64,000 nucleotides of DNA. Origin: Rhizobium sp. Leaf371. Its GTDB lineage: Bacteria; Pseudomonadota; Alphaproteobacteria; Rhizobiales; Rhizobiaceae. The notes below the pieces were generated by a model. It saw nothing but the letters and a program-made list of their open reading frames with translations. It ran no database searches and was not told the origin of the DNA. This document shows, piece by piece, positions 1-64,000 of this stretch. The position numbers and the translations under genes were made by a program. Each line of letters opens with the position of its first letter. Position 1 is the first letter of the stretch. The DNA lies in assembly GCF_001424045.1 (NCBI RefSeq), contig NZ_LMQB01000001.1, positions 656,083 through 720,082 of the forward strand, read 5' to 3'.

Positions 1-2
1 AC

Positions 3-761
3 CTGTCCTATCTCGACAGCGAGACCGTCTATCTCCGCATCGACCACAATATCCCGCCGCTCTCCGACGTTCGCGTCCGCCGCGCGCTCAACATCGCCAT
101 CGATCGGCAGGCGTTCCTCGGCACCCTTGTTCCGGAAAGTGCGGTTCTCGCCACGGCCATCGTGCCGCCGACGACGCTCGGCTGGAACCCGGATGTCAAG
201 CAGTTCCCGTTCGATCCGGACGGCGCCAAGAAGCTTCTCGCCGAAGCCAAGGCTGACGGCGTGCCGGTCGAGACCCCGATCGAGATCATCGCCCGCTCGG
301 CAAACTTCCCGAACGTCACGGAAATCATGGAAGCCATCCAGGGTCAGCTTCAGGATGTCGGCTTCAAGATCAACCTGAAGTTCGTCGAGGTGGCCGAACA
401 CGAACAGTACTATTCCAAGCCTTTCAAGGAAGGCCGTGGACCGCAGATCGTCGCCGCGATGCACGACAATTCGAAGGGCGATCCGTCGTTCTCGATGTTC
501 TTCAAATACGCGACCGAGGGCACGCAGTCCGGCTTCTCGGACCCGAAGGTCGATGACCTGATCAAGCGCGCGTCCGCGGCCGTCGGCGACGAGCGTGCCA
601 AGCTCTGGTCCGAGGTGATCGCCTACTTGCATGACGATGTGGTGGCCGACGTGCTGCTCTTCCACATGGTCGGCTTTGCCCGGGTTTCCGAGCGTCTAGA
701 ATTCACGCCGACGATCGCCACGAACTCGACGCTCCAGCTGTCCGAGATCAAGATCAAATAA
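3..761 (+). CDS. ABC transporter substrate-binding protein, family 5 (3' part)
   Basis: This is the C-terminal part of a periplasmic solute-binding protein for an oligopeptide/opine-type ABC importer; its 5' end lies before the window. The frame is open from base 3 to a TAA stop at 759-761 (252 residues). The stretch with residues LSDVRVRRALNIAIDR near the start is the typical C-terminal-lobe motif of SBP family 5 (DppA/OppA). It is followed by two permeases, a fused ATPase and an aldolase on the same strand, so it heads a five-gene operon. The ligand cannot be read from sequence; the aldolase at the operon end suggests an amino-acid-derived or sugar-acid substrate rather than a simple dipeptide (inference). 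Confidence 0.85.
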   Translation: MSYLDSETVYLRIDHNIPPLSDVRVRRALNIAIDRQAFLGTLVPESAVLATAIVPPTTLGWNPDVKQFPFDPDGAKKLLAEAKADGVPVETPIEIIARSANFPNVTEIMEAIQGQLQDVGFKINLKFVEVAEHEQYYSKPFKEGRGPQIVAAMHDNSKGDPSFSMFFKYATEGTQSGFSDPKVDDLIKRASAAVGDERAKLWSEVIAYLHDDVVADVLLFHMVGFARVSERLEFTPTIATNSTLQLSEIKIK

Positions 762-769
762 GACACCGT

Positions 770-828
770 TGCGGGCGCTCCGGCGCCCGCAGCCGAGGTT
801 GCGGCGGCGGCGGGATGATCCCGCCGCC
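770..828 (+). repeat. Two strong stem-loops after the binding-protein gene
   Basis: Two hairpins lie in the 97-bp gap between the binding-protein stop and the first permease. The first has a perfect 9-bp stem (770-778 with 783-791), the second a 9-11-bp GC-only stem (806-814 with 820-828). Neither has a T-run. Such structures after binding-protein genes usually protect the upstream mRNA or partly stop transcription, so that binding protein exceeds permease; that role is inferred here. Confidence 0.6.
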
Positions 829-858
829 CTTGCCGCAGGACTTACTGGCGAGGATGCC

Positions 859-1773
859 ATGCTCAGCTTCATTCGAAAACGCGCCGTCGCCAGCCTGATC
901 TCCCTCGTCGGATTGATCGTGATGGTGTTCTTCCTGTCGCGCCTGACAGGCGATCCCGCGGCCCTCTTTCTCCCCGTCGAAGCATCCGCCGAGCTGAAGC
1001 AGCAATTCCGCGAGCTGCATGGCCTCAACGATCCCCTGCTGGTGCAGTTTGCCAACTATGTCGGCGATGTCGTCACCGGCGATTTCGGCGAATCGCTGCG
1101 CAAGGCGCGCCCCGCACTCGACGTTGTGCTCGAAGCCTTCGTCTGGACGCTGTGGCTGGCCACCATCACCATGACTCTCGTCACCGGCGCGGCCATCCTC
1201 GTCGGCTCGCTTGCCGCGTTCCGGGCGGGCGGTTTTTTCGACCGGTTCTCCTCGGTCGTCTCTCTCATCGGCGCGTCGGTGCCGGATTTCTGGCTGGCGA
1301 TCGTCGCCATCGTCGTCTTCTCGGTCAATCTCGCCTGGCTGCCGACGTCGGGCACCGGCTCGATCTGGCACTGGATCCTGCCGATCTGCGTGCTGTTCGT
1401 GCGCCCTTTCGGCATCATCGTGCAGATCGTGCGTGGCTCGATGATCGGCGCGCTGTCGTCCGCCTATGTCAAGACGGCGCGGGCCAAGGGCGTGAAGTCG
1501 GGCCCGATCATCTTCATCCACGCGCTGCGCAACGCCATGCTGCCGATCATCACGGTCATCGGCGATCAGGCGGCGAGCCTCTTGAACGGCGCGGTGATCG
1601 TCGAGACGATCTTCGGCTTTCCCGGGGTCGGCAAGCTGATGATCGACAGCATCCTGCAGCGGGACTTCAACGTCGTGCTCGCTGCGATCCTCGTGACCGC
1701 GCTCGCGATCTTCCTCATGAACCTGTTGATCGACCTCGCTTACGCGCTGCTCGATCCGCGCATCCGGCATTGA
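859..1773 (+). CDS. ABC transporter permease (DppB type)
   Basis: Inner-membrane permease of the peptide/opine ABC importer, 304 residues, the usual size for DppB/OppB. A first membrane segment lies at residues 10-30, followed by the periplasmic loop with the family pattern LRELHGLNDPLLVQF-like near residue 50, then five further hydrophobic segments. The EAA loop that docks the ATPase is visible as the stretch around VKTARAKGVKSGPIIFIHALRN. ATG at 859 was chosen because it begins just before the first membrane helix; an in-frame upstream extension would run through the intergenic hairpins. It lies 10 bp before the next permease. Confidence 0.9.
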   Translation: MLSFIRKRAVASLISLVGLIVMVFFLSRLTGDPAALFLPVEASAELKQQFRELHGLNDPLLVQFANYVGDVVTGDFGESLRKARPALDVVLEAFVWTLWLATITMTLVTGAAILVGSLAAFRAGGFFDRFSSVVSLIGASVPDFWLAIVAIVVFSVNLAWLPTSGTGSIWHWILPICVLFVRPFGIIVQIVRGSMIGALSSAYVKTARAKGVKSGPIIFIHALRNAMLPIITVIGDQAASLLNGAVIVETIFGFPGVGKLMIDSILQRDFNVVLAAILVTALAIFLMNLLIDLAYALLDPRIRH

Positions 1774-1783
1774 GGCGCAGACC

Positions 1784-2707
1784 ATGACACTCCAGACCAT
1801 CGACGCGCCGCTCCTGGAAGAGCCTTCCTTTCTCAAGCGCATGGGCCGCATGCTGTGGGCCGACAAGTTCGCGCTTTGCGCCGCCATCTTCCTCCTCGTC
1901 ATCCTGTTGCTGGCCATCATCGGTCCGCACTGGATGGGAGATCTCGCGACCAAGCAGAACCTGCGCGGCCGCAATGCCGCGCCGTTCGACTGGAGCCGCG
2001 GCTGGGTGTGGTGGATGGGCGCCGATGCGCTCGGCCGGCCGCTGCTCGCTCGCATCGTGGTGGCGACGCAGAATACGCTGATGGTGGCGGCCGGGGCGGT
2101 CGCCATCTCCTCGATCACCGGCACGCTGCTTGGTCTCATCGCCGGTTTCTCCTCGCCCCGCGTCAACCAGTTCATCATGCGGCTTGCCGATGTCATCATG
2201 TCGTTCCCGTCGCTGCTGATCGCGGTCATCGTGCTGTACGTCCTCGGCGCCTCGATCCTCAATCTCATGCTGGTCCTCGCCATCACCCGCATCCCCGTCT
2301 ACCTGCGCACCACGCGGGCGGAGGTTCTGGAAATCCGCGAGCGCATGTTCGTGCAGGCGGCACGGGTGATGGGCGCGTCCAGCAAGCGCATCCTGTTCCG
2401 CCATATCCTGCCCGTCGTGCTGCCGACGCTGACCACGCTGGCAACGCTCGACTTTGCCTATGTCATGCTGGCGGAGAGCGCCTTGTCCTTTCTCGGCATC
2501 GGCATCCAGCCGCCGGAGATCACCTGGGGCCTGATGATCGCGCAGGGTCGCCAGTATCTGCAGAACGCCTGGTGGCTGTCGTTCTGGCCGGGGCTTGCGA
2601 TTATCCTCACGACCATGTCGCTGAACCTTTTGTCCAACTGGATGCGGATCGCGCTCGATCCCGTGCAGCGCTGGCGCCTCGAAATGAAGGGTCGCAAGAA
2701 TGGCTGA
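1784..2707 (+). CDS. ABC transporter permease (DppC type)
   Basis: Second permease of the importer, 307 residues. It has the cytoplasmic N-terminal tail and first helix (about 32-52) typical of DppC, a periplasmic loop with the GRNAAPFDWSRGWVWWMGADALGRPLLARI-type signature of the family (positions about 60-95; only key residues given), and a C-terminal transport domain. The EAA motif is around ARVMGASSKRILFRHILP. The stop overlaps the start of the downstream ATPase by 8 bp, which indicates translational coupling. Substrate unknown. Confidence 0.9.
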   Translation: MTLQTIDAPLLEEPSFLKRMGRMLWADKFALCAAIFLLVILLLAIIGPHWMGDLATKQNLRGRNAAPFDWSRGWVWWMGADALGRPLLARIVVATQNTLMVAAGAVAISSITGTLLGLIAGFSSPRVNQFIMRLADVIMSFPSLLIAVIVLYVLGASILNLMLVLAITRIPVYLRTTRAEVLEIRERMFVQAARVMGASSKRILFRHILPVVLPTLTTLATLDFAYVMLAESALSFLGIGIQPPEITWGLMIAQGRQYLQNAWWLSFWPGLAIILTTMSLNLLSNWMRIALDPVQRWRLEMKGRKNG

Positions 2708-4316
2708 CCATCTCCTTGAAGTCCGCAACCTGTCCGTCGAATTCCACACCGCCCTCGGTGTGGTGAAGGCGGTCCGCGATATCTCGTATCATCTCGACCG
2801 TGGGGAAACGCTGGCCATTCTCGGCGAGAGCGGCTCGGGCAAGTCGGTGTCGTCCTCGGCGATCATGAACCTGATCGACATGCCGCCGGGCCGGATCAGC
2901 GGCGGGCAGATCCTGCTTGACGGCGTCGATCTCCTGACCATGCCGGCGCACGCTCGGCGCGAGGTCAATGGACGCCGCATCGCCATGATCTTCCAGGACC
3001 CGCTGAGCCACCTCAATCCGGTCTATACCGTGGGATGGCAGATCCGCGAGGCGCTGACGACGCATGGGACGGATGGCGCGACCGCCCAGGCCGAAGCCCT
3101 GCGATTGATGGGACGCGTCGGCATTCCCGATCCGGAGCATTCGCTCGGCAAATATCCGCACGAATTCTCCGGCGGTCAGCGCCAGCGCGTCATGATCGCC
3201 ATGGCGCTCGCGCTGCGGCCCGACCTGCTGATCGCCGACGAGCCGACGACGGCGCTGGACGTGACCGTGCAGGCGGAGGTGCTGGCTCTGCTCGAAGAAC
3301 TGCAGCAGGAAACCGGCATGGCCATTCTCATCATCACGCACGATCTCGGCGTCGTTGCCGAGGTGGCGGACCGCGTGGTCGTGATGGAGAAGGGCCAGCT
3401 TGTGGAAAGCGGCACGGTGCGCGAGGTCTATCGCAATCCGCAGCATCCCTATACCCGCAAGCTGATCGCCGCCGCCCCCGGCAAGGGCGAGATGCATGCG
3501 CCGCTGCCGCGCATCGAGCCTGTGCTGTCGGTGCGCGACGCGCGCAAGACCTATGGCGCCTTCGATGCGCTGAAAGGCGTCTCGTTCGACCTGATGCCGG
3601 GCGAAACGCTGGCCGTGGTCGGGGAGAGCGGATCGGGCAAATCGACGCTCGCACGCATCCTCCTGCGGCTCGACGAGCCGACCGGCGGCACGGCGCTCTG
3701 GAAGGGCAGGGACCTGTTCCAGATGGGGGCCGCCGAGCTCTACAAGCTGCGCCGCGATCTTCAGATGGTCTTTCAGGACCCGACGCAATCGCTGAACCCG
3801 CGCATGACGGTCTACCAGCTCGTCTCCGAGGCGTGGGTCATCCATCCGGATATCCTGCCGAAGGCAAAATGGCGTGCCCGGGTGGCGGAACTCCTGGTGC
3901 AGGTGGGTCTCGGGCCGGAGCATATGGGGCGCTATCCGCACCAGTTTTCCGGCGGGCAGCGGCAGCGTATCGCGATCGCCCGTGCGCTGGCGCTGGAGCC
4001 GAAGCTGATCATCTGCGACGAGGCGGTTTCCGCGCTCGACGTCTCGGTGCAGGCACAGGTCATCGCGCTGCTCGACAATCTGCGCAAGACCATGGGCATC
4101 GCCTTCATCTTCATCGCGCACGACCTGCCCGTCGTTCGCGACTTCGCCGACCATGTCATGGTGATGCAGAACGGCAAGGTGGTCGAGCTCGGCACCGTTC
4201 GCGAGGTGTTCGAGACCCCGCGCGAGGCCTATACGCAGTCTTTGCTGGCAGCCGGTCTCAACCCCGATCCGGATGTCCAGGCCGCCCATCGCGCCGCCCG
4301 CCTGCAGCGGGCCTGA
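2700..4316 (+). CDS. ABC transporter ATP-binding protein, fused DppD-DppF type
   Basis: Energy-coupling subunit of the importer, 538 residues, containing two complete nucleotide-binding domains in one chain. Domain 1: Walker A GESGSGKS at residues 42-49, signature SGGQR at 157-161, Walker B with DE at 180-181. Domain 2: Walker A from about 308 to 316, signature SGGQRQR, and Walker B ending [10 protein letters not shown], where most DppF proteins have DEPVSALD. Each domain is followed by the oligopeptide-transporter C-terminal extension with the [10 protein letters not shown] / YTQSLLAAG pattern. Fused DppD-DppF proteins are common in rhizobia. It overlaps the preceding permease gene by 8 bp. 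Confidence 0.92.
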
Positions 4317-4375
4317 GGCCTGGGGCCTCGGGTAGGAGGCCCTTGCGGCAACATTCGAGAATTCAGGAGAATATC

Positions 4376-5263
4376 ATGTCCAAGAAAGCTTTCGTCGCGC
4401 TCGTCACCTGTTTCAACGATGATGAAACGATCAACTATGCAGCGACGCGCGCGCAGGTCCGCCGGCAGGTTGCAGCCGGCAACAACATCATGTGCGCCGG
4501 CACCAATGGCGATTTTTCGGCGCTGACCTATGACGAGAAGGTGCGGCTGACGGAAGAGGTGGTGGACGAGGTCGACGGCAAGGTCGACGTCATCGTCAAT
4601 GCCGGCATGCCGGCGACCTTCGAGACGCTGAAGCTCGCCCGCGCCTTCGACCGGATCGGCGTCACCGGCATCGCCGTCATCACGCCCTTCTTCATCGCCT
4701 GCACGCAGGATGGCCTGATCCGCCATTTCTCGACGGTTGCGGACGCCGTGCAGACGCCGGTCTATCTCTACGACATTCCCGCCCGGACGCAGAACCATAT
4801 CGAGCCGGAGACGGCCCGGGCCCTGGCCGCGCATGGCAACATCGCCGGGATCAAGGATTCGGGCGGCGCCAAGGAGACGCTGGAGGCCTATCTCGCCGTC
4901 GGCAAGAGCTTGGAAGGCTTCGAGGTCTATTCCGGCCCGGACCATCTCGTGCTCTGGTCGTTGCAGAACGGTGCTGCGGGCTGCATTTCCGGCCTCGGAA
5001 ACGCCATGCCCGCGGTGCTCTCCGGCATTCTGGATGCCTTCAACGCCGGCGATATCGCCGAGGCGGAACGCCAGCAGACGATCTATACGGCCTTCCGCAC
5101 CGATCTCTACGCGCTGGGTTTCCCGCCGGCGCTGGTCAAGCGGGCGCTCTACCTCACCGATCCCTCGGTTGGCGCCAGCCGTCAGCCGGCCTTGCTTCCC
5201 GACCGCGAGCAGGACGAAAAGATCGCCGTCATCCTCAAGCGCTACGGCCTGATGGCCGCCTGA
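4376..5263 (+). CDS. Dihydrodipicolinate synthase / N-acetylneuraminate lyase family aldolase
   Basis: Class I (Schiff-base) aldolase or dehydratase of the DapA superfamily, 295 residues, a single TIM barrel. The catalytic lysine is K160 in GIKDSGG, and the conserved tyrosine is Y132 in LYDIP. The start ATG at 4376 follows AGGAGAATATC, a good ribosome-binding site. It is the last gene of the peptide-type ABC operon, 59 bp after the ATPase, so it probably acts on the imported compound or its breakdown product. It is not the housekeeping DapA by context. Family members act on oxo-acids such as keto-deoxy sugars, hydroxyproline derivatives or trans-o-hydroxybenzylidene pyruvate; which applies here is not determinable. 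Confidence 0.85.
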   Translation: MSKKAFVALVTCFNDDETINYAATRAQVRRQVAAGNNIMCAGTNGDFSALTYDEKVRLTEEVVDEVDGKVDVIVNAGMPATFETLKLARAFDRIGVTGIAVITPFFIACTQDGLIRHFSTVADAVQTPVYLYDIPARTQNHIEPETARALAAHGNIAGIKDSGGAKETLEAYLAVGKSLEGFEVYSGPDHLVLWSLQNGAAGCISGLGNAMPAVLSGILDAFNAGDIAEAERQQTIYTAFRTDLYALGFPPALVKRALYLTDPSVGASRQPALLPDREQDEKIAVILKRYGLMAA

Positions 5264-5282
5264 GGGGACCTCACAAGAAAAC

Positions 5283-5312
5283 CCATGGGCATCGGCAAAA
5301 AGATGCCCATGG
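5283..5312 (+). terminator. Hairpin after the importer operon
   Basis: A perfect 11-bp stem (5283-5293 with 5302-5312) around an A-rich 8-base loop, 19 bp after the aldolase stop. There is no clear T-run after it, so it may work as a processing or stabilising hairpin rather than a classical intrinsic terminator. Confidence 0.5.
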
Positions 5313-5397
5313 TCGCTGGACAAGCCGGGCGAAGGCCTTTATACGCCCGGTCACACCGCAGCGATGCAGTGCGGCACCGCAACATGCGGTGCGGGAT

Positions 5398-5470
<73 letters not shown>

Positions 5471-5473
5471 CCA

Positions 5474-5797
5474 AATCTTTCTAAGATCATCGTTTTCTCG
5501 TCTTCGACAGCGCCTCGGGCGCGGTCGGGCTGAGCGATGACCGACGTTTTTTCCGCCGCCTTGACCGCCTGACTGTTGCGATCTTTTCTCGCAAGACGAT
5601 CCCGCGCGACCGCATTTTCCATCCGTCGCAGGATCCTCTGCTTCTGACAGCCGTGCCCAGTCGGAGCGCAGATCTGTGTGGGAAAATCTTCTGTATTTAT
5701 TTTGTCGACAGAGATGCGCCGATTTGCTAGAGCCATTCCGGACAGCGGGCGAGCGGTGGCACATCGTTTCGGTTCGCGCTTTTCTTGGAGAGATGAG
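5474..5797. other. Gap between tRNA-Lys and the second aldolase gene
   Basis: 324 bases without a convincing gene. Short frames here are shadows with atypical composition. The stretch must carry the promoter of the downstream aldolase; AT-richer sequence around 5690-5710 is the likeliest place, but no convincing -35/-10 pair was found. Confidence 0.5.
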
Positions 5798-6733
<936 letters not shown>

Positions 6734-6753
6734 GACGACGATGGTCCGCCATG

Positions 6754-6795
6754 AAAGAGCCCATGCCGCGTTCTGCGGCATGGGCTCTTTGTTTT
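6754..6795 (+). terminator. Bidirectional intrinsic terminator
   Basis: A perfect 16-bp stem (6754-6769 with 6775-6790) with a 5-base loop, beginning AAAGAGCCC and followed by GTTTTT. It lies between two convergent genes and can serve both strands. Confidence 0.9.
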
Positions 6796-6814
6796 TCGAA
6801 CGGGGCGTTTCAGA

Positions 6815-7801
6815 CTACCATTTCTGATGGACGTGCGGCGCGATCAGGCTCGTGTAGATCTCGCGCGATGCTGCCATCACGTCGTCCGAAAGGGGGGCGA
6901 GATCCGCGGCGGCCGCATTGGCACGGGCCTGTTCGGCATTGCGGGCACCGGGAATGACGACGGTGACGGCATCGCTCATCAGGATCCAGCGGAGCGCGAA
7001 GGCGGCCATGGTCGCGCCCTGCGGCACCAGCTTGCGCACCTCTTCGACAGCCTGCAGGCCGACCTCGAAGGGAACGCCGGCAAAGGTTTCGCCGACGTCG
7101 AAAGCATCGCCGTTGCGGTTGAAGTTGCGGTGGTCGTCGCTGGCAAAATGCGTGTCCGCCGTGATCTTGCCGGACAGGAGGCCGCTTGCGAGCGGCACGC
7201 GGGCGATAACGGCGATGTTCTTGCGGCGGGCCTCCGCAAAGAACAGGTGGTCGGGGCGCTGGCGGAAGAGGTTGTAGATGATCTGGATGCTCACGACGCC
7301 CGGAAACGCGATCGCCTTCAAGGCCTCCTCGACCTTCTCCACCGAGACGCCATAGCCCCGGATCTTGCCTGCGGACTGCAGTTCGTCGAGGCCTTCGAAC
7401 ACGTCCGGACGATAGAGGACCTCGGTCGGCGGGCAGTGCAGCTGCACGAGGTCGAGCACGTCGACGCCGAGATTGGACAGGCTTCGGTCGATGAAGCTTT
7501 CCAGATTGGCCTTGGTGTAGCCGTCGGCCACATGCGGGTTCAGCCGGCGGCCGGCCTTGGTGGCCACCATCGGGCGCGTGTCCCCGCGGGTTTTCAGCAC
7601 GTCGGCGATGATCTTTTCCGAGCGGCCGTCGCCATAGACGTCGGCGGTGTCAATGAAGGTGATGCCGGCATCGAGCGCTGCGTTCAGCGCATCGCGTCCA
7701 TCGGCCTCGCTGACATCGCCCCAGGAGCCGCCGATCTGCCAGGCGCCGAAGCCGACATTGGACACGGTGAACGGCAGTCTGCCGAAGGAATGGTTTTTCA
7801 T
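6815..7801 (-). CDS. Aldo/keto reductase
   Basis: NAD(P)H-dependent oxidoreductase of the aldo/keto reductase family, 328 residues. Family marks: the N-terminal GFGAWQIGG, the catalytic Asp/Tyr pair in FIDTADVYGDGRSEKIIADVL, the catalytic lysine in MVATKAGRR, and the LVQLHCPP motif containing the catalytic His. The start ATG at 7801 has GGGAGATCACC in front of it. It lies downstream of the xylose-type ABC operon on the same strand but beyond a terminator, so it is probably transcribed alone. A role in pentose metabolism is possible by neighbourhood only. Confidence 0.88.
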   Translation of the reverse strand: MKNHSFGRLPFTVSNVGFGAWQIGGSWGDVSEADGRDALNAALDAGITFIDTADVYGDGRSEKIIADVLKTRGDTRPMVATKAGRRLNPHVADGYTKANLESFIDRSLSNLGVDVLDLVQLHCPPTEVLYRPDVFEGLDELQSAGKIRGYGVSVEKVEEALKAIAFPGVVSIQIIYNLFRQRPDHLFFAEARRKNIAVIARVPLASGLLSGKITADTHFASDDHRNFNRNGDAFDVGETFAGVPFEVGLQAVEEVRKLVPQGATMAAFALRWILMSDAVTVVIPGARNAEQARANAAAADLAPLSDDVMAASREIYTSLIAPHVHQKW

Positions 7802-7925
7802 GGTGATCTCCCTTGTCGAAGTCTCCTCGGCGACCCGGATGTCGGGCCTCAGAGCGCCTTCCGGTCGAAGGCTATGGCCGAAGGATAGGGCCATGGCAAG
7901 CAAAGCCATGCTCGCGGTGTTGGTT

Positions 7926-7962
7926 CCGAAAAACAAAGCCGGGCATTGCGGACATGCCCGGC
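7926..7962 (-). terminator. Intrinsic terminator of the xylose-type ABC operon
   Basis: A perfect 9-bp stem GCCGGGCAT / ATGCCCGGC (7938-7946 with 7954-7962), followed on the minus strand by TTTGTTTTT. It sits 24 bp after the ATPase stop. Confidence 0.85.
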
Positions 7963-7985
7963 TCGATGATGCGTGAGGAGGCGTC

Positions 7986-8828
7986 TCAGGCCGTCTGCAT
8001 GGCGCCGGGACCGGGGATGGCCTTCGGCGGAACCTTGCCGAGAATGATCATGCCGAGCACCTCGTCCTTGGTCACGTCCTCGGTGCGGGCGTGGCCGACG
8101 ACCTGGCCGTTCTTCATGACGGAGACCCGGTCGGCGAGATCGAAGACGTCGTGAATGTCGTGGCTGATCAGGAAGATGCCGATCCCCTCGCGTTTCAACT
8201 GGCGGATGAGGTCGCCCACCTGTGCGGTCTCCTGCGGCCCGAGGGCCGCCGTCGGCTCGTCCATGATGAGGATGCGGGCGTCGAACAGGATCGCGCGGGC
8301 GATCGCCACGGATTGCCGCTGCCCGCCCGAGAGCGCCTTCACCGGCTCCTTGAAGCGGCGGAAGTTCGGGTTCAGCCGTCCCATCACCTCGCGGGCTTTC
8401 GCCTCCATGGCGACGTCGTCCAGCGTGCCCCACGGTGTGCGCAGTTCGCGGCCGAGATAGAGGTTTGCGGCCGCATCGACATTGTCCGCGACGGCCAGCG
8501 TCTGGTAGATCGTCTCGATGCCGTATTTCTTGGCGTCGCGCGGGTTGGAAATGTCGGCAGGCTCGCCATTGATCAGGATGTCGCCGGCATCGCGCTTGTA
8601 GGCGCCGGAGAGGATCTTGATCAGCGTCGATTTTCCCGCCCCGTTATGACCGAGAAGCGCCACCACCTCGCCGGGGTAGAGATCGATCGAGGCATTGTCG
8701 ACGGCGTGGATGCCGCCGAACGAGATCGAGACATTCTTCATCTCGACCAGAGGCGTGCCGGATGGTGTCGTCGCGGCGCTGCCGCCGGCGGCGGTTGCCG
8801 GGATGCCTTGGGGTGTTGTTGTGGTCAT
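7986..8828 (-). CDS. xylG: Sugar ABC transporter ATP-binding protein (xylose/ribose type, single domain)
   Basis: ATPase of a CUT2-type sugar importer, 280 residues. Walker A is GHNGAGKS in [21 protein letters not shown]-type context, the signature is [14 protein letters not shown], and Walker B is [15 protein letters not shown]. It has only one nucleotide-binding domain, while E. coli XylG/RbsA carry two in about 500 residues; single-domain versions (FrcA-like) are known in rhizobia. The N-terminus has a low-complexity Thr/Ala/Gly segment of about 30 residues before the fold. It follows the permease by 11 bp and ends the xylFHG operon. The gene name rests on the binding protein; another pentose or hexose is possible. 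Confidence 0.85.
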
Positions 8829-8839
8829 GATCGGCCTCC

Positions 8840-10153
8840 TTACTTGGCGCGCGCGCGATAGACGGTGTCGAGCCAGACGGCGACGACCAGCACGAAGCCG
8901 ACGACGATGCGCTGGAGCGGGCTGTCGATGCCGAGAAGCACCATGCCCGACTGCAGGGACTGCATGACGAAGGCGCCCAGCATGGCGCCGGCAATGGTGC
9001 CGACGCCGCCGGCAAGCGATGTGCCGCCGATGACCGCTGCGGCGATCGTGTAGAGTTCGTCGAGTTCGCCCTGCGCATTGGTGGCGGCGTTGAGGCGGGC
9101 GGTGGAGATGGCGGCGGCGATGGCGCAGAGGATGCCCATCAGCGCGAAGATGCGCACCGTGACCCAGCGGGTCTTGATGCCTGCCAGTTCCGCCGCTTCC
9201 TGGTTTCCGCCGATGGCGAAGACATAGCGGCCGAAGCGCAGGCGGGTGGAAATGAAGGTCATCACGATGCCGACGGCAATGGCGATGAGGACGGGAACGG
9301 CGATGCCGTGCGCGATCTTCAGTCCGCCTTCCGGCACCGGAATGGCGTTGGCCTCGGCATAGCGCGTCGCGATGTTGATCGGCCAGTAATAGCTGTTGGC
9401 GACGAGGACCGCGCCGATGACGATGGCACAGGAGAGGGTGGCCAGCACGTATTCGGCCCAGACCGGGCGACGCGGGAAGCCGAAGCGCTTGCGCTGCTTG
9501 CGGGCGTTGAGGATGGCACCGACGATGGCAAGGCAGGCGATGAGCCCGACGACCCAGCTGGCGGTGGCGCCGATGGAGCCTTCCGTGCCGCCGCCCATGA
9601 GGCGGAAGGTGGCGTTCATCGGGGCGACCGTCTGGCCCGAGGTGACGAACCATGTGGCGCCGCGCCAGACCAGCAGGCCGCCCAGCGTCACGATGAAGGA
9701 GGGCACGCCGAGAAAGGCGATGATGACGCCGTGCAGCGCGCCGATGAGGCCGCCGACGACCACGCCGCAGGCAAGCGTGACGATCCAGATGAGAGAGCTG
9801 TCGAGCCCGAGATATTGCGGCAGGATCTGCGCCTGCATGACGCCCATGACCATCCCGCAGAAGCCGAGTACGGAGCCGACGGAGAGATCGATGTTGCGGG
9901 TGACGATGATCAGCACCATGCCGGTCGCCATGACAGCGACGGAGGAGGTCTGGACCGTGAGGTTCCAGAGGTTGCGCGGTGTCAGGAACAGGCCGCCCGT
10001 CAGCAGGTGAAAGCCGATCCAGATGATCAGCAGCGCGCCGATCATGCCGAGCAGGCGCGTGTCGATCTCGGTGGCGCGAAAGAAGCGACGCACCGGGTTC
10101 TCGGTCGCCGTCCGCGCAGTGTTGAAGGGTATCGTATTGGTGGTTTCGGCCAT
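8840..10153 (-). CDS. xylH: Sugar ABC transporter permease (XylH type)
   Basis: Inner-membrane permease of the CUT2 sugar family, 437 residues, the larger size typical of XylH rather than RbsC (about 320). Many hydrophobic segments are visible, and the family motif region GFCGMVMG / [13 protein letters not shown] is near residue 80-100. The insertion around residues 200-245 with basic [10 protein letters not shown] is characteristic of XylH-like permeases. The start ATG at 10153 is preceded by GACGAGG; a longer reading would run into the intergenic hairpin. It is separated from xylF by 142 bp carrying a strong stem-loop. Confidence 0.87.
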
Positions 10154-10238
10154 GGCCTCGTCATTCTCCCTCATGAGCCGGGCAGGCATGTCGTCTGGCT
10201 GGCAGTGCCCTTCGCCATGCCCCCTGCCGTGCGCGATC

Positions 10239-10275
10239 GGGGCGGACGCGGCATGCTCGATGCCCCGTCCGCCCC
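10239..10275 (-). repeat. Stem-loop between xylF and xylH
   Basis: A 16-bp stem with one mismatch (10239-10254 with 10260-10275), GC-rich, located 20 bp after the xylF stop on the minus strand and without a T-run on that strand. Its placement between binding protein and permease fits a role in raising XylF level over the membrane subunits (inference). Confidence 0.65.
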
Positions 10276-10295
10276 GTTTCACGTCGATAGGCCTA

Positions 10296-11336
10296 TCAGT
10301 TGCAGGCGGCGACCGAGCCGGCCTTCACGCCCTGGCAGGCTTCTTCCTTGCTGATCCACTTGGCGTCGATCACGGCGTTCAGATTGTCCTTGGTGATCGG
10401 CATGGGAGACAGGAAGACCGACTTCATGGCCACCTTCTTCGGGCCGCCTTCGAAGGTCTGGACGTCGGCGATCTGGTCCATCTTCTTGCCGTTGGCCAGG
10501 TCGACGGCGATTTCCGCGGCGCGCTTGCCGAGGACGCGGCTGTCCTTCCAGACCGATACGGTCTGCGTGCCGAGCGCCACGCGGTTCAGGGCTGCCTTGT
10601 CGGCATCCTGGCCGGAGACCGGAACCGAGCCTGCGAGCCCCTGCGCGTCGAGCGCTGCGATCGCGCCGCCGGCCGTGCCGTCATTGGAGGCGACCACGGC
10701 ATCGACCTTGTTGTCGGCGGCGGTCAGGAACTGTTCCATGTTCTTCTGGGCCAGTTCCGGCTTCCAGCCGTCGGTATAGGCTTCGCCGACATTCTTGATC
10801 TTGCCGGCGTCCATAGCTTCCTTCAGCACTTCGACCTGACCGGAGAAGAGGAAGTCGGCATTCGGGTCGGACGAGGAGCCCTTGATGAAGACGTAGTTGC
10901 CTTCCGGCTTCGCCTTGAACACTTCGCGGGCCTGCATGCGGCCGACTTCCTTGTTGTCGAAGGTGATGTAGAAGGCGGCAGGGTTTTCGATCAGGCGGTC
11001 GTAGCCGACGACCGGAATGCCTTCCGCAGCGGCCTTTTCGATCGCCGGGCCGATGGCCTCGCTGTCCTGGGCGAGCACGATCAGGGCGTTGGCGCCCTGC
11101 GAGATCAGCGACTCCACATCGGTCAGCTGCTTGGCGGCGGACGACTGGGCGTCGGCCGAGATGTACTTGTCGCCGGATGCTTCGAGCGCTGCCTTGATGG
11201 CGGCCTCGTCCGTCTTCCAGCGCTCTTCCTGGAAGTTCGACCAGGACACGCCGACGACGAGGTCCTTGGCCTGCACGGCCGTGTGCAGGGATACGATGAC
11301 GGCGACGCCGGCCATGAGTTTCAGAACGGATTTCAT
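10296..11336 (-). CDS. xylF: D-xylose-type ABC transporter substrate-binding protein
   Basis: Periplasmic binding protein of the CUT2/type I fold, 346 residues, with a Sec signal peptide ([10 protein letters not shown]..., cleavage likely after VQA at about residue 23). The mature start [20 protein letters not shown], and the stretches [12 protein letters not shown] and [15 protein letters not shown], match XylF rather than ribose or fructose binding proteins. ATG at 11336 was preferred to a TTG one codon upstream because GGGAGGTTTTG precedes it. First gene of xylFHG, divergent from the ROK regulator, and expected to be repressed by it until xylose is present. Confidence 0.88.
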
Positions 11337-11429
11337 CAAAACCTCCCAAACGCGGCTGACCGTTCGCGCGAACCTCCCGCACGACCCCCGCCCAGCCCGA
11401 AAACCTGCCGATCTCTCCTCCTGAGAGTT

Positions 11430-11450
11430 TTTTCTCGACAGTCGAGAAAA
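11430..11450. promoter_or_regulatory. Perfect palindromic operator between xylF and the ROK regulator
   Basis: A 21-base perfect inverted repeat: TTTTCTCGAC, one central A, GTCGAGAAAA. It lies 94 bp before xylF and 109 bp before the chosen start of the ROK gene, in the divergent promoter region. ROK-family repressors bind such AT-flanked symmetric sites, so this is the probable XylR operator. Confidence 0.75.
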
Positions 11451-11558
11451 TAGATGTCAGAGAAATTTGAGGCTGTCAACACGTCCTCCTGTTTCGGATT
11501 TCGACATCGTTTTCGTGCGGGTTCCCGCGCTTATGGCCCCAGGGGAGGTCAGCTTCGC

Positions 11559-12788
11559 ATGCTCATCAAGGCTGGCTCCGAGCAGATGAGACAGCAGAAT
11601 ATCCTGCTCGTTCTCTCTGCGCTCAGACGCCATGGACCGCAGGCGCATACGGACCTCGCGACACGAACCGGCCTGTCGTCGGCCACGGTCTCGGCGATCA
11701 CCATGGAGCTGGAAAAGGCAGGTGTGCTGGAGCGCAGCGAGCAGCAGCCGGGGGCAGGGCGGGGACGACCGCGGGTTCTGTTTTCGCAGAGACGCGATTG
11801 CGGCTACCTCATCACCGCGCAGATTTCCTCGGATGCGGTTCAATATTCGCTGGTCGATTATGCGGGTCGCCTGATCGACCGGTTCGACGAGGCGCGGCGG
11901 CATGACGAGCAGAGCACGTCGCGGTTCGCGCCGCAATTTCGCGAGGCGCTGGCCCGGCTCGCCGAGCGGTCGCGGCTTGCACGCGACGCGGTCATGGCGA
12001 TTTCGATCAGCAGCAAGGGCACGGTCGATGCCGATGGGCACCGCCTTCTCTGGTCGCCGCTCCTGGGCGGGCAGGAGATCGATTTTGCCGCGCTCCTGTC
12101 CCCCGACTGGCGTGCCGTGGTGACCCTCAGCAACGAGACGCTGCTGGTGGCGCAGGCGCTCGGCATTGCCTTGAAGCCCGCAACGGAGGGCCACGCCCTC
12201 GCGGTCGTCTCGCTCGGCCACAGCATCGGGCTCGGCATCGCCCGGCGGCGGCAGCACGACGAGGTGGAAGCGAGCGCGCCGAATTTCGGGCACATGCTGC
12301 ACGCACCGGGCGGCGGTCTCTGTCGCTGCGGCGGGCAGGGATGCATCGAGGCGACCGCCGGGTTCTACGGCATCCTGCGCACGGCCTTTCAGGTGCCGGC
12401 GGATACGATTCCGGCGAAATTCGTGCCGCTGCCGGAGATGGACAAGATCGCGCAGACGGCGCGTGCGGGAAACCGGATGGCGGGCTATGCCTTCCGGCAG
12501 GCGGGGCTCGCGCTCGGCAACGGCCTGTCACGGCTGATGAGTTTCCACGGTCGCCTGCCGGTCGTGTTCACCGGTCCGGGAACGCGCTATTTCGATCTTC
12601 TGTCGCCGGGGATCGAGGAGGGGCTTTCCGCCTCGCACGAGGTGCGGCTGAAGGGCCGGCCGGAGATCGCCGTGCACCCGGACGAGCAGCGCCTCGTGTT
12701 CGAGGGACATCTCGACTGGGCCCTGACCGGCATCGACCAGGCCATCGCCGAAGCCCGGCTTTCCCCCTCCGAAAAGCGGTCGGCCTGA
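11559..12788 (+). CDS. ROK-family transcriptional repressor (XylR type)
   Basis: 409-residue regulator. Residues about 10-60 form a winged helix-turn-helix (QQNILLVLSALRRHGPQAHTDLATRTGLSSATVSAI region), followed by the ROK sugar-kinase-like domain with the zinc-binding CRCGGQGCIEA motif. Start chosen at ATG 11559 because AGGGGAGG lies 10 bases before it; an in-frame ATG at 11454 sits next to the operator and lacks such a site. Divergent from xylFHG, it most likely represses that operon and itself through the palindrome at 11430-11450. Confidence 0.88.
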   Translation: MLIKAGSEQMRQQNILLVLSALRRHGPQAHTDLATRTGLSSATVSAITMELEKAGVLERSEQQPGAGRGRPRVLFSQRRDCGYLITAQISSDAVQYSLVDYAGRLIDRFDEARRHDEQSTSRFAPQFREALARLAERSRLARDAVMAISISSKGTVDADGHRLLWSPLLGGQEIDFAALLSPDWRAVVTLSNETLLVAQALGIALKPATEGHALAVVSLGHSIGLGIARRRQHDEVEASAPNFGHMLHAPGGGLCRCGGQGCIEATAGFYGILRTAFQVPADTIPAKFVPLPEMDKIAQTARAGNRMAGYAFRQAGLALGNGLSRLMSFHGRLPVVFTGPGTRYFDLLSPGIEEGLSASHEVRLKGRPEIAVHPDEQRLVFEGHLDWALTGIDQAIAEARLSPSEKRSA

Positions 12789-12847
12789 AGCGGCGTTTTC
12801 TTGGGGCCTCTTCGTGAAAAGCGGTTTGCGTCCGTTCGTGACGATGT

Positions 12848-14494
12848 TCAGACCCCGAGCGTCTTCAGCCGGCTTTCGCGCAGGAGGCCGCTTGCATCCA
12901 TGATCGGATGGGCGACGGAGACGATGTGGGCATTGATGCGCTTGAGGTCGCGCAGCATGTCGAGATGCAGCGAACTGGTCTGCAGGCTGTCGGCATGGCC
13001 GTCGCGCAGGCGCTGGAAATGCCGCTCCGCCGATTGCTTCTCGAGATTGCGCACCTCGACCTTCACCTCCATCAGCTGGCGGGCTAGGTCGATATCGCGG
13101 GTGACGAAGATCGTCTGGGCGATGCGCAGGTTGTCGATCGTCATGTCGAACAGGGTCTGCAACTCCTTGAAACCCTCGTCGGAGAATTTGAGCCCGAGCG
13201 TGACCGTCTTCGTCACCTGATCGAGCAATCCCTTCTCGATGATATCGCCGACATGTTCGAGATTGATCGCATAGTCGATGATGACGATGGAGCGCCGGCC
13301 GTTCTCCTCGTCCAGACCCTTCCGGCCGAGCTTGGAGAGATAGATCTTCACCTCCTGCTGGAGGATGTCGACGCTGTGCTCCAGCGCCGGGATCTGCCGC
13401 AGCGGCGCGATGTCCTTCGTGCGGAAGGCGTCCGATGCGAGGATGAGCATGCGCTCGATGAGATCTCCGACGCCGAGCACCTCGCGCGTGGCGCTGGTAA
13501 GGGCGACGACGGGCGTGGACAGTTCGTGGTCGTCGAGGAACTTCGGTGCGTTTTCGCGCTCGGGCTGGTCCGGCACCAGGCGCATCATCAGGATCGAGAG
13601 GCTGCGGGCAAAGGGCCAGGCGGCAGCTGCCAAAAGGATGTTGAAGATCAGATGGGCGTCCACCGGCAGCTTTTCCGGCGGCAGCGGCAATTGCCGCAGG
13701 AGATCGGCGCCGATGCCGGCGAGCGGCAGGGCAATGAGACAGCCGCAGGTGCGCACGATCAGATTTCCGAGCGTCACCCGGCGCGCGGCCGGTGGTCCGT
13801 TGAGCGTGGCGACGAAGGGCGGGATGGCGCCGCCGAGATTGGCGCCGAGCACGAGCACGACGATCAGGCCGGGCGAGAGGATGCCGGTCGAGGCGAGCGA
13901 CAGGATGAGGACGACGATCGCAAGGCTCGAGGACGAGACGAAGGCGAGCACGGCGCTGAAAACGAGCGCGACCAGCCAGGCGCCGTCGAGCAGCGCAATG
14001 AAGGCGGCCAGCGCGGGCGAGGTGCGCATCGGCTCCGTCGCCAGGCTGAGGAGATGCAGCGACAGCAGCATGAGGCCGATGCCGATCAGCGCGGTGCCGC
14101 CACCCTGCCGTCCGCTGTGCTTGCCGCGATACAGCACGGTGCCGGAGAGAATCAGCAGCGGCGACAGCCATTCGATGCCGGTGGACACGATCCAGGCGGT
14201 GACGGCGGTGCCGATATTGGCGCCGAGAAGCACGATCTGGGCGAGCCGCTGCTTGACCATGCGACGTTCCACGAAAGACGACACCATGAGGGCCGTGGCG
14301 GTCGAACTCTGCAATGCGACGGTCGCGACGAAACCCGAGAGGAAAGCCCGCCAGCCATGCTTCGTGCCCGTCGCCAGGCCCGTGCGCAGCCGGGCGCCGA
14401 AGGCCCGCGAGACCCCGTCCTTCACCAGCGACAGGCCGAAGAGAAGGAGCGCGATCGCGCCGAACAGGTTGATCATGACGATGGTGGATTGCAT
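12848..14494 (-). CDS. Na+/phosphate cotransporter with PhoU-like C-terminal domain
   Basis: Membrane protein of the NptA/YjbB family, 548 residues. The N-terminal two thirds contain the duplicated Na/Pi-cotransport repeat; the motif GFVATVALQSSTATALMVSS-type (QSSTAT) is at about residues 55-75 and a second inverted copy SSSSLAIVVLILSLA around 185. The C-terminal 170 residues are a helical PhoU-like domain (cytoplasmic). It moves phosphate across the inner membrane, in E. coli YjbB outward. ATG at 14494 starts right before the first helix. Convergent with the ROK gene, 59 bp apart; no obvious terminator between them. Confidence 0.87.
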   Translation of the reverse strand: MQSTIVMINLFGAIALLLFGLSLVKDGVSRAFGARLRTGLATGTKHGWRAFLSGFVATVALQSSTATALMVSSFVERRMVKQRLAQIVLLGANIGTAVTAWIVSTGIEWLSPLLILSGTVLYRGKHSGRQGGGTALIGIGLMLLSLHLLSLATEPMRTSPALAAFIALLDGAWLVALVFSAVLAFVSSSSLAIVVLILSLASTGILSPGLIVVLVLGANLGGAIPPFVATLNGPPAARRVTLGNLIVRTCGCLIALPLAGIGADLLRQLPLPPEKLPVDAHLIFNILLAAAAWPFARSLSILMMRLVPDQPERENAPKFLDDHELSTPVVALTSATREVLGVGDLIERMLILASDAFRTKDIAPLRQIPALEHSVDILQQEVKIYLSKLGRKGLDEENGRRSIVIIDYAINLEHVGDIIEKGLLDQVTKTVTLGLKFSDEGFKELQTLFDMTIDNLRIAQTIFVTRDIDLARQLMEVKVEVRNLEKQSAERHFQRLRDGHADSLQTSSLHLDMLRDLKRINAHIVSVAHPIMDASGLLRESRLKTLGV

Positions 14495-14685
14495 CCGTCT
14501 TCATTCCCGGCATGTCGTGCAGAAGGGGCTTCGCCTGCACACATGTCGGAGCATAGGACGCGAGACGAAGAGGGGCAACGATACGGCCGAAAGTAGCAGC
14601 TTGGGCACGTTTTTCACGGCGTTCCTGCGACGTCGGCCGTCGCTCTCCCTCGATCGAAGGGGCGGAGACGCGGTTTCCCGACCGT

Positions 14686-15339
14686 TCAAGGTGCCCTATC
14701 GGGCATCAGGGCGGGCCGGACGAGCGCGAGCAGGTGTTCGATGCGGCCCTCGCGTTCCCGGTCCGTCATCGGTTGCGGCCGCCTGATCAGCGCGGTCACC
14801 AGCGATTCGCCGATCACGGCGCCGACAAGGAGGCTTGCAAGGTCCGCCGGACGGTCGCCGTTCAGGCGACCCGTCGCCTGCAGGCGCGCGATGATATCGG
14901 TGAGTTTTTCCTTGCAGCAGCGCAGGCCGTTGTCGTGGAAGGCGCCGGCGAGCTCCGGCGCATGCGCGCTTTCCGAAATGACGAGGCGGGCGATGCTCAC
15001 CTGGCGATCCGAGAGCACGAAGGCCGAAAGGCGCGACAGGACATCGGCGATGACGACATCGGCCGCCTGATCCTCTTCGGGCATGTCGAGCGTGATGTCC
15101 TCGTGCATGACGCGGTCGATCAGGGCGACGAACAGGTTTTCCTTCGTCCCGAAGCTGCGATACACCGTCTTCTTCGACATGCCGCAGGCTTTGACGACAT
15201 CGTTCATCTGGGTCGAGCGATAGCCTTGAGACACGAAACAATGTTCTGCCGCGTCGAGGATCTGGTCCCGGCGGTCCTCCTCGCTCAAGGTCGCGGGACG
15301 GCCCGGTCCTCTCTTCTTGCCGATTCCGAAGCAGCTCAT
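14686..15339 (-). CDS. TetR-family repressor of the RND efflux operon
   Basis: 217 residues. The N-terminal helix-turn-helix runs from about residue 26 to 72 (ILDAAEHCFVSQGYRSTQMNDVVKACGMSKKTVYRSFGTKENLF region), preceded by a basic arm KKRGPGRP. The C-terminal ligand domain is of the AcrR-C type. It is divergent from an RND efflux operon, with two near-identical inverted-repeat sites in the 116-bp gap, so it very probably represses both itself and the pump. The inducer is unknown. Confidence 0.88.
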   Translation of the reverse strand: MSCFGIGKKRGPGRPATLSEEDRRDQILDAAEHCFVSQGYRSTQMNDVVKACGMSKKTVYRSFGTKENLFVALIDRVMHEDITLDMPEEDQAADVVIADVLSRLSAFVLSDRQVSIARLVISESAHAPELAGAFHDNGLRCCKEKLTDIIARLQATGRLNGDRPADLASLLVGAVIGESLVTALIRRPQPMTDREREGRIEHLLALVRPALMPDRAP

Positions 15340-15358
15340 GAGGTCCCTCTTGACTTAC

Positions 15359-15376
15359 GGAAACCGATGGGTTTTC
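15359..15376. promoter_or_regulatory. TetR operator copy 1
   Basis: Inverted repeat AAACC-GATG-GGTTT centred between 15367 and 15368, flanked by GG and TC. It lies 20 bp before the TetR start and matches copy 2 in arm sequence and 4-base spacer length. Confidence 0.65.
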
Positions 15377-15385
15377 TATTGATAG

Positions 15386-15401
15386 GAAACCGCAGGGTTT
15401 C
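15386..15401. promoter_or_regulatory. TetR operator copy 2
   Basis: Inverted repeat GAAACC-GCAG-GGTTTC. Its centre is 26 bp from the centre of copy 1, and it is 55 bp before the first efflux gene. Two sites a few helical turns apart suggest cooperative binding across the divergent promoters (inference). Confidence 0.68.
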
Positions 15402-15455
15402 TCGTCAAGTCCGATTGGCCTGTTCCTCGGCCTCTTCCTCGGGCAGAACGGCAAT

Positions 15456-16553
15456 ATGGATCCGATCATGACCTTCTCCTTCGCCCGCATGGCGCTTGCT
15501 GCGACTTTGGCGGTGACGTCGCTGACCGCCTGTTCCGACGAGGAGGTGCCGCCGCCAAAGCCGCTGCCGCGCGTCCGCGTCGAGACCGTCGCCCCCAAGC
15601 CTTCCGTGACCGAGATCAGCCTGACGGGTTCGATCGCGGCGCGGACGGAAACCCATCTGTCTTTCCGCACCAGCGGACGCATCATCGAGCGTCTGGTCGA
15701 TGTGGGCGATGCCGTGCGCAGGGGACAGCTGCTCGCCCAGATGGACGACGAGGTGCAGCAAGCCGATCTCGAATCGGCCCGCGCGACGCTGTTAGCCGCC
15801 ACGGCGGACCTGTCGCATGCCACGGCCGCCTTTACCCGGCAGCAGACGCTGCTCCGCGCGAACTCCACGGCGCAGACGACCTATGATCTGGCGGAAGAGA
15901 ACCTGAAGGTCGCGCGCGCCTCGGTCAAATCGGCGGAATCGGCGCTCTCCAATGCTGAGGAGACGCTGTCCTATACGAAGCTCACAGCCGACGCGGACGG
16001 GGTCGTGACAGCGCGAAATGCGGATGTCGGCGAGACGGTGCAGGCGGCGCAGGCCGTCTTCTCGGTTGCGGTCGATGGACCGCGCGATGCGGTCTTCGAT
16101 ATCTACGAGTCCCTGTTGCGGAGCGGCGAGCCGCCGGAGGTGACCGTCAGCCTCGCCTCCGACCCCTCCGTCGCCGCGCGCGGACCGGTGCGCGAAATCG
16201 CGCCGACGGTCGATCGGCAGACGGGAACCGTGCGGGTCAAGGTCGGGCTCGACCGGCCGCCGGCTGCCATGACGCTTGCCTCGGTCGTGCGGGGCACGGT
16301 CTCGCTCGCCGGCCCGCCAGCCTTCACGCTGCCGCCGAGCGCGCTTGCCGCGTCCGGCGGAAAGCCGGCCGTGTGGGTCCTCGACCCTGCCAAGACCACC
16401 GTGTCGCTTCGGCCGGTGACGGTTGCCGAGTACCAGACCGACGCGATGATCATCGCGACTGGGCTGAAGGCCGGCGACCGGGTCGTCGTCGATGGCACCA
16501 AGCTCCTGCGTCAGGGCCAGACCGTCCTTCTTGCCGAGGGGAACGCCCCATGA
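15456..16553 (+). CDS. RND efflux periplasmic adaptor lipoprotein (first)
   Basis: Membrane fusion protein, 365 residues, linking the inner-membrane pump to an outer-membrane channel. A lipoprotein signal ends in the lipobox LTAC (about residues 23-26 from ATG 15456; a second ATG at 15468 is also possible). Then come a lipoyl half (SFRTSGRIIERLVDVGDAVRRGQLLAQMD), a helical hairpin rich in Ala/Gln/Glu (about 95-160), the second lipoyl half and beta-barrel. First of three overlapping genes; unusually, the operon encodes two adaptors. Confidence 0.88.
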   Translation: MDPIMTFSFARMALAATLAVTSLTACSDEEVPPPKPLPRVRVETVAPKPSVTEISLTGSIAARTETHLSFRTSGRIIERLVDVGDAVRRGQLLAQMDDEVQQADLESARATLLAATADLSHATAAFTRQQTLLRANSTAQTTYDLAEENLKVARASVKSAESALSNAEETLSYTKLTADADGVVTARNADVGETVQAAQAVFSVAVDGPRDAVFDIYESLLRSGEPPEVTVSLASDPSVAARGPVREIAPTVDRQTGTVRVKVGLDRPPAAMTLASVVRGTVSLAGPPAFTLPPSALAASGGKPAVWVLDPAKTTVSLRPVTVAEYQTDAMIIATGLKAGDRVVVDGTKLLRQGQTVLLAEGNAP

Positions 16554-17617
16554 AGCCCGTCCTTATCCTCCTGCCGCTCGCCCTGATGCTCGCGTCCTGC
16601 TCGGACGACGGCGAAACGGCGCCGCCACCGCCGCGGCCGGTCAAGTCGCTGGTGCTGGAAGAGACGAATTCCGCGCCTCTGTCCTTTGCCGGCACCGTCG
16701 AGCCGCAGATCGTCACGAATTACAGCTTTCAGATCCTCGGGCGCATGATCTCGCGCAATGTCCAGGTGGGCGATCCCGTGGAGCGGGGAACGCTGCTGGC
16801 CGTGCTCGAAGCGACGGCGCTCGAACAGGACGTTCAGGCCGCGCAGGCGTCGCTCGTCAGCGCCCAGGCGTCCGCCAACAACGCCCGCGTGGTCGAGCAG
16901 CGCCAGCAGGGCCTCTTTGCCAAAACGGTCGTATCGCAGGCCGCCGTCGAGGATGCCGTGCAGGCGGCGCAGGCCGCGCAATCCGCCGAGGTTCGGGCGC
17001 GGGCGAACCTCGCCAAGGCGAAGGAGCGGCTGAGCTACGCGAAAATCTCCGCCGACTATACCGGCGTGGTCACCAGCACGGCCGCCGAGCCCGGCCAGGT
17101 GGTTGCGGCCGGGCAGACGGTGGTGACGGTGGCGCGGCCCGATCTTCGCGATGCGGTGGTCGATCTTCCGTCGTCGGCCGCGTCCGGCGCCAAGATCGGC
17201 GATCCCTTCCGCGTCGTCCTCCAGTCCGATCCGACGACGGTCGTCAAAGGCCGTGTGCGGCGGATCGAGCCTTCGGCCGACCCGGTCACCCGCTCGCAAC
17301 GCATCCGCATCGCGCTGCAGGCGGCGCCTGCCGCCTTTCGTCTCGGCTCCGTCATTTCCGTCACGCTGCCGGACACGCGCCCGTCCGAACTGCTGCTGCC
17401 GGCGGCCGCCATCGTCACGCGCGACGGCAAGACCTTCGTCTGGATCATCCCGGAGGGCACCGAGGCCGTCGCGATGCGCGAGGTCACGACCGGTGACGCC
17501 GGCAGTGGCCGCGTCTCCATCTCGTCCGGCCTCAAGCGCGGCGACCGCGTCGTCGTCGCCGGGGTCAACAGCCTGACCGACGGGCAGAAAATCCGCATTT
17601 CCGGAGATTTGAAATGA
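16550..17617 (+). CDS. RND efflux periplasmic adaptor lipoprotein (second)
   Basis: A second membrane fusion protein, 355 residues, with its own lipobox LASC near residue 15-18 and the same domain order: lipoyl half (SFQILGRMISRNVQVGDPVERGTLLAVLE), helical hairpin about 75-150, lipoyl half, beta-barrel and membrane-proximal domain. Its ATG overlaps the previous stop as ATGA, so it is translationally coupled. Paralogous to the gene before it, probably by tandem duplication followed by divergence. Two adaptors with one pump resembles heteromeric systems such as MdtABC-type or TriABC pumps, where both adaptors are needed. Confidence 0.88.
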   Translation: MKPVLILLPLALMLASCSDDGETAPPPPRPVKSLVLEETNSAPLSFAGTVEPQIVTNYSFQILGRMISRNVQVGDPVERGTLLAVLEATALEQDVQAAQASLVSAQASANNARVVEQRQQGLFAKTVVSQAAVEDAVQAAQAAQSAEVRARANLAKAKERLSYAKISADYTGVVTSTAAEPGQVVAAGQTVVTVARPDLRDAVVDLPSSAASGAKIGDPFRVVLQSDPTTVVKGRVRRIEPSADPVTRSQRIRIALQAAPAAFRLGSVISVTLPDTRPSELLLPAAAIVTRDGKTFVWIIPEGTEAVAMREVTTGDAGSGRVSISSGLKRGDRVVVAGVNSLTDGQKIRISGDLK

Positions 17618-20600
17618 AGCCGTTCAACCTGTCGGACTGGGGACTGGGGCACCGCTCGCTTCTCTGGTATTTCATGCTGGTCTTCTCGCTGGCCGGCCTC
17701 CTGTCCTACCTCAATCTCGGACGCGAGGAGGACCCATCCTTCACCATCAAGACGATGATCATCACCGCCCAGTGGCCCGGCGCCACGGTGGAGGATACGA
17801 TCAAGCAGGTGACGGAGCGCATCGAGAAGAAGCTCGAGGAACTGCCGCAGCTCGACTACACCAAGAGCCAGACGGTGGCCGGGCAGACGACCGTGTTCGT
17901 CTATCTGCGCGAAACGACGCCGGCAGCCCAGGTCGCGCCGACCTGGGTGCGGGTGCGCAATCTCGTCAGCGATATCAAGGGCAGTTTCCCCTCGGGCGTT
18001 CAGGGGCCGTTCTTCAACGACAGCTTCGGCGACGTCTACGGCAATATCTACGCCTTCACCTCCGACGGCTTTTCGCAGCGCGAGCTTCGCGACACGGTGG
18101 AAGCCGTGCGGGCCGAGGTGCTGACCGTGCCCAATGCCGGCAAGGTCGATATCATCGGGGCGCAGGACGAGGTGATCTTCCTCGAATTCTCCTCGCGGCA
18201 GCTTGCCGCCCTCGGGCTCGACCAGCAGAGCGTGGTCGATACGCTGCAGGCCCAGAATGCGGTGGCGCCTTCCGGCGTCATGCAGGATAGCCCCGAGCGC
18301 ATCAGCGTCCGCGTTTCCGGCCAGTTTTCCTCGGAGGAGAGCCTGCGCAACCTCAATCTGCGCGTCAACGACCAGTTCTTCCGCTTGAGCGACGTCGCCT
18401 CGATCCGCCGGGGCTATGCCGATCCGCCAAGCACGATCTTCCGCTACAATGGCGAGCCGGCGATCGCGCTGGCCGTCAACATGAAGCAGGGCGCCAACCT
18501 TCTCGCCTTCGGCGAGGCGCTGACCGAACGCATGGACACGATCGAGCAGAAGCTGCCGGTCGGCATCGATGCGCATCTGGTGTCCGACCAGCCGAAGATC
18601 GTGGACGAGGCGGTGTCGGGCTTCACGCGCGCGCTGTTCGAGGCCATCGCCATCGTGCTCGCGGTCTCCTTCGTCAGCCTCGGCCTGCGGGCCGGGCTGG
18701 TGGTGGCGGTGGCGATCCCGCTCGTGCTCGCGATGACCTTCGTCATCATGGAATATCTCGGCATCTCGTTGCAGCGCATCTCGCTCGGCGCGCTCATCAT
18801 CGCGCTCGGCCTGCTGGTGGATGACGCGATGATCGCGGTGGAAATGATGGTGGCGCGACTGGAGGCTGGCGACGACCTGCGCAAGGCCGCCACCTATGTC
18901 TACACGTCCACGGCGTTCCCGATGCTGACCGGCACGCTGGTGACCGTCGCCGGCTTCATTCCGGTCGGCCTCAACAACAGTGCGGCCGGCGAGTTCACCT
19001 TCACCCTGTTCATCGTGATCGCCGCATCGCTGATCCTCTCCTGGATCGTCGCCGTGCTCTTCACCCCGCTTCTCGGCGTGCTGATGCTGCCGAAGACGAT
19101 GAAGCAGCATCACGGCTCCAAGGGCATCGTCGCCCGGATCTTTTCGCGCCTTCTGCTGATCTGCATGCGCTTTCGCTGGGTGACCATCGCCGTCACGCTG
19201 ATCGTCTTCGCAGGCTCCGTTTACGGCATGCAGTTCGTGCAGCAACAGTTCTTTCCCTCGTCGGACCGCAACGAGCTGATCATCGACTGGAACCTGCCGC
19301 AGAGCGCCTCGATCCGCGAGACGCAGCGCCAGATCGCCCAGTTCGAGAACGAAAAGCTGAAGGGCAATCCGGACGTCGAGCATTGGTCAAGCTATGTCGG
19401 GCAGGGCGCGGTCCGCTTCGTACTCTCGTTCGACGTCCAGCCGAACAGCCCGGCCTTCGGGCAGACGATCATCGTCAGCAAGAGCATCGAGGCGCGCGAC
19501 CGGCTGAAGGGCGATCTGGAGGCCTATCTCAAGAAGACCTTCATCGGCACGGATGCCTATGTGAAGCTGCTCGACATCGGTCCGCCGGTCGGCCGCCCCG
19601 TCGCCTATCGCGTCAGCGGGCCGGAGATCCAGACGGTGCGGCAGCTCGCACTCGATCTCGGCAACATCGTCGGCGGGAACAAGCATCTCGGCGACGTGGC
19701 CTACGACTGGAACGAGCCGTCCCGCGTGGTCAAGATCGACGTCCAGCAGGACAAGGCGCGCCAGCTCGGCATCACCTCGCAGGCCATCGCGACGACCATC
19801 AACGGCATCGTCGGCGGCACGACAGCGACGCAGGTGCGCGACGATATCTATCTCGTCAACATCGTCGGACGCGCGGTCGAGGCCGAGCGCAGCTCGATCG
19901 AGACGCTGCGCGACCTGCAGCTTCCGGTCGGCGACGGGCGATCCGTGCCGCTCGCAGCCGTCGCCACGTTCCGCTACGATGTCGAGCAGCCGCTGATCTG
20001 GACGCGCTCGCGCATTCCCACGGTCACCGTGCGGGCCGGCATGATCGACAAGGTGCAGCCGGCAACCGCCGTGGCCGAGCTTACCCCGGCGGTCAAGACG
20101 TTCGAGGCGACACTGCCGCCCGGCTACGCGATCGCGGTGGCCGGTGCCGTCGAGGAAAGCGGCAAGGCCCAGGGGCCGATCGCCGCCGTCGTGCCGCTGA
20201 TGCTGTTCGTCATGGCGACGATCCTGATGATCCAGCTGCAGAGTTTCAGCCGCCTCTTCCTCGTCTTCGCGGTCGCCCCGCTCGCCATCATCGGCGTTGT
20301 CGCGGCCCTGCTGCCGAGCGGCGCGCCGATGGGCTTCGTCGCCATTCTCGGCATCCTCGCGCTGATCGGTATTCTGATCCGCAACTCGGTCATCCTGATC
20401 GACCAGATCGAGACGCTGCGTCGGGAGGGGGTTGCGCCCTGGCGGGCGGTGGTGGAGGCGACCGAGCATCGCATGCGGCCGATCATGCTGACGGCCGCCG
20501 CGGCCAGCCTTGCGCTCATCCCGATCGCGCGTGAGATCTTCTGGGGGCCGATGGCCTATGCCATGATCGGCGGCATCATCGTGGGCACGATCCTCACCCT

Positions 20601-20724
20601 GCTGTTCCTGCCGGCGCTCTACGTCGCCTGGTTCCGCATCCATGAGGACACGCCGGAGGCCGAGCCCAAGGCGGATGTCCATCCGGCGCCCCAGCCCCAG
20701 GCCCAGGCCCAGACCCAGACCTGA
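17614..20724 (+). CDS. RND multidrug/solute efflux pump
   Basis: Inner-membrane proton-driven RND transporter, 1036 residues, the full length of the AcrB/HAE family. One membrane helix at the N-terminus (residues about 12-32), a large periplasmic loop to about 330, a helix bundle containing the paired aspartates of the proton relay in IIALGLLVDDAMIAVE, a second periplasmic loop from about 555 to 860, and a C-terminal helix bundle. The C-terminus ends in a Gln/Ala/Thr-rich tail (PQAQAQTQT) made by a short hexamer repeat. It overlaps the second adaptor gene as ATGA. Two adaptors and no outer-membrane factor gene: a TolC-like channel must come from elsewhere. Confidence 0.92.
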   Translation: MKPFNLSDWGLGHRSLLWYFMLVFSLAGLLSYLNLGREEDPSFTIKTMIITAQWPGATVEDTIKQVTERIEKKLEELPQLDYTKSQTVAGQTTVFVYLRETTPAAQVAPTWVRVRNLVSDIKGSFPSGVQGPFFNDSFGDVYGNIYAFTSDGFSQRELRDTVEAVRAEVLTVPNAGKVDIIGAQDEVIFLEFSSRQLAALGLDQQSVVDTLQAQNAVAPSGVMQDSPERISVRVSGQFSSEESLRNLNLRVNDQFFRLSDVASIRRGYADPPSTIFRYNGEPAIALAVNMKQGANLLAFGEALTERMDTIEQKLPVGIDAHLVSDQPKIVDEAVSGFTRALFEAIAIVLAVSFVSLGLRAGLVVAVAIPLVLAMTFVIMEYLGISLQRISLGALIIALGLLVDDAMIAVEMMVARLEAGDDLRKAATYVYTSTAFPMLTGTLVTVAGFIPVGLNNSAAGEFTFTLFIVIAASLILSWIVAVLFTPLLGVLMLPKTMKQHHGSKGIVARIFSRLLLICMRFRWVTIAVTLIVFAGSVYGMQFVQQQFFPSSDRNELIIDWNLPQSASIRETQRQIAQFENEKLKGNPDVEHWSSYVGQGAVRFVLSFDVQPNSPAFGQTIIVSKSIEARDRLKGDLEAYLKKTFIGTDAYVKLLDIGPPVGRPVAYRVSGPEIQTVRQLALDLGNIVGGNKHLGDVAYDWNEPSRVVKIDVQQDKARQLGITSQAIATTINGIVGGTTATQVRDDIYLVNIVGRAVEAERSSIETLRDLQLPVGDGRSVPLAAVATFRYDVEQPLIWTRSRIPTVTVRAGMIDKVQPATAVAELTPAVKTFEATLPPGYAIAVAGAVEESGKAQGPIAAVVPLMLFVMATILMIQLQSFSRLFLVFAVAPLAIIGVVAALLPSGAPMGFVAILGILALIGILIRNSVILIDQIETLRREGVAPWRAVVEATEHRMRPIMLTAAAASLALIPIAREIFWGPMAYAMIGGIIVGTILTLLFLPALYVAWFRIHEDTPEAEPKADVHPAPQPQAQAQTQT

Positions 20725-20750
20725 AGGCCTTCCGCGCCCCAATCTTTCAG

Positions 20751-20781
20751 CGCCGCCCCTCCACCCGACGGGCGGCGTTTT
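20751..20781 (+). terminator. Intrinsic terminator of the RND operon
   Basis: Stem CGCCGCCC / GGGCGGCG (20751-20758 with 20770-20777), followed by TTTT, 26 bp after the pump stop and just before the convergent LysR gene ends. Confidence 0.75.
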
Positions 20782-20783
20782 CG

Positions 20784-21641
20784 TCAGAGCGAAAGGTTGC
20801 GCGTGATGAAGTCGGCGAGGTCCTGCGCTTCGGGTCCGAGCGTCGCACGGCCCTTCACCAAAGCGAGTTCCGCTTCGGGTTGCGGCTCGAAGCCTTCGGC
20901 CGGCGTCAGCCGCCGATGATCCGGCAGGACGGCATTGGCCGGCACGAGGCTGACGCCGAGGCCGGAAGCGACGGCGGCCTGCACGCCCATCAGGCCCTGG
21001 CTGGTATAGGCGATCCGCCAGCGCCGACCGCTGCGTTCCACAGCGCGCATGGCGCGCTCCCGATAGATGCAGCCGACCGGGAAGACGGCGAGGGGCACGA
21101 TGTCGTCCTCGACGGCGCGGTTCTCGCTGCCGATCCAGACGAGGTCCTCCTTCCAGCTCGCGAGACAGGCGCCCACACTCGGCTCGCGCTTGACGAGCGC
21201 CAGATCGATCTCGCCCGCCTCCAGAAGCCGCCCGAGGCCCGTGCTCCAGCCGCTCGTCGTATCCAGGCGAAGATGCGGCGAGGCATCGGCGAAGCCCGAC
21301 AGCAGATCGATCAGCCGCCGACCGGCGAAATCTTCGGGAACGCCGAGCCGTACGGTGCGTGGCGCCGAGGGCCGGCGCATCACCTCGGTCGCCTCGTCGG
21401 CCGTGGCGAGCAACCGGCGGGCATAGCTCAGGAGCAGCTCGCCGGCTTCCGTCGTCTGCAGCGTCCCGCTCGACCGGTCGCGCAGGATGAGGGTCTGGGA
21501 CAGGCCGGTTTCCAGCTTCTTGATCTGCTGGCTGACGGTGGATTGTGTGAGGAAAACGCGCTCGGCCGCGCGGGTGAAACCGCCACTGTCGATGACGGCC
21601 ACAAAGGTGCGCAGCAGGTCGAGGTCGAACGGGTAGCTCAT
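20784..21641 (-). CDS. LysR-family transcriptional regulator
   Basis: 285 residues. The helix-turn-helix is at about residues 5-63 (LLRTFVAVIDSGGFTRAAERVFLTQSTVSQQIKKLE), followed by a LysR substrate-binding domain. ATG at 21641 is preferred to an upstream TTG. It is divergent from the HAD hydrolase / class II aldolase pair and 91 bp away, so those are its likely targets. An imperfect symmetric site lies right before its start. Ligand unknown. Confidence 0.85.
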   Translation of the reverse strand: MSYPFDLDLLRTFVAVIDSGGFTRAAERVFLTQSTVSQQIKKLETGLSQTLILRDRSSGTLQTTEAGELLLSYARRLLATADEATEVMRRPSAPRTVRLGVPEDFAGRRLIDLLSGFADASPHLRLDTTSGWSTGLGRLLEAGEIDLALVKREPSVGACLASWKEDLVWIGSENRAVEDDIVPLAVFPVGCIYRERAMRAVERSGRRWRIAYTSQGLMGVQAAVASGLGVSLVPANAVLPDHRRLTPAEGFEPQPEAELALVKGRATLGPEAQDLADFITRNLSL

Positions 21642-21645
21642 TGGA

Positions 21646-21668
21646 TTCCGCAATTCGGTTTATCGGAA
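21646..21668. promoter_or_regulatory. Candidate LysR binding site
   Basis: TTCCG and CGGAA separated by 13 bases, 5 bp upstream of the LysR gene in the divergent intergenic region. The symmetry and position fit an autoregulatory LysR site, but this rests on a 5-base arm only. Confidence 0.35.
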
Positions 21669-21732
21669 CATTTAATTTCCCGATGACGTCGATCTTTGTC
21701 AACATGAGCCGGAACGCAAAGGAGGACCCGGG

Positions 21733-22437
21733 ATGACATTATCCGGACCACGGCCGGAATGGCTGACATTCGATTGCTACGGCACCTTGATCCAGTGGGA
21801 CGAGGGGCTGATGGCGGCGATCGAGACAATTCTGTCGGACGAGGTTGCGACCGTCGATCCCGCAGCCTTCATTGCGACCTTCGACGGTCACGAGCACGCG
21901 CTGGAAGCGGAGCGGCCGCACCGATCGTTCCGCGCGGTCAGCGCGCTCGCCTTGGAAAAGACGATGGCGGCGTTCGGCCTCCGCTTCGATGCCGCGGATG
22001 CCGAGATCCTCACCGGATCGATCGGCCGCATGCCGCCTTTTCCAGAGGTGGTCGAGACGCTTCGCCGGCTCAAGGAGGCCGGCTTCAAGCTCGCGATCAT
22101 CTCCAACACGGACGATGCGATCATCGCCGGAAACGTCTCCCAGCTCGGAGGGGTCATCGATCGGGTGATCACGGCCGAGCAGGCCGGCGCCTACAAGCCG
22201 ACGGCGCAGATCTTTCAGCATGCCTGGGACAGCCTCGGCATTTCGCGCGACGCACTGGTGCATATCTGCGCGAGCCCGCATCTCGACCTTGTCGCGGCGC
22301 GCGATCTGGGCTTTCGTACGATCTGGATCGACCGTGGAACGGGTCGCAAGCCGCCTTCGGATTACCGGCCGGAGGCGCGCGTCCCCTCGCTCGACCACGT
22401 GCCCGGCCTGCTCCGGGCGGCCGGATGGATGACATGA
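21733..22437 (+). CDS. Haloacid dehalogenase type II / HAD-family hydrolase
   Basis: 234-residue HAD hydrolase. Motif I is LTFDCYGTLIQWD, with the nucleophilic Asp but Cys-Tyr in place of the DxD second Asp, as in L-2-haloacid dehalogenases. Motif II is LAIISNTDD and motif III includes GAYKPTAQIF; the motif IV region is HICASPHLDLVAARDLG. Start ATG at 21733 follows GGAGGACCCGGG. It is 16 bp before a class II aldolase gene and divergent from a LysR regulator. True dehalogenation is only one of the possible activities; phosphatase-like action is also possible. Confidence 0.82.
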   Translation: MTLSGPRPEWLTFDCYGTLIQWDEGLMAAIETILSDEVATVDPAAFIATFDGHEHALEAERPHRSFRAVSALALEKTMAAFGLRFDAADAEILTGSIGRMPPFPEVVETLRRLKEAGFKLAIISNTDDAIIAGNVSQLGGVIDRVITAEQAGAYKPTAQIFQHAWDSLGISRDALVHICASPHLDLVAARDLGFRTIWIDRGTGRKPPSDYRPEARVPSLDHVPGLLRAAGWMT

Positions 22438-22453
22438 GACTTTGGAGGCCGAT

Positions 22454-23245
22454 ATGGCGCATGAATTGACGATCCCGAAGACCGGCCCTGCCTTGCTGCG
22501 CAACGTGTCGCTGGAGACCGACGAGATCTGGCAGGCGCGTGCCGATCTTGCCGCCTGCCTGCGCATGGCGGCGCGGCTCGGGCTGGAGGAGGGTATCTGC
22601 AACCATTTTTCCGCCGTGGTGCCCGGGCATCCCGATCTCTTCCTCGTCAACCGGCTCGGCTGGGCGTTTCAGGAGGCGACCGCCTCGTCGCTGCTCGTCT
22701 GCGATTTCGAGGGCCATGTGATCGCGGGCGACGGGGTGCCGGAGGCGACGGCCTTCTACATTCACGCCCGGCTGCACAAGCAGAACCCACGCGTCGGCGC
22801 CGCCTTTCACACGCACATGCCGAACGCGACCGCGCTCAGCATGGTCGAAGGCGAGCCGCTGGTCTGGGCGGGGCAGACGGCGCTGAAATTCTACGGTCGC
22901 GTCGCCGTGGACGCCGCCTATAACGGGCTGGCGCTGGACGAGAGCGAAGGCGACCGCATCGCGGCGGTCCTGGGCGACAAGGACATTCTGTTCATGAAGA
23001 ACCACGGGGTCATGGTCTGTGGGCCGACGATCGCGGAGGCATGGGACGACCTTTATTACCTTGAGCGCGCGGCGGAGGTGCAGCTGAAGGCGATGAGCAC
23101 CGGGCGCCGCCTGCTGCCGGTCTCGCCGGAGATCGCGACCCTTGCCGCACGGCAGATGCGCGAGGGCGACCCGGAAAGTGCAAGGCTCCATCTGGAAAGC
23201 GTGCGGCGGGTTCTGGACCGGCAGCAACCGGACTATACGAGCTGA
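22454..23245 (+). CDS. Class II aldolase/adducin family protein
   Basis: 263 residues of the zinc-dependent class II aldolase/adducin fold. The conserved His pair is in AAFHTHMPNAT, another in the KNHGVMVCGPT stretch, and the GICNHFSAVVPGHPDLFLVN segment is typical of the FucA-like group without phosphate-binding residues being certain. ATG at 22454 is chosen because GGAGG lies 5 bases before it; an in-frame TTG at 22442 is less likely. Probably co-transcribed with the HAD hydrolase. Substrate unknown; rhizobial members are often simply called class II aldolases. Confidence 0.85.
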   Translation: MAHELTIPKTGPALLRNVSLETDEIWQARADLAACLRMAARLGLEEGICNHFSAVVPGHPDLFLVNRLGWAFQEATASSLLVCDFEGHVIAGDGVPEATAFYIHARLHKQNPRVGAAFHTHMPNATALSMVEGEPLVWAGQTALKFYGRVAVDAAYNGLALDESEGDRIAAVLGDKDILFMKNHGVMVCGPTIAEAWDDLYYLERAAEVQLKAMSTGRRLLPVSPEIATLAARQMREGDPESARLHLESVRRVLDRQQPDYTS

Positions 23246-23266
23246 GGCATTCGGCGAAGCCCGCGC

Positions 23267-24757
23267 TCAGCGCGGGTGCATTTCCTCGCCGTCCTCGTCC
23301 TCGTCGCCGATCGGCGCTTCCATGGTGAAGACCACGCCCGTCACGTCGAATCGCAGTTCGGCGCTGCCGCCGAGGCTGTTGGACAGCACGCGTTCGATCA
23401 TGCGCGTGCCGAAGCCGCGGCTGGTCGGGGGTGCGACGGGCGGTCCGTCGCGCTCTTCCCAGGTGAGCTTCAGGCGTTTCAGCGGCGCGTCCGGCACGGC
23501 ATGCCAGCGCACGCGAATGCGTCCGGCGAGGTTGGACAGCGCGCCGTACTTGATGGCGTTGGTCGCCAGTTCATGCAGCGCCATGGCGAGCGTCAGCACG
23601 AGATTGGAGGAGACCTGCAGATCCGGCCCGTCGATATCGATCCGGTTCGGGTAGCTGTCCCAGAACGGATCGAGCGTCGCGCGCACGATGCGGCCGAGAT
23701 CGGCGCCCGCGAAGTTGCCGGACACCAGCAGGTCCTGTGCAGCGCCGATCGACTGGAGGCGCGACGTGATGGCCTTGCCGGCGGCTTCCTTGTCCGGGGC
23801 CTGACGAAGCGTCTGGTTGATCACGGATTGCACCGTGGTCATCAGGTTCTTCATGCGGTGGCTGAGTTCGCGCACGGTGATGGCGCGCGCCTCCTCGGTG
23901 CGCTTGCGGTCGGTGATGTCCACCGACAGCCCCGACATCTGCGACGCGTGACCGTCCTGCTCGTAATAGACCAGCCCGCGGATGTGCACCCAGCGCAGCC
24001 GACCATCGGGCAGGACACAGCGATGCTCGACGTCATACTCCTCGTGGCGTTCCACGGCGTTGCGAAACGCCTCGTGGACCCGCGCCTGATCCTCCGGCAG
24101 GACGGCGTTCAGGAGATCGCTGACCGTGAAATCCTGGTCGGGTGCGAAGCCGAAGTTCGCCTTGCAGTCCGGTGAGGCGACGAGTTCCATGGTCGCGATA
24201 TTGAGGGTCCAGTAGCCGAGATGGCCCGCTTCCATGGCGAAGCGAAGCTGCGTCTCGTTGCGCTTCAGCTCGGCCGTGCGCTTCTGGACTTCACCCTCCA
24301 GCAGGTCGCGGTCCCGTTCCAGCCGCACGACCCGGTCGCGCTCCATCGTGACATCGAGCTGCGACGCGAAGAAGTAGGTGAGGTCGCCCTCCTCGTTGAA
24401 CACGGGCGAGATCAGCAGGCGATTCCAGAATTTTTCGCCATTCTTCTTGTAGTTTACGACATCGATTTCGATCGGATACAGATTGTCGATCGCATCGCGA
24501 ATTTTCTGGATATCGTCGCGATCGGTTTCCGGGCCCTGGAGAAAGCGACAGTTCTTGTCGATGATCTCGTGACGCTCGTAGCCGGTGAAGCGCAGGAAGG
24601 CTTCGTTGACGAACACGATCGGATTGTCGGGCCTCGACGGATCGGTAATCAGCATGGGCATGCGCGTTGCGCGCACCGCTGCTGCGAAGGGGTCGTGCCC
24701 GACATCCCTCCGGGCAATCTGGGCCTCGATACGCTGATGCTCTGTGACGTCGTTCAA
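23267..24757 (-). CDS. LOV-domain HWE histidine kinase (blue-light sensor)
   Basis: 496-residue soluble sensor kinase. Residues about 25-140 are a LOV (PAS) domain with the flavin-adduct cysteine C70 in DKNCRFLQ; the first position of the usual GxNCRFLQ is Asp here. A second PAS domain spans about 165-285. The kinase core has the phospho-acceptor H300 in [15 protein letters not shown], an N-box [16 protein letters not shown], and a WEE motif, marking the HWE family found in Rhizobiales. Start TTG at 24757 is preceded by AGAGGA and there is a stop shortly upstream, with no ATG alternative before the LOV fold. An upstream TTGACT at 24828-24833 (minus strand) may be the -35. No cognate regulator adjacent. 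Confidence 0.88.
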
Positions 24758-24933
24758 TGACTGTCCTCTCGGTGGCCTTTCTCCTAGACGGTTAATTCAG
24801 GGCGGCCATTTAAAAAAACAATATCCGAGTCAAAAACTTGGGGAAACGGAGGATCTGGGTCGTCATGATCGGTCGGACGTCGATGGATCGTGTGAGACGG
24901 CCCGGGAAGGGCCGCCTCGGAGATCTTGCGGCC

Positions 24934-25086
24934 TTATTTCTTGCCCGTCGACAGCACGCGGCTGGACGCATCGTCAAGAGCGCGGCTGCTGTCCTGGCCG
25001 TCACGCTTCAAGCCGTTGGCCGTGTTGCCGCAGCCGGCCAGCGTCAGGGCGGAGATGGTGAGGATGGCGATGAAGATCGGGCGCAT
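24934..25086 (-). CDS. Small lipoprotein (50 aa)
   Basis: A 50-residue protein with a hydrophobic signal and the lipobox LAGC (cysteine at residue 19), followed by a short polar tail rich in Asn, Ser, Asp and Lys. It resembles entericidin-like envelope lipoproteins in size and layout, and the second such gene of the window at 49114 shares the CGNT start of the mature part. ATG at 25086 is preceded by AAGGAGAAACC, an excellent ribosome-binding site. A stem (24898-24903 with 24909-24914) lies 20 bp after its stop and may stop transcription, but no T-run follows. Function unknown. Confidence 0.75.
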   Translation of the reverse strand: MRPIFIAILTISALTLAGCGNTANGLKRDGQDSSRALDDASSRVLSTGKK

Positions 25087-25160
25087 GGTTTCTCCTTCGG
25101 ACAAGGTTCGGTTGGGTTATTCAGGTCTCGATCCGGAAAATGTGGCGAGCCGCGACTTTG

Positions 25161-25763
25161 TCAATCCTCGACGTGCGGTTCGCCTGACGCCGGCATCGGA
25201 CCGCGTTTCTTCGCCGCGAAGCTGCGGCTGAGATAATGCGAGCCGGCCAGACCGAACCGCCAGGGATGATCGATTGCCTTGGTGATGCCGATCCGCGGGC
25301 CTGCGACGATGTCGACGGGACTTTGCGCTGCTGTGAGATGAAAGGGCGCGGCCAGCAGCGACAGGCCGTCATGACCGGCATCGATGCCGAGCGCCTGGCA
25401 GAGGCGACCCGGCCCGGCGCAGAGGAGCCTCGGATTGTCGAGCCCGCGGCGATCGACCATCGCCTGCAGGCCGGCTGTCGGCTGCAGCGCGCGAACGAGC
25501 ACGGCGCTCCCCGGGCGGCAGACCATATTCATGCACCAGTGCATGCCATAGGATCGGTAGACATAGGCATGCGCCGGCGGCCCGAACATGGCGCGGTTGC
25601 GCGGCGTCGGGCCGCGAAAGCTATGGGAGGCCGCATCGTCCGGCTCATAGGCTTCGGTTTCCACGATGACGCCGCCGATCCCGTCGACGAGCAGGGACGC
25701 GCCGACGAGGTCGCGGGCGGCATCGAAAGCGGAACGGTCGAAAAAATCGGCGTGGATCATCAT
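25161..25763 (-). CDS. 3-methyladenine DNA glycosylase (AAG/MPG family)
   Basis: 200-residue alkylbase DNA glycosylase, which removes alkylated purines in base-excision repair. Family features: [19 protein letters not shown] with the catalytic Glu, [25 protein letters not shown] with the base-flipping Tyr, and [11 protein letters not shown]. The N-terminus reads [21 protein letters not shown]; either ATG of the pair at 25763/25760 may be used. It is divergent from the small exported protein gene. Length is as usual for the bacterial family. Confidence 0.9.
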
Positions 25764-25874
25764 GGTCGTCTGTGGTCCAGCCCTTTGAGCGAGGGGGTTC
25801 GGATCGTCCTCTGGCGCGAACCCAAGGGAACGATCCGGCACGATTTCTCGTTGGGGAGGAAAAGGAGATTCCCC

Positions 25875-26216
25875 ATGCTCGTCAAGTCTTCCCTTCGAAA
25901 CGCGCTGCTGACCGCCGCCGGCGCCGCAGCTTTTACGGCGACCGTCCTGTCCGTCGTGATCGTGCCCACCCGTGCCGCCTTCGCCCAGGCGCAGCAGGGC
26001 GAGTGCGCCGTCGGCACGCCGCAGAAGGGCACGGCGCCGAACGCAAATCCCGGCAGCGGCTCGCTGACCGAAAAACTCGACGACTGCAACGGCGTGCTCA
26101 AGCCACCGGCCGTCGGCGATAGCGAGATCGTCGAGCCTGCACCGCAGACCGGCCAGATGCCGGTGATCACGCCAAATGAACTGCCCAAGGATGGAAATCC
26201 GCCGCAACAGCCGTAA
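25875..26216 (+). CDS. Small exported protein of unknown function
   Basis: 113 residues. The N-terminus has a Sec signal (basic [12 protein letters not shown] then a long hydrophobic stretch, cleavage probably after AFA near residue 37). The mature part of about 76 residues is rich in Pro, Gly and Asn and contains two cysteines (in GECAVG and DDCNGV) that could form a disulfide. The start has AAGGAGATTCCCC before it. It lies 30 bp before the BrkB-family gene and could be co-transcribed. No family recognised; similar short Pro-rich exported proteins occur in rhizobia. Confidence 0.7.
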
Positions 26217-26246
26217 GTCTCACTCATAAGGCCGAGAGAGGGTTTC

Positions 26247-27266
26247 ATGGCAGACGGACATCAGGCCGGAAGGCAGGCAGTGAGCGGCGCAGTATCGCTC
26301 GGGGATCAGGCTCCGGAAAGCGATATCCGCGGGCGGCTCGCCGAGACGCCGTCCGCCATTCCCTTTCATGGGCTGAAGGACGTCTTCTGGCGGGTGATTG
26401 CCGAGATCAGCGAGGACCGCGTGACGCTGATTGCGGCCGGGGTCACCTATTATCTCCTGCTCGCGTTGTTCCCGGCGCTCGCCGCTCTCGTCTCCATCTA
26501 CGGTTTCGTCGCGGATCCCGGTGCGATCGGCGCGCAGGTGACCCTGCTTGCCGATGTCGTTCCGACCGGCTCGCTCGATATCATTCTCGAGCAGTTGAAG
26601 ACGCTCGCCACACAGAAGGCATCGACGCTGTCGATCGGCTTCGTGTTCGGCCTCGGCGTCGCCCTCTGGAGTGCGCATAACGGCATGCGCGCCTTGTTCG
26701 ACGCGATGAACATCGCTTATGGCGAGACGGAGAAGCGCGGGTTCTTCAAGCTGACCGGTCTGGGGCTGCTGTTCACGCTCGGTGCGCTCGGCGTCGCGGT
26801 CGTCGTCATCTCGGCCATCGGCATCCTGCCGGCCGTTCTGGCGTTTCTCTGGCTCGACCGCTGGGTGGAGCTTCTGGCGCGTTTCGCGCGCTGGCCGCTG
26901 ATGCTGGCGATCGTCTGCTTTGCCACGATGATGCTCTATCGCTACGGCCCGAGCCGGGAGACGGCCAAGCTCCGCTGGCTCACCTGGGGCGCCGCCTTCA
27001 CCAGTTTCGCCTGGCTTGGCGCATCGCTCGGCTTTTCCTACTACATCGAGAATTTTGCCAATTACAACGCGACTTACGGCACGCTCGGCGCCTTGATCGG
27101 CTTCATGGTGTGGACCTGGATGTCGGTGATCATCCTGATCGTCGGGGCGGAAATCAATGCGGAGCTGGAGCACCAGACCACGATCGATTCGACCACCGGG
27201 CATCCGAGGCCGATGGGAGAGCGCGGTGCCTATGTGGCCGACACGATCGGCGATCCCGCGTCCTGA
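26247..27266 (+). CDS. YihY/BrkB-family inner-membrane protein
   Basis: 339-residue polytopic membrane protein of the UPF0761/BrkB family (once wrongly called ribonuclease BN). About six hydrophobic segments start near residue 70 (AAGVTYYLLLALFPALAALVSIYG), with the family motifs GLGVALWSAHNGMRALFDAMN and the C-terminal LIGFMVWTWMSVIILIVGAEINAELEHQ. The N-terminal 65 residues are polar and cytoplasmic. The function is not established; roles in envelope or transport have been suggested for relatives. A GAGAGAGGG ribosome-binding site precedes the ATG. Confidence 0.88.
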   Translation: MADGHQAGRQAVSGAVSLGDQAPESDIRGRLAETPSAIPFHGLKDVFWRVIAEISEDRVTLIAAGVTYYLLLALFPALAALVSIYGFVADPGAIGAQVTLLADVVPTGSLDIILEQLKTLATQKASTLSIGFVFGLGVALWSAHNGMRALFDAMNIAYGETEKRGFFKLTGLGLLFTLGALGVAVVVISAIGILPAVLAFLWLDRWVELLARFARWPLMLAIVCFATMMLYRYGPSRETAKLRWLTWGAAFTSFAWLGASLGFSYYIENFANYNATYGTLGALIGFMVWTWMSVIILIVGAEINAELEHQTTIDSTTGHPRPMGERGAYVADTIGDPAS

Positions 27267-27306
27267 GCCGCACTGAAACGTCCAAGGCCCGCATTTGGCG
27301 ACCATG

Positions 27307-27340
27307 AAAAAAGCGACTGTCGCATCCCTGCGGCAATCGC
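27307..27340 (-). terminator. Intrinsic terminator after DUF2735
   Basis: A 12-bp stem with one mismatch and one wobble (27313-27324 with 27329-27340), followed by TTTTTT on the minus strand, 34 bp after the DUF2735 stop. Confidence 0.8.
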
Positions 27341-27374
27341 TCCTAACGTTTCGAAGAATATGGCATGTCGACCC

Positions 27375-27551
27375 TTACTGGGGCTTCGTCTCGTTCATGG
27401 CGGCTTCGTGATACCAGCTGTCGATGATGACAGGGGAGGCGGGGGTCTCGACTTTGACGTCGGGGGCCGTCTTCCAGCTGTTCAATCCTTTCAGGCCTCC
27501 AACCGGGAATTGGTAGATCGTTGCCGACTGGCGCTGTGGTGTCATTGGCAT
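27375..27551 (-). CDS. DUF2735 family small protein
   Basis: 58 residues, soluble, with the conserved ATIYQFPVGG motif (residues about 10-19) and a C-terminal IIDSWYHEAAMNE stretch, which define the small Rhizobiales family DUF2735. These genes commonly neighbour glnII; here it is divergent from glnII across a 423-bp regulatory region. ATG at 27551 has AAGGGAGCC before it. Function not known; nitrogen-status regulation together with glnII is a reasonable guess from shared upstream DNA. Confidence 0.82.
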   Translation of the reverse strand: MPMTPQRQSATIYQFPVGGLKGLNSWKTAPDVKVETPASPVIIDSWYHEAAMNETKPQ

Positions 27552-27603
27552 GGCATCGGCTCCCTTTTTATTTGTCCGAGTTATATGACGTTCATATGCA
27601 CAT

Positions 27604-27694
27604 ATTTTGCGCTGAATGTCTAAAAATAAATCAATTTCCTGTCGGGTTTTCGCGCAATTTTTGCTTCGGCGGCCAATTTTGCGCTGAATGCGCA
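27604..27694. repeat. 15-bp direct repeat and inverted repeat in the glnII/DUF2735 regulatory region
   Basis: The 15-mer ATTTTGCGCTGAATG occurs at 27604-27618 and again exactly at 27676-27690, 72 bp apart. The second copy continues into an inverted repeat TGCGC-TGAAT-GCGCA (27680-27694). Position upstream of a sigma-54 promoter suggests enhancer sites for NtrC, although the spacing differs from the classical NtrC consensus. Confidence 0.5.
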
Positions 27695-27879
27695 TTTTTT
27701 CTGCCTGCATTTTCCCCGTACGAACTCGTCGTGGTCCTGCAGGGTTCCGCCCGGCTGCCAAAGTGCTGTGCTGCAGGGCGCAAATTGCTGCATCTTTTCA
27801 AGCGGGAGGCGGCGAGGCTGCGATTTCCTGCGCTGGAACACACAGAATAATCGGCTTGAGGCGCTCTTCGTCACAAAAC

Positions 27880-27895
27880 TGGCACGGCATGTGCA
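27880..27895 (+). promoter_or_regulatory. Sigma-54 promoter of glnII
   Basis: TGGCACGGCATGTGCA matches the -24/-12 consensus (TGGCAC, then GC) with the required spacing of GG to GC; only the first T of TTGC is replaced by G. It is 80 bp before the glnII start. NtrC/sigma-54 control of glnII is established in rhizobia. Confidence 0.85.
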
Positions 27896-27974
27896 TTCCC
27901 TTCTGGTCAGAGGGTTCGGTTGCCGGTTTCGGCGTCGATCTCCTGGATTGCTCACCACTTATGAGAGATTTGCC

Positions 27975-29015
27975 ATGACCAAGTATAAGCTCGAGTACAT
28001 CTGGCTCGACGGGTACACACCGGTACCGAACCTGCGCGGCAAGACGCAGATCAAGGAATTCGACGCGTTCCCGGCACTGGAGCAGCTGCCGCTCTGGGGC
28101 TTTGACGGTAGCTCGACCATGCAGGCCGAAGGCCGCAGCTCCGACTGCGTTCTCAAGCCGGTCGCGCTCTACCCGGATCCCGCCCGCACGAACGGCGTTC
28201 TGGTCATGTGCGAAGTCATGATGCCGGACGGCGTCACCCCGCATGCAAGCAATTCCCGCGCGACCATCCTCGATGACGAAGGCACGTGGTTCGGCTTCGA
28301 ACAGGAATACTTCTTCTACCAGAACGGCCGTCCGCTCGGCTTCCCCGAGCAGGGCTATCCCGCACCGCAGGGCCCGTACTACACCGGCGTCGGCTACAGC
28401 AATGTCGGCGACGTCGCACGCGAGATCGTCGAAGAGCATCTGGACCTCTGCCTGGAAGCCGGCATCAACCACGAAGGCATCAATGCCGAAGTGGCCAAGG
28501 GCCAGTGGGAATTCCAGATCTTCGGCAAGGGCTCCAAGAAGGCTGCCGACGAAATCTGGATCGCTCGCTACCTGCTGCAGCGCCTGACCGAAAAGTACGG
28601 CATCGACATCGAGTACCATTGCAAGCCGCTCGGCGACACCGACTGGAACGGCTCGGGCATGCACTGCAACTTCTCGACGGCCTATATGCGCGAAGTCGGC
28701 GGCAAGGCCTATTTCGAAGCGCTCATGGGTGCCTTCGAGAAGAACCTGATGGACCACATCGCCGTCTACGGCCCCGACAATGACAAGCGTCTGACGGGCA
28801 AGCACGAAACGGCTCCTTGGAACAAGTTCAGCTACGGCGTCGCCGATCGTGGCGCGTCCATCCGCGTTCCCCACTCGTTCATCAAGAACGACTACAAGGG
28901 CTACCTGGAAGACCGTCGCCCGAATTCGCAGGGCTGCCCCTACCAGATCGCTTCCGCCGTTCTCAAGACGATTTCGGAAGTCCCGACCGAAGGCTTCGCC
29001 TCGGCCGCTGCCTGA
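27975..29015 (+). CDS. glnII: Glutamine synthetase II (eukaryotic type)
   Basis: ATP-dependent ligation of ammonia to glutamate; 346 residues, the octameric GSII type rather than the 469-residue GSI. Diagnostic stretches are LPLWGFDGSSTMQAEG (substrate/metal region, residues about 39-54), GFEQEYFF, the ammonium/ATP region NEGINAEV-like HEGINAEVAKGQWEFQI, and NKFSYGVADRGASIRVP. GSII is characteristic of Rhizobiaceae and Bradyrhizobiaceae and is induced under nitrogen limitation. ATG at 27975 is placed by homology. A sigma-54 promoter lies 80 bp upstream and a clean terminator follows. Confidence 0.97.
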   Translation: MTKYKLEYIWLDGYTPVPNLRGKTQIKEFDAFPALEQLPLWGFDGSSTMQAEGRSSDCVLKPVALYPDPARTNGVLVMCEVMMPDGVTPHASNSRATILDDEGTWFGFEQEYFFYQNGRPLGFPEQGYPAPQGPYYTGVGYSNVGDVAREIVEEHLDLCLEAGINHEGINAEVAKGQWEFQIFGKGSKKAADEIWIARYLLQRLTEKYGIDIEYHCKPLGDTDWNGSGMHCNFSTAYMREVGGKAYFEALMGAFEKNLMDHIAVYGPDNDKRLTGKHETAPWNKFSYGVADRGASIRVPHSFIKNDYKGYLEDRRPNSQGCPYQIASAVLKTISEVPTEGFASAAA

Positions 29016-29091
29016 TCGGATCGTCCTCGCCGGGTGATCGGTGGGAATGATGCGCGATTGGCCTGCAAGACGGGCTGATGTGACAAAATGT

Positions 29092-29124
29092 AAAACGACG
29101 CCGGGAAACTGGCGTCGTTTTTTT
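29092..29124 (+). terminator. Intrinsic terminator of glnII
   Basis: A perfect 11-bp stem AAAACGACGCC / GGCGTCGTTTT (29092-29102 with 29111-29121) with an 8-base loop and a T-run to 29124. The remaining DNA up to 29405 holds no gene or structure that could be supported. Confidence 0.93.
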
Positions 29125-29405
29125 GTTGATGCGATCCGGCGCGATTCTTGCCGTGTGCGAAAGGCCTTTGGCTATCTGCGGAGTGCTTAGCTCTGGTGAC
29201 ATTGCACGTGACAGACCTGCGGTGCGACAGGCCTGTCGTGTGACTGGCGTTCCGCATCGATCACCGCACGCGAAGGTCATTATGGTCGGTCTGCGACAGA
29301 TCCCGGTGGAACGCTTTTGAGGGCAGTGCGTCGCGAGGCCCTGTGCGCCGTCATAGCGTGCTTCTGGTCACAGGTCGTTCGTCGCGTGGACCGCAGGGAG
29401 AAACG

Positions 29406-29437
29406 AAAAAACCCCTCTGCCGGGGATGGCAGAAGGG
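29406..29437 (-). terminator. Intrinsic terminator of the TerC gene
   Basis: A 10-bp stem with one wobble (29412-29421 with 29428-29437), followed on the minus strand by TTTTTT, 62 bp after the TerC stop. Confidence 0.88.
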
Positions 29438-29498
29438 CTTGGCTCTCAATCCCCGGGATCTCTTTTGGCCGAGATCGGGTGTCGTCGCTGCAAGAATG

Positions 29499-30182
29499 TT
29501 ACGGCGCCCGTGTCGCTGCCGGCGGCGTGACGGGTGTCGTTACCGCGGGCGTCGTGGCGGCGCTGCCGTCGATGTAAGGCAGGATCTCCAGGCCGCCATG
29601 GTAGAGCATGCTGAGTGCGACGTAGAAGATGACGGCGAGACCGACATAGGCGATCCAGCGATGCTTGTGCAGCAGGTTGGCGATGAAGCTGGCGGCGAGA
29701 CCCATCAGCGCGATGGAGACGATCAGGCCGATGACCAGCACCGTCGGGTGATCCTGCGCAGCACCAGCGACCGCGAGAACATTGTCGAGCGACATGGAAA
29801 CGTCGGCGATGACGATCTGCGTTGCCGCCTGGAGGAACGTCTTGCGGACGCGCGTCTCGTCGGCTGCGTCCCCGGTTTCGTGCGCGGCGTTATGATCCGC
29901 CTGGCGAAGCTCGCTCCACATCTTCCAGCAGACCCAAAGCAGCAGGAGACCGCCGACGAACTGCAGGCCGACGATGGCGAGAAGCTGGACGGTGATGGCG
30001 GCAAAGGCAATGCGCAGGACCGTGGCGGCGATGATGCCGACGAGGATGGCCTTGCGGCGCTGATCCGTGGGCAGGCCCGCAGCAGCGAGGCCGATCACGA
30101 TGGCATTATCGCCGGCCAGCACCAGATCGATGGCAATGACCTGCAGAAAGGCAGCCATTCCGGCTGCTGTAAAAATTTCCAT
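29499..30182 (-). CDS. TerC-family integral membrane protein
   Basis: 227-residue polytopic protein. The two inverted TerC repeats carry the metal-site acidic motifs DLVLAGDNAIVIG (residues about 19-31) and DVSMSLDNVLAVAG (about 125-138). Members (YjbE/YceF/YkoY group) are thought to export manganese or load metals onto secreted proteins; older links to tellurite resistance come from the family name. The C-terminus is a Thr/Pro/Ala-rich tail. No yybP-ykoY manganese riboswitch was recognised in the short upstream region. Confidence 0.85.
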   Translation of the reverse strand: MEIFTAAGMAAFLQVIAIDLVLAGDNAIVIGLAAAGLPTDQRRKAILVGIIAATVLRIAFAAITVQLLAIVGLQFVGGLLLLWVCWKMWSELRQADHNAAHETGDAADETRVRKTFLQAATQIVIADVSMSLDNVLAVAGAAQDHPTVLVIGLIVSIALMGLAASFIANLLHKHRWIAYVGLAVIFYVALSMLYHGGLEILPYIDGSAATTPAVTTPVTPPAATRAP

Positions 30183-30358
30183 GTCGGATCTGTCTCCCTC
30201 GTGCCGTTCATTCCGAATGACAATTGCGTTACCTGTTCGCTAAAGCCATTCAAACCATCAAGGCAAGGGGAAATCGCCACATTTCCGTTTCCAGCGTGCT
30301 TCCGGAGGTCGCCCTGTCGCAATTCCGCATGGCCGGAACCCGCCAGCCTTGGGACGTC

Positions 30359-30529
30359 CTATCGGCGCGTCGGATCGACGGCCAGGTGATCGCGTTGCGT
30401 CAACTCGTAGAGCGCCGGCTCGATGGTGCTATTTTCTACATTGGGGAGATAGTAGACGTGGACGAAGACAAAGGCGAGCAGGCCGCCGATCACGTTCATG
30501 GCGGCGAAGATCAGGATTTCTCTGTCCAT
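30359..30529 (-). CDS. Small single-span membrane protein (56 aa)
   Basis: A 56-residue ORF with one hydrophobic helix (residues about 5-27, ILIFAAMNVIGGLLAFVFVHVYY) followed by a polar tail ending in DPTRR. Initiation at ATG 30529 with GAGAG about 9 bases before it. It sits between two other short genes in a region rich in very small ORFs. No family recognised; composition is normal for the genome and the frame is otherwise uninterrupted, so it is probably real. Confidence 0.55.
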   Translation of the reverse strand: MDREILIFAAMNVIGGLLAFVFVHVYYLPNVENSTIEPALYELTQRDHLAVDPTRR

Positions 30530-30630
30530 TTTGCGTCTCTCTTGAGAACGCCCCGGTTCAACGATGGACAGGACGACCTTTTTTGCCCAGAGGTCGCCCT
30601 GCCGTTCAGGATAAATCCAAGTTTCCAGGC

Positions 30631-30813
30631 CTAAAGCGCGGGAACACGGCGCTTGGCGGCCATCAAGAGGTCCAGTTCGGTCGAAGACGGCCCGAAGCGT
30701 TCATAGAGACGTTTCGCCTCCTCCGTCTGCAGACCATAGCGCGATTGAAACTCCTCCAGCGTGCAGGATTCCCCGCGTACCGTCTTTCCTCGTATTCCCT
30801 TCAGATCCGTCAT
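30631..30813 (-). CDS. Small soluble protein (60 aa), unknown
   Basis: 60 residues, charged, with the pattern CTLEEFQSRYGLQTEEAKRLYERFGPSSTELDLLMAAKRR, which reads like a short helix-turn-helix-sized fold as in small rhizobial DUF3606-like proteins, though the family could not be fixed. ATG at 30813 is preceded by GGGAGCGGTGAC. An in-frame TTG 18 bases earlier is less likely. Unknown function. Confidence 0.62.
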   Translation of the reverse strand: MTDLKGIRGKTVRGESCTLEEFQSRYGLQTEEAKRLYERFGPSSTELDLLMAAKRRVPAL

Positions 30814-30924
30814 GTCACCGCTCCCTTGCAAGTCGCATCCGCACTCTCGCCTGTGAACGCCTCGATTCCGCCGAAGTTCCCTGAACGGTCCGGATTTCCA
30901 ACCGGGATCGCGGTGATGTCCCGC

Positions 30925-31110
30925 TTAGCCGCGCGAACGCCCCTCCAGGGCTTTCAGAGCCGCCATGCCGGCCGTCTGCGCCTGGAGCTGGGACGGGAAC
31001 TTGCCCGTGGCAGGGTGGGTCACGCCACGGAAGGTCAGGATAAAACTCCACGTACCGTCACGCTGCTTGGCAATGGCAATGTTCGACTTCGCCGGTGTCG
31101 TCTCGCTCAT
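30925..31110 (-). CDS. Small protein (61 aa), unknown
   Basis: 61 residues. The N-terminus MSETTPAKSNIAIAKQRDG is polar; the middle WSFILTFRGVTHPATGKFPSQLQAQT looks like two beta strands, and the end is a helix with Ala/Leu. AGGAGAG precedes the ATG by about 9 bases. It is just upstream (divergent) of the predicted small RNA. No family recognised. Confidence 0.6.
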   Translation of the reverse strand: MSETTPAKSNIAIAKQRDGTWSFILTFRGVTHPATGKFPSQLQAQTAGMAALKALEGRSRG

Positions 31111-31311
31111 CTCGGTCGTCTCTCCTGTGCCATCGAAGCTCTATCGCCTCGTTACCGATCCCTTAAGGCAACTTCGCTCCCGCGCACATCCCTATTTCCC
31201 GTCCGCGGATCGGTCATGCAGTCTGCGATGCGACCTCTTCGCATGTGCGAAACACATAGCTGCATTGCAATATCGTCGCTCGCTCGGCTCCGGGATCATT
31301 GTATGATGAAC

Positions 31312-31468
31312 CTATCGAAGCGATGCACCTCCTCCGCAGAGCTTCGATGATCTTGACGCTCCCATCCTCCTCCCGGGATCGTCAGTGTTGGTTGCAGCTT
31401 CTTCTCCTCCCGAGCTGCCAACCGGAATTGAGAGCCTGCTGCACCTCCTCCCGCAGCAGGCTCTTTTC
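31312..31468 (+). ncRNA. Predicted trans-acting small RNA with four anti-SD hairpins (alpha-r14/NfeR1-like)
   Basis: Four consecutive stem-loops, each showing a CCTCC-type motif in the loop: (0) ATCGAAGC / GCTTCGAT, 31314-31321 with 31341-31348; (1) TGACG-C-TCCC / GGGA-T-CGTCA, 31354-31384; (2) GGTTG-C-AGCT / AGCT-G-CAACC with one bulge, 31390-31423; (3) a perfect 12-bp stem 31431-31442 with 31453-31464 followed by TTTT, i.e. the terminator. Loops 1-3 contain CTCCTCCC, loop 0 CCTCCTCC. The pattern of hairpins exposing anti-Shine-Dalgarno motifs is that of the rhizobial alpha-r14 family (NfeR1), which has three; the extra 5' hairpin is unusual. A -10-like TATGAT at 31302-31307 fits a start near 31312-31314. 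No ORF across it is credible. Confidence 0.8.
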
Positions 31469-31738
31469 GTTTCAGAAGCGTCTGCTTTTCGAATCCTTTC
31501 CTGCTGATGATCGATGCGAGGCCCTTTGCATCGTTCAGCGGAACATTGAACAGGAATATGCGTTCCGCATTGTGGTTCAGGGAGCGCCAAGCCTGTGGGT
31601 TCGAACGCCAAACTGTCCGGTCGCCGTCCTCATCGGATGAGGCGGGCGCGAAGGGAGACGAGGGCGATCCGGACTCCCCAGAACCGGCGTCATCAGTATC
31701 GGCCATTGTCGCGCCGAAATCTTGTCGAGGAGCGCGTC
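31469..31738. other. Gap after the small RNA
   Basis: 270 bases without a supported gene. Overlapping frames on both strands have no ribosome-binding site or family resemblance. It may hold the promoter of the small membrane protein that follows. Confidence 0.4.
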
Positions 31739-31903
31739 TTGCCCGTCCGTTATCTTATGCTCGGTGTGATCGGCTTCGTCGTCGCCGCCATCCTCAGCGT
31801 CGTTGTCGTGCAGCGTCTGGAGGGAAAATCCGGCGATCAGTCCACCACCCCGCCGGACCCGCTGGTCGTCGCGCCGGAAAAGGCAGCAGAACAGAGTCCG
31901 TAA
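31739..31903 (+). CDS. Small single-span membrane protein (54 aa)
   Basis: A short protein with an N-terminal hydrophobic helix (RYLMLGVIGFVVAAILSVVVVQ) followed by a Pro/Ala/Glu tail. No ATG precedes the helix with a good site; TTG at 31739 follows GAGGAG by 6 bases and gives 54 residues, so it is the preferred start. An ATG inside the helix would remove the basic flank. No family recognised. Confidence 0.5.
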   Translation: MPVRYLMLGVIGFVVAAILSVVVVQRLEGKSGDQSTTPPDPLVVAPEKAAEQSP

Positions 31904-32028
31904 GAACGAAATTAAGTTCCCGCGTTCGAACGATCGCACGCGGTCGCCGCCCTTGCTGTCGAGCTGCTTATTCATGTTTTCTCTCTCGCGTGCTCCACAG
32001 GCGCGAATGTGTCGTCAAGGCGGTCACC

Positions 32029-32265
32029 ATGCCTCACTTCTATTTCAACCTTCTCGATCACGAAGGCTTCTCGGGCGGCGAGGAGGCCTATGCCTTTCCG
32101 GATGTCGCAACGGCGCTGGTCGAAGCGGAGATCGTGCTGGCGGAAATGGCGCTCGACGGTCTGCCGCAGGGACCTCTCGGGCGGCTTGAGGTCGAGGTCC
32201 TCGATGAAGCCAGGGTCTGCGTCGGCAAGGTCAGCCTGGAGCTGAGACGGCAAATTTTTCCGTAA
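32029..32265 (+). CDS. DUF6894-type small protein
   Basis: 78 residues with the pattern MPHFYFNLLDHEGFSGGEEAYAFPDVATALVEAEIVLAEMA, the hallmark of the DUF6894 family of short rhizobial proteins (MPRYFFN...DxEG..l.d...A..EA). The C-terminal half is VEVLDEARVCVGKVSLELR-like beta strands. Function unknown; often many paralogs per genome. ATG at 32029, ribosome-binding site weak (GGCGGTCACC). Confidence 0.78.
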   Translation: MPHFYFNLLDHEGFSGGEEAYAFPDVATALVEAEIVLAEMALDGLPQGPLGRLEVEVLDEARVCVGKVSLELRRQIFP

Positions 32266-32295
32266 GGCCAAGGTCGCTGACGACAAAACCGCCGC

Positions 32296-34329
32296 TCACG
32301 GGGCCGTCGTCGTGCTGGCGGTCAGGTGGCGGACCGCGTCGATGATCGGTTGCATCAGCAGAGCGGCGCCGGCATCCGACAGGTGGTCGTCGTCGAAATA
32401 GAAGATCCTGTCCGTCGAGAGACTGTTGACGCAGCGCGCCGCAACGAAGCTGTCGCAGAAGATCGCATCCGGCCGGATTTTGACGAGACGGGGATGTTCC
32501 AGCGTGTCGAAGGCGGCGATGACAGCCGCGTTGCGCGCACGATACCGGTCCGCCGATGTTCCGAGCGGCTCGACATCCGTTCCGGTCATCGCCGCGCGCG
32601 CCAACAGGTCCGGCACGTTCCAGCCGGCCTCCGGTATGGGATAGACCAGCACGACATTGTAGCCATGATCGAGATAGGCGCGGATGTCTGCGAGGAAAGC
32701 CGCGAGCACGCGGTCCTTGCGGGCCGGGTCGGTCTCGCCGCCCATGTCGTCGCGCCGGGCGTAGAGGTCGGCATAGGTCGGCTTCAGCGCCTCGATGCCG
32801 CCTTCGCCATTGTCGAAGGCCGTTCCGTCGAGATAGAGCGACCAGCGGCTGACCATGATGATCGTCCGGATGTCGTTCGCGGCGATATAGTCTTCGACGC
32901 CTTTGAAGAAGCTGTTGCAGCGCAGGCGGTATTTCGCATTCGAAACGACGAGGCCGGAAAATCCGGCGCAGGAGGAGTGGGAGAGGGCGTAAAGGTCGAG
33001 CCCTGCTGCCGTGAAGGCTCTGAGAGCCTCGCCCGTGATCGCGCCCGCATGGGAATCGCCGATCATGATCGTGTCGCTTTTGTCGATGTCCGGCGTCATG
33101 CAGGCGCGGACGGGATGCGGCAACGTCGCCTCGCCCTTGTCGAAGAGGCATGTGGCCATGGCCGGATCGGGATGCGCCTGCACGTCGAGCGCGGCCAAAG
33201 CCTCCGGCGGCAGCCGAAACGCCAATCCCTCGTCCAGCCGGCCCACCGCACCGATCGCCATCAGGATGGCCGCGACAGCCGCCGTCGCGCCGAGAATGCG
33301 CGGGCCGCTGGCGAGCAGCGTGATGCGGCCGGTGCGGAACGGGGTCTCGACGAAGCGCCAGGAGAGGATGGCCAGAAGGACGGCTGCGATCGTCAGGATC
33401 GTCATCACAAGCGGTGTCGGCTCGGTCAGGCTGCGAATGCGGGCGAAGGCGAACAGAGGCTGGTGCCAGAGATAGAGGCTGTAGCTGATCAGGCCGATGC
33501 CGGTGAGGAGCCGGAGCGACAGACACCGGTGCACGAGCGTGCCGGGGCCGGCAAAGAGGATGATGAGGGCCGTGCCCCCCACAGGCGCCACCGTCCAGGC
33601 CGACGGAAACGGTGTGCCTTCGTCATAGAGGAACATGCCGGCCAGAACCGCCACGATGCCGATCAGCGAGAGGACGTTATTGCCGGGCTGCGGGCGTTTC
33701 AGAAGAAGGAGCGCGCAGAGCGAACCGGCCAGCAACTCCCAGGCGCGTGTGTGGGGCAGGTAGAAGGCGGCGTTCGGAAATGCGACGGCGCCATAGACCG
33801 CAAGGGCGAAGCTGACGAGCGCTGCCAGCAGGACGGTCGCGAAACGCACCCGGGCGCCGTACCGGTGGAGACCCATCAACAGGAGGGGGAAGACGACGTA
33901 ATACTGCTCCTCGACCGCCAGGCTCCAGGTGTGCAGCAATGGCTGCTTCTCGGCCGCGGCGGCGAAATATCCGCTTTCCTGCCAGAAGAGCACGTTCGAC
34001 ACAAACAGGCAGACGGCAATGATGCTTTCGGCAAAGCTCGTCATCTGCGCCGGCAGCATCCAGGCCCAAGCAAAGGGCAGGCAGCAGAGAATGACGGTGA
34101 AGAGCACCGGCATGATGCGCCGCGCGCGTCGCTCGTAGAAGCCGAGAATGGTGAAGGCGCCCTTGTCCTGCGCCGTCGCGATGATGGTGGTGATCAGGTA
34201 GCCGCTGATGACGAAGAAGACATCGACACCGACATAGCCACCGGAAAACCAGGCGACGCCGGCATGGAAGAGGATGACCGGGACGACGGCCACGGCCCGG
34301 AGGCCATCGATTTCAGGTCGGTGCTGCAT
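32296..34329 (-). CDS. OafA/YrhL-type membrane acyltransferase with C-terminal SGNH domain
   Basis: 677 residues. The first 370 or so form an acyltransferase-3 domain with about ten membrane helices; the N-terminal signature EIDGLRAVAVVPVILFHAG carries the catalytic-region Arg and His, and GYVGVDVFFVISGYLIT follows. The C-terminal 300 residues are a periplasmic SGNH hydrolase-like domain with the nucleophile motif MIGDSHAG and the Asp-x-x-His motif DDDHLSDAGA. Such fusions transfer acetyl or other acyl groups onto surface glycans (O-antigen, exopolysaccharide, peptidoglycan). ATG at 34329 chosen at the start of the domain; the longer frame upstream has no membrane protein character. The target glycan is unknown. 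Confidence 0.88.
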   Translation of the reverse strand: MQHRPEIDGLRAVAVVPVILFHAGVAWFSGGYVGVDVFFVISGYLITTIIATAQDKGAFTILGFYERRARRIMPVLFTVILCCLPFAWAWMLPAQMTSFAESIIAVCLFVSNVLFWQESGYFAAAAEKQPLLHTWSLAVEEQYYVVFPLLLMGLHRYGARVRFATVLLAALVSFALAVYGAVAFPNAAFYLPHTRAWELLAGSLCALLLLKRPQPGNNVLSLIGIVAVLAGMFLYDEGTPFPSAWTVAPVGGTALIILFAGPGTLVHRCLSLRLLTGIGLISYSLYLWHQPLFAFARIRSLTEPTPLVMTILTIAAVLLAILSWRFVETPFRTGRITLLASGPRILGATAAVAAILMAIGAVGRLDEGLAFRLPPEALAALDVQAHPDPAMATCLFDKGEATLPHPVRACMTPDIDKSDTIMIGDSHAGAITGEALRAFTAAGLDLYALSHSSCAGFSGLVVSNAKYRLRCNSFFKGVEDYIAANDIRTIIMVSRWSLYLDGTAFDNGEGGIEALKPTYADLYARRDDMGGETDPARKDRVLAAFLADIRAYLDHGYNVVLVYPIPEAGWNVPDLLARAAMTGTDVEPLGTSADRYRARNAAVIAAFDTLEHPRLVKIRPDAIFCDSFVAARCVNSLSTDRIFYFDDDHLSDAGAALLMQPIIDAVRHLTASTTTAP

Positions 34330-34483
34330 GGAACTCGGATCAGGGGGCTGCGAGACGGACGTATACGGAAACCAGAACGCGGCGGATGCTCGATCCGCCG
34401 CGAAAAAGGCTCCCTGATCATCCCTTAAATCACAATCGATTTCGGGATGAAATCCCGCGACGAAGCCTTTCCGCCGCGATGTC

Positions 34484-35521
34484 TCAGGACCGGAAGAGCT
34501 TCCAGCGGTTGGGCCGGAAGGCGATGCGCGTGCCGGGCGCTGCGGCGACGTCCGCGGGCAGCTCGATCTCGATCCGGCGCGTGCTGCCGGCAATGTCGAG
34601 CTCGACGTGACGCGTGCCGGCCACCCGCCGGCTGATGGTCACGACACCGGCCAGACAGCCGCCGCAACCGTCGAGCAGGTCGATGTCGTGCGGACGGAAG
34701 TAAAGCTCGGCCGGCCCCTGCGGCTCCCCCGGCGCGCTGACGCCGATCGAGCGATCTTCGAGCCAGAGCTGACCGTTTTCCACGCGCACCGGCAGGGTGT
34801 TGGATTGCCCGATGAAGCCGAAGACGAAGGGGGAGTTCGGCGTGTCGTAGATCTCGTCCGGCGTTCCCACCTGCTCGATCCGGCCCTTGCTCATGACCAC
34901 GACGCGATCGGCGAGTTCCAGCGCCTCGTCCTGGTCATGCGTCACGAAGACGGTGGTGTGGCCGGTGCGGTCGTGGATCTCGCGCAGCCAGCGGCGCAGC
35001 TCCTTGCGCACCTGCGCATCCAGCGCCCCGAACGGCTCGTCGAGCAGCAGCACGTTCGGCTCGACCGCCATGGCGCGGGCGAGCGCCACGCGCTGGCGCT
35101 GGCCGCCCGAAAGCTGGGCGGGATAGCGCTTCTCCATGCCGCCGAGCTGGACGAGCTCGATCAGATCTTCGGCCCGCTTGCGGATGTCGGCGGCCGAGGG
35201 GCGGCGCGCGGCGGGGCGCACCTTCAGGCCGAAGGCGACGTTGTCGATCACGGTCATATGCCGGAAGAGGGCATAATGCTGGAACACGAAGCCGATATTG
35301 CGCTCCTGCACCGTCTTCTTCGAGGCATCGGCGTCGCCGAAGAAGATCGTGCCGTCGGTCGGGCTTTCGAGCCCTGCGATCAGCCGCAGCAGCGTCGTCT
35401 TGCCGGACCCGGACGGGCCCAGCAGGGCGATGAGCTCGCCGGAGCGGATATCGAGCGACACTTTCTCGAGAGCCGGAAACCGGCCGAATTCCTTGCGAAT
35501 GTCCTGAACGCGTACTTCCAT
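34484..35521 (-). CDS. cysA: Sulfate/thiosulfate ABC transporter ATP-binding protein
   Basis: 345-residue ATPase of the sulfate importer. Walker A GPSGSGKT in LIALLGPSGSGKTTLLR, signature [14 protein letters not shown], Walker B NVLLLDEPFGALD, and a C-terminal regulatory domain of about 100 residues (TOBE type) with YFRPHDIDLL. Last gene of cysPTWA, 17 bp after cysW. In many bacteria cysteine starvation through CysB induces this operon; no operator could be picked here. Confidence 0.92.
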   Translation of the reverse strand: MEVRVQDIRKEFGRFPALEKVSLDIRSGELIALLGPSGSGKTTLLRLIAGLESPTDGTIFFGDADASKKTVQERNIGFVFQHYALFRHMTVIDNVAFGLKVRPAARRPSAADIRKRAEDLIELVQLGGMEKRYPAQLSGGQRQRVALARAMAVEPNVLLLDEPFGALDAQVRKELRRWLREIHDRTGHTTVFVTHDQDEALELADRVVVMSKGRIEQVGTPDEIYDTPNSPFVFGFIGQSNTLPVRVENGQLWLEDRSIGVSAPGEPQGPAELYFRPHDIDLLDGCGGCLAGVVTISRRVAGTRHVELDIAGSTRRIEIELPADVAAAPGTRIAFRPNRWKLFRS

Positions 35522-35538
35522 AAAACCCTGTACCTTTT

Positions 35539-36426
35539 TCAGTGCTTGCGTGCGGCGGCGATCTGCGCACTGAACTTGAATTCGAGCAGCGACTTGATGA
35601 CGAGCGTGACCAGCGCCAGAAGCGCCAGCAGCGTGGCCACCGCGAAGGCGCCGACAAAATTATATTCGTTGTAGAGGATCTCGACCTGCAGGGGCATGGT
35701 GTTGGTCATGCCGCGAATATGGCCCGAGACGACCGAAACGGCCCCGAATTCGCCCATGGCGCGAGCGTTGCAGAGAAGCACGCCATAGAGCAGGCCCCAT
35801 TTGATGTTCGGCAGCGTGACGTACCAGAAGGTCTGCCAGCCGCTGGCGCCGAGCGACAGCGCCGCTTCCTCGTCGCTCGTGCCCTGCTCCTGCATCAGCG
35901 GGATCAGTTCGCGGGCGACGAAGGGGAAGGTGACGAAGACCGTGGCGAGCACGATGCCCGGCACCGCAAACAGAACCTTGATGCCATGGCTGGAAAGCCA
36001 GGGCCCGAGCAGGCTGTGCGACCCGAACAGAAGCACGAAGACGAGGCCCGATATGACCGGAGATACCGAGAAGGGCAGGTCGATCAGCGTCGTCAGGAAC
36101 GCCTTGCCCTTGAACTCGAACTTGGCGATGGCCCAGGCAGCGGCGATGCCGAAGACGAGATTGAGCGGCACGGCAATCGCGGCCACCAGCAGCGTCAGCC
36201 GGATTGCCGCCCATGTCTCGGGGTCGGCCAGCGCTTCGTAGAACCGTCCGGGCCCGTTGCGCAGGGCCTCGGTGAAGACGATGGCGAGCGGCATCACGAG
36301 GAACAGGCCGACGAAGGCGAGCGACAGGGCGATCAGGCCGTAGCGGGCAAGGCGGCTTTCCGAGGTTGCCGACCGCACCATTTCGGAGGTGTTGCCAGAT
36401 GCGGGCGCGAGGGCATCATGTGCCAT
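35539..36426 (-). CDS. cysW: Sulfate ABC transporter permease CysW
   Basis: 295-residue inner-membrane permease with about six helices starting near residue 30. The EAA loop that contacts CysA is in LSLGASGWQTFWYVTLPNIKWGLLYG. ATG at 36426 was chosen over one six bases earlier because GGAGG lies 7 bases upstream of it, versus 1 base for the other. It overlaps cysT by 11 bp. Confidence 0.92.
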   Translation of the reverse strand: MAHDALAPASGNTSEMVRSATSESRLARYGLIALSLAFVGLFLVMPLAIVFTEALRNGPGRFYEALADPETWAAIRLTLLVAAIAVPLNLVFGIAAAWAIAKFEFKGKAFLTTLIDLPFSVSPVISGLVFVLLFGSHSLLGPWLSSHGIKVLFAVPGIVLATVFVTFPFVARELIPLMQEQGTSDEEAALSLGASGWQTFWYVTLPNIKWGLLYGVLLCNARAMGEFGAVSVVSGHIRGMTNTMPLQVEILYNEYNFVGAFAVATLLALLALVTLVIKSLLEFKFSAQIAAARKH

Positions 36427-37273
36427 AACCATACCTCCGCCGGCTCCAGGCCTGGATGGAATTGATGACGAGCAGCATGACGAAGGAGAGGATCAGCATC
36501 ACGGCGGCAATCGCGGTCGCGGCGGGATAGTTGAACTCCTCCAGCCGGATAACGATGAGCAGTGGTGCGATCTCCGAGACGTAAGGCAGATTGCCCGCAA
36601 TGAAGATGACGGAGCCGTATTCGCCGACGCCACGGGCGAAGGCGAGCGCGAAACCGGTCAGCACAGCGGGGGCGAGCCCCGGCAGGAGCACGCGGCTGAC
36701 GGTCTGGAAGCGCGACGCGCCGAGCGTCGCTGCGGCTTCCTCGACCTCGCGATCGATCTCTTCCATGATCGGCTGCACGGTGCGCACCACGAAGGGCAGG
36801 CCGACGAAGATCAGCGCGAAGACGATCCCGACCGGCGTGAAGGCGACCTTGATCCCGAGCGGCGTCAGCAGACTGCCGATCCAGCCGTTCGGAGCATAGA
36901 GCGTTGTGAGCGCGATGCCGGCCACGGCCGTCGGCAGGGCGAAGGGCAGGTCGACCATGGCGTCGATGACGCGCCGACCGAAGAATCGGTAGCGCACCAG
37001 CACCCAGGCGAGCAGCACGCCGAAGACGACATTGGCGAGCGCTGCGACGAAGGCCGTGCCGAAGCTGATCTTCAGCGCGTTCAGCGTCCGCTGGTCTGTC
37101 GCCAGCGTCCAGAACGTGCTCCAGCCGAGCGCGCTCGATCGCCAGGCGAGGCCCGAGAGCGGAATGAGTATGATGAGAATGAGCCATGACAAAGTGACGC
37201 CGAGCGCCAACCCGAATCCCGGGATGACGCTCGGCTGTCGAAATTGCCACCGCTGAGGGAGGCTTGCGGTCAT
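36416..37273 (-). CDS. cysT: Sulfate ABC transporter permease CysT
   Basis: 285-residue permease, partner of CysW. Six hydrophobic segments; the EAA loop is ATLGASRFQTVSRVLLPGLAPAVLTG. The N-terminal signature PGFGLALGVTLSWLILIILIPL is family-typical. It begins 6 bp after the cysP stop and overlaps cysW by 11 bp, so translation is coupled through the operon. Confidence 0.92.
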   Translation of the reverse strand: MTASLPQRWQFRQPSVIPGFGLALGVTLSWLILIILIPLSGLAWRSSALGWSTFWTLATDQRTLNALKISFGTAFVAALANVVFGVLLAWVLVRYRFFGRRVIDAMVDLPFALPTAVAGIALTTLYAPNGWIGSLLTPLGIKVAFTPVGIVFALIFVGLPFVVRTVQPIMEEIDREVEEAAATLGASRFQTVSRVLLPGLAPAVLTGFALAFARGVGEYGSVIFIAGNLPYVSEIAPLLIVIRLEEFNYPAATAIAAVMLILSFVMLLVINSIQAWSRRRYGYGT

Positions 37274-37279
37274 GTAATC

Positions 37280-38305
37280 TTATTGCCCCGGCTTGTAGAT
37301 CTGGTCGAAGACGCCCCCGTCTCCGAAGAATTTCGGTTGAGCTTCCTTCCAACCACCGAATTCGTCAATGGTCGAGAGCTTCACGTCGGCAAATCGCTTG
37401 ATATCGTTCGGATCGGCCGCTTCCGGCTTGAACGGGCGATAATAATGCTTGGCCGCGATCTTCTGCCCCACATCGGAATAGAGATATTGGAGGTAGGCTT
37501 CCGCCACCTTGCGGGTTCCCTTCGCGTCCACATTGCCATCGACCAGGGCCACCGGCGGCTCGGCCTTGATGGAGATGGAGGGGGTGACGATGTCGAAGCT
37601 GTCGGGGCCAAGCTCTTCCAGCGAAAGATAGGCCTCGTTTTCCCAGGCGATGAGCACGTCGCCGAGACCGCGCTGGACGAAGGTCGTGGTCGCGCCGCGG
37701 GCGCCGGTGTCGAGAACCGGGACGTGCTTGAACAGCTGGCCGACATAGGCTTGCGCCTTGGCGTCGTCGCCGCCGTTCTGCGCGCGGGCCCAGGCCCAGG
37801 CGGCGAGGAAGTTCCAGCGCGCGCCGCCGGAGGTCTTCGGGTTCGGCGTGATGACCTGGACATCGTCCTTGACCAGATCGCCCCAGTCCTTGATGCCCTT
37901 GGGATTGCCCTTGCGCACGAGGAAGACGATCGTCGAGGTATAAGGCGCGCTGTTGTTGTCGAACTTCGTCTTCCAGTCGGCGGGAATCTTGCCGCTTTCC
38001 TTGGCAATGGCGTCGATATCGGCTTCGAGCGCCAAGGTGACGACATCGGCTTCGAGACCGTCGATCACAGAGCGGGCCTGCTTGCCCGAGCCGCCATGCG
38101 AAGTCTGGATCGTCACCGTTTCCCCGGTGTCGGTCTTCCACTTCTCGGCGAAGGCGGCGTTGAAGTCCTTGTAGAGCTCACGCGTCGGATCGTAGGACAC
38201 GTTCAGAATCGTCTGGTCGGCATAGGCAAAGCCCAAACCCCCAACCTGAATGCTGGTGGCCAGCAGGGCCACCGTGAAAAATCGGGTTATACGCTTTGCG
38301 TTCAT
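37280..38305 (-). CDS. cysP: Sulfate/thiosulfate-binding protein
   Basis: 341-residue periplasmic binding protein with a Sec signal (cleavage near FAYA-DQ, residues 28-29). The mature N-terminus LNVSYDPTRELYKDFNAAFAEKW and the SHGGSGKQARSVIDGLEADVVTLAL stretch are diagnostic for Sbp/CysP sulfate receptors. It heads cysPTWA, whose promoter must lie in the 165 bp before the divergent DUF924 gene. Sulfate and thiosulfate cannot be distinguished from sequence. Confidence 0.92.
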   Translation of the reverse strand: MNAKRITRFFTVALLATSIQVGGLGFAYADQTILNVSYDPTRELYKDFNAAFAEKWKTDTGETVTIQTSHGGSGKQARSVIDGLEADVVTLALEADIDAIAKESGKIPADWKTKFDNNSAPYTSTIVFLVRKGNPKGIKDWGDLVKDDVQVITPNPKTSGGARWNFLAAWAWARAQNGGDDAKAQAYVGQLFKHVPVLDTGARGATTTFVQRGLGDVLIAWENEAYLSLEELGPDSFDIVTPSISIKAEPPVALVDGNVDAKGTRKVAEAYLQYLYSDVGQKIAAKHYYRPFKPEAADPNDIKRFADVKLSTIDEFGGWKEAQPKFFGDGGVFDQIYKPGQ

Positions 38306-38470
38306 CGCTCTCGACCTCCGTCTTGTCGCGAGCAGTCTAGCCGGTCTGTCGATTGGGGTAACGAAGAAGTTTGCGCTGGAGGCACCGTTTGGAGAAAAGT
38401 CCTGCCGTCAGGTCTCCCGCTTGCGCAAGATTGATGCAACAAGGCGCTATCACGTCCGGAAGAGAAGGAA

Positions 38471-39031
38471 ATGTCCATGACCCAAACGCTGTGCGAACCT
38501 CAGGACGTCCTCTCGTTCTGGTTCGAGGATATCGACCCGGAGAACTGGTACAAGGCGCATCCGACGCTCGACGCGGAGTGCGACCGGCGGTTCCGCGCAA
38601 GCCATCTGGCGCTCTCGCGCGAGGTGCCTCCGGCCTGGCGGGAAACGCCGGAGGGGCGGCTTGCGACCCTCATCCTGTTCGACCAGATGTCGCGCAACAT
38701 CTATCGCGGGTCTCCGCTCGCCTTCGCCACGGACGGTCTGGCGCGCCGCGAAGCCCGGCTGGCGCTGGAGGCCGGCGCGGACCAGGCGGTCGAGCCGGTG
38801 CGGCGCGCGTTCTTCTACCTGCCGTTCGAACACTCCGAGGCGATGCCCGATCAGGATCTCGCGGTTCAGCTGTTTACCGCGCTCGGCGATCCGGTGCTTC
38901 TCGATTTCGCCGTGCGTCACCGGGAGATCGTGGCCCGTTTCGGACGTTTCCCGCATCGCAACGCAATCCTCGGTCGCCTGCCGAGCCCGCAGGAGGAAGC
39001 CTTCCTGCTGCAGCCCGGTTCCCGCTTCTGA
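38471..39031 (+). CDS. DUF924 family protein
   Basis: 186-residue helical protein of the DUF924 family (TPR-like). Landmarks: DVLSFWFEDIDPENWYKAHPTLDAECDRRFR at the N-terminus, LATLILFDQMSRNIYRGSPLAFATD in the middle, and RREARLALEAG. The conserved Arg/Asp/His residues have been suggested to form an active site but no activity is established. ATG at 38471 or 38477 (both in frame). Divergent from cysP. Confidence 0.88.
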   Translation: MSMTQTLCEPQDVLSFWFEDIDPENWYKAHPTLDAECDRRFRASHLALSREVPPAWRETPEGRLATLILFDQMSRNIYRGSPLAFATDGLARREARLALEAGADQAVEPVRRAFFYLPFEHSEAMPDQDLAVQLFTALGDPVLLDFAVRHREIVARFGRFPHRNAILGRLPSPQEEAFLLQPGSRF

Positions 39032-39203
39032 TCGGCGGGCCAAGGCCCAAAATTCGCCATACCGAGCCGTCAACCGGAACGCGCAGGGCGTTTTCCTTCG
39101 CCTGATTCTCTTCGGTCGCACCGAGATCCTCGACCGCGATCCTCGGCCGTGATCCTCTCGAAAGCCTTTCGGCCCTGTCCGTTGGGAGAAGACGGATCCA
39201 AAC

Positions 39204-42185
39204 GTGAAAGCATGTTCCCCCGCGATGCACCGTCTCCTCGCCATCCTGCTCATTCTTGTGTCCAGCCTGTCGCCGGTCCTCGCCCGGCAACCGGCCGCAA
39301 ATCCGCCAGAACCCAGTCAGCCGGCACCCAGTCAGCCGGCACCGAGCCAGCCGGCACCCAGTCAGCCGGAACCGAGCCAGCCAGCACCCAGCCAGCCGGC
39401 ACCGAGCCAGCCAGCCACTGCCCCCTCGACCCCGCCACCATCGACCGCACAACCATCGACCGCCCCGGCCGCAGCCCCGGCTGTGACGGGGCCGCAAGGT
39501 GCAGCCGATGGCGGGTCGGCGCGCGATCGGACCGACGAGGCGCAGGCCGACACGGCGCAGCAGCTCGATGCGGCGCGCAAGCGGCTCGACGCTTTGGCCG
39601 CCCAGGTCGACAATGCCAATGCGGCGGAGACCGCGCGTTCCACCCAGGCCAACAATGCCAATGCTGCCGACAACCGGCTTGCCGAGATCAAGGCACAGGT
39701 GGACGACCTGTCGCAGCAGGTGGCCGCTCAGATGGATGCGGCCCGCACGCGCATCGAGCAGATCAAGGGGCGCCTGACCGAGATCGGCGATCCGCCGGCC
39801 GCCGGTGCCGAGGCGGAAGCGTCCGTCGTCACCGAAGAACGGAGCCGCCTGATCAGCGAGCGCAATGCGCTGAATGCGGTGACCGGTACGGCGGAAACGC
39901 TGGTGGCCGACGCCAATGCGCTGTCGACGACGATCACGGAAAAGCGCCGCGTGCTGTTTTCCAACACGCTGCTCCGGCACACCGACATCAATGTCGACAT
40001 GCTGGTCGATGCGGGGCAGGCGCTGGTGGTCGAGGCGCGGGCCTTTTCCCGCAACATCGGCAGCTGGCTGACCTTCGTCTTCACCTTTAAGCGCGTGCCC
40101 CTGATGTCGGCGCTGTTTCTGTCGCTGTGCTCGGCGCTCGTGCTTCTGGCCGGCACGCACCGTCTCTTCGCGCCGCTGCTGCGACGCTCCGTGCGCGATC
40201 TTCATCCGACCTATATCGCCCGCCTGTCGCGCGCCTTCGGCTCGACGCTGGTTCCGACCATCGCCGCCGCCACCTTCGCAACGTCGGCCTTCTTCTTCCT
40301 GCAGTCCTTCAACGTGCTGCGGCAGGACATCGCCCCTGTCGTGACGACCTTCCTGGCGCTCTGCGTCGCCCTGCAGTTCGTCTGGACGATCTCGACGGCG
40401 GTTCTCGCGCCGGGCCAGGCCGTCTGGCGGCTCGTGCGCGTCTCGGATCGCGGCGCGCGCCTGCTGGTCGCCCTCATCATGGCGATGGCGTTTGCCAACC
40501 TGTTCGATTACCTCCTCGAGACGATCAGCGTCACGCTCGGCTCGCCTCTGGTGCTGACCGTCGCAAAAAGCCTGATCGCCTCGATCATCATCGGCCTGCT
40601 GCTGATGGCGATCGCGCTGATCCGTCCGGTCATTCCGCAGGGCGAGCCGCTGGACGGGCAGGGGCGACCGTGGCCCCGCGCCATCTCCATCCTGCTGCTG
40701 CTGGCGGGCCTCGGGCTGATCACCGCGGCGCTTTCCGGCTATGTCGGGCTCGCCCGCTTCATCGCCACGCAGATCGTCGTCACCGGCGCGATCTTCGTCA
40801 CCATGTATATCGGCATCCTCACCGGCAAGGCGCTGGCCAAGCAGAACGCGCTCGCCAAGACCGTCGGCGGCCGCTATCTCTCGCATCGCTACCGGCTGGA
40901 GCCGATGGCGCTCGACCAGATCGGCCTTGCGGTCGGGCTCGGCATCTATCTCCTTGTCATCATGTTCTTCGTGCCGCTGCTCCTTCTGCAATGGGGCTTC
41001 AAGATCGCGGATATCGAGGCCTGGGCCTACCGGATCTTCACCGAGATCCGCATCGGCACGATGACCATCTCGCTGGTCGGCATCTTCGCCGGGATCCTGC
41101 TTTTCATCCTCGGCTTCGTCATCACGCGCTGGCTGCAGCGCTGGATAGACGGCAGCGTGCTTGCGCGCAGCCGCGTCGATCTCGGCGTGCGCAACTCGGT
41201 CAAGACGGGCATCGGCTATCTCGGCGTGGGCATTGCCGGGCTGATCGGCATCTCGGCGGCCGGCCTCGACCTGTCGAGCCTCGCTCTGGTGGCCGGCGCC
41301 CTGTCCCTCGGCGTCGGTTTTGGCCTGCAGAACATCGTCTCCAACTTCGTCTCCGGCCTGATCCTGCTGGTCGAACGACCGTTCAAGGTCGGCGACTGGG
41401 TCATTTCGGGCACGACCGAGGGCTTCGTCAAACGCATTTCGGTGCGCGCGACCGAGATCGAGACGTTCCAGCGGCAGACCATCATGGTTCCGAATTCGCT
41501 CTTCATCAATGCCTCCGTCGGCAACTGGACCCACAGGAACAAGCTGGGGCGCGTGGACATCACCTTTACCGCCCATTCCTCCAACGATCCGCGCAAGGTC
41601 GTGGAATCGCTGCGGGCCGCGGTGACCGGATTGCCGAACATCCTGCGCAATCCCGAGCCGATCATCGTCTTCCGGGGATTTACGGCCGCGGAACTCGAAT
41701 TCGAGGTGCGCGTCTTCCTCGCCGATATCCTGCAGGGCGTCTCCGTCCGCACGGATGTCCGCATGGCCGTTTTCGAACGGTTCCAAGCGGACGGCATCAC
41801 GCTTGGCGGGCCCGCGGCTCCCGAAGTGCCGATCAAGATCTCCCCCGAGGACGCCGAAGTCCTCTCGGCTCTCTTCCAGGGCACGCGGTCGTCGGAAGGC
41901 AGCCGCGCCTCGACCCAACTGCCGGGAGATGCCGGCGGCTACGTGGAGCAGCCGGGCGCCGAGCCGCCGGACAGCCGGAGCAACGACATCCCGGATTCCT
42001 CGGAAAGCGGGCGCAACGATGCGCTGCGCGGAGAGGAACTGCGCGCCGACGTAAAGCCGCCCGTGTCCGCCCCGCCGTCGCAGGTCTCGCCAGCGCCGGT
42101 GCAGAAGAGCGATGTCGATCCCGAGACCGGGCCGGGTGCCCCGACCACCGGCGCGCGCAAGAGGCGACCCGGCCGGACGCGCTGA
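39204..42185 (+). CDS. Large MscS-family mechanosensitive channel with DUF3772 domain
   Basis: 993 residues. A signal peptide (HRLLAILLILVSSLSPVLA) is followed by a Pro/Ser/Gln repeat region of seven 5-residue units and a periplasmic coiled-coil/DUF3772 region (about 100-270) rich in Ala/Gln/Asp. Then about ten membrane helices end in the MscS pore helix (LSSLALVAGALSLGVGFGLQNIVSNFVSGLILL) and the beta domain FKVGDWVISGTTEGFVKRISVRATEIETF. The C-terminus is a long acidic, Pro-rich tail. It gates in response to membrane tension during osmotic downshock. Start GTG at 39204 follows GGGAGAAG; an in-frame ATG at 39225 would also keep the signal. Confidence 0.88.
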   Translation: MKACSPAMHRLLAILLILVSSLSPVLARQPAANPPEPSQPAPSQPAPSQPAPSQPEPSQPAPSQPAPSQPATAPSTPPPSTAQPSTAPAAAPAVTGPQGAADGGSARDRTDEAQADTAQQLDAARKRLDALAAQVDNANAAETARSTQANNANAADNRLAEIKAQVDDLSQQVAAQMDAARTRIEQIKGRLTEIGDPPAAGAEAEASVVTEERSRLISERNALNAVTGTAETLVADANALSTTITEKRRVLFSNTLLRHTDINVDMLVDAGQALVVEARAFSRNIGSWLTFVFTFKRVPLMSALFLSLCSALVLLAGTHRLFAPLLRRSVRDLHPTYIARLSRAFGSTLVPTIAAATFATSAFFFLQSFNVLRQDIAPVVTTFLALCVALQFVWTISTAVLAPGQAVWRLVRVSDRGARLLVALIMAMAFANLFDYLLETISVTLGSPLVLTVAKSLIASIIIGLLLMAIALIRPVIPQGEPLDGQGRPWPRAISILLLLAGLGLITAALSGYVGLARFIATQIVVTGAIFVTMYIGILTGKALAKQNALAKTVGGRYLSHRYRLEPMALDQIGLAVGLGIYLLVIMFFVPLLLLQWGFKIADIEAWAYRIFTEIRIGTMTISLVGIFAGILLFILGFVITRWLQRWIDGSVLARSRVDLGVRNSVKTGIGYLGVGIAGLIGISAAGLDLSSLALVAGALSLGVGFGLQNIVSNFVSGLILLVERPFKVGDWVISGTTEGFVKRISVRATEIETFQRQTIMVPNSLFINASVGNWTHRNKLGRVDITFTAHSSNDPRKVVESLRAAVTGLPNILRNPEPIIVFRGFTAAELEFEVRVFLADILQGVSVRTDVRMAVFERFQADGITLGGPAAPEVPIKISPEDAEVLSALFQGTRSSEGSRASTQLPGDAGGYVEQPGAEPPDSRSNDIPDSSESGRNDALRGEELRADVKPPVSAPPSQVSPAPVQKSDVDPETGPGAPTTGARKRRPGRTR
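39306..39410 (+). repeat. Seven tandem 15-bp repeats coding PxPSQ
   Basis: Seven 15-bp units encode PEPSQ, three PAPSQ, PEPSQ, two PAPSQ, directly after the signal peptide of the MscS protein. Units differ at a few bases. A flexible Pro-rich periplasmic linker is expected; copy number may vary between strains. Confidence 0.9.
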
Positions 42186-42353
42186 TCGTTCGAGGTCTGG
42201 AGGAGAGAAAAGCAAGCTGGCGGAGGAGATGGTGTAGATGCCGCCGGCTTTCTCCCGTTATTGATGAAAAACAGATATAAAGGTCTCGACCTTTAACGAC
42301 TGCGAAAACCTTTGTTGCTACCGTTCTTTTCAGTTCAGAAAAGAGAGCGCTCA

Positions 42354-43187
42354 ATGTCGTTTTTCGGTGTGTCGGGGATGTATTACTCCGGAGAGTCCCT
42401 GCAACAGCACCGTATCGTGCTCGCAGAAGATAGCAATCTGTTCGCGGCGATGGTGTCGAAGCGCCTCAAGGAACTTCTCGATATCGACGTCATCGTCTGC
42501 AAGGACTATGACGAAGTCACCTTCGCCATCGAGAATGCCTCCTTCCCGGCGACGCTCGCCATCTCCAACATCAATCTTCCGGGTGCCGAGAACGGCGAGG
42601 CGCTGTCCTATCTGGTCGATATGAGCGTTCCCACGATCGTCTTCACTGGCACCTTCCAGGAGAGCACGCGCGAATCGATCCTCGCCCGGGATATCGTCGA
42701 TTACATCATCAAGGACAGCGTCTTCGCGGTGGATATGCTGGTGGAATCGGTCTGCCGTTTCCTCACCAATCACCGCCACCATGTCATGATCGTGGACGAC
42801 AGTCCGACGGCGCGGGCGCTGCTGACGTCGCAGCTCAAGCGGTTCAACTTCCGCGTCAGCACGGCCGATTGCGGTGCGACCGCGCTCGAACTCTTGAAGC
42901 GCCACTCGGATATCGGCCTCGTCATCACCGACTACAACATGCCGGATATCGACGGTTTCGAGCTGACGCGCCGCATTCGCGGCGCCTACGGCCCGCATCA
43001 GTTGCGGATCATCGGGGTGTCCTCCTCCACCAACCGCCTGCTCTCGGCACGGTTCCTCAAGGCCGGCGGCAACGACTTCATCATGCGGCCGTTCGTCAAC
43101 GAGGAATTCTACTGCCGGGTCAACCAGAACCTGGACACGCTGACGAAGATCCGCACGCTCGGCTCGCAGATGGCGCTCAGCGCCTGA
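42354..43187 (+). CDS. Double-receiver response regulator, first receiver degenerate
   Basis: 277 residues made of two receiver (REC) domains and no output domain. REC1 (about 20-135) keeps the acidic pair E25-D26, T98 and K120, but the phospho-acceptor position is N72 in AISNINLPG. REC2 (about 143-260) has D148-D149 and the acceptor D193 in VITDYNMPD, but the usual Lys before PF is R245. It resembles the receiver half of the downstream GGDEF protein and is 265 bp before it on the same strand. Likely a phosphorelay adaptor or partner of that protein; no kinase is adjacent. Confidence 0.86.
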   Translation: MSFFGVSGMYYSGESLQQHRIVLAEDSNLFAAMVSKRLKELLDIDVIVCKDYDEVTFAIENASFPATLAISNINLPGAENGEALSYLVDMSVPTIVFTGTFQESTRESILARDIVDYIIKDSVFAVDMLVESVCRFLTNHRHHVMIVDDSPTARALLTSQLKRFNFRVSTADCGATALELLKRHSDIGLVITDYNMPDIDGFELTRRIRGAYGPHQLRIIGVSSSTNRLLSARFLKAGGNDFIMRPFVNEEFYCRVNQNLDTLTKIRTLGSQMALSA

Positions 43188-43225
43188 GCCCATCCGGGCA
43201 GATCCCGCACATCCTCACGACGTTG

Positions 43226-43249
43226 CAAACGCCCGGTCTCGGGCGTTTG
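43226..43249 (+). terminator. Intrinsic terminator between the two receiver genes
   Basis: A perfect 10-bp stem CAAACGCCCG / CGGGCGTTTG (43226-43235 with 43240-43249), loop GTCT, followed by TCGTTTC. It suggests the two genes are separate units despite their similarity. Confidence 0.75.
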
Positions 43250-43452
43250 TCGTTTCATGCCGTCGGCCAGAAGCTCCCGCTGCAGCCTTTTCGAAAATTA
43301 CCGTTTCGCTACCTCCTTTTAGGGGTGACGTTAACGGATCACAAAAGGCTTCATGGTAAGCCATATGAAACAGAATAGATCGTAACCGCGCACTTTCGAC
43401 GGCTGGGATCTGGGAGGAGCAGAACCGTCACGCGGTCGCCTGCTCGAAAAGG

Positions 43453-44781
43453 GTGGGAACCTTGACGTTCAGCAAGCAAGAGCCGAAGGGGGATGCCGCG
43501 CCGAAAGCCAGCGGCAGGCACCTTCTGCTGATCGAAGACTCGCGCGTCTTCTCGACGCTCATCCGACACGAGATCCAGAACGGCCCCGTCACCACGGTCA
43601 CGCACTGCGCATCCCTCGAGGAGGCCAAGCGGGCGCTGGAGTGCCAGAATGTCGATGTCGCCGTGCTCGACCTCAACCTGCCGGATGCGCCCAATTGCGA
43701 AGCGCTCGACCTCGTCCTGTCGCACGGCATTCCCGCCATCGTCTTCACCGGCAGCTTCAACGACAGCACGCGCGAGCGGGTCATGGCGCGGGGCGTGGTG
43801 GACTGCATCATCAAGAACGAGCGCGAGTCGGTCGCCGCCGTGGTGGCGGCCGTCAATCGCGTGCTGAGCAATGCCGGCACGACCGTGCTCGTGGCCGATC
43901 ACGATCCGGAGCGTCGCCACGCCGTCGCCCTGATGCTGCGCGAGCAGCGCTTCCAGGTCATGGAGGCGGAGGCGGCTGAGGACGTTCTCAGCGCGGTAAC
44001 GGAAGGGTCCGTCGATCTCGTGGTATCGGAATATGTGGCGGGCGACCTTTCCGCGCAGCAGCTTCTCATCGGCATGCGATCCTACGAGGCCGAGACGGCC
44101 GTGCCCGTGATCGCGGTGGCGTCGCAGGCCGCGCGCGGCGATGCTGCACGGTTTCTCAAGGCAGGCGGTGCCGATTTCATCGAGCGACCCTTCGACCGCG
44201 ACGAGTTCGTCAGCCGTGTCAATCGCTCGATTGTCGTTCACCGCCGCATCACCGCCCTGCAGCAACTCGCCTCACGCGATTATCTGACGGATCTCTACAA
44301 TCGGCGCTTCTTCTTTCAGGAGGGGCCGCGCATCGTCGAGAAGTGCTTTCGCAACAAGGCGGGATCGTCGATCGCTATCCTGGATATCGACCACTTCAAG
44401 CGCCTGAACGACACGTTCGGCCATGAGGTCGGCGATCTCGTGCTCAAGGCGGTGGCGCGGACCCTGCGCAATTTCGTCGGCAACGATCATCTGCTGGCGC
44501 GGCTCGGCGGCGAGGAGTTCGGCGTTTTGTTCGACGGCCTGGATATCACGGCGGCCACGCTCTATTGCGAGCAGCTGCGCGAAACGATCGCCCGCACGCA
44601 GGTTGTCACCGACGACGAGGATCTCTCGATCACGGTCTCGATCGGCCTTGCCCCGATCGAGCAGCGCGAGGTGTTCGACAACTACCTGCACGCCGCCGAC
44701 CAGTTTCTCTACATGGCAAAACATGCCGGCCGAAACCGGATCGTCTCCGAACTGACGATGATCAACACGATGGCGTCCTGA
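43453..44781 (+). CDS. PleD-like diguanylate cyclase: REC-REC-GGDEF
   Basis: 442 residues. REC1 (about 22-140) is complete with E28-D29, acceptor D73 in AVLDLNLPD, T99 and K121. REC2 (about 143-260) has lost the site: D149-H150, E193 at the acceptor position, and R in ERPF. The GGDEF domain (about 275-440) has an intact GGEEF (352-356) and substrate residues, so it should make cyclic di-GMP from GTP; no RxxD inhibitory site is present five residues before it. Layout matches PleD, where REC2 is an adaptor for dimerisation. GTG at 43453 or TTG at 43462 could start translation; neither has a perfect ribosome-binding site. Confidence 0.88.
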   Translation: MGTLTFSKQEPKGDAAPKASGRHLLLIEDSRVFSTLIRHEIQNGPVTTVTHCASLEEAKRALECQNVDVAVLDLNLPDAPNCEALDLVLSHGIPAIVFTGSFNDSTRERVMARGVVDCIIKNERESVAAVVAAVNRVLSNAGTTVLVADHDPERRHAVALMLREQRFQVMEAEAAEDVLSAVTEGSVDLVVSEYVAGDLSAQQLLIGMRSYEAETAVPVIAVASQAARGDAARFLKAGGADFIERPFDRDEFVSRVNRSIVVHRRITALQQLASRDYLTDLYNRRFFFQEGPRIVEKCFRNKAGSSIAILDIDHFKRLNDTFGHEVGDLVLKAVARTLRNFVGNDHLLARLGGEEFGVLFDGLDITAATLYCEQLRETIARTQVVTDDEDLSITVSIGLAPIEQREVFDNYLHAADQFLYMAKHAGRNRIVSELTMINTMAS

Positions 44782-44830
44782 TGCGGAAACGCCGGGCCCG
44801 TCGGAGAAACGGGCCGTCCCGTCCGCAGCG

Positions 44831-45859
44831 TCAGGCGGAACGCGCCGTCTGCGCCAGCGTCACCTTGCGGTCGGCACGCTCCTGCTGCGGCGAGCGATTG
44901 TAGAGTTCGCGATAACACTTGGAGAAGTGCGAGGCGGAGACGAAGCCGCAGGCGACGGCCACCTCGACCACCGGCATGGCAGACTGCACGAGGAGGTGGC
45001 GGGCGCGGTCGAGGCGGATCTCCAGATAGTAGCGCGCCGGCGACCGGCCCATTTCCTGCCGGAAGAGCCGCTCGATCTGGCGCCGCGAGAGACCGGCGCT
45101 GTCGGCCAGTTCCAGGAGCGACAGAGGCTCTGCCAGATTGCCTTCCATGAGTTCGATGATCGACAGGACCTTGGCATTCTGCACGCCGAGGCGGGCGCGC
45201 AGCGGCAGGCGCTGGCGATCGTGCGGGCCGCGGACGCGGTCGGTCAGCGCCTGTTCGCAGACGCGATTGACGAGGTTCTCTCCGAAATCCTGATCGATCA
45301 GGTTGAGCATCATATCGAGCGAGGCGGTGCCGCCGGCACAGGTGTAGATATTGCTGTCGATCTCGTAGAGATCCGCGAAGACATCGACCTGCGGAAAGGC
45401 CTCGGCAAAGCCCGGCAGGTTCTCCCAGTGGATAGCGCAGCGCTTGCCCGTCAGCAGGCCGGCCGAGGCCAGCACATGGGCGCCCGTACAGAGGCTGCCG
45501 ACCGCGACGCCGCGATTATAGACCTCGCGCAGCCAGGCATTGACCGACTTGTTCTGGAAGTCCTCAACGAAGACGCCGGAACAGACCAGCACCATCGACG
45601 GCCGGCTCTCGCCGCCCAGATGCTTGCGCTCGTCGGCGACCGAGGAGTTGACCTCGAGCGCGATGCCGCTGGACGAGACCACCTGCGCCCCGTCCGTCGA
45701 GGCGAGCCGCCAGGAATAGGCGTCGTAGCCGAGCATGCGGTTGGCGATCCGCAGCGTTTCGATCGCCGCCGAAAACGGCAGGAGCGAGAAGTTGGGAACA
45801 AGGAAGAAGACCAGCGAGCGCTTGGCGGTGAGCGGCTTGTTCACGAGCGATATCTCCAT
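44831..45859 (-). CDS. GlxA-family AraC-type transcriptional regulator
   Basis: 342 residues. The N-terminal 190 or so form a DJ-1/PfpI-like domain (SLVFFLVPNFSLLPFSAAIETLRIANRM at the start; the nucleophile-elbow region AVGSLCTGAHVLASAGLLTGKRCAIHWE). The C-terminal 100 residues carry the double helix-turn-helix of AraC/XylS (LSLLELADSAGLSRRQIERLFRQEMGRSPARYYLEIRLDRARHLL). GlxA-type members in rhizobia often control choline, carnitine or arginine use. ATG at 45859 chosen at the domain start; upstream in-frame starts exist but extend into non-coding-looking sequence. Convergent with the GGDEF gene, 49 bp apart. Confidence 0.86.
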   Translation of the reverse strand: MEISLVNKPLTAKRSLVFFLVPNFSLLPFSAAIETLRIANRMLGYDAYSWRLASTDGAQVVSSSGIALEVNSSVADERKHLGGESRPSMVLVCSGVFVEDFQNKSVNAWLREVYNRGVAVGSLCTGAHVLASAGLLTGKRCAIHWENLPGFAEAFPQVDVFADLYEIDSNIYTCAGGTASLDMMLNLIDQDFGENLVNRVCEQALTDRVRGPHDRQRLPLRARLGVQNAKVLSIIELMEGNLAEPLSLLELADSAGLSRRQIERLFRQEMGRSPARYYLEIRLDRARHLLVQSAMPVVEVAVACGFVSASHFSKCYRELYNRSPQQERADRKVTLAQTARSA

Positions 45860-46155
45860 GCGGGGCGGATGGCTATTCGTCGCGCGGACACGGCCGCCGA
45901 GCTTGCCTGAATGCGACACTGGCATGGATGGTCGCGACTGCCAAGAGAATAAATTTGCGACATTCCGCACGATGCCTGAAAAAGCATCCGCCGATGGTGC
46001 AAACGCCTCATTATGTTGCTTTGCAGCATTGGTAGGAGAGGTCCGAAGTCGGGCAGGGCCGCTCCCGCCCGCTCAGACTTCTCTGTTTGCGACGCTGGCG
46101 CCCCCGCGTGCCTTTGTCGGAAACAGGCAGATCGAACCATCCGGATGCCGCACGC
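45860..46155. other. Gap between GlxA regulator and DUF1127 terminator
   Basis: 296 bases with no supported gene. GAAGTC and GACTTC arms around a GC-rich core near 46046-46080 form a possible structure, but no promoter could be assigned, so a small RNA here is only a possibility. Confidence 0.35.
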
Positions 46156-46192
46156 AAAAAGGGCGCTTTGCCGTCTGGCAAAACGCCCTTTT
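46156..46192 (-). terminator. Intrinsic terminator of the first DUF1127 gene (bidirectional)
   Basis: A 16-bp stem with one mismatch, AAAAGGGCG-TTTGCC / GGCAAA-CGCCCTTTT (46157-46172 with 46177-46192), ending in T-runs on both strands, 87 bp after the stop of the DUF1127 gene at 46279. Confidence 0.85.
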
Positions 46193-46278
46193 GATCTGAC
46201 TATCGGTTCCTCGACACGGCGGGCCGCTCGCCGCCCGTCCGGCATTGGCCTGTTGTCTCGGCCATCTGGCGGCTGCGA

Positions 46279-46485
46279 TCATGACGTGGGCGTGTTCCGC
46301 GGATCGGTCGTGGAGGGGAAACCGATATCCTTGAGCGTGTCATAGGACAGCGACGCCAGAGCGCGTTCCGCGCGCCTGTCCTGCCAGCGCTTGACGATCC
46401 GATGGGCGAGCGTGGAAACGCCTGCGCGTGCACGCGACCCGAACGAGGGCGACGAGAGGGAAGGGGAAAATCCTGAGATAGACAT
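46279..46485 (-). CDS. DUF1127 small protein 1
   Basis: 68-residue basic protein of the DUF1127 (YjiS-like) family; the C-terminal half RIVKRWQDRRAERALASLSYDTLKDIGF is the family signature (arginine-rich helix, then a short L..DIG motif). The N-terminal half is Ser-rich. DUF1127 proteins in alphaproteobacteria have been tied to RNA maturation, phosphate/carbon metabolism and, in Brucella, to the LysR regulator VtlR. A shared promoter element lies about 80-110 bp upstream. Confidence 0.85.
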   Translation of the reverse strand: MSISGFSPSLSSPSFGSRARAGVSTLAHRIVKRWQDRRAERALASLSYDTLKDIGFPSTTDPRNTPTS

Positions 46486-46557
46486 TGCACTGGTTCCTTT
46501 TGATGAGGTTTCTCAAAAGGTCGCGACCACGAGGTGAGAATGTCGCAACCTTGTCCA

Positions 46558-46809
46558 TCAATCCAACGAATAGAATTGATGCGTCAGTTCAGTATTCTTG
46601 ATGCCCGGACGATCGGAGAGGCCGACATCCCGGCGCACCACGGTCGGCAGTGCCTGTAACTGCCGGCGGGTGGCCCGCCGCGCTGCCACGAGCTTCTGCC
46701 GATCGATCGCCTTCCGCACCGCGGAGAGGAATGCGTGAAGGGAAGCGCGTTTCGGGGTCGTCGCGACCGGCGTTTCCCGCACGTCCAGAAAAACGACATT
46801 GCTGTTCAT
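46558..46809 (-). CDS. DUF1127 small protein 2
   Basis: 83-residue basic protein, a longer DUF1127 variant: ASLHAFLSAVRKAIDRQKLVAARRATRRQLQALPTVVRRDVGLSDRP, then an extra C-terminal tail GIKNTELTHQFYSLD. ATG at 46809 was preferred to one 15 bases earlier because GGGAG lies 6 bases upstream. Divergent from the LysR gene. The coding end overlaps the promoter element of the first DUF1127 gene, which lies on the same strand 72 bp downstream. Confidence 0.82.
   Translation of the reverse strand: MNSNVVFLDVRETPVATTPKRASLHAFLSAVRKAIDRQKLVAARRATRRQLQALPTVVRRDVGLSDRPGIKNTELTHQFYSLD
46565..46593 (-). promoter_or_regulatory. Shared element copy A, upstream of DUF1127 gene 1
   Basis: On the minus strand: ACTGAAC, 11 bases, TTCTATTCGTT (46587-46593 and 46565-46575). 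It ends 79 bp before the start of the first DUF1127 gene. Exactly the same half-sites and spacer length recur at 46880-46908. Confidence 0.7.
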
Positions 46810-46879
46810 GGCGGCTGCTCCCATCTTTGCATCGTGTCTGCTTGCACCTTGACAATGCGCGCCATCAGAGGTTCATTCA

Positions 46880-46908
46880 AACGAATAGAACTCACGGTAT
46901 CGTTCAGT
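46880..46908 (-). promoter_or_regulatory. Shared element copy B, between DUF1127 gene 2 and the LysR gene
   Basis: ACTGAAC, 11 bases, TTCTATTCGTT on the minus strand (46902-46908 and 46880-46890). It ends 70 bp before DUF1127 gene 2 and lies 22 bp before the LysR start. CATCA also recurs at the same distance upstream of both copies. Most simply a binding site for the adjacent LysR regulator. Confidence 0.7.
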
Positions 46909-46929
46909 TTTTCTGATGATGGAGTCGTC

Positions 46930-47814
46930 ATGAACATGATGATGCGGCACGCGCTGCCGATGCTTGAAATCGACGTCCTCAAGACCTTCGTCGCCATTGC
47001 CGAGACCGGCAATTTCACGACGGCGGCCGAGGCGGTCTACCGCACCCCGTCGGCCGTCTCCATGCAGATCAAGAAGCTGGAGGAACTGCTCGGATGCGCG
47101 CTGTTCCTGCGCGATGCGCGCTCGGTCTCGCTGACGCCGAAGGGGGAGGTGCTGCTGGGCTTTGCGCGTCGGATGCTGGCGCTCAACAACGAGGCCGTGA
47201 CGCGCTTCCTGATGCCGGATATGCAGGGCGTCGTCCGGCTTGGCGCGCCGGAGGATCTCGGCGAGCGCATCCTTCCCGATGTGCTCAAGCGGTTCGGCGA
47301 GACGTTTCCGAACGTCACGGTCGATGTGATGATCGGGCAGAGCAACGTCATGCGCAAACGCGTCGAGGAACGGCGCATGGACATCGTCATCTACAACAGC
47401 TTTCCGAGCGAAACGCTGCGGGAGGGCGAGGTGCTGATGCAGGAACGGCTTGTCTGGGTGGGGCGGCGCTGCGGCACCGCGCATCTGCGGGAGCCGCTGC
47501 CGGTCTCGATGTGGGAGGACGGCTGCGTCTGGCGCGCCGACGCGATCGACAAGCTGAACAAGGCCGGACGCGCCCACCGCGTGGCCTTTCTCAGCGCCCA
47601 CACGACAGGCCAGAAAGCGGCGATCCTCGCGGATCTCGCGATCGCGCCGCTGCCGCGCTACCTCGTGCAGGGCGAGCTGGTGGAGCTGGGCCCGCTGGAA
47701 AGCCTGCCGGATCTCGGCACCTACAATATCGGTATCCAGACGATCGAGGACGCCTCGGCGCCGGTGTTGGCCGTGGCCGAGCATGTGCGCGCCGCCTGCC
47801 TCGCCCTCGTCTGA
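46930..47814 (+). CDS. LysR-family regulator adjacent to DUF1127 genes
   Basis: 294 residues. The helix-turn-helix is at about residues 10-70 (LKTFVAIAETGNFTTAAEAVYRTPSAVSMQIKKLEELLG), followed by a LysR effector domain starting GVVRLGAPEDLGERILPDVLKRFGE. ATG at 46930 follows GGAG by 6 bases. It is divergent from a DUF1127 gene and shares with it an intergenic region holding element copy B. In Brucella and Agrobacterium the LysR protein VtlR activates small DUF1127 genes; whether this is the VtlR orthologue needs a tree. Confidence 0.87.
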   Translation: MNMMMRHALPMLEIDVLKTFVAIAETGNFTTAAEAVYRTPSAVSMQIKKLEELLGCALFLRDARSVSLTPKGEVLLGFARRMLALNNEAVTRFLMPDMQGVVRLGAPEDLGERILPDVLKRFGETFPNVTVDVMIGQSNVMRKRVEERRMDIVIYNSFPSETLREGEVLMQERLVWVGRRCGTAHLREPLPVSMWEDGCVWRADAIDKLNKAGRAHRVAFLSAHTTGQKAAILADLAIAPLPRYLVQGELVELGPLESLPDLGTYNIGIQTIEDASAPVLAVAEHVRAACLALV

Positions 47815-47823
47815 GGCGGTCCG

Positions 47824-49074
47824 TTACGCGCTGTCGGTGGTTTTCTTCAGCCACCGCAGCACGCGGATTTCGTCGTCGTTCATCCAGCGCGTCATCGTCT
47901 CGCTCGCGCTCTTGCGCTGGGCGCGCAACGTTTGCAGGTCGCCGTTCTCGAAGTCCTCGAACACTTTCGGGTGGATATAGGAACTGCGGCAGACCGCGCG
48001 GGTGTTGACGAGGGCGGCCGCGATACCATCGACCGCCTCGTTGATCTGGCGCTTGCGCTGCCGCTCAGTCTCCGCGGGCTCCACCGTCGACAGTGCGGTC
48101 GCGGCCATCTGGGTCGCGCCCCAGGTGCGGAACTGGCGCGAGCTGAACTCGCCGCCGGTCGCCTCGCGAATATAGGCGTTGACGTCTTGCGAGCGGATCT
48201 GGTGGCGGTCGCCGTCTTCGTCGAGATACTGGAAAAGCTGCTGGCCGGGCAGTTCCTGCAGCGAGCGGATGATGCGGGTGATCCGGCGGTCGCTGTGGCT
48301 GAGGCGCCATTCCTTGCCCGATTTCCCCTTGAACTGGAAGTGTACGCTCGATCCGGACACCTTGACGTGCCGGTTCTTCAGGGTCGTCAGACCGTAGGAG
48401 CCGTTTTCCTCGGCATAGACCGTATTGCCGACGCGGATGAACAGATGGTCGAGCAGCCAGACGATGGTGGCGAGCGCCTTCTCCATGCCGGGCGTTCGCA
48501 TGCGCAGGTCGTGATCGACACGCTCGCGGACCTTTGGCAGGCGCGACGCGAAGGACGGCAGCAGGGCAAACTTGGCCTTGCCGCGCTCGGCGTGCCAGTC
48601 CGGGTGGTAGCGATACTGCTTGCGGCCGCGCGCATCCTTGCCGATCGCCTGAAGATGCGTCTGCGGATCGGGCGAGATCAACACCTCGGTATAGGCGGGG
48701 GGAATGGCCAGCGCCGCGATGCGATCGACTTCGCCCGTATCCGTAATGCGTGAACCGTTCGGCCCGTAATAGAGGAAGCCGTTCTTGCCCTGCTTGCGGG
48801 TGATGCCCTCGTCAAGGCGTGAGAGATAGACGAGCTCGGGGGTCGGCGTGCCCTCGGGCTGTCCCGTGTCGCGTTTCTTGCCGACCGAAGCGGCGATGGA
48901 GGCTGTGATCTGGTCCACGATGGCTGATGAACTAGATCGCAGCGTGGAAGTTCCCGCGGTCTGCGTCGTTTCCGGCGTCGGAAAACAGAAGCCTGCCGAC
49001 GCCGGCCTGTTCACGATTTTCTTCCCGATGCGGTGAACTTTTCCGGTGTTCGCGCGTTGTGAGGCCGAAGACAT
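47824..49074 (-). CDS. DNA topoisomerase IB (poxvirus type)
   Basis: 416 residues. Relaxes supercoils through a transient 3'-phosphotyrosyl link. The catalytic core contains RYHPDWHAERGKAKFALLPSFASRLPKVR, the active-site Arg/Lys region VSGSSVHFQFKGKSGKEWRL, FRTWGATQMAATAL, and the nucleophile Tyr in VCRSSYIHPKV. The N-terminal 55 residues before the core are Ser/Thr-rich and unusual; a GTG at 48918 would give the more typical 364-residue protein. ATG at 49074 has GGGGAAAG upstream, so it is kept with moderate certainty. Common in rhizobia. Confidence 0.88.
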   Translation of the reverse strand: MSSASQRANTGKVHRIGKKIVNRPASAGFCFPTPETTQTAGTSTLRSSSSAIVDQITASIAASVGKKRDTGQPEGTPTPELVYLSRLDEGITRKQGKNGFLYYGPNGSRITDTGEVDRIAALAIPPAYTEVLISPDPQTHLQAIGKDARGRKQYRYHPDWHAERGKAKFALLPSFASRLPKVRERVDHDLRMRTPGMEKALATIVWLLDHLFIRVGNTVYAEENGSYGLTTLKNRHVKVSGSSVHFQFKGKSGKEWRLSHSDRRITRIIRSLQELPGQQLFQYLDEDGDRHQIRSQDVNAYIREATGGEFSSRQFRTWGATQMAATALSTVEPAETERQRKRQINEAVDGIAAALVNTRAVCRSSYIHPKVFEDFENGDLQTLRAQRKSASETMTRWMNDDEIRVLRWLKKTTDSA

Positions 49075-49113
49075 CTGTCTTTCCCCATCTGGCGTTATTC
49101 AAGGACCCAAGCC

Positions 49114-49272
49114 ATGACCGCAAAGACCATCGCTACCGTCGGCATCGTACTCGTTTCTCTCGTTTCTCTGTCCGCTTGCGGCAACACGATTCGCGGCATG
49201 GGCAAGGACACGGCCAACACCGTCGATGCCACGCAGGACGCGGGCCGCAACGTCGAACGCGCTGCCAAGTGA
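49114..49272 (+). CDS. Entericidin-like small lipoprotein (52 aa)
   Basis: 52 residues with a signal peptide and lipobox LSAC (cysteine 22), followed by GNTIRGMGKDTANTVDATQD, the typical mature sequence of entericidin A/B family lipoproteins (NTI.GmGkD). They are small envelope lipoproteins, in E. coli an antidote/toxin pair linked to stationary-phase lysis; in rhizobia the role is unclear. Start ATG at 49114 follows AAGGACCCAAGCC. Divergent from topoisomerase IB, 39 bp apart. Confidence 0.85.
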   Translation: MTAKTIATVGIVLVSLVSLSACGNTIRGMGKDTANTVDATQDAGRNVERAAK

Positions 49273-49295
49273 TCTGATCGACCTTTCGTGGTTGG

Positions 49296-49329
49296 AAAAC
49301 GCCGGCGACCTCGTGTCCGCCGGCGTTTT
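49296..49329 (+). terminator. Intrinsic terminator of the entericidin-like gene
   Basis: A perfect 12-bp stem AAAACGCCGGCG / CGCCGGCGTTTT (49296-49307 with 49318-49329), 10-base loop, 23 bp after the stop. Confidence 0.92.
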
Positions 49330-49370
49330 CGTGTCTCGCCATCTCGGCGCGATCGAATAGTCTGCAGCCT

Positions 49371-50141
49371 ATGATCCCGAAACTCTGTCTGGCGTTTTTG
49401 CTGATGCTCACCGTCGCTCAAGATTCTCGTGCCGCGTGTCGCATTGTCCGGCACCTCGGAACGGATTACGCCGTCTGCGATGTCGATCCCGCCTCCTCGA
49501 CACTCTCCATCTTTCATGCCGACGAGACCGGTCGCGCCTATGGCGGCTTCACCGCTCTGAAAACCGACCTGCTGCGCGATCAGACGCGTCTCGACTTTGC
49601 GATGAATGGCGGCATGTACGAGAAGGACCTGTCGCCGGTCGGGCTGCTGGTCATCGATGGCGTGGAGCGAAAGCCGATCGCGACAGGCGAGGGCTGGGGC
49701 AATTTCTATCTGCTTCCGAACGGCGTCTTCGCGCTCTCAAACGGCAAGGCCATCGTGCGCGAGACGGAGGCCTATCGGCGCTCGGTCCTGGCGACGCCGG
49801 ATTTTGCCACCCAGTCCGGGCCGATGCTGGTCATCGACGGGGCCGTTCACCCCGCCTCCAAGCCGGAAAGCGACAGCCTCCAGATCCGCAACGGTGTCGG
49901 CGTGGATGAGAAGGGCATCGTGCATTTCGCGATCTCGCTGTCACCGGTGCGGTTTCACGATGTCGCGACGCTCTATCGCGACGCCCTCGGCTGCCCGAAT
50001 GCGCTGTTTCTCGATGGTCACATCTCCAGTCTCTACGCGCCGGAGATCGGCCGCATCGACGAAACCTATCCGATGGGACCGATTATCGCGGTGACCACGC
50101 CCATGTGGCATGGTGCAGGCTCTTCCAGAGTTGAAGACTAG
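49371..50141 (+). CDS. Exported DUF2233 / phosphodiester glycosidase family protein
   Basis: 256 residues with a Sec signal (MIPKLCLAFLLMLTVAQDSRA). The fold is that of the NAGPA-like family: LDFAMNGGMYEKDLSPVGLLVIDG, FATQSGPMLVIDG, and a late LFLDGHISSLY where relatives have DGGGSS. NAGPA in mammals uncovers mannose-6-phosphate; bacterial relatives are likely periplasmic glycan-phosphodiester hydrolases. The three glycines replaced by HI in the DG..SS motif may weaken or change activity (inference). Convergent with the unknown gene following. Confidence 0.82.
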   Translation: MIPKLCLAFLLMLTVAQDSRAACRIVRHLGTDYAVCDVDPASSTLSIFHADETGRAYGGFTALKTDLLRDQTRLDFAMNGGMYEKDLSPVGLLVIDGVERKPIATGEGWGNFYLLPNGVFALSNGKAIVRETEAYRRSVLATPDFATQSGPMLVIDGAVHPASKPESDSLQIRNGVGVDEKGIVHFAISLSPVRFHDVATLYRDALGCPNALFLDGHISSLYAPEIGRIDETYPMGPIIAVTTPMWHGAGSSRVED

Positions 50142-50157
50142 CGCTGAAGCTTGAGAT

Positions 50158-50538
50158 TCAGGCTTTCGGAAAAGCCCGTTCCAACCCGCCGGACTTGGTG
50201 AGGCCGGTGCGGAAGGCCTGATAAGCCGCGTGCTGGGACGAGCGTGCCGCCTCCGTCAGGCGGATCTGCAGCCGGGCAGGGGCGGTATGGCCGAGCCAGA
50301 GGCCGCGTTGCTCCAGCTTCAGCGTGTGCAGGAAGCGTGCACCGGCCGAGCGGTCGAGGAAGCGGTGAAGACCGTCGATCAGGGCATCATCCTGTTTCGG
50401 GTTGTCCATCATGAGCGACAGGAAGGCCGTGTCGGGAGCCTGCAGGCGCTCGATGACATCGGCAACCGCATCGCGGTCCGTCGGCGTCGTCTGCTGCATC
50501 GGGCTGCTCGTGGTGTTCATCGTGGCGTGCGTGTTCAT
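50158..50538 (-). CDS. Conserved-looking protein of unknown function (126 aa)
   Basis: 126 residues, soluble and helical, Gln/Thr-rich at the N-terminus, with a basic C-terminal half (LQIRLTEAARSSQHAAYQAFRTGLTKSGGLERAFPKA). ATG at 50538 has GAGGGG 6 bases upstream, so the start is well supported. No domain recognised. The coding end faces the DUF2233 gene. Confidence 0.65.
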   Translation of the reverse strand: MNTHATMNTTSSPMQQTTPTDRDAVADVIERLQAPDTAFLSLMMDNPKQDDALIDGLHRFLDRSAGARFLHTLKLEQRGLWLGHTAPARLQIRLTEAARSSQHAAYQAFRTGLTKSGGLERAFPKA

Positions 50539-50620
50539 CGGGGTCCCCTCAAGCCGGTTGTCGCGCCTTCATGGCATGCGAGGCTGAAGCCGGACTGGAG
50601 CGTCGTGGCCGGCCACGCGC

Positions 50621-51679
50621 TCAGAGCGCCGCCTTGACCTTCGCGACGACGTCCGCCGGCAGCCAGGTGCTCCAGACGGGCTCGAACGTCCTGAGGAAAA
50701 ACAGCGCCGCCTCATCCCGGCCCCCGTTCGTCTGGTCCATATGGGCAAGCACGCTGTTGACGGTCTGGTTGTCCCATTGGCGCTTTGCCAGATAGTCCAT
50801 CGCGGCGGGCCCGGCCTTTTCCGGCACGCCTTTCGTCACGATCGTGTAGACATCGGTGGTCGGATAGCCGTTGACGACAGGCGTGCTGCAATCCGGCACC
50901 GCGGTGCAGCGGTTCCACTCGGCGCGGTCGTGGCCGACGCCGAAAGACAGTTTGACCATCTCGTATTTGCCGAGCACGGCGGTCGGCGCCCAGTAATAGC
51001 CGAGCCAGCCCTTCTTCTCCGCGAAGGCCCGCGCGATGGAGCCGTCGAGGCCTGCCGCCGAGCCGGAATTGATCAGCTCGAAACCGGCTTCGTCGCCCTT
51101 CAGCGCGCGGTAGAGGTTGGCAGTCGGGATCTGGCAGTTCCAATCCGACGGACAGGTGTGGACGGCGCCCTTCCCGGCATCGGTCGGCGAGGGGAACAGG
51201 TCCGGATGTTTCAGCGCATCCTGCACGGTCTTGATGTCGGGATGGGCCTCGCTGATATAGCGCGGGATCCACCAGCCTTCGACGCCGCCATCGGTCAGGA
51301 CGCGCGTGGTTTCGATCAGCCGGCCGTCCCGCAGCGCCTCATCGAGCGGCCGCTGCAGCGATGCCGCCCAGATTTCCGGGGCAATATCGGGCCGGCCGTC
51401 GGCATCCATCGAGGCGAAGGTCGGCATCGTGTCGCCGGGCACCAGCGCGACCGTGCAGCCAAAGCCCTTTTCCAGGATGAACTTGTCGATATGGGCGGTG
51501 ACCGCGGCCGACCCCCAGGTCATCTCGGCAATCGACAGCGCGCCGCAACCTTCGGCCCGTGCCGGCGTGCCCGAGGCCAGAAAGCCGCTGCCTGCCAACA
51601 GTCCGATTGCCATCGCAAAACACGCGCCGAGGAACCTCCTCCTCCCGGCCTTCCGAAAGATGTCGCGAACTGTCTTCAT
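50621..51679 (-). CDS. Glycine betaine/choline-type ABC substrate-binding protein (OpuAC family)
   Basis: 352 residues, periplasmic, with a long signal peptide (basic KAGRRRFLG then hydrophobic, cleavage near ARA-EG at about 42-43). The OpuAC fold is shown by SIAEMTWGSAAVTAHIDKFILEKGFGCTVALVPGDTMPTFASM, the substrate loop with GWWIPRYI, and GYYWAPTAVLGKY. No permease or ATPase is adjacent, so it must serve a system encoded elsewhere. Ligand probably betaine, choline or a related quaternary amine. An 18-codon ORF (51735 to 51679) ends on its start codon. Confidence 0.82.
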   Translation of the reverse strand: MKTVRDIFRKAGRRRFLGACFAMAIGLLAGSGFLASGTPARAEGCGALSIAEMTWGSAAVTAHIDKFILEKGFGCTVALVPGDTMPTFASMDADGRPDIAPEIWAASLQRPLDEALRDGRLIETTRVLTDGGVEGWWIPRYISEAHPDIKTVQDALKHPDLFPSPTDAGKGAVHTCPSDWNCQIPTANLYRALKGDEAGFELINSGSAAGLDGSIARAFAEKKGWLGYYWAPTAVLGKYEMVKLSFGVGHDRAEWNRCTAVPDCSTPVVNGYPTTDVYTIVTKGVPEKAGPAAMDYLAKRQWDNQTVNSVLAHMDQTNGGRDEAALFFLRTFEPVWSTWLPADVVAKVKAAL

Positions 51680-51944
51680 CAGGCCGACGCCTCCGGCGCA
51701 TCTGCATGCGTATCCACGATGATTGTTTTCGACATGTTGGCGATCCCGTGTTCCGGATCGTCCCGTCGTCTGCGGTGCAGCCTAGAAGCTCTCAAGCAGA
51801 AATCAACGCCGTTCTCGGTCGGTCCGATCGCAATGGCTTCACAACCCCTTGAATGTCTTCTCTTCCAAGTGTGCCTTGTGGCGAACATCTCGCCGGTCTG
51901 TCCTCGTCCGTTTGCGCGTCCTGGTCAGAGGCCGCCGCACTTAT

Positions 51945-51985
51945 GCGGCTGTGGTCTTGCGCGGCTGTGGTCTCGCGCGGCTGTG
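51945..51985. repeat. Tandem 16-bp repeat, 2.6 copies
   Basis: GCGGCTGTGGTCTTGC, GCGGCTGTGGTCTCGC, then GCGGCTGTG. Two full copies differ by one base. Non-coding; likely a replication-slippage product. Confidence 0.8.
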
Positions 51986-52181
51986 CACTGACAAAAACGT
52001 GATCCGATGTCCGCAAGGTAACGCTCTGGTAACTGTCTCGGCCTAAGGATGGTGGCGTGGCTGGTAACAGCGGCTCTGCCGGATCAGGTTTTGCGTCCCG
52101 GCGGTCGGCCAGCCTGTCGGCATCCGTTCGATGCCGTCCGCTTGCCCGCCCCGCGCCGTGCGTCTTTCGGCGTCGAGGACG

Positions 52182-52214
52182 GAAAACCGCAGGGCCCCGG
52201 CTGCTGCGGTTTTC
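52182..52214 (+). terminator. Terminator-like hairpin in the cobQ leader
   Basis: A perfect 11-bp stem GAAAACCGCAG / CTGCGGTTTTC (52182-52192 with 52204-52214), with TTTT on the 3' arm, 60 bp before cobQ. It could end a transcript from upstream or act as an attenuator of cobQ. Confidence 0.6.
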
Positions 52215-52274
52215 GCGCGTGCCGCGTCCGTCGCGATCGATGGCGCATGCTCTTCCCGGATGCTATCAGGCCGC

Positions 52275-53732
52275 ATGGCAAACACGATCATGCTTCAGGG
52301 AACAGGTTCGGATGTCGGCAAGACGGTGCTGGTGGCCGGTCTTTGCCGGATCGCATCCAATCGCGGCTACCGCGTCGCGCCCTTCAAGCCGCAGAACATG
52401 TCGAACAATGCCGCCGTTTCCACGGACGGCGGCGAGATCGGCCGGGCGCAGTGGCTGCAATCGCTCGCCGCCCGCATTCCCTCCTCGATCCACATGAATC
52501 CGGTCCTCTTGAAGCCGCAATCGGAGACCGGCAGCCAGGTCGTCGTGCAGGGCAAGGTCGTCGGACAGGCGCGCGGTCGCGACTATCAGGCGATGAAGCC
52601 GAAACTGCTCGGCGCGGTGCTGGAAAGCTTCGAGATCATCCGGGCCGGCTGCGATCTCGTGGTGGTCGAGGGCGCCGGCTCGCCGGCCGAAATCAACCTT
52701 CGCGCCGGCGATATCGCCAATATGGGCTTTGCGACGCGCGCGGGCGTGCCCGTGGTGCTGGTCGGCGATATCGATCGCGGCGGCGTCATCGCATCGCTGG
52801 TGGGCACGCATGCGGTGCTCGCGCCCGAAGACCGGGCCATGGTCACCGGGTACCTGATCAACAAGTTCCGTGGCGACGTCACCCTGTTTAACGATGGGCT
52901 GAGCGCCATCCAGGGCTTTACCGGCTGGCCCTGCTTCGGCGTCGTTCCCTGGCTGACGGCGACCCGCCAGCTTCCGGCGGAAGATTCCGTGGTTCTGGAA
53001 CGCCTCTCGCAGGGCACGGCCCGCGCGCTGACGATCGCCGTGCCGGTCCTGCCGCGCATCGCCAATTTCGACGATCTCGATCCTCTGGCCGCAGAACCCT
53101 CTGTGGATCTCCGTTTCATCCGGCCGGGCGAGCGTCTGCCGCAAGAGGCGGCCCTCGTCATCCTTCCCGGATCGAAGGCGACGATCGCGGATCTCGCGGC
53201 CTTGAAGGCGGCCGGCTGGGACAGGGACCTTGCCGCGCATCTGCGCCGTGGCGGCCGCGTGATCGGCCTCTGCGGCGGCTACCAGATGCTCGGGCATCGC
53301 ATCTCCGATCCGCTCGGCATCGAAGGCGGAGGCGCTGCCATCGACGGTCTCGGTCTGCTCGATGTGGAGACCGAGATGGCCCGCGAGAAAGTGGTCCGCA
53401 ACAGCGGCGCCCGTTCCACCGAATATGACGTGGCGCTCGACGGCTACGAGATCCATCTCGGCCAGACGACCGGGCCGGACTGCGCGCGTCCTGCGGTCAC
53501 GATCGACGGCCGGCCGGACGGCGCGCTGTCGCCGGATGGCCGCGTCATGGGCACCTATCTGCATGGCCTGTTTGCCAGCGACGCCTATCGCGCGGCCTTG
53601 CTGCGCAGCTTCGGCATCGAGGCGGAGGCCTTCGACTATCGCGGGTCCGTGGATGCCGCGCTCGATGCCGTCGCGGCAGAGCTGGAAGCCGTGCTCGATC
53701 CCCGCTGGCTCGACGGGTTAATGCGTCGGTAG
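52275..53732 (+). CDS. cobQ: Cobyric acid synthase (adenosylcobyrinic acid amidotransferase)
   Basis: 485 residues. Performs four glutamine-dependent amidations that turn adenosylcobyrinic acid a,c-diamide into cobyric acid. The N-terminal ATPase domain starts [20 protein letters not shown] (P-loop) with [10 protein letters not shown]; the C-terminal glutaminase domain has the catalytic Cys in LCGGYQMLG and His in [10 protein letters not shown] at 52275 gives the usual [17 protein letters not shown] start; an ATG at 52260 would add five residues. Convergent with the ClC gene, with no terminator evident in the 30-bp gap. Confidence 0.95.
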
Positions 53733-53762
53733 AGAGTTACCTCTCTTGTCGTTGACGGTGCA

Positions 53763-55568
53763 CTAGAATTCTCCCGATGCCTCGCGGCGGCGGCGATCCA
53801 GTTCCTCGCTGTAGCGGCGCAACGTGTAGCTCTCCGTCAGCACGCCGACGACGCGGCGCTCGATCAGGTTGTTGCAAACGGCGAGTGCGTCGCTTTCGGT
53901 CTTGTCGAACAGGGCGGCGGCCTGCCGGGCATTCATGTTCGGCTGCAGAAAATCGTTTGACAGCTTGATATAGTCTTCGATGCCCTTGCCGGTGGCGTCC
54001 TTTTCCACCGGGCTCGCATAGACCTCGGGAATGAGGATGACGCCGCCATAACGGTTGGTGTCGTCGACGACGATGGCGCGCTGGGCCGAGCCGAGCGGGA
54101 ACTCCGCCTTCAGCTCGTCCAGCGTCGCCTTGGCGTTGATGGTGCGGACATCGGGTCGCATCAGCCGGCCGACCGTGAGGTTGCGGATCCAGCCGACGTC
54201 GTGGGCGCTGCGAATGCTCTCGCCGCGCAGATGGAAGCGCCAGGTGGCAAAGGAGTAGCCAAACGTGGTGCGCACCACCAGCGACGAGGTGATGACGGCG
54301 GCCAGCACCAGCGCGGTGATCGGAAAGTCGCCGGTGATCTCCAGCGCGAGGAAGGTCATGGTCAGCGGTCCGCCGATGATGGCGACCGCAAGCGAGCTCA
54401 TGCCGACGACGGCATAGATGACGGGCGTCAGCGTGGTGTCGCCGAAGACATACGGCACGAGGTCGGCAAAGACCTTGCCGAGAAGCGCGCCCATGAACAG
54501 CGAGGCGAAGAACAGCCCGCCGCGAAAGCCCGAGCCGATGGAAACGGCGGTCGCCACGGATTTCAGCAGGAAGAGGCCGACGAGCATGGCGATCGGCGTC
54601 GTCTGCGCGAGGTTGAGATGCAGCGCGCCATGACCGCCCGAGAGGACCTGCGGCGAGATCGTCGCGAGCAGGCCGACCACCGTGCCGCCGATGGCAGGAC
54701 GGATGGGGGCGGGGATGGCGCTCTTGCGCGCCACCTCTTCGGTCAGCGACACGCCTTTCATGATGAGGATGGCGACGCCGGCCGACAGGGCGCCGAGAAG
54801 AATGGCCGGCACGTAGTCGCCGGGTACGACATCGCCGAAAGCGCCGATGTCGATGGTGAATTCGTCGCCCCAGAGCAGGCGCGTGACGAGATTGGCGACG
54901 AGCGCGGAAACGACGACCGGGGTGAGGGAGGCGATGGTGTAGGAGCCGATGATCAGCTCGAAAGCATAGAAGGCGCCGGTGAGCGGCGCATTGAAGGCCG
55001 CAGCGATGGCGCCGGCCGCACCGCAGCCGAGCAGCGTGCGCAGATCGTTGCGCCGCAGTTTCAGGTTCACGCCGATCTTGGAGGCGAGGCCGGAGGCAAG
55101 CTGCGTGTATCCGGCTTCCAGACCCACGGACGCGCCGAAGCCGTTGGAGACGAGGTTCTGCACCGCGACCACGATGCTGTCGGTCAGCGACATGCGCCCG
55201 CCATGCAGGGCGTTGGCCTCGATCGGGTCGACCATCGCCTTCTTGCGCCAGAGCGAAAGGCCCATCATCAGGAGGCCGAGCAGCAGCCCGCCGACGATCG
55301 GTGCCATGAGCACCGCGATCTCGCCCTTGAGGTCGGCGGAACTGACGCGCTCATAGTCGGAAATCCCGAAGATCAGCTTGTGAAGCTGCAGCGAGACGAA
55401 GCTCATGGCGATGACCGCCAGTCCCGAGGTGAGGCCGACGACGATGCCGGCGACGAGCAGCCCGATCTCGCTGCGGCGGGCGAAGATGCGCCACTCCGAA
55501 AAACTCACGGATTTCAGCGCCATGCGCTTCACGCGGGCAAGGGTCAGCGATTTCAGGACGTCAAACAT
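53763..55568 (-). CDS. ClC-family chloride channel/antiporter with C-terminal CBS region
   Basis: 601 residues: about 450 of ClC membrane domain and a CBS pair (about 465-590). The ion-path motifs are non-canonical: the GSGIP position reads VDPIEAN (about 113-119), the GREGP position is GLEAG with the gating glutamate kept as E151, and GxFxP is GGLFFAS. The glutamate suggests H+/Cl- exchange, while loss of the Ser/Pro filter residues could change ion preference. CBS domains may sense nucleotides. Together they mark a proteobacterial ClC subgroup with a CBS tail. Confidence 0.87.
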   Translation of the reverse strand: MFDVLKSLTLARVKRMALKSVSFSEWRIFARRSEIGLLVAGIVVGLTSGLAVIAMSFVSLQLHKLIFGISDYERVSSADLKGEIAVLMAPIVGGLLLGLLMMGLSLWRKKAMVDPIEANALHGGRMSLTDSIVVAVQNLVSNGFGASVGLEAGYTQLASGLASKIGVNLKLRRNDLRTLLGCGAAGAIAAAFNAPLTGAFYAFELIIGSYTIASLTPVVVSALVANLVTRLLWGDEFTIDIGAFGDVVPGDYVPAILLGALSAGVAILIMKGVSLTEEVARKSAIPAPIRPAIGGTVVGLLATISPQVLSGGHGALHLNLAQTTPIAMLVGLFLLKSVATAVSIGSGFRGGLFFASLFMGALLGKVFADLVPYVFGDTTLTPVIYAVVGMSSLAVAIIGGPLTMTFLALEITGDFPITALVLAAVITSSLVVRTTFGYSFATWRFHLRGESIRSAHDVGWIRNLTVGRLMRPDVRTINAKATLDELKAEFPLGSAQRAIVVDDTNRYGGVILIPEVYASPVEKDATGKGIEDYIKLSNDFLQPNMNARQAAALFDKTESDALAVCNNLIERRVVGVLTESYTLRRYSEELDRRRREASGEF

Positions 55569-55692
55569 TTCAGGCGCGATCTCGTCGGGCGCTCAACAGT
55601 CGTGAACGCACTGAGCTTCGGTTCGGTCGAAGGGCCGGACATAGCGCGGATGATTGACTTGATCCAGCGACGCGCCTAATCTTGAGTGATGG

Positions 55693-56060
55693 ATGGTTCC
55701 CGTGCGGCGCGTGTCGTTCGGGAGTAAATGGGAATGCGAAGGGATGGACCCAGACAGGGCATCCTCATCGCAGCCGACCCCGCGACTGTAGAACGGTCAG
55801 GGTTCGCCATCCGGTCTCGTCCGATGGACGACGGATCATGCCGCGTGGTGCGGCTGGCGTCGCTCAGAGGGTGCAGCCGGAAAAGCCACTGAAGCAGCGA
55901 TGCGAGCAACCGGGGTCGGACGCCTCCTTATCTACGAATCGTCCACCTCTTCGACATCGATCCGGTCGTCAGACGCCGGGCACACTGTTTCGGGAAGGCG
56001 AGGCGAACCCGTTCTCAGGGCCCTTGCCCTGCGTGACGCCGTGAGCCAGGAGACCTGCCA
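55693..56060 (+). promoter_or_regulatory. Cobalamin riboswitch, long form
   Basis: Adenosylcobalamin-sensing leader of the cobPWNO operon. Elements in order: GGTTCCC (about 55695), GGGAATGCGAAG, CAGCCGACCCCGCGACTGTAGAACGG, GCCACTG at 55885-55891, TCGGGAAGG (GGGAAGG at 55992-55998), and the B12 box GAGCCAGGAGACCTGCC ending at about 56060. All consensus blocks are present, but GCCACTG and GGGAAGG are 100 bases apart, making the whole about 370 bases versus roughly 200-240 typically. Repression of the operon when cobalamin is plentiful is expected. Confidence 0.92.
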
Positions 56061-56172
56061 GCCACACCGCGCCGCGTCCTCATGATGCAGCGTTCCAGCG
56101 CCAGCACGGAGGTTGTCGTGGCACACGAAACGTTCGCCCACCGGGTCATCCGGGCCGGCGATTTTTACGCAT

Positions 56173-56217
56173 GCGATTGTGGCCCATGCAATCTTGGCCC
56201 ACGTGATCTTGGCCCGG
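56173..56217 (+). repeat. Three 15-bp tandem repeats before cobP
   Basis: GCGATTGTGGCCCAT, GCAATCTTGGCCCAC, GTGATCTTGGCCCGG: three degenerate copies between the riboswitch and cobP. In the expression-platform region, but no clear terminator or SD-sequestering fold was identified. Confidence 0.65.
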
Positions 56218-56287
56218 CTGCTGCACGCGGCCGCGGCGGATCGCCCGCGCGTTTTCCGTATCATATCAGCGGGATAGCCGCGCGATC

Positions 56288-56812
56288 ATGACATCTCCCC
56301 TTCACGGTACCACGCTCGTGCTCGGTGGCGCACGCTCCGGCAAGTCGAACTTTGCCGAGCGCCTGGCCGCGGAAACCGGTCTGGTGCGGCATTACATCGC
56401 CACCGGCCGCGCCTTCGACGACGAGATGCGCACGCGGATCGACACGCACCGGATGTCGCGCGGCGATCTCTGGACGACGCATGAGGAACCGGTCGATCTC
56501 GTCGGCCAGCTCGCGGCCATCGATGCGGTCGGCTGCGTCGTGCTGGTCGATTGCCTGACGCTGTGGCTCACCAATCTTATGCTGGACGAGCGCGATGTCG
56601 CCGCGGAATCGGCGCGCCTTGTCGCGAGCCTTCCCGCGCTCCGCGCCTCCGTCATCTTCGTTTCCAACGAGGTGGGCCTCGGGATCGTCCCCGACAACCG
56701 CATGGCGCGCGACTTCCGCGATCATGCCGGCCGGCTCCACCAACAGGTCGCGGCCGAAGCGCGCGACGTCTATTTCGTGGCGGCAGGATTGCCGCTCAAG
56801 ATGAAAGGCTGA
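56288..56812 (+). CDS. cobP: Adenosylcobinamide kinase / GTP guanylyltransferase
   Basis: 174 residues. Phosphorylates adenosylcobinamide and then attaches GMP, preparing the nucleotide loop. P-loop [15 protein letters not shown] at residues 10-24, [28 protein letters not shown] (guanylylated His region), and [11 protein letters not shown] are all family marks (CobU in enterics). Start ATG at 56288. First gene of the riboswitch-led operon, 3 bp before cobW. Confidence 0.94.
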
Positions 56813-56815
56813 ACC

Positions 56816-57910
56816 ATGACAGATTCTCATCCGGCTTCCAAAGCCGGCGACCGGAAACCATCGGGCGCCAAGATCCCCGCAACCGTCATCACCGGATTTC
56901 TGGGTGCGGGCAAGACGACGCTGATCCGCAACATTCTGGAAAACGCCGACGGCCGGCGGATCGCGCTGATCATCAACGAGTTCGGCGATCTCGGCGTCGA
57001 TGGCGACGTCCTGAAGGGCTGCGGGGCCGAAGCCTGCCGCGAGGACGATATCATCGAGCTCACCAATGGCTGCATCTGCTGCACCGTTGCCGACGATTTC
57101 ATCCCCACCATGACGCGCCTTCTGGAGCGTGAGGGCCGCCCGGACCATATCGTCATCGAGACGTCGGGTCTCGCTTTGCCGCAGCCGCTGATCGCCGCAT
57201 TCAACTGGCCCGATATCCGCACGCAGGTGACGGTGGACGGCGTGATCACGGTGGTGGACAGCGCGGCCGTCGCCGCCGGGCGTTTTGCCGACGATCACGA
57301 CAGGGTGGATGCCGCGCGCGCCGAGGACGACAATCTCGACCATGAGAGCCCGATCGAGGAACTGTTCGAGGACCAGCTGACCGCAGCCGATCTCATCGTT
57401 CTCAACAAGACGGACCTGCTCGATGCCGCCGGTCTCGAAACCGTCCGCCGCGAGGTCGCCGCGCGCACCACGCGCAAGCCGAGGATGATCGAGGCCGCCA
57501 ATGGCGCCGTGCCAGCCTCCGTGCTGCTCGGCCTCGGCGTCGGCACCGAAGACGACATCGCCAATCGCAAGTCCCATCACGAGATGGAGCACGCGGCCGG
57601 CGAGGCGCACGATCATGACGAGTTTTCGAGCTTCGTCGTCGAGCTCGGCCCCATCGCCGATCCCACCGGCTTCGTGGCCAAGCTGAAGGAGGTCGTCGCC
57701 GCACACGACGTGCTGCGGCTGAAGGGTTTTGCCGATGTTCCCGGCAAGCCGATGCGCCTCCTGATCCAGGCCGTGGGAACGCGGATCGACCCCTATTTCG
57801 ACCGTGCCTGGGCGGCCGGCGAAGCGCGGCGCACGCGCCTCGTCGTCATCGGGCTCGATCATCTGGACGAGGCGGCCGTCCGCACGGCCATCGTCGCGGC
57901 AGCGGCATAG
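56816..57910 (+). CDS. cobW: CobW metal-chaperone GTPase
   Basis: 364-residue GTPase of the COG0523 family. Walker A GFLGAGKTT, the metal-binding motif GCICC in ELTNGCICCTV, and the NKTD guanine motif in LIVLNKTDLLDA. A His/Asp-rich stretch (HHEMEHAAGEAHDHDEF) lies in the linker before the C-terminal CobW-C domain. In the aerobic pathway CobW is thought to deliver cobalt to the CobNST chelatase, which fits its place between cobP and cobN. Confidence 0.94.
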   Translation: MTDSHPASKAGDRKPSGAKIPATVITGFLGAGKTTLIRNILENADGRRIALIINEFGDLGVDGDVLKGCGAEACREDDIIELTNGCICCTVADDFIPTMTRLLEREGRPDHIVIETSGLALPQPLIAAFNWPDIRTQVTVDGVITVVDSAAVAAGRFADDHDRVDAARAEDDNLDHESPIEELFEDQLTAADLIVLNKTDLLDAAGLETVRREVAARTTRKPRMIEAANGAVPASVLLGLGVGTEDDIANRKSHHEMEHAAGEAHDHDEFSSFVVELGPIADPTGFVAKLKEVVAAHDVLRLKGFADVPGKPMRLLIQAVGTRIDPYFDRAWAAGEARRTRLVVIGLDHLDEAAVRTAIVAAAA

Positions 57911-57929
57911 CAGGCGGGACCGGCGGCGG

Positions 57930-60900
57930 ATGCATCTTCTTCTTGCGCAGAAAGGCACGATCTCGGACGGGGACGAGGCCATCGACCTCGGACAGACGCC
58001 GGGCGAGATCCTGTTTCTGTCCGCGGCCGATACGGAGCTCTCCTCCATCGCCGCGGCCTGCAAAGCCGCGTCCAGCGGGCGGACCGTGCGGGCGGCGAGC
58101 CTCCTGTCGCTGAAACATCCGATGTCGGTCGATACCTATGTCGAGCGCACGGCGCGGCATGCGAAGCTGATCGTCGTGCGGGCGCTCGGCGGCGCCTCCT
58201 ATTTCCAATATGTGCTGGAGGCCCTCCACGCCACGGCCGTTACCCATCGCGCAAAAATCGCAGTCCTCCCGGGTTACGACAAGCCGGATCCGGCGCTCGA
58301 CGCCTATTCCACCGTGTCGGCCGAGGACCGGGCGGAGATGCTTGGCTATTTCACCGAAGGCGGGCCGGAGAACATGCAGCGGTTTCTGGCCTACGCCGAA
58401 GCCGTCATCGATGCGCGCGAGCGGCCGGCCGCGGCAACGCCTCTGCTGCGAGCAGGCCTCTGGTCGCCGGACGAAGGCATCATCGGCGCGGACGACTGGG
58501 GGCGCACGCACGGGGGCGAGCAGCCGATCGTGGCGCTCTGCTTCTATCGCGCGCTCGTCCAGTCCGGCGAGACCCGGCCAGTCGCTGCCCTGGTCGAGGC
58601 GCTCGCCGCCGAGGGCATGCGGGCGCTGCCGGTCTTCGTCTCGAGCCTGAAGGACAAGCTCTCGGTCGGCACCGTCGAGGCGATCTTCGCGCGGTTCAAG
58701 CCCGATGTCGTCCTCAACGCCACCAGCTTTGCGGTGTCCGCGCCGGGCGGTGATCACAAGGGCACCGTGCTCGATGCCGGCGGTGCGCCGGTCATCCAGG
58801 TGCTGTTCTCCGCCTCGACGCGGCAGGCCTGGGAGGCCTCGTCGCAAGGCCTGATGGCGCGCGATCTCGCGATGAACGTCGCGCTGCCCGAGGTGGACGG
58901 GCGCATTCTCTCCCGCGCCGTCTCGTTCAAGGCGGCCGCGATCTATGACGAGGCGGTCGAGACCAACATCGTCGGCCACGCGCCGCTGGCCGACAGGGTG
59001 GCCTTCGTCGCGAAACTCGCGGCCAACTGGGCGCGCCTGCACCACACGCCTCCGTCCGGACGAAACGTCGCCATCGTGCTCGCCAATTACCCGAACCGGG
59101 ACGGGCGGCTTGGAAACGGCGTCGGGCTGGATACGCCCGCCGGGACGATCGAGGTGCTGCGCGCGATGGCTGCGGCCGGCTATCCTGTGCGCGATGTGCC
59201 TGCCGATGGCGATGCGCTGATCCGGCATCTGATGGCCGGCCCGACCAATGCCGCACGCGACGGGCGCCACATCCGCGAAACGCTGTCGTTCAACGATTAC
59301 AATGCGTTCTTCGCAACGCTTCCCGAACGGATTCAAGCGGAGGTCACCGCACGCTGGGGCGATCCGTCGCGCGACCCTTACGCCGATGGCGACCGTTTCG
59401 CGCTGCCGCTCGCCCGTCTCGGCGGCGTTCTGATCGGCATCCAGCCGGCGCGCGGCTACCAGATCGACCCGAAGGAGACCTACCATTCGCCGGACCTCGT
59501 GCCGCCGCATGGCTATCTCGCCTTCTACGCCTTCCTGCGCCGATCCTTCGGTGCGCACGCCGTGATCCATATGGGCAAGCACGGAAATCTCGAATGGCTG
59601 CCGGGCAAGGCGCTGGCGCTGTCGGAAACCTGCTATCCCGAGGCCGTCTTCGGCCCGCTGCCGCATCTCTATCCCTTCATCGTCAACGATCCCGGCGAGG
59701 GCACGCAGGCCAAGCGCCGGACCTCCGCCGTCATCATCGACCATCTGACCCCGCCGCTGACCCGGGCCGAGACTTACGGCGCGCTGCGCGATCTCGAAGG
59801 CCTGGTCGATGAATATTATGACGCCGCCGGCGGCGATCCGCGGCGCTTGCGGCTCCTGTCGAACCAGATCCTGCACCTCGTGCGCGATATCGGGCTCGAT
59901 GCGGATGCCGGCATTGCCGAGACGGATGGCGAGGATGCAGCGCTGCAGAAGCTCGACGCCTATCTCTGCGACCTGAAGGAAATGCAGATCCGCGACGGTC
60001 TCCACGTCTTCGGGGTCTCGCCGGAGGGGCGGCTTCTGACCGACCTGACGCTGGCGCTCGCCCGCGTGCCGCGCGGCAGCGGCGAGGGTGGGGATGCCAG
60101 CCTGCAGCGGGCGATCGCGCGCGATTGCGGGCTCGTCAACGGGGAGGGTGCCGAGAGCGCGGCGTTCGATCCGCTCGACTGCGCCCCGGCGACGCTCTGG
60201 CAGGGGCCGCGCCCGCCTCTTTTGCTGGCCGTCAGCGACGATCCATGGCGCAGCGAAGGCGACACGGTCGAGCGTATCGAGCTTCTCGCGGCAAAATTCG
60301 TCGATGGCGAAATCGCCTGTCCCGATGACTGGAGTGCCACGTGCCTGGTTCTGGACGCCATCGAGACGCAGCTGAAACCCTCGCTCGTCGCCTGCGGACC
60401 GGCGGAAATCGCGGGCCTTCTCGCCGGCCTCGACGGGCGCTTCGTCGCCCCCGGGCCGTCCGGCGCGCCGACGCGCGGGCGGCCGGATGTGTTGCCGACC
60501 GGGCGCAATTTCTATTCCGTCGACAGCCGTGCCGTGCCGACGCCGGCCGCCTTCGAACTCGGCAAGAAATCGGCCGATCTGCTCATCCGTCGCTACCTTC
60601 AGGATCATGGCGAATGGCCGACCGCGCTCGGCCTCACCGCCTGGGGCACCTCGAACATGCGCACCGGCGGCGACGATATCGCCCAGGCGCTCGCCCTCAT
60701 CGGCGCGAGGCCGCTCTGGGACCCGATGTCGCGGCGGGTCACGGGTTACGAGATCGTCTCGCCGGCGCTTCTCGGCCGCCCGCGCGTCGATGTCACGCTG
60801 CGTGTCTCCGGTTTCTTCCGCGATGCCTTCCCCGAGCAGATCGCCCTGTTCGACAGCGCGGTGCGGGCCATCGGCGCGCTGGAGGAGGACGACGAGGACA

Positions 60901-61691
60901 ATGCGATCGCCGCCCGCATCCGCCGCGAAAGCGCGGACTGGCGCGACAAGGGGCTGAGCGCTGCGGAGGCCGAACGCCGCGCTTCCTACCGCGTCTTCGG
61001 CTCCAAGCCCGGCTCCTATGGTGCCGGCCTCCAGGCGCTGATGGACGAGAAGGGCGGAGCGGAGCGCGCCGAGCTTGCCGATGCCTATCTCACCTGGGGC
61101 GGCTATGCCTATGGCGCGCATGCGGAGGGTCGCGAGGCGCGCGGCGTTCTGGAAACGCGTCTCGCCGGCGTGCAGGCGGTGGTGCAGAATCAGGACAATC
61201 GCGAACACGATCTCCTCGACAGCGACGACTACTATCAGTTCGAGGGCGGCATGAGCGCGGCCGTCGAGCATCTCTCGGGCACGCGCCCGGTCATCTATCA
61301 CAACGATCATTCCCGGCCGGAAAAGCCGGTCATCCGCTCGCTCGAGGAGGAGATCGGCCGCGTCGTGCACGGCCGGGTGGTCAATCCGAAATGGATCGCC
61401 GGCATGATGCGCCACGGCTACAAGGGCGCCTTCGAGATGGCGGCGACCGTCGATTATCTCTTCGCCTTCGCCGCCACCACAGGCGCCGTCCGCAGCCAGC
61501 ATTTCGAGGCGGTCTACCAGGCCTTCGTGCTCGACGATGCGGTGCGCGCCTTCCTGGAGGCGGCGAACGGCCATGCCTTGCGGGATCTGCGGGCGCGGCT
61601 GACCGAGGCGATCGACCGAGGCTACTGGCAGCCGCGCTCGAACTCGGCGCGCTTCGAGCTTTCAAACAGCCTGACGCTCAGGGCGTCTTGA
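57930..61691 (+). CDS. cobN: Cobaltochelatase large subunit
   Basis: 1253 residues, full length for CobN. With CobS and CobT it inserts Co2+ into hydrogenobyrinic acid a,c-diamide using ATP, the committed aerobic (late cobalt insertion) step. Conserved stretches include IHMGKHGNLEWLPGKALALSE, IVNDPGEGTQAKRR, LTAWGTSNMRTGGDDIAQAL and YEIVSP. ATG at 57930 (MHLLLAQKG) was chosen; the frame is open further upstream over the cobW end. CobS and CobT are not in the window. Confidence 0.95.
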   Translation: MHLLLAQKGTISDGDEAIDLGQTPGEILFLSAADTELSSIAAACKAASSGRTVRAASLLSLKHPMSVDTYVERTARHAKLIVVRALGGASYFQYVLEALHATAVTHRAKIAVLPGYDKPDPALDAYSTVSAEDRAEMLGYFTEGGPENMQRFLAYAEAVIDARERPAAATPLLRAGLWSPDEGIIGADDWGRTHGGEQPIVALCFYRALVQSGETRPVAALVEALAAEGMRALPVFVSSLKDKLSVGTVEAIFARFKPDVVLNATSFAVSAPGGDHKGTVLDAGGAPVIQVLFSASTRQAWEASSQGLMARDLAMNVALPEVDGRILSRAVSFKAAAIYDEAVETNIVGHAPLADRVAFVAKLAANWARLHHTPPSGRNVAIVLANYPNRDGRLGNGVGLDTPAGTIEVLRAMAAAGYPVRDVPADGDALIRHLMAGPTNAARDGRHIRETLSFNDYNAFFATLPERIQAEVTARWGDPSRDPYADGDRFALPLARLGGVLIGIQPARGYQIDPKETYHSPDLVPPHGYLAFYAFLRRSFGAHAVIHMGKHGNLEWLPGKALALSETCYPEAVFGPLPHLYPFIVNDPGEGTQAKRRTSAVIIDHLTPPLTRAETYGALRDLEGLVDEYYDAAGGDPRRLRLLSNQILHLVRDIGLDADAGIAETDGEDAALQKLDAYLCDLKEMQIRDGLHVFGVSPEGRLLTDLTLALARVPRGSGEGGDASLQRAIARDCGLVNGEGAESAAFDPLDCAPATLWQGPRPPLLLAVSDDPWRSEGDTVERIELLAAKFVDGEIACPDDWSATCLVLDAIETQLKPSLVACGPAEIAGLLAGLDGRFVAPGPSGAPTRGRPDVLPTGRNFYSVDSRAVPTPAAFELGKKSADLLIRRYLQDHGEWPTALGLTAWGTSNMRTGGDDIAQALALIGARPLWDPMSRRVTGYEIVSPALLGRPRVDVTLRVSGFFRDAFPEQIALFDSAVRAIGALEEDDEDNAIAARIRRESADWRDKGLSAAEAERRASYRVFGSKPGSYGAGLQALMDEKGGAERAELADAYLTWGGYAYGAHAEGREARGVLETRLAGVQAVVQNQDNREHDLLDSDDYYQFEGGMSAAVEHLSGTRPVIYHNDHSRPEKPVIRSLEEEIGRVVHGRVVNPKWIAGMMRHGYKGAFEMAATVDYLFAFAATTGAVRSQHFEAVYQAFVLDDAVRAFLEAANGHALRDLRARLTEAIDRGYWQPRSNSARFELSNSLTLRAS

Positions 61692-61708
61692 ACTTTCAGG
61701 GGGACGAT

Positions 61709-62338
61709 ATGACCGAGGACACACCGGTAAGCGAGGTCGATCTGGAGCGCCATGCCATGAAGATGGCGAAGAAGAAGGTGGCGCGCGAAAAGATCATGGC
61801 GACGAAGACCGACGGCAAGGGCCTCATCATGGTCCATACCGGCAAGGGCAAGGGCAAGACCACGGCCGGCTTCGGCATGATCTTCCGCCACATCGCCCAT
61901 GGCATGCCGTCCGCCGTCGTGCAGTACATCAAGGGCGGCTGGGAAACCGGCGAGCGCACGCTGATCGAAACGCATTTCCAGCACCTTTGCCGGTTCTATA
62001 CGCTCGGCGAAGGTTTTACCTGGGAAACGCAGGACCGCGCCCGCGATGTCGCGATGGCGCAGAAGGCGTGGGAGACCTCGAAAGAGCTCATCCGCGACCC
62101 CGCCAATTCGATGGTGCTGCTGGACGAGATCAACATCGCGCTGCGCTACGATTACATCGACATCCACGAGGTCGTGCGGTTCCTTACCGAAGAAAAGCCG
62201 CCGATGACCCATGTGGTGCTGACCGGCCGCAATGCCCGCGAGGAACTGATCGAGATCGCCGATCTCGTGACGGAGATGGAGCTGGTCAAGCATCCGTTCC
62301 GCTCCGGCATCAAGGCGCAGGTGGGGGTGGAATACTGA
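61709..62338 (+). CDS. cobO: Cob(I)yrinic acid a,c-diamide adenosyltransferase
   Basis: 209 residues, CobA/CobO type. Transfers the adenosyl group of ATP to Co(I) corrinoids. P-loop VHTGKGKGKTTAGFGM (about 42-57), QYIKGGW, and VLLDEINIALRYDYID are diagnostic. The ATG at 61709 follows CAGGGGGACGAT. 17 bp after cobN and last of the riboswitch operon before a convergent gene. Confidence 0.95.
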   Translation: MTEDTPVSEVDLERHAMKMAKKKVAREKIMATKTDGKGLIMVHTGKGKGKTTAGFGMIFRHIAHGMPSAVVQYIKGGWETGERTLIETHFQHLCRFYTLGEGFTWETQDRARDVAMAQKAWETSKELIRDPANSMVLLDEINIALRYDYIDIHEVVRFLTEEKPPMTHVVLTGRNAREELIEIADLVTEMELVKHPFRSGIKAQVGVEY

Positions 62339-62437
62339 CGCATGTCGCGCAAAAGTGCGCAGCGGTTTTGCGATGACGACATGCGCAAGATCAGGAGCTG
62401 AAGCGCAAGGAGCGACTCTGAAAGATCGCGACGCGCT

Positions 62438-63223
62438 TCAGAACCCTAGCCAGACACGGACGGGATTTGCGGGATCGGCGAGCAGGCGGATGGCCAGCGC
62501 GATGCAGGTGATCACCAGCAGCGGCTTGATGATCGTCGCGCCGCGCTTCATGGCGAAGCGCGAGCCGACCTGCGCGCCGGCGAACTGACCGACACCCATC
62601 ATCAGCCCGACCTTCCACAGCACGACGCCATAGCCGGCGAGCACGAGGAAGCCGCCGATATTGGAGCCGAAATTCAGGAGCTTGGTATGCGCCGTCGCCT
62701 TCAGCACGCCGAAGCCGGCAAGGGCGATGAAGGCCAGCATGAAGAAGGAGCCGGTGCCGGGGCCGAAAATGCCGTCGTAGAAGCCGATGGCGGGAACGAC
62801 GGTCAGGCCGAAGACGAAGGGCGTGATGCGCTGGGTGCGATCCAGATCGGCCACGTTCGGCTTCAGCGCGAAATAGAGCGCGATGCCGATCAGCAGGAAG
62901 GGGAGCACGGCGCGTAGCACGTCGCCGGGAACCACGGTCGCCACCACGGCGCCGATCGCGCCGCCGGCAAGCGACAGGAGCGCCATCGGCAGCTGGCTTT
63001 TCAGGTCCACATGCCCGGCCCTGGCATAGGCAAGGCTCGCCGAGCCCGAGCCGAACAGCGACTGCAGCTTGTTGGTGCCGAGCGTTTCGAGCGGCGGCAG
63101 GCCGGCCAGTAGCATGGCCGGCACGGTGATCATGCCGCCGCCGCCGGCGATGCTGTCGATGAAGCCGGCGATGAAGGCCGCCACGAAGAGGAAGAGAAGC
63201 AGATGAAGCGCGAGATCGTGCAC
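62438..63223 (-). CDS. TSUP (TauE/SafE) family permease
   Basis: 261-residue membrane protein with two inverted halves. Motifs FIDSIAGGGGMITVPAMLLAG (residues about 18-38) and GFYDGIFGPGTGSFFMLAF are typical. GTG at 63223 (reading HDLALHLLLF) follows GAGGG and starts just before the first helix, giving the normal length; the longer frame upstream is Pro-rich and unlike the family. Members export sulfite, sulfonates or organic anions. It lies on the opposite strand inside the cob cluster (cobO / cobE); any link with cobalamin is only by position. Confidence 0.83.
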   Translation of the reverse strand: MHDLALHLLLFLFVAAFIAGFIDSIAGGGGMITVPAMLLAGLPPLETLGTNKLQSLFGSGSASLAYARAGHVDLKSQLPMALLSLAGGAIGAVVATVVPGDVLRAVLPFLLIGIALYFALKPNVADLDRTQRITPFVFGLTVVPAIGFYDGIFGPGTGSFFMLAFIALAGFGVLKATAHTKLLNFGSNIGGFLVLAGYGVVLWKVGLMMGVGQFAGAQVGSRFAMKRGATIIKPLLVITCIALAIRLLADPANPVRVWLGF

Positions 63224-63668
63224 GATGGACCCTCGCCGTGGCGCCGGCAGCGGAATGTTTGAAGATGGCCCGCTCTTTGGCAGAGCCGGCCGCCAAAGGA
63301 AAGTGTTCTCGGGCGGCAATGGCTTTGCGAGCGTTCTCCAGGCGGGCGCATCGCGCTGTTCGCTCGTCATGATGATTCTGCGACAGGGTCTCCATAAGCA
63401 ATTCCGGTCCGCGCAAATCTCTTGTAAGAGATCCCAATGCGACGGCGCCCGGTTCGGGCTGAAAACGCGTCCGGTGCGGCCGACCCTGATCGGGGGCTCA
63501 TGCCGGAGCTGTCGAGGCCTCGACCGGAGAGACATCTCCGGCCCCCCGGCGTCTGCGCGTCTGCTGCCTGCGGTGTCGTCCCCGACCGCCGTCCGGTTGC
63601 AGGATCTGAAACGCGACCTGCCTTGCCCTCATCTGCGGGAATGGGCGGTTCGCAGTGGAGCGCGCGCG
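63224..63668. other. Gap between TSUP permease and cobE
   Basis: 445 bases carrying the divergent promoters. Parts such as GACCTGCC near 63620 hint at a cobalamin box, but the GCCACTG and GGGAAGG blocks are absent, so no riboswitch is called. Overlapping short frames are shadows. Confidence 0.4.
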
Positions 63669-64000
63669 ATGACGATGAGCGGTGATACGATGGAGCGCGG
63701 GCTCGTTCTCGGCCTTGGCTGCCGACCGGGTACCGCCGCCGCCGAGGTCCTCGATCTTGCGCAGGCCGTCCTGTCCGAGGCCGGTTATCCCGCGCTTCCG
63801 CTCCGCGCCGTCGCGTCGCTCGATGCGCGTGCCGCCGAGCCCGCCCTTCTCGCCCTTGCCGCGCATTTCGCCGTCCCGCTTCTCACCTTCGCGGCTGCCC
63901 GGCTGGAGAGGGAAACGCCGCGGATCGCCACGCCCTCGGCCGCGATCTTTCGCCTGACGGGGTGCCACGGCGTCGCCGAAGCCTCTGCGCTCGCCGCCGC
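63669..64000 (+). CDS. cobE: CobE / CbiG C-terminal domain protein (5' part)
   Basis: The first 110 codons of a gene running off the window. The sequence GLVLGLGCRPGTAAAEVLDLAQAVLSEAG, followed later by TPSAAIFRLTGCHGVAEASALAA, is the CobE (CbiG-C) fold: GxGCRxGT and the VAEAxAL motif. CobE is a small protein of the aerobic corrin ring pathway associated with CobH/CobM steps. ATGs at 63669, 63675 and 63690 are in frame; the first is used. Further cob genes are expected downstream. Confidence 0.87.
   Translation, partial: MTMSGDTMERGLVLGLGCRPGTAAAEVLDLAQAVLSEAGYPALPLRAVASLDARAAEPALLALAAHFAVPLLTFAAARLERETPRIATPSAAIFRLTGCHGVAEASALAA

Follow-up and report, generated by a model that had tools for sequence, protein, structure and literature searches.

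A four-hairpin alpha-r14 ('cuckoo') small RNA locus of the SmelA099 type in Rhizobium sp. Leaf371, with a probable role in translational repression through anti-Shine-Dalgarno loops

The closest described relatives of the locus analysed here are rhizobial small RNAs built of consecutive hairpins with anti-Shine-Dalgarno (aSD) motifs in their loops. NfeR1 (SmelC397, Smr14C2), the founder of the alpha-r14 family (Rfam RF02344, ar14), is an Hfq-independent transcript. According to the accessible part of PMC10746234, NfeR1 reduces the output of an ntrB reporter via its aSD loops, a triple aSD-seed mutant does not, and LsrB binds at the NfeR1 promoter, where the published motif is TGCA-N6-GCAT. Two further RNAs, RFMSmelA075 with three hairpins and RFMSmelA099 with four, each with CCUCCUCCC loops, were proposed in 2011 to form one family in which the number of modules varies (PMC3927594, accessible part). 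The second of these, SmelA099 (smrA6), is a 160-nt RNA from pSymA 1328175-1328334, minus strand (PMC2873474 and PMC7143759, accessible parts); it was listed in 2010, and a description from 2011 assigns it four hairpins with aSD motifs (accessible parts of PMC2873474 and PMC3927594). RNAs of two to four hairpins with a conserved loop motif have also been termed 'cuckoo' RNAs (PMC4504443, accessible part). The literature that we found on SmelA099 deals, in its accessible parts, with discovery, coordinates, structure and a presumed role in stress and in blocking ribosome-binding sites, and contains no functional experiment.

The window, by which we mean the whole 64,000-nt stretch of DNA that was analysed, contains a locus with the same architecture, composed of the following elements.

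31313-31468, plus strand: small RNA gene of the four-hairpin alpha-r14 type, with its 5' end deduced from the homologous start listed for SmelA099
31313-31349, plus strand: hairpin 0 (H0), loop ACCTCCTCC; the Rfam model leaves out its first 34 nt
31353-31385, plus strand: hairpin 1 (H1), loop ATCCTCCTCCC, from the RNA fold
31389-31424, plus strand: hairpin 2 (H2), loop CTTCTCCTCCC, from the RNA fold
31430-31465, plus strand: hairpin 3 (H3), 13-bp stem and loop ACCTCCTCCC in an intrinsic-terminator layout, then a T-rich tail

The RNA fold of 31312-31470 has an energy of -70.1 kcal/mol, compared with -43.6 +/- 3.7 kcal/mol for 200 shuffled sequences, none of which folds as well (z = -7.14). It contains four stem-loops within 31313-31465 with CCTCC in every loop, which bears out the four hairpins proposed in the initial annotation, with coordinates that agree to within 1 nt. 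The 8-bp H0 stem proposed there is real as well (31314-31321 with 31341-31348) and is lengthened by a terminal U-G pair; past its 8 bp come a GA/GA internal loop and three further pairs. This internal loop (31322-31323 / 31339-31340), GA opposite GA in the window copy and of varying sequence among relatives, could form tandem G-A pairs. The plus-strand orientation and the terminator-like last hairpin were also read correctly; a T-rich tail, CTCTTTTCGTTTC, follows the H3 stem-loop. A generic scan for terminators and sigma-70 promoters flagged neither on the plus strand at the sRNA; the terminator scan admits loops of 3-8 nt, and the H3 loop has 10 nt.

Single CCTCC hairpins are common in this GC-rich window. 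A loose hairpin test (6 pairs, -4 kcal/mol), which many chance CCTCC hairpins pass, was passed outside the locus by 37 of 63 CCTCC clusters on the plus strand and 51 of 91 on the minus strand, and 40 of these 154 clusters reached -11 kcal/mol. Four CCTCC hairpins within 150 nt occur in the window only here, the runners-up being three on the plus strand and two on the minus strand. In the H0 loop and its closing pairs, which read GCACCTCCTCCCGC in most relatives, the sequence is closer to that of the terminator hairpin H3 (31430-31465) than to H1 or H2, a resemblance that makes H0 look as if it had been derived from a copy of H3.

The ar14 model matches 31347-31468 on the plus strand over its full length (model positions 1-123 of 123) with 91.8 bits and an E-value of 2.1e-15; this covariance-model score exceeds the gathering score of 58.8, and the alpha-r14/NfeR1 family call of the initial annotation was thus right. 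The model covers hairpins 1-3 and leaves H0 out. As in the alpha-r14 definition, H1-H3 each carry an unpaired CCUCCUCCC-type aSD motif (in H2, the loop given above), and the window copy has one additional hairpin 5' of them. The locus likewise has the hallmarks of RFMSmelA099 and the four-hairpin cuckoo RNAs, namely four consecutive, similar aSD-loop hairpins with variable stems in about 160 nt, as measured between the deduced ends. The sRNA is a further, well-supported member of the published four-hairpin RNA type.

Within this type the closest counterpart is SmelA099 of S. meliloti, whose bases in NC_003037 show the same four-hairpin layout. The two RNAs share the aSD loops, the terminator-like last hairpin, a -10-like box at equal distance and a near-identical H0 (AATCGAAGCGATGCACCTCCTCCCGCAGAGCTTCGAT in SmelA099 vs TATCGAAGCGATGCACCTCCTCCGCAGAGCTTCGAT in the window), whereas the sequences of stems 1 and 2 differ and loop 0 of the window copy is shorter by one C. 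Contrary to the initial annotation, the additional 5' hairpin is not new: SmelA099 already has it, and it is present in other genera. In alignment A1, described below, the window is the sole row of 36 that lacks one particular C in the H0 loop, and the row of L198 has this loop shortened at another place. NfeR1 resembles the window RNA in the fit of H1-H3 to the model, in its aSD loops and in the same kind of upstream element, but it has three hairpins in 123 nt (PMC10746234, accessible part), whereas the window RNA has the fourth, 5' hairpin and a longer predicted transcript. The same loop motif and modular hairpins link it to SmelA075, which differs in having three hairpins (PMC3927594, accessible part), and four hairpins lie within the range of two to four given for the cuckoo family (PMC4504443, accessible part).

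Compensatory changes in the stems, named in the initial annotation as a test of the structure, are present over the structure as a whole and in H0 taken alone. Alignment A1 comprises 36 four-hairpin loci, that is, 35 of the 49 distinct loci with H0 (window included) plus SmelA099. Its consensus has 38 pairs, 25 of them with changes on both sides, in 130 cells compared with a mean of 39.7 in shuffles (0 of 500 as high); the 13 consensus pairs of H3 are kept in 100% of cells across the 36 loci. H2 pairs are counted conservatively, since the window H2 is aligned with a small offset. For H0 alone, 97.6% of cells are paired, and 4 of its 8 pairs have both-side changes, in 20 cells vs 4.8 in shuffles (0 of 500); 35 of the 36 rows were chosen for a predicted H0, which inflates such pairing percentages and affects compensatory changes less. 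At least as many H0 pairs with both-side changes arose in 18 of 500 shuffles, and at least as many pair types in 30 of 500.

The host genome itself (G000, 5.09 Mb) contains five alpha-r14 copies above the cut-off, four with H0, including the window copy, and one, at C1:760084, without it. Conservation of H0 in sister genomes, which the initial annotation had proposed to check, holds at 24 of 30 own-genus loci (of 37 rows). When named genomes were scanned for GAAGCGATGCACCTCCTCC, the conserved left arm of H0, at least 120 stretches matched; a scan of this kind selects for H0. Among the 120 matches listed, four CTCCTCC modules fall within 160 nt in 102, three in 5, two in 2 and one in 11; ten of the one-module matches listed are from outside Rhizobiaceae, and the eleventh lies on a plasmid of Agrobacterium vitis (L146). 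The four-module records among the matches listed are from Rhizobium, Neorhizobium, Sinorhizobium/Ensifer, Shinella, Agrobacterium, Allorhizobium and Ciceribacter.

With one genome taken per genus, alpha-r14 is found in 58 of 61 genomes of the family at E <= 1e-7, and in 56 of 61 over the cut-off. We surveyed 104 of the listed, score-ranked family hits irrespective of H0, from 45 genomes besides the host's own. H0 was found in 9 of them, 8 by script and G015:C23 by eye, and these 9 are confined to 4 genomes. The loose hairpin test was passed by 16 of these 104 hits, of which 8 were kept, 2 were doubtful (G022, G054) and 6 were set aside; control stretches at -200 to -140 passed it in 4 of 104 cases. 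Searching three of the genera, those of G020, G035 and G015, yielded a further 45 loci; 23 of the other H0 positives are among these loci or the family-survey hits. H0 thus marks a subclass that is common in some genera and was not observed among the hits examined in 41 of the 45 genomes. In other Rhizobiaceae genomes, three or four alpha-r14 copies stand in tandem (G033:C45:28034-28528, G043:C1:1272388-1272745, G048:C1:893953-894316 and G042:C1:1663504-1663967).

The scarcity of H0 across the family, in 9 of 104 hits, and the start of the Rfam model at 31347 would both fit a reading in which only a three-hairpin alpha-r14 RNA (31347-31468) is made and H0 is either a relic or promoter DNA that is not transcribed. 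The promoter region, in which three elements were located, bears directly on this question.

31244-31257, plus strand: degenerate LysR-type box TGTG-N6-ACAT, which agrees with the published LsrB motif at 5 of 8 fixed bases, at -69 to -56 from the deduced 5' end
31255-31269, plus strand: conserved promoter element CATRGCTGCANTGCA, exact match
31302-31307, plus strand: -10-like TATGAT, directly 5' of H0

In its exact 15-nt form, CATRGCTGCANTGCA has only four sites in the 5.09-Mb host genome, one before each four-hairpin copy, and the reversed control has none. For a count of spacings across 179 loci, nine loose-test positives out of 59 were removed by eye (seven terminators of tandem neighbours or chance hairpins, and two of doubtful kinship, G022:C4 and G054:C2) and G015:C23, whose H0 the loose test had missed, was added; with these nine left out, 51 loci with H0 and 119 without it remained. 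The 16-nt form GCATRGCTGCANTGCA, at up to two mismatches, precedes 47 of the 51 loci with H0, where it lies between -90 and -99 relative to the start of the alpha-r14 core, most often at -94. Among loci without H0 it is found at 18 of 119, in 15 cases at -56 or -57 from the core, and at this tolerance it is absent from the other 101. The element is thus shifted by 37-38 nt, close to the length of H0 (37 nt, 34 of them upstream of the core), so that its distance to the RNA start is constant within a few nucleotides only if H0 is transcribed. The exact LsrB motif, which overlaps the element, is displaced in the same way: 12 of the 51 loci with H0 have it at the equivalent position, -100 to -104, and 9 of the 119 without H0 have it within the last 130 nt, eight at -66 to -69 and one at -89.

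The -10-like box lies immediately before H0, TTGTATGATGAA is shared with four sister-genome orthologues (L020, L027, L029, L030), and SmelA099 has TATAGT in the same place; a -35 box was not recognisable at the sRNA, where the generic promoter scan of the plus strand was negative. The listed 160-nt coordinates of SmelA099 start just before H0, at the position homologous to 31313; this 5' end is that of the sequencing coordinates, SmelA099 not being named in the accessible part of the 5'-RACE list of PMC2873474. Together with the covariation of H0 as RNA, the displaced element, the -10-like box directly before H0 and the listed SmelA099 5' end ahead of it argue against a three-hairpin transcript at this locus, which we consider very improbable. 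H0 probably lies inside the transcript, as the initial annotation had placed it, and the RNA would then be about 156 nt long between its deduced ends. H0 was also considered as a part of the promoter, which is unlikely given the spacing shift.

In the host-genome copy without H0, at C1:760084 (L005), a palindrome, TGCTGCAATGCAGCA, lies between -35-like and -10-like boxes, just before 1501, and the same TGCA core is thus found at a different promoter position; this copy is followed, at C1:760423, by a gene whose DusB-type match falls below the cut-off. Several other copies that lack H0 (L048, L049, L053, L055, L056, L058, L060 and L061) begin, as judged by eye, right after an apparent ORF end, ..NDLGI-RGDIPFVARKS(L/V). 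We take this ORF to be DUF1127-like, and its layout with alpha-r14 is reminiscent of the CcaF1-CcsR arrangement of Rhodobacter.

The genes around the sRNA are as follows.

27978-29015, plus strand: glutamine synthetase, upstream of the sRNA
29499-30182, minus strand: TerC, upstream of the sRNA, as are small ORFs
Downstream of the sRNA: a small ORF, a DUF6894 protein and an acyltransferase-SGNH protein

The orthologues L020, L027, L029 and L030 (in G001, G006, G005 and G002) and the named loci L122, L153 and L158 are likewise flanked by TerC, the small ORFs and the acyltransferase. G004 (L008) retains most of these genes, and in two genomes of another genus (L295, L296) the copies have orf30631, orf31739 and the acyltransferase beside them. 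The glutamine synthetase gene glnII lies 2.3 kb upstream of the sRNA, and likewise beside the Ferranicluibacter rubi orthologue (L122); nothing beyond this proximity connects it with the sRNA. Elsewhere in the window, a cobalamin riboswitch matches at 55677-56076 on the plus strand (39 bits).

We conclude with considerable confidence that 31313-31468 encodes a trans-acting alpha-r14 ('cuckoo') sRNA of about 156 nt, in the published four-hairpin form of SmelA099, which would repress translation through its aSD loops. Transcription of the RNA would depend on a promoter in which a -10 box is combined with the upstream LysR-type element common to many alpha-r14 genes, and its expression may be linked to stress or nitrogen. 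The CU-rich aSD loop of each hairpin would pair with the Shine-Dalgarno sequence of a target mRNA and block translation initiation, H0 would supply a fourth, probably redundant, pairing module, and H3 would serve as both pairing module and terminator. This mechanism, taken by analogy from NfeR1, is our best guess for the window RNA.

The four loops form duplexes of -13.5 to -15.0 kcal/mol with the presumed start of ntrB in the host genome (identified as the ORF after dusB by position and ORF reading, with the first ATG taken as the start). This pairing is not special: duplexes of equal or greater stability are formed by 46-121 of 546 control stretches from that locus. Because the duplex energies are ordinary, ntrB as a putative target is neither supported nor excluded by them. 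Such a lack of special complementarity, like the repetition of identical loops, would also suit an RNA whose main role is that of a decoy, or sponge, for a protein, for SD-bearing RNAs or for ribosomes, and not the repression of particular mRNAs. We think this improbable: NfeR1, the family member with data, acts by direct pairing of aSD and mRNA (PMC10746234, accessible part). Somewhat more plausible, and still only a tentative suggestion, is that the four-hairpin RNA serves as a precursor and is cleaved between its hairpins to release shorter aSD RNAs, the number of hairpins then setting a dose rather than multivalent binding. Near-identical loops and the processed forms in the accessible part of PMC3927594 are consistent with such cutting. 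Processing of this kind would refine translational repression through the aSD loops, with which it is compatible and not exclusive.

Two implications concern the family directly: the Rfam ar14 model trims a real 5' hairpin from a subclass present in several Rhizobiaceae genera, and promoter spacing provides evidence for the transcription of H0. We also considered that the four-hairpin RNAs, marked by H0 and CATRGCTGCANTGCA and present in four copies here and in most sister genomes, might be a separately regulated alpha-r14 subclass with a job distinct from that of NfeR1. We hold this to be rather unlikely. If it were true, the subclass could be, for example, a stronger, multivalent or processed source of aSD sequences.
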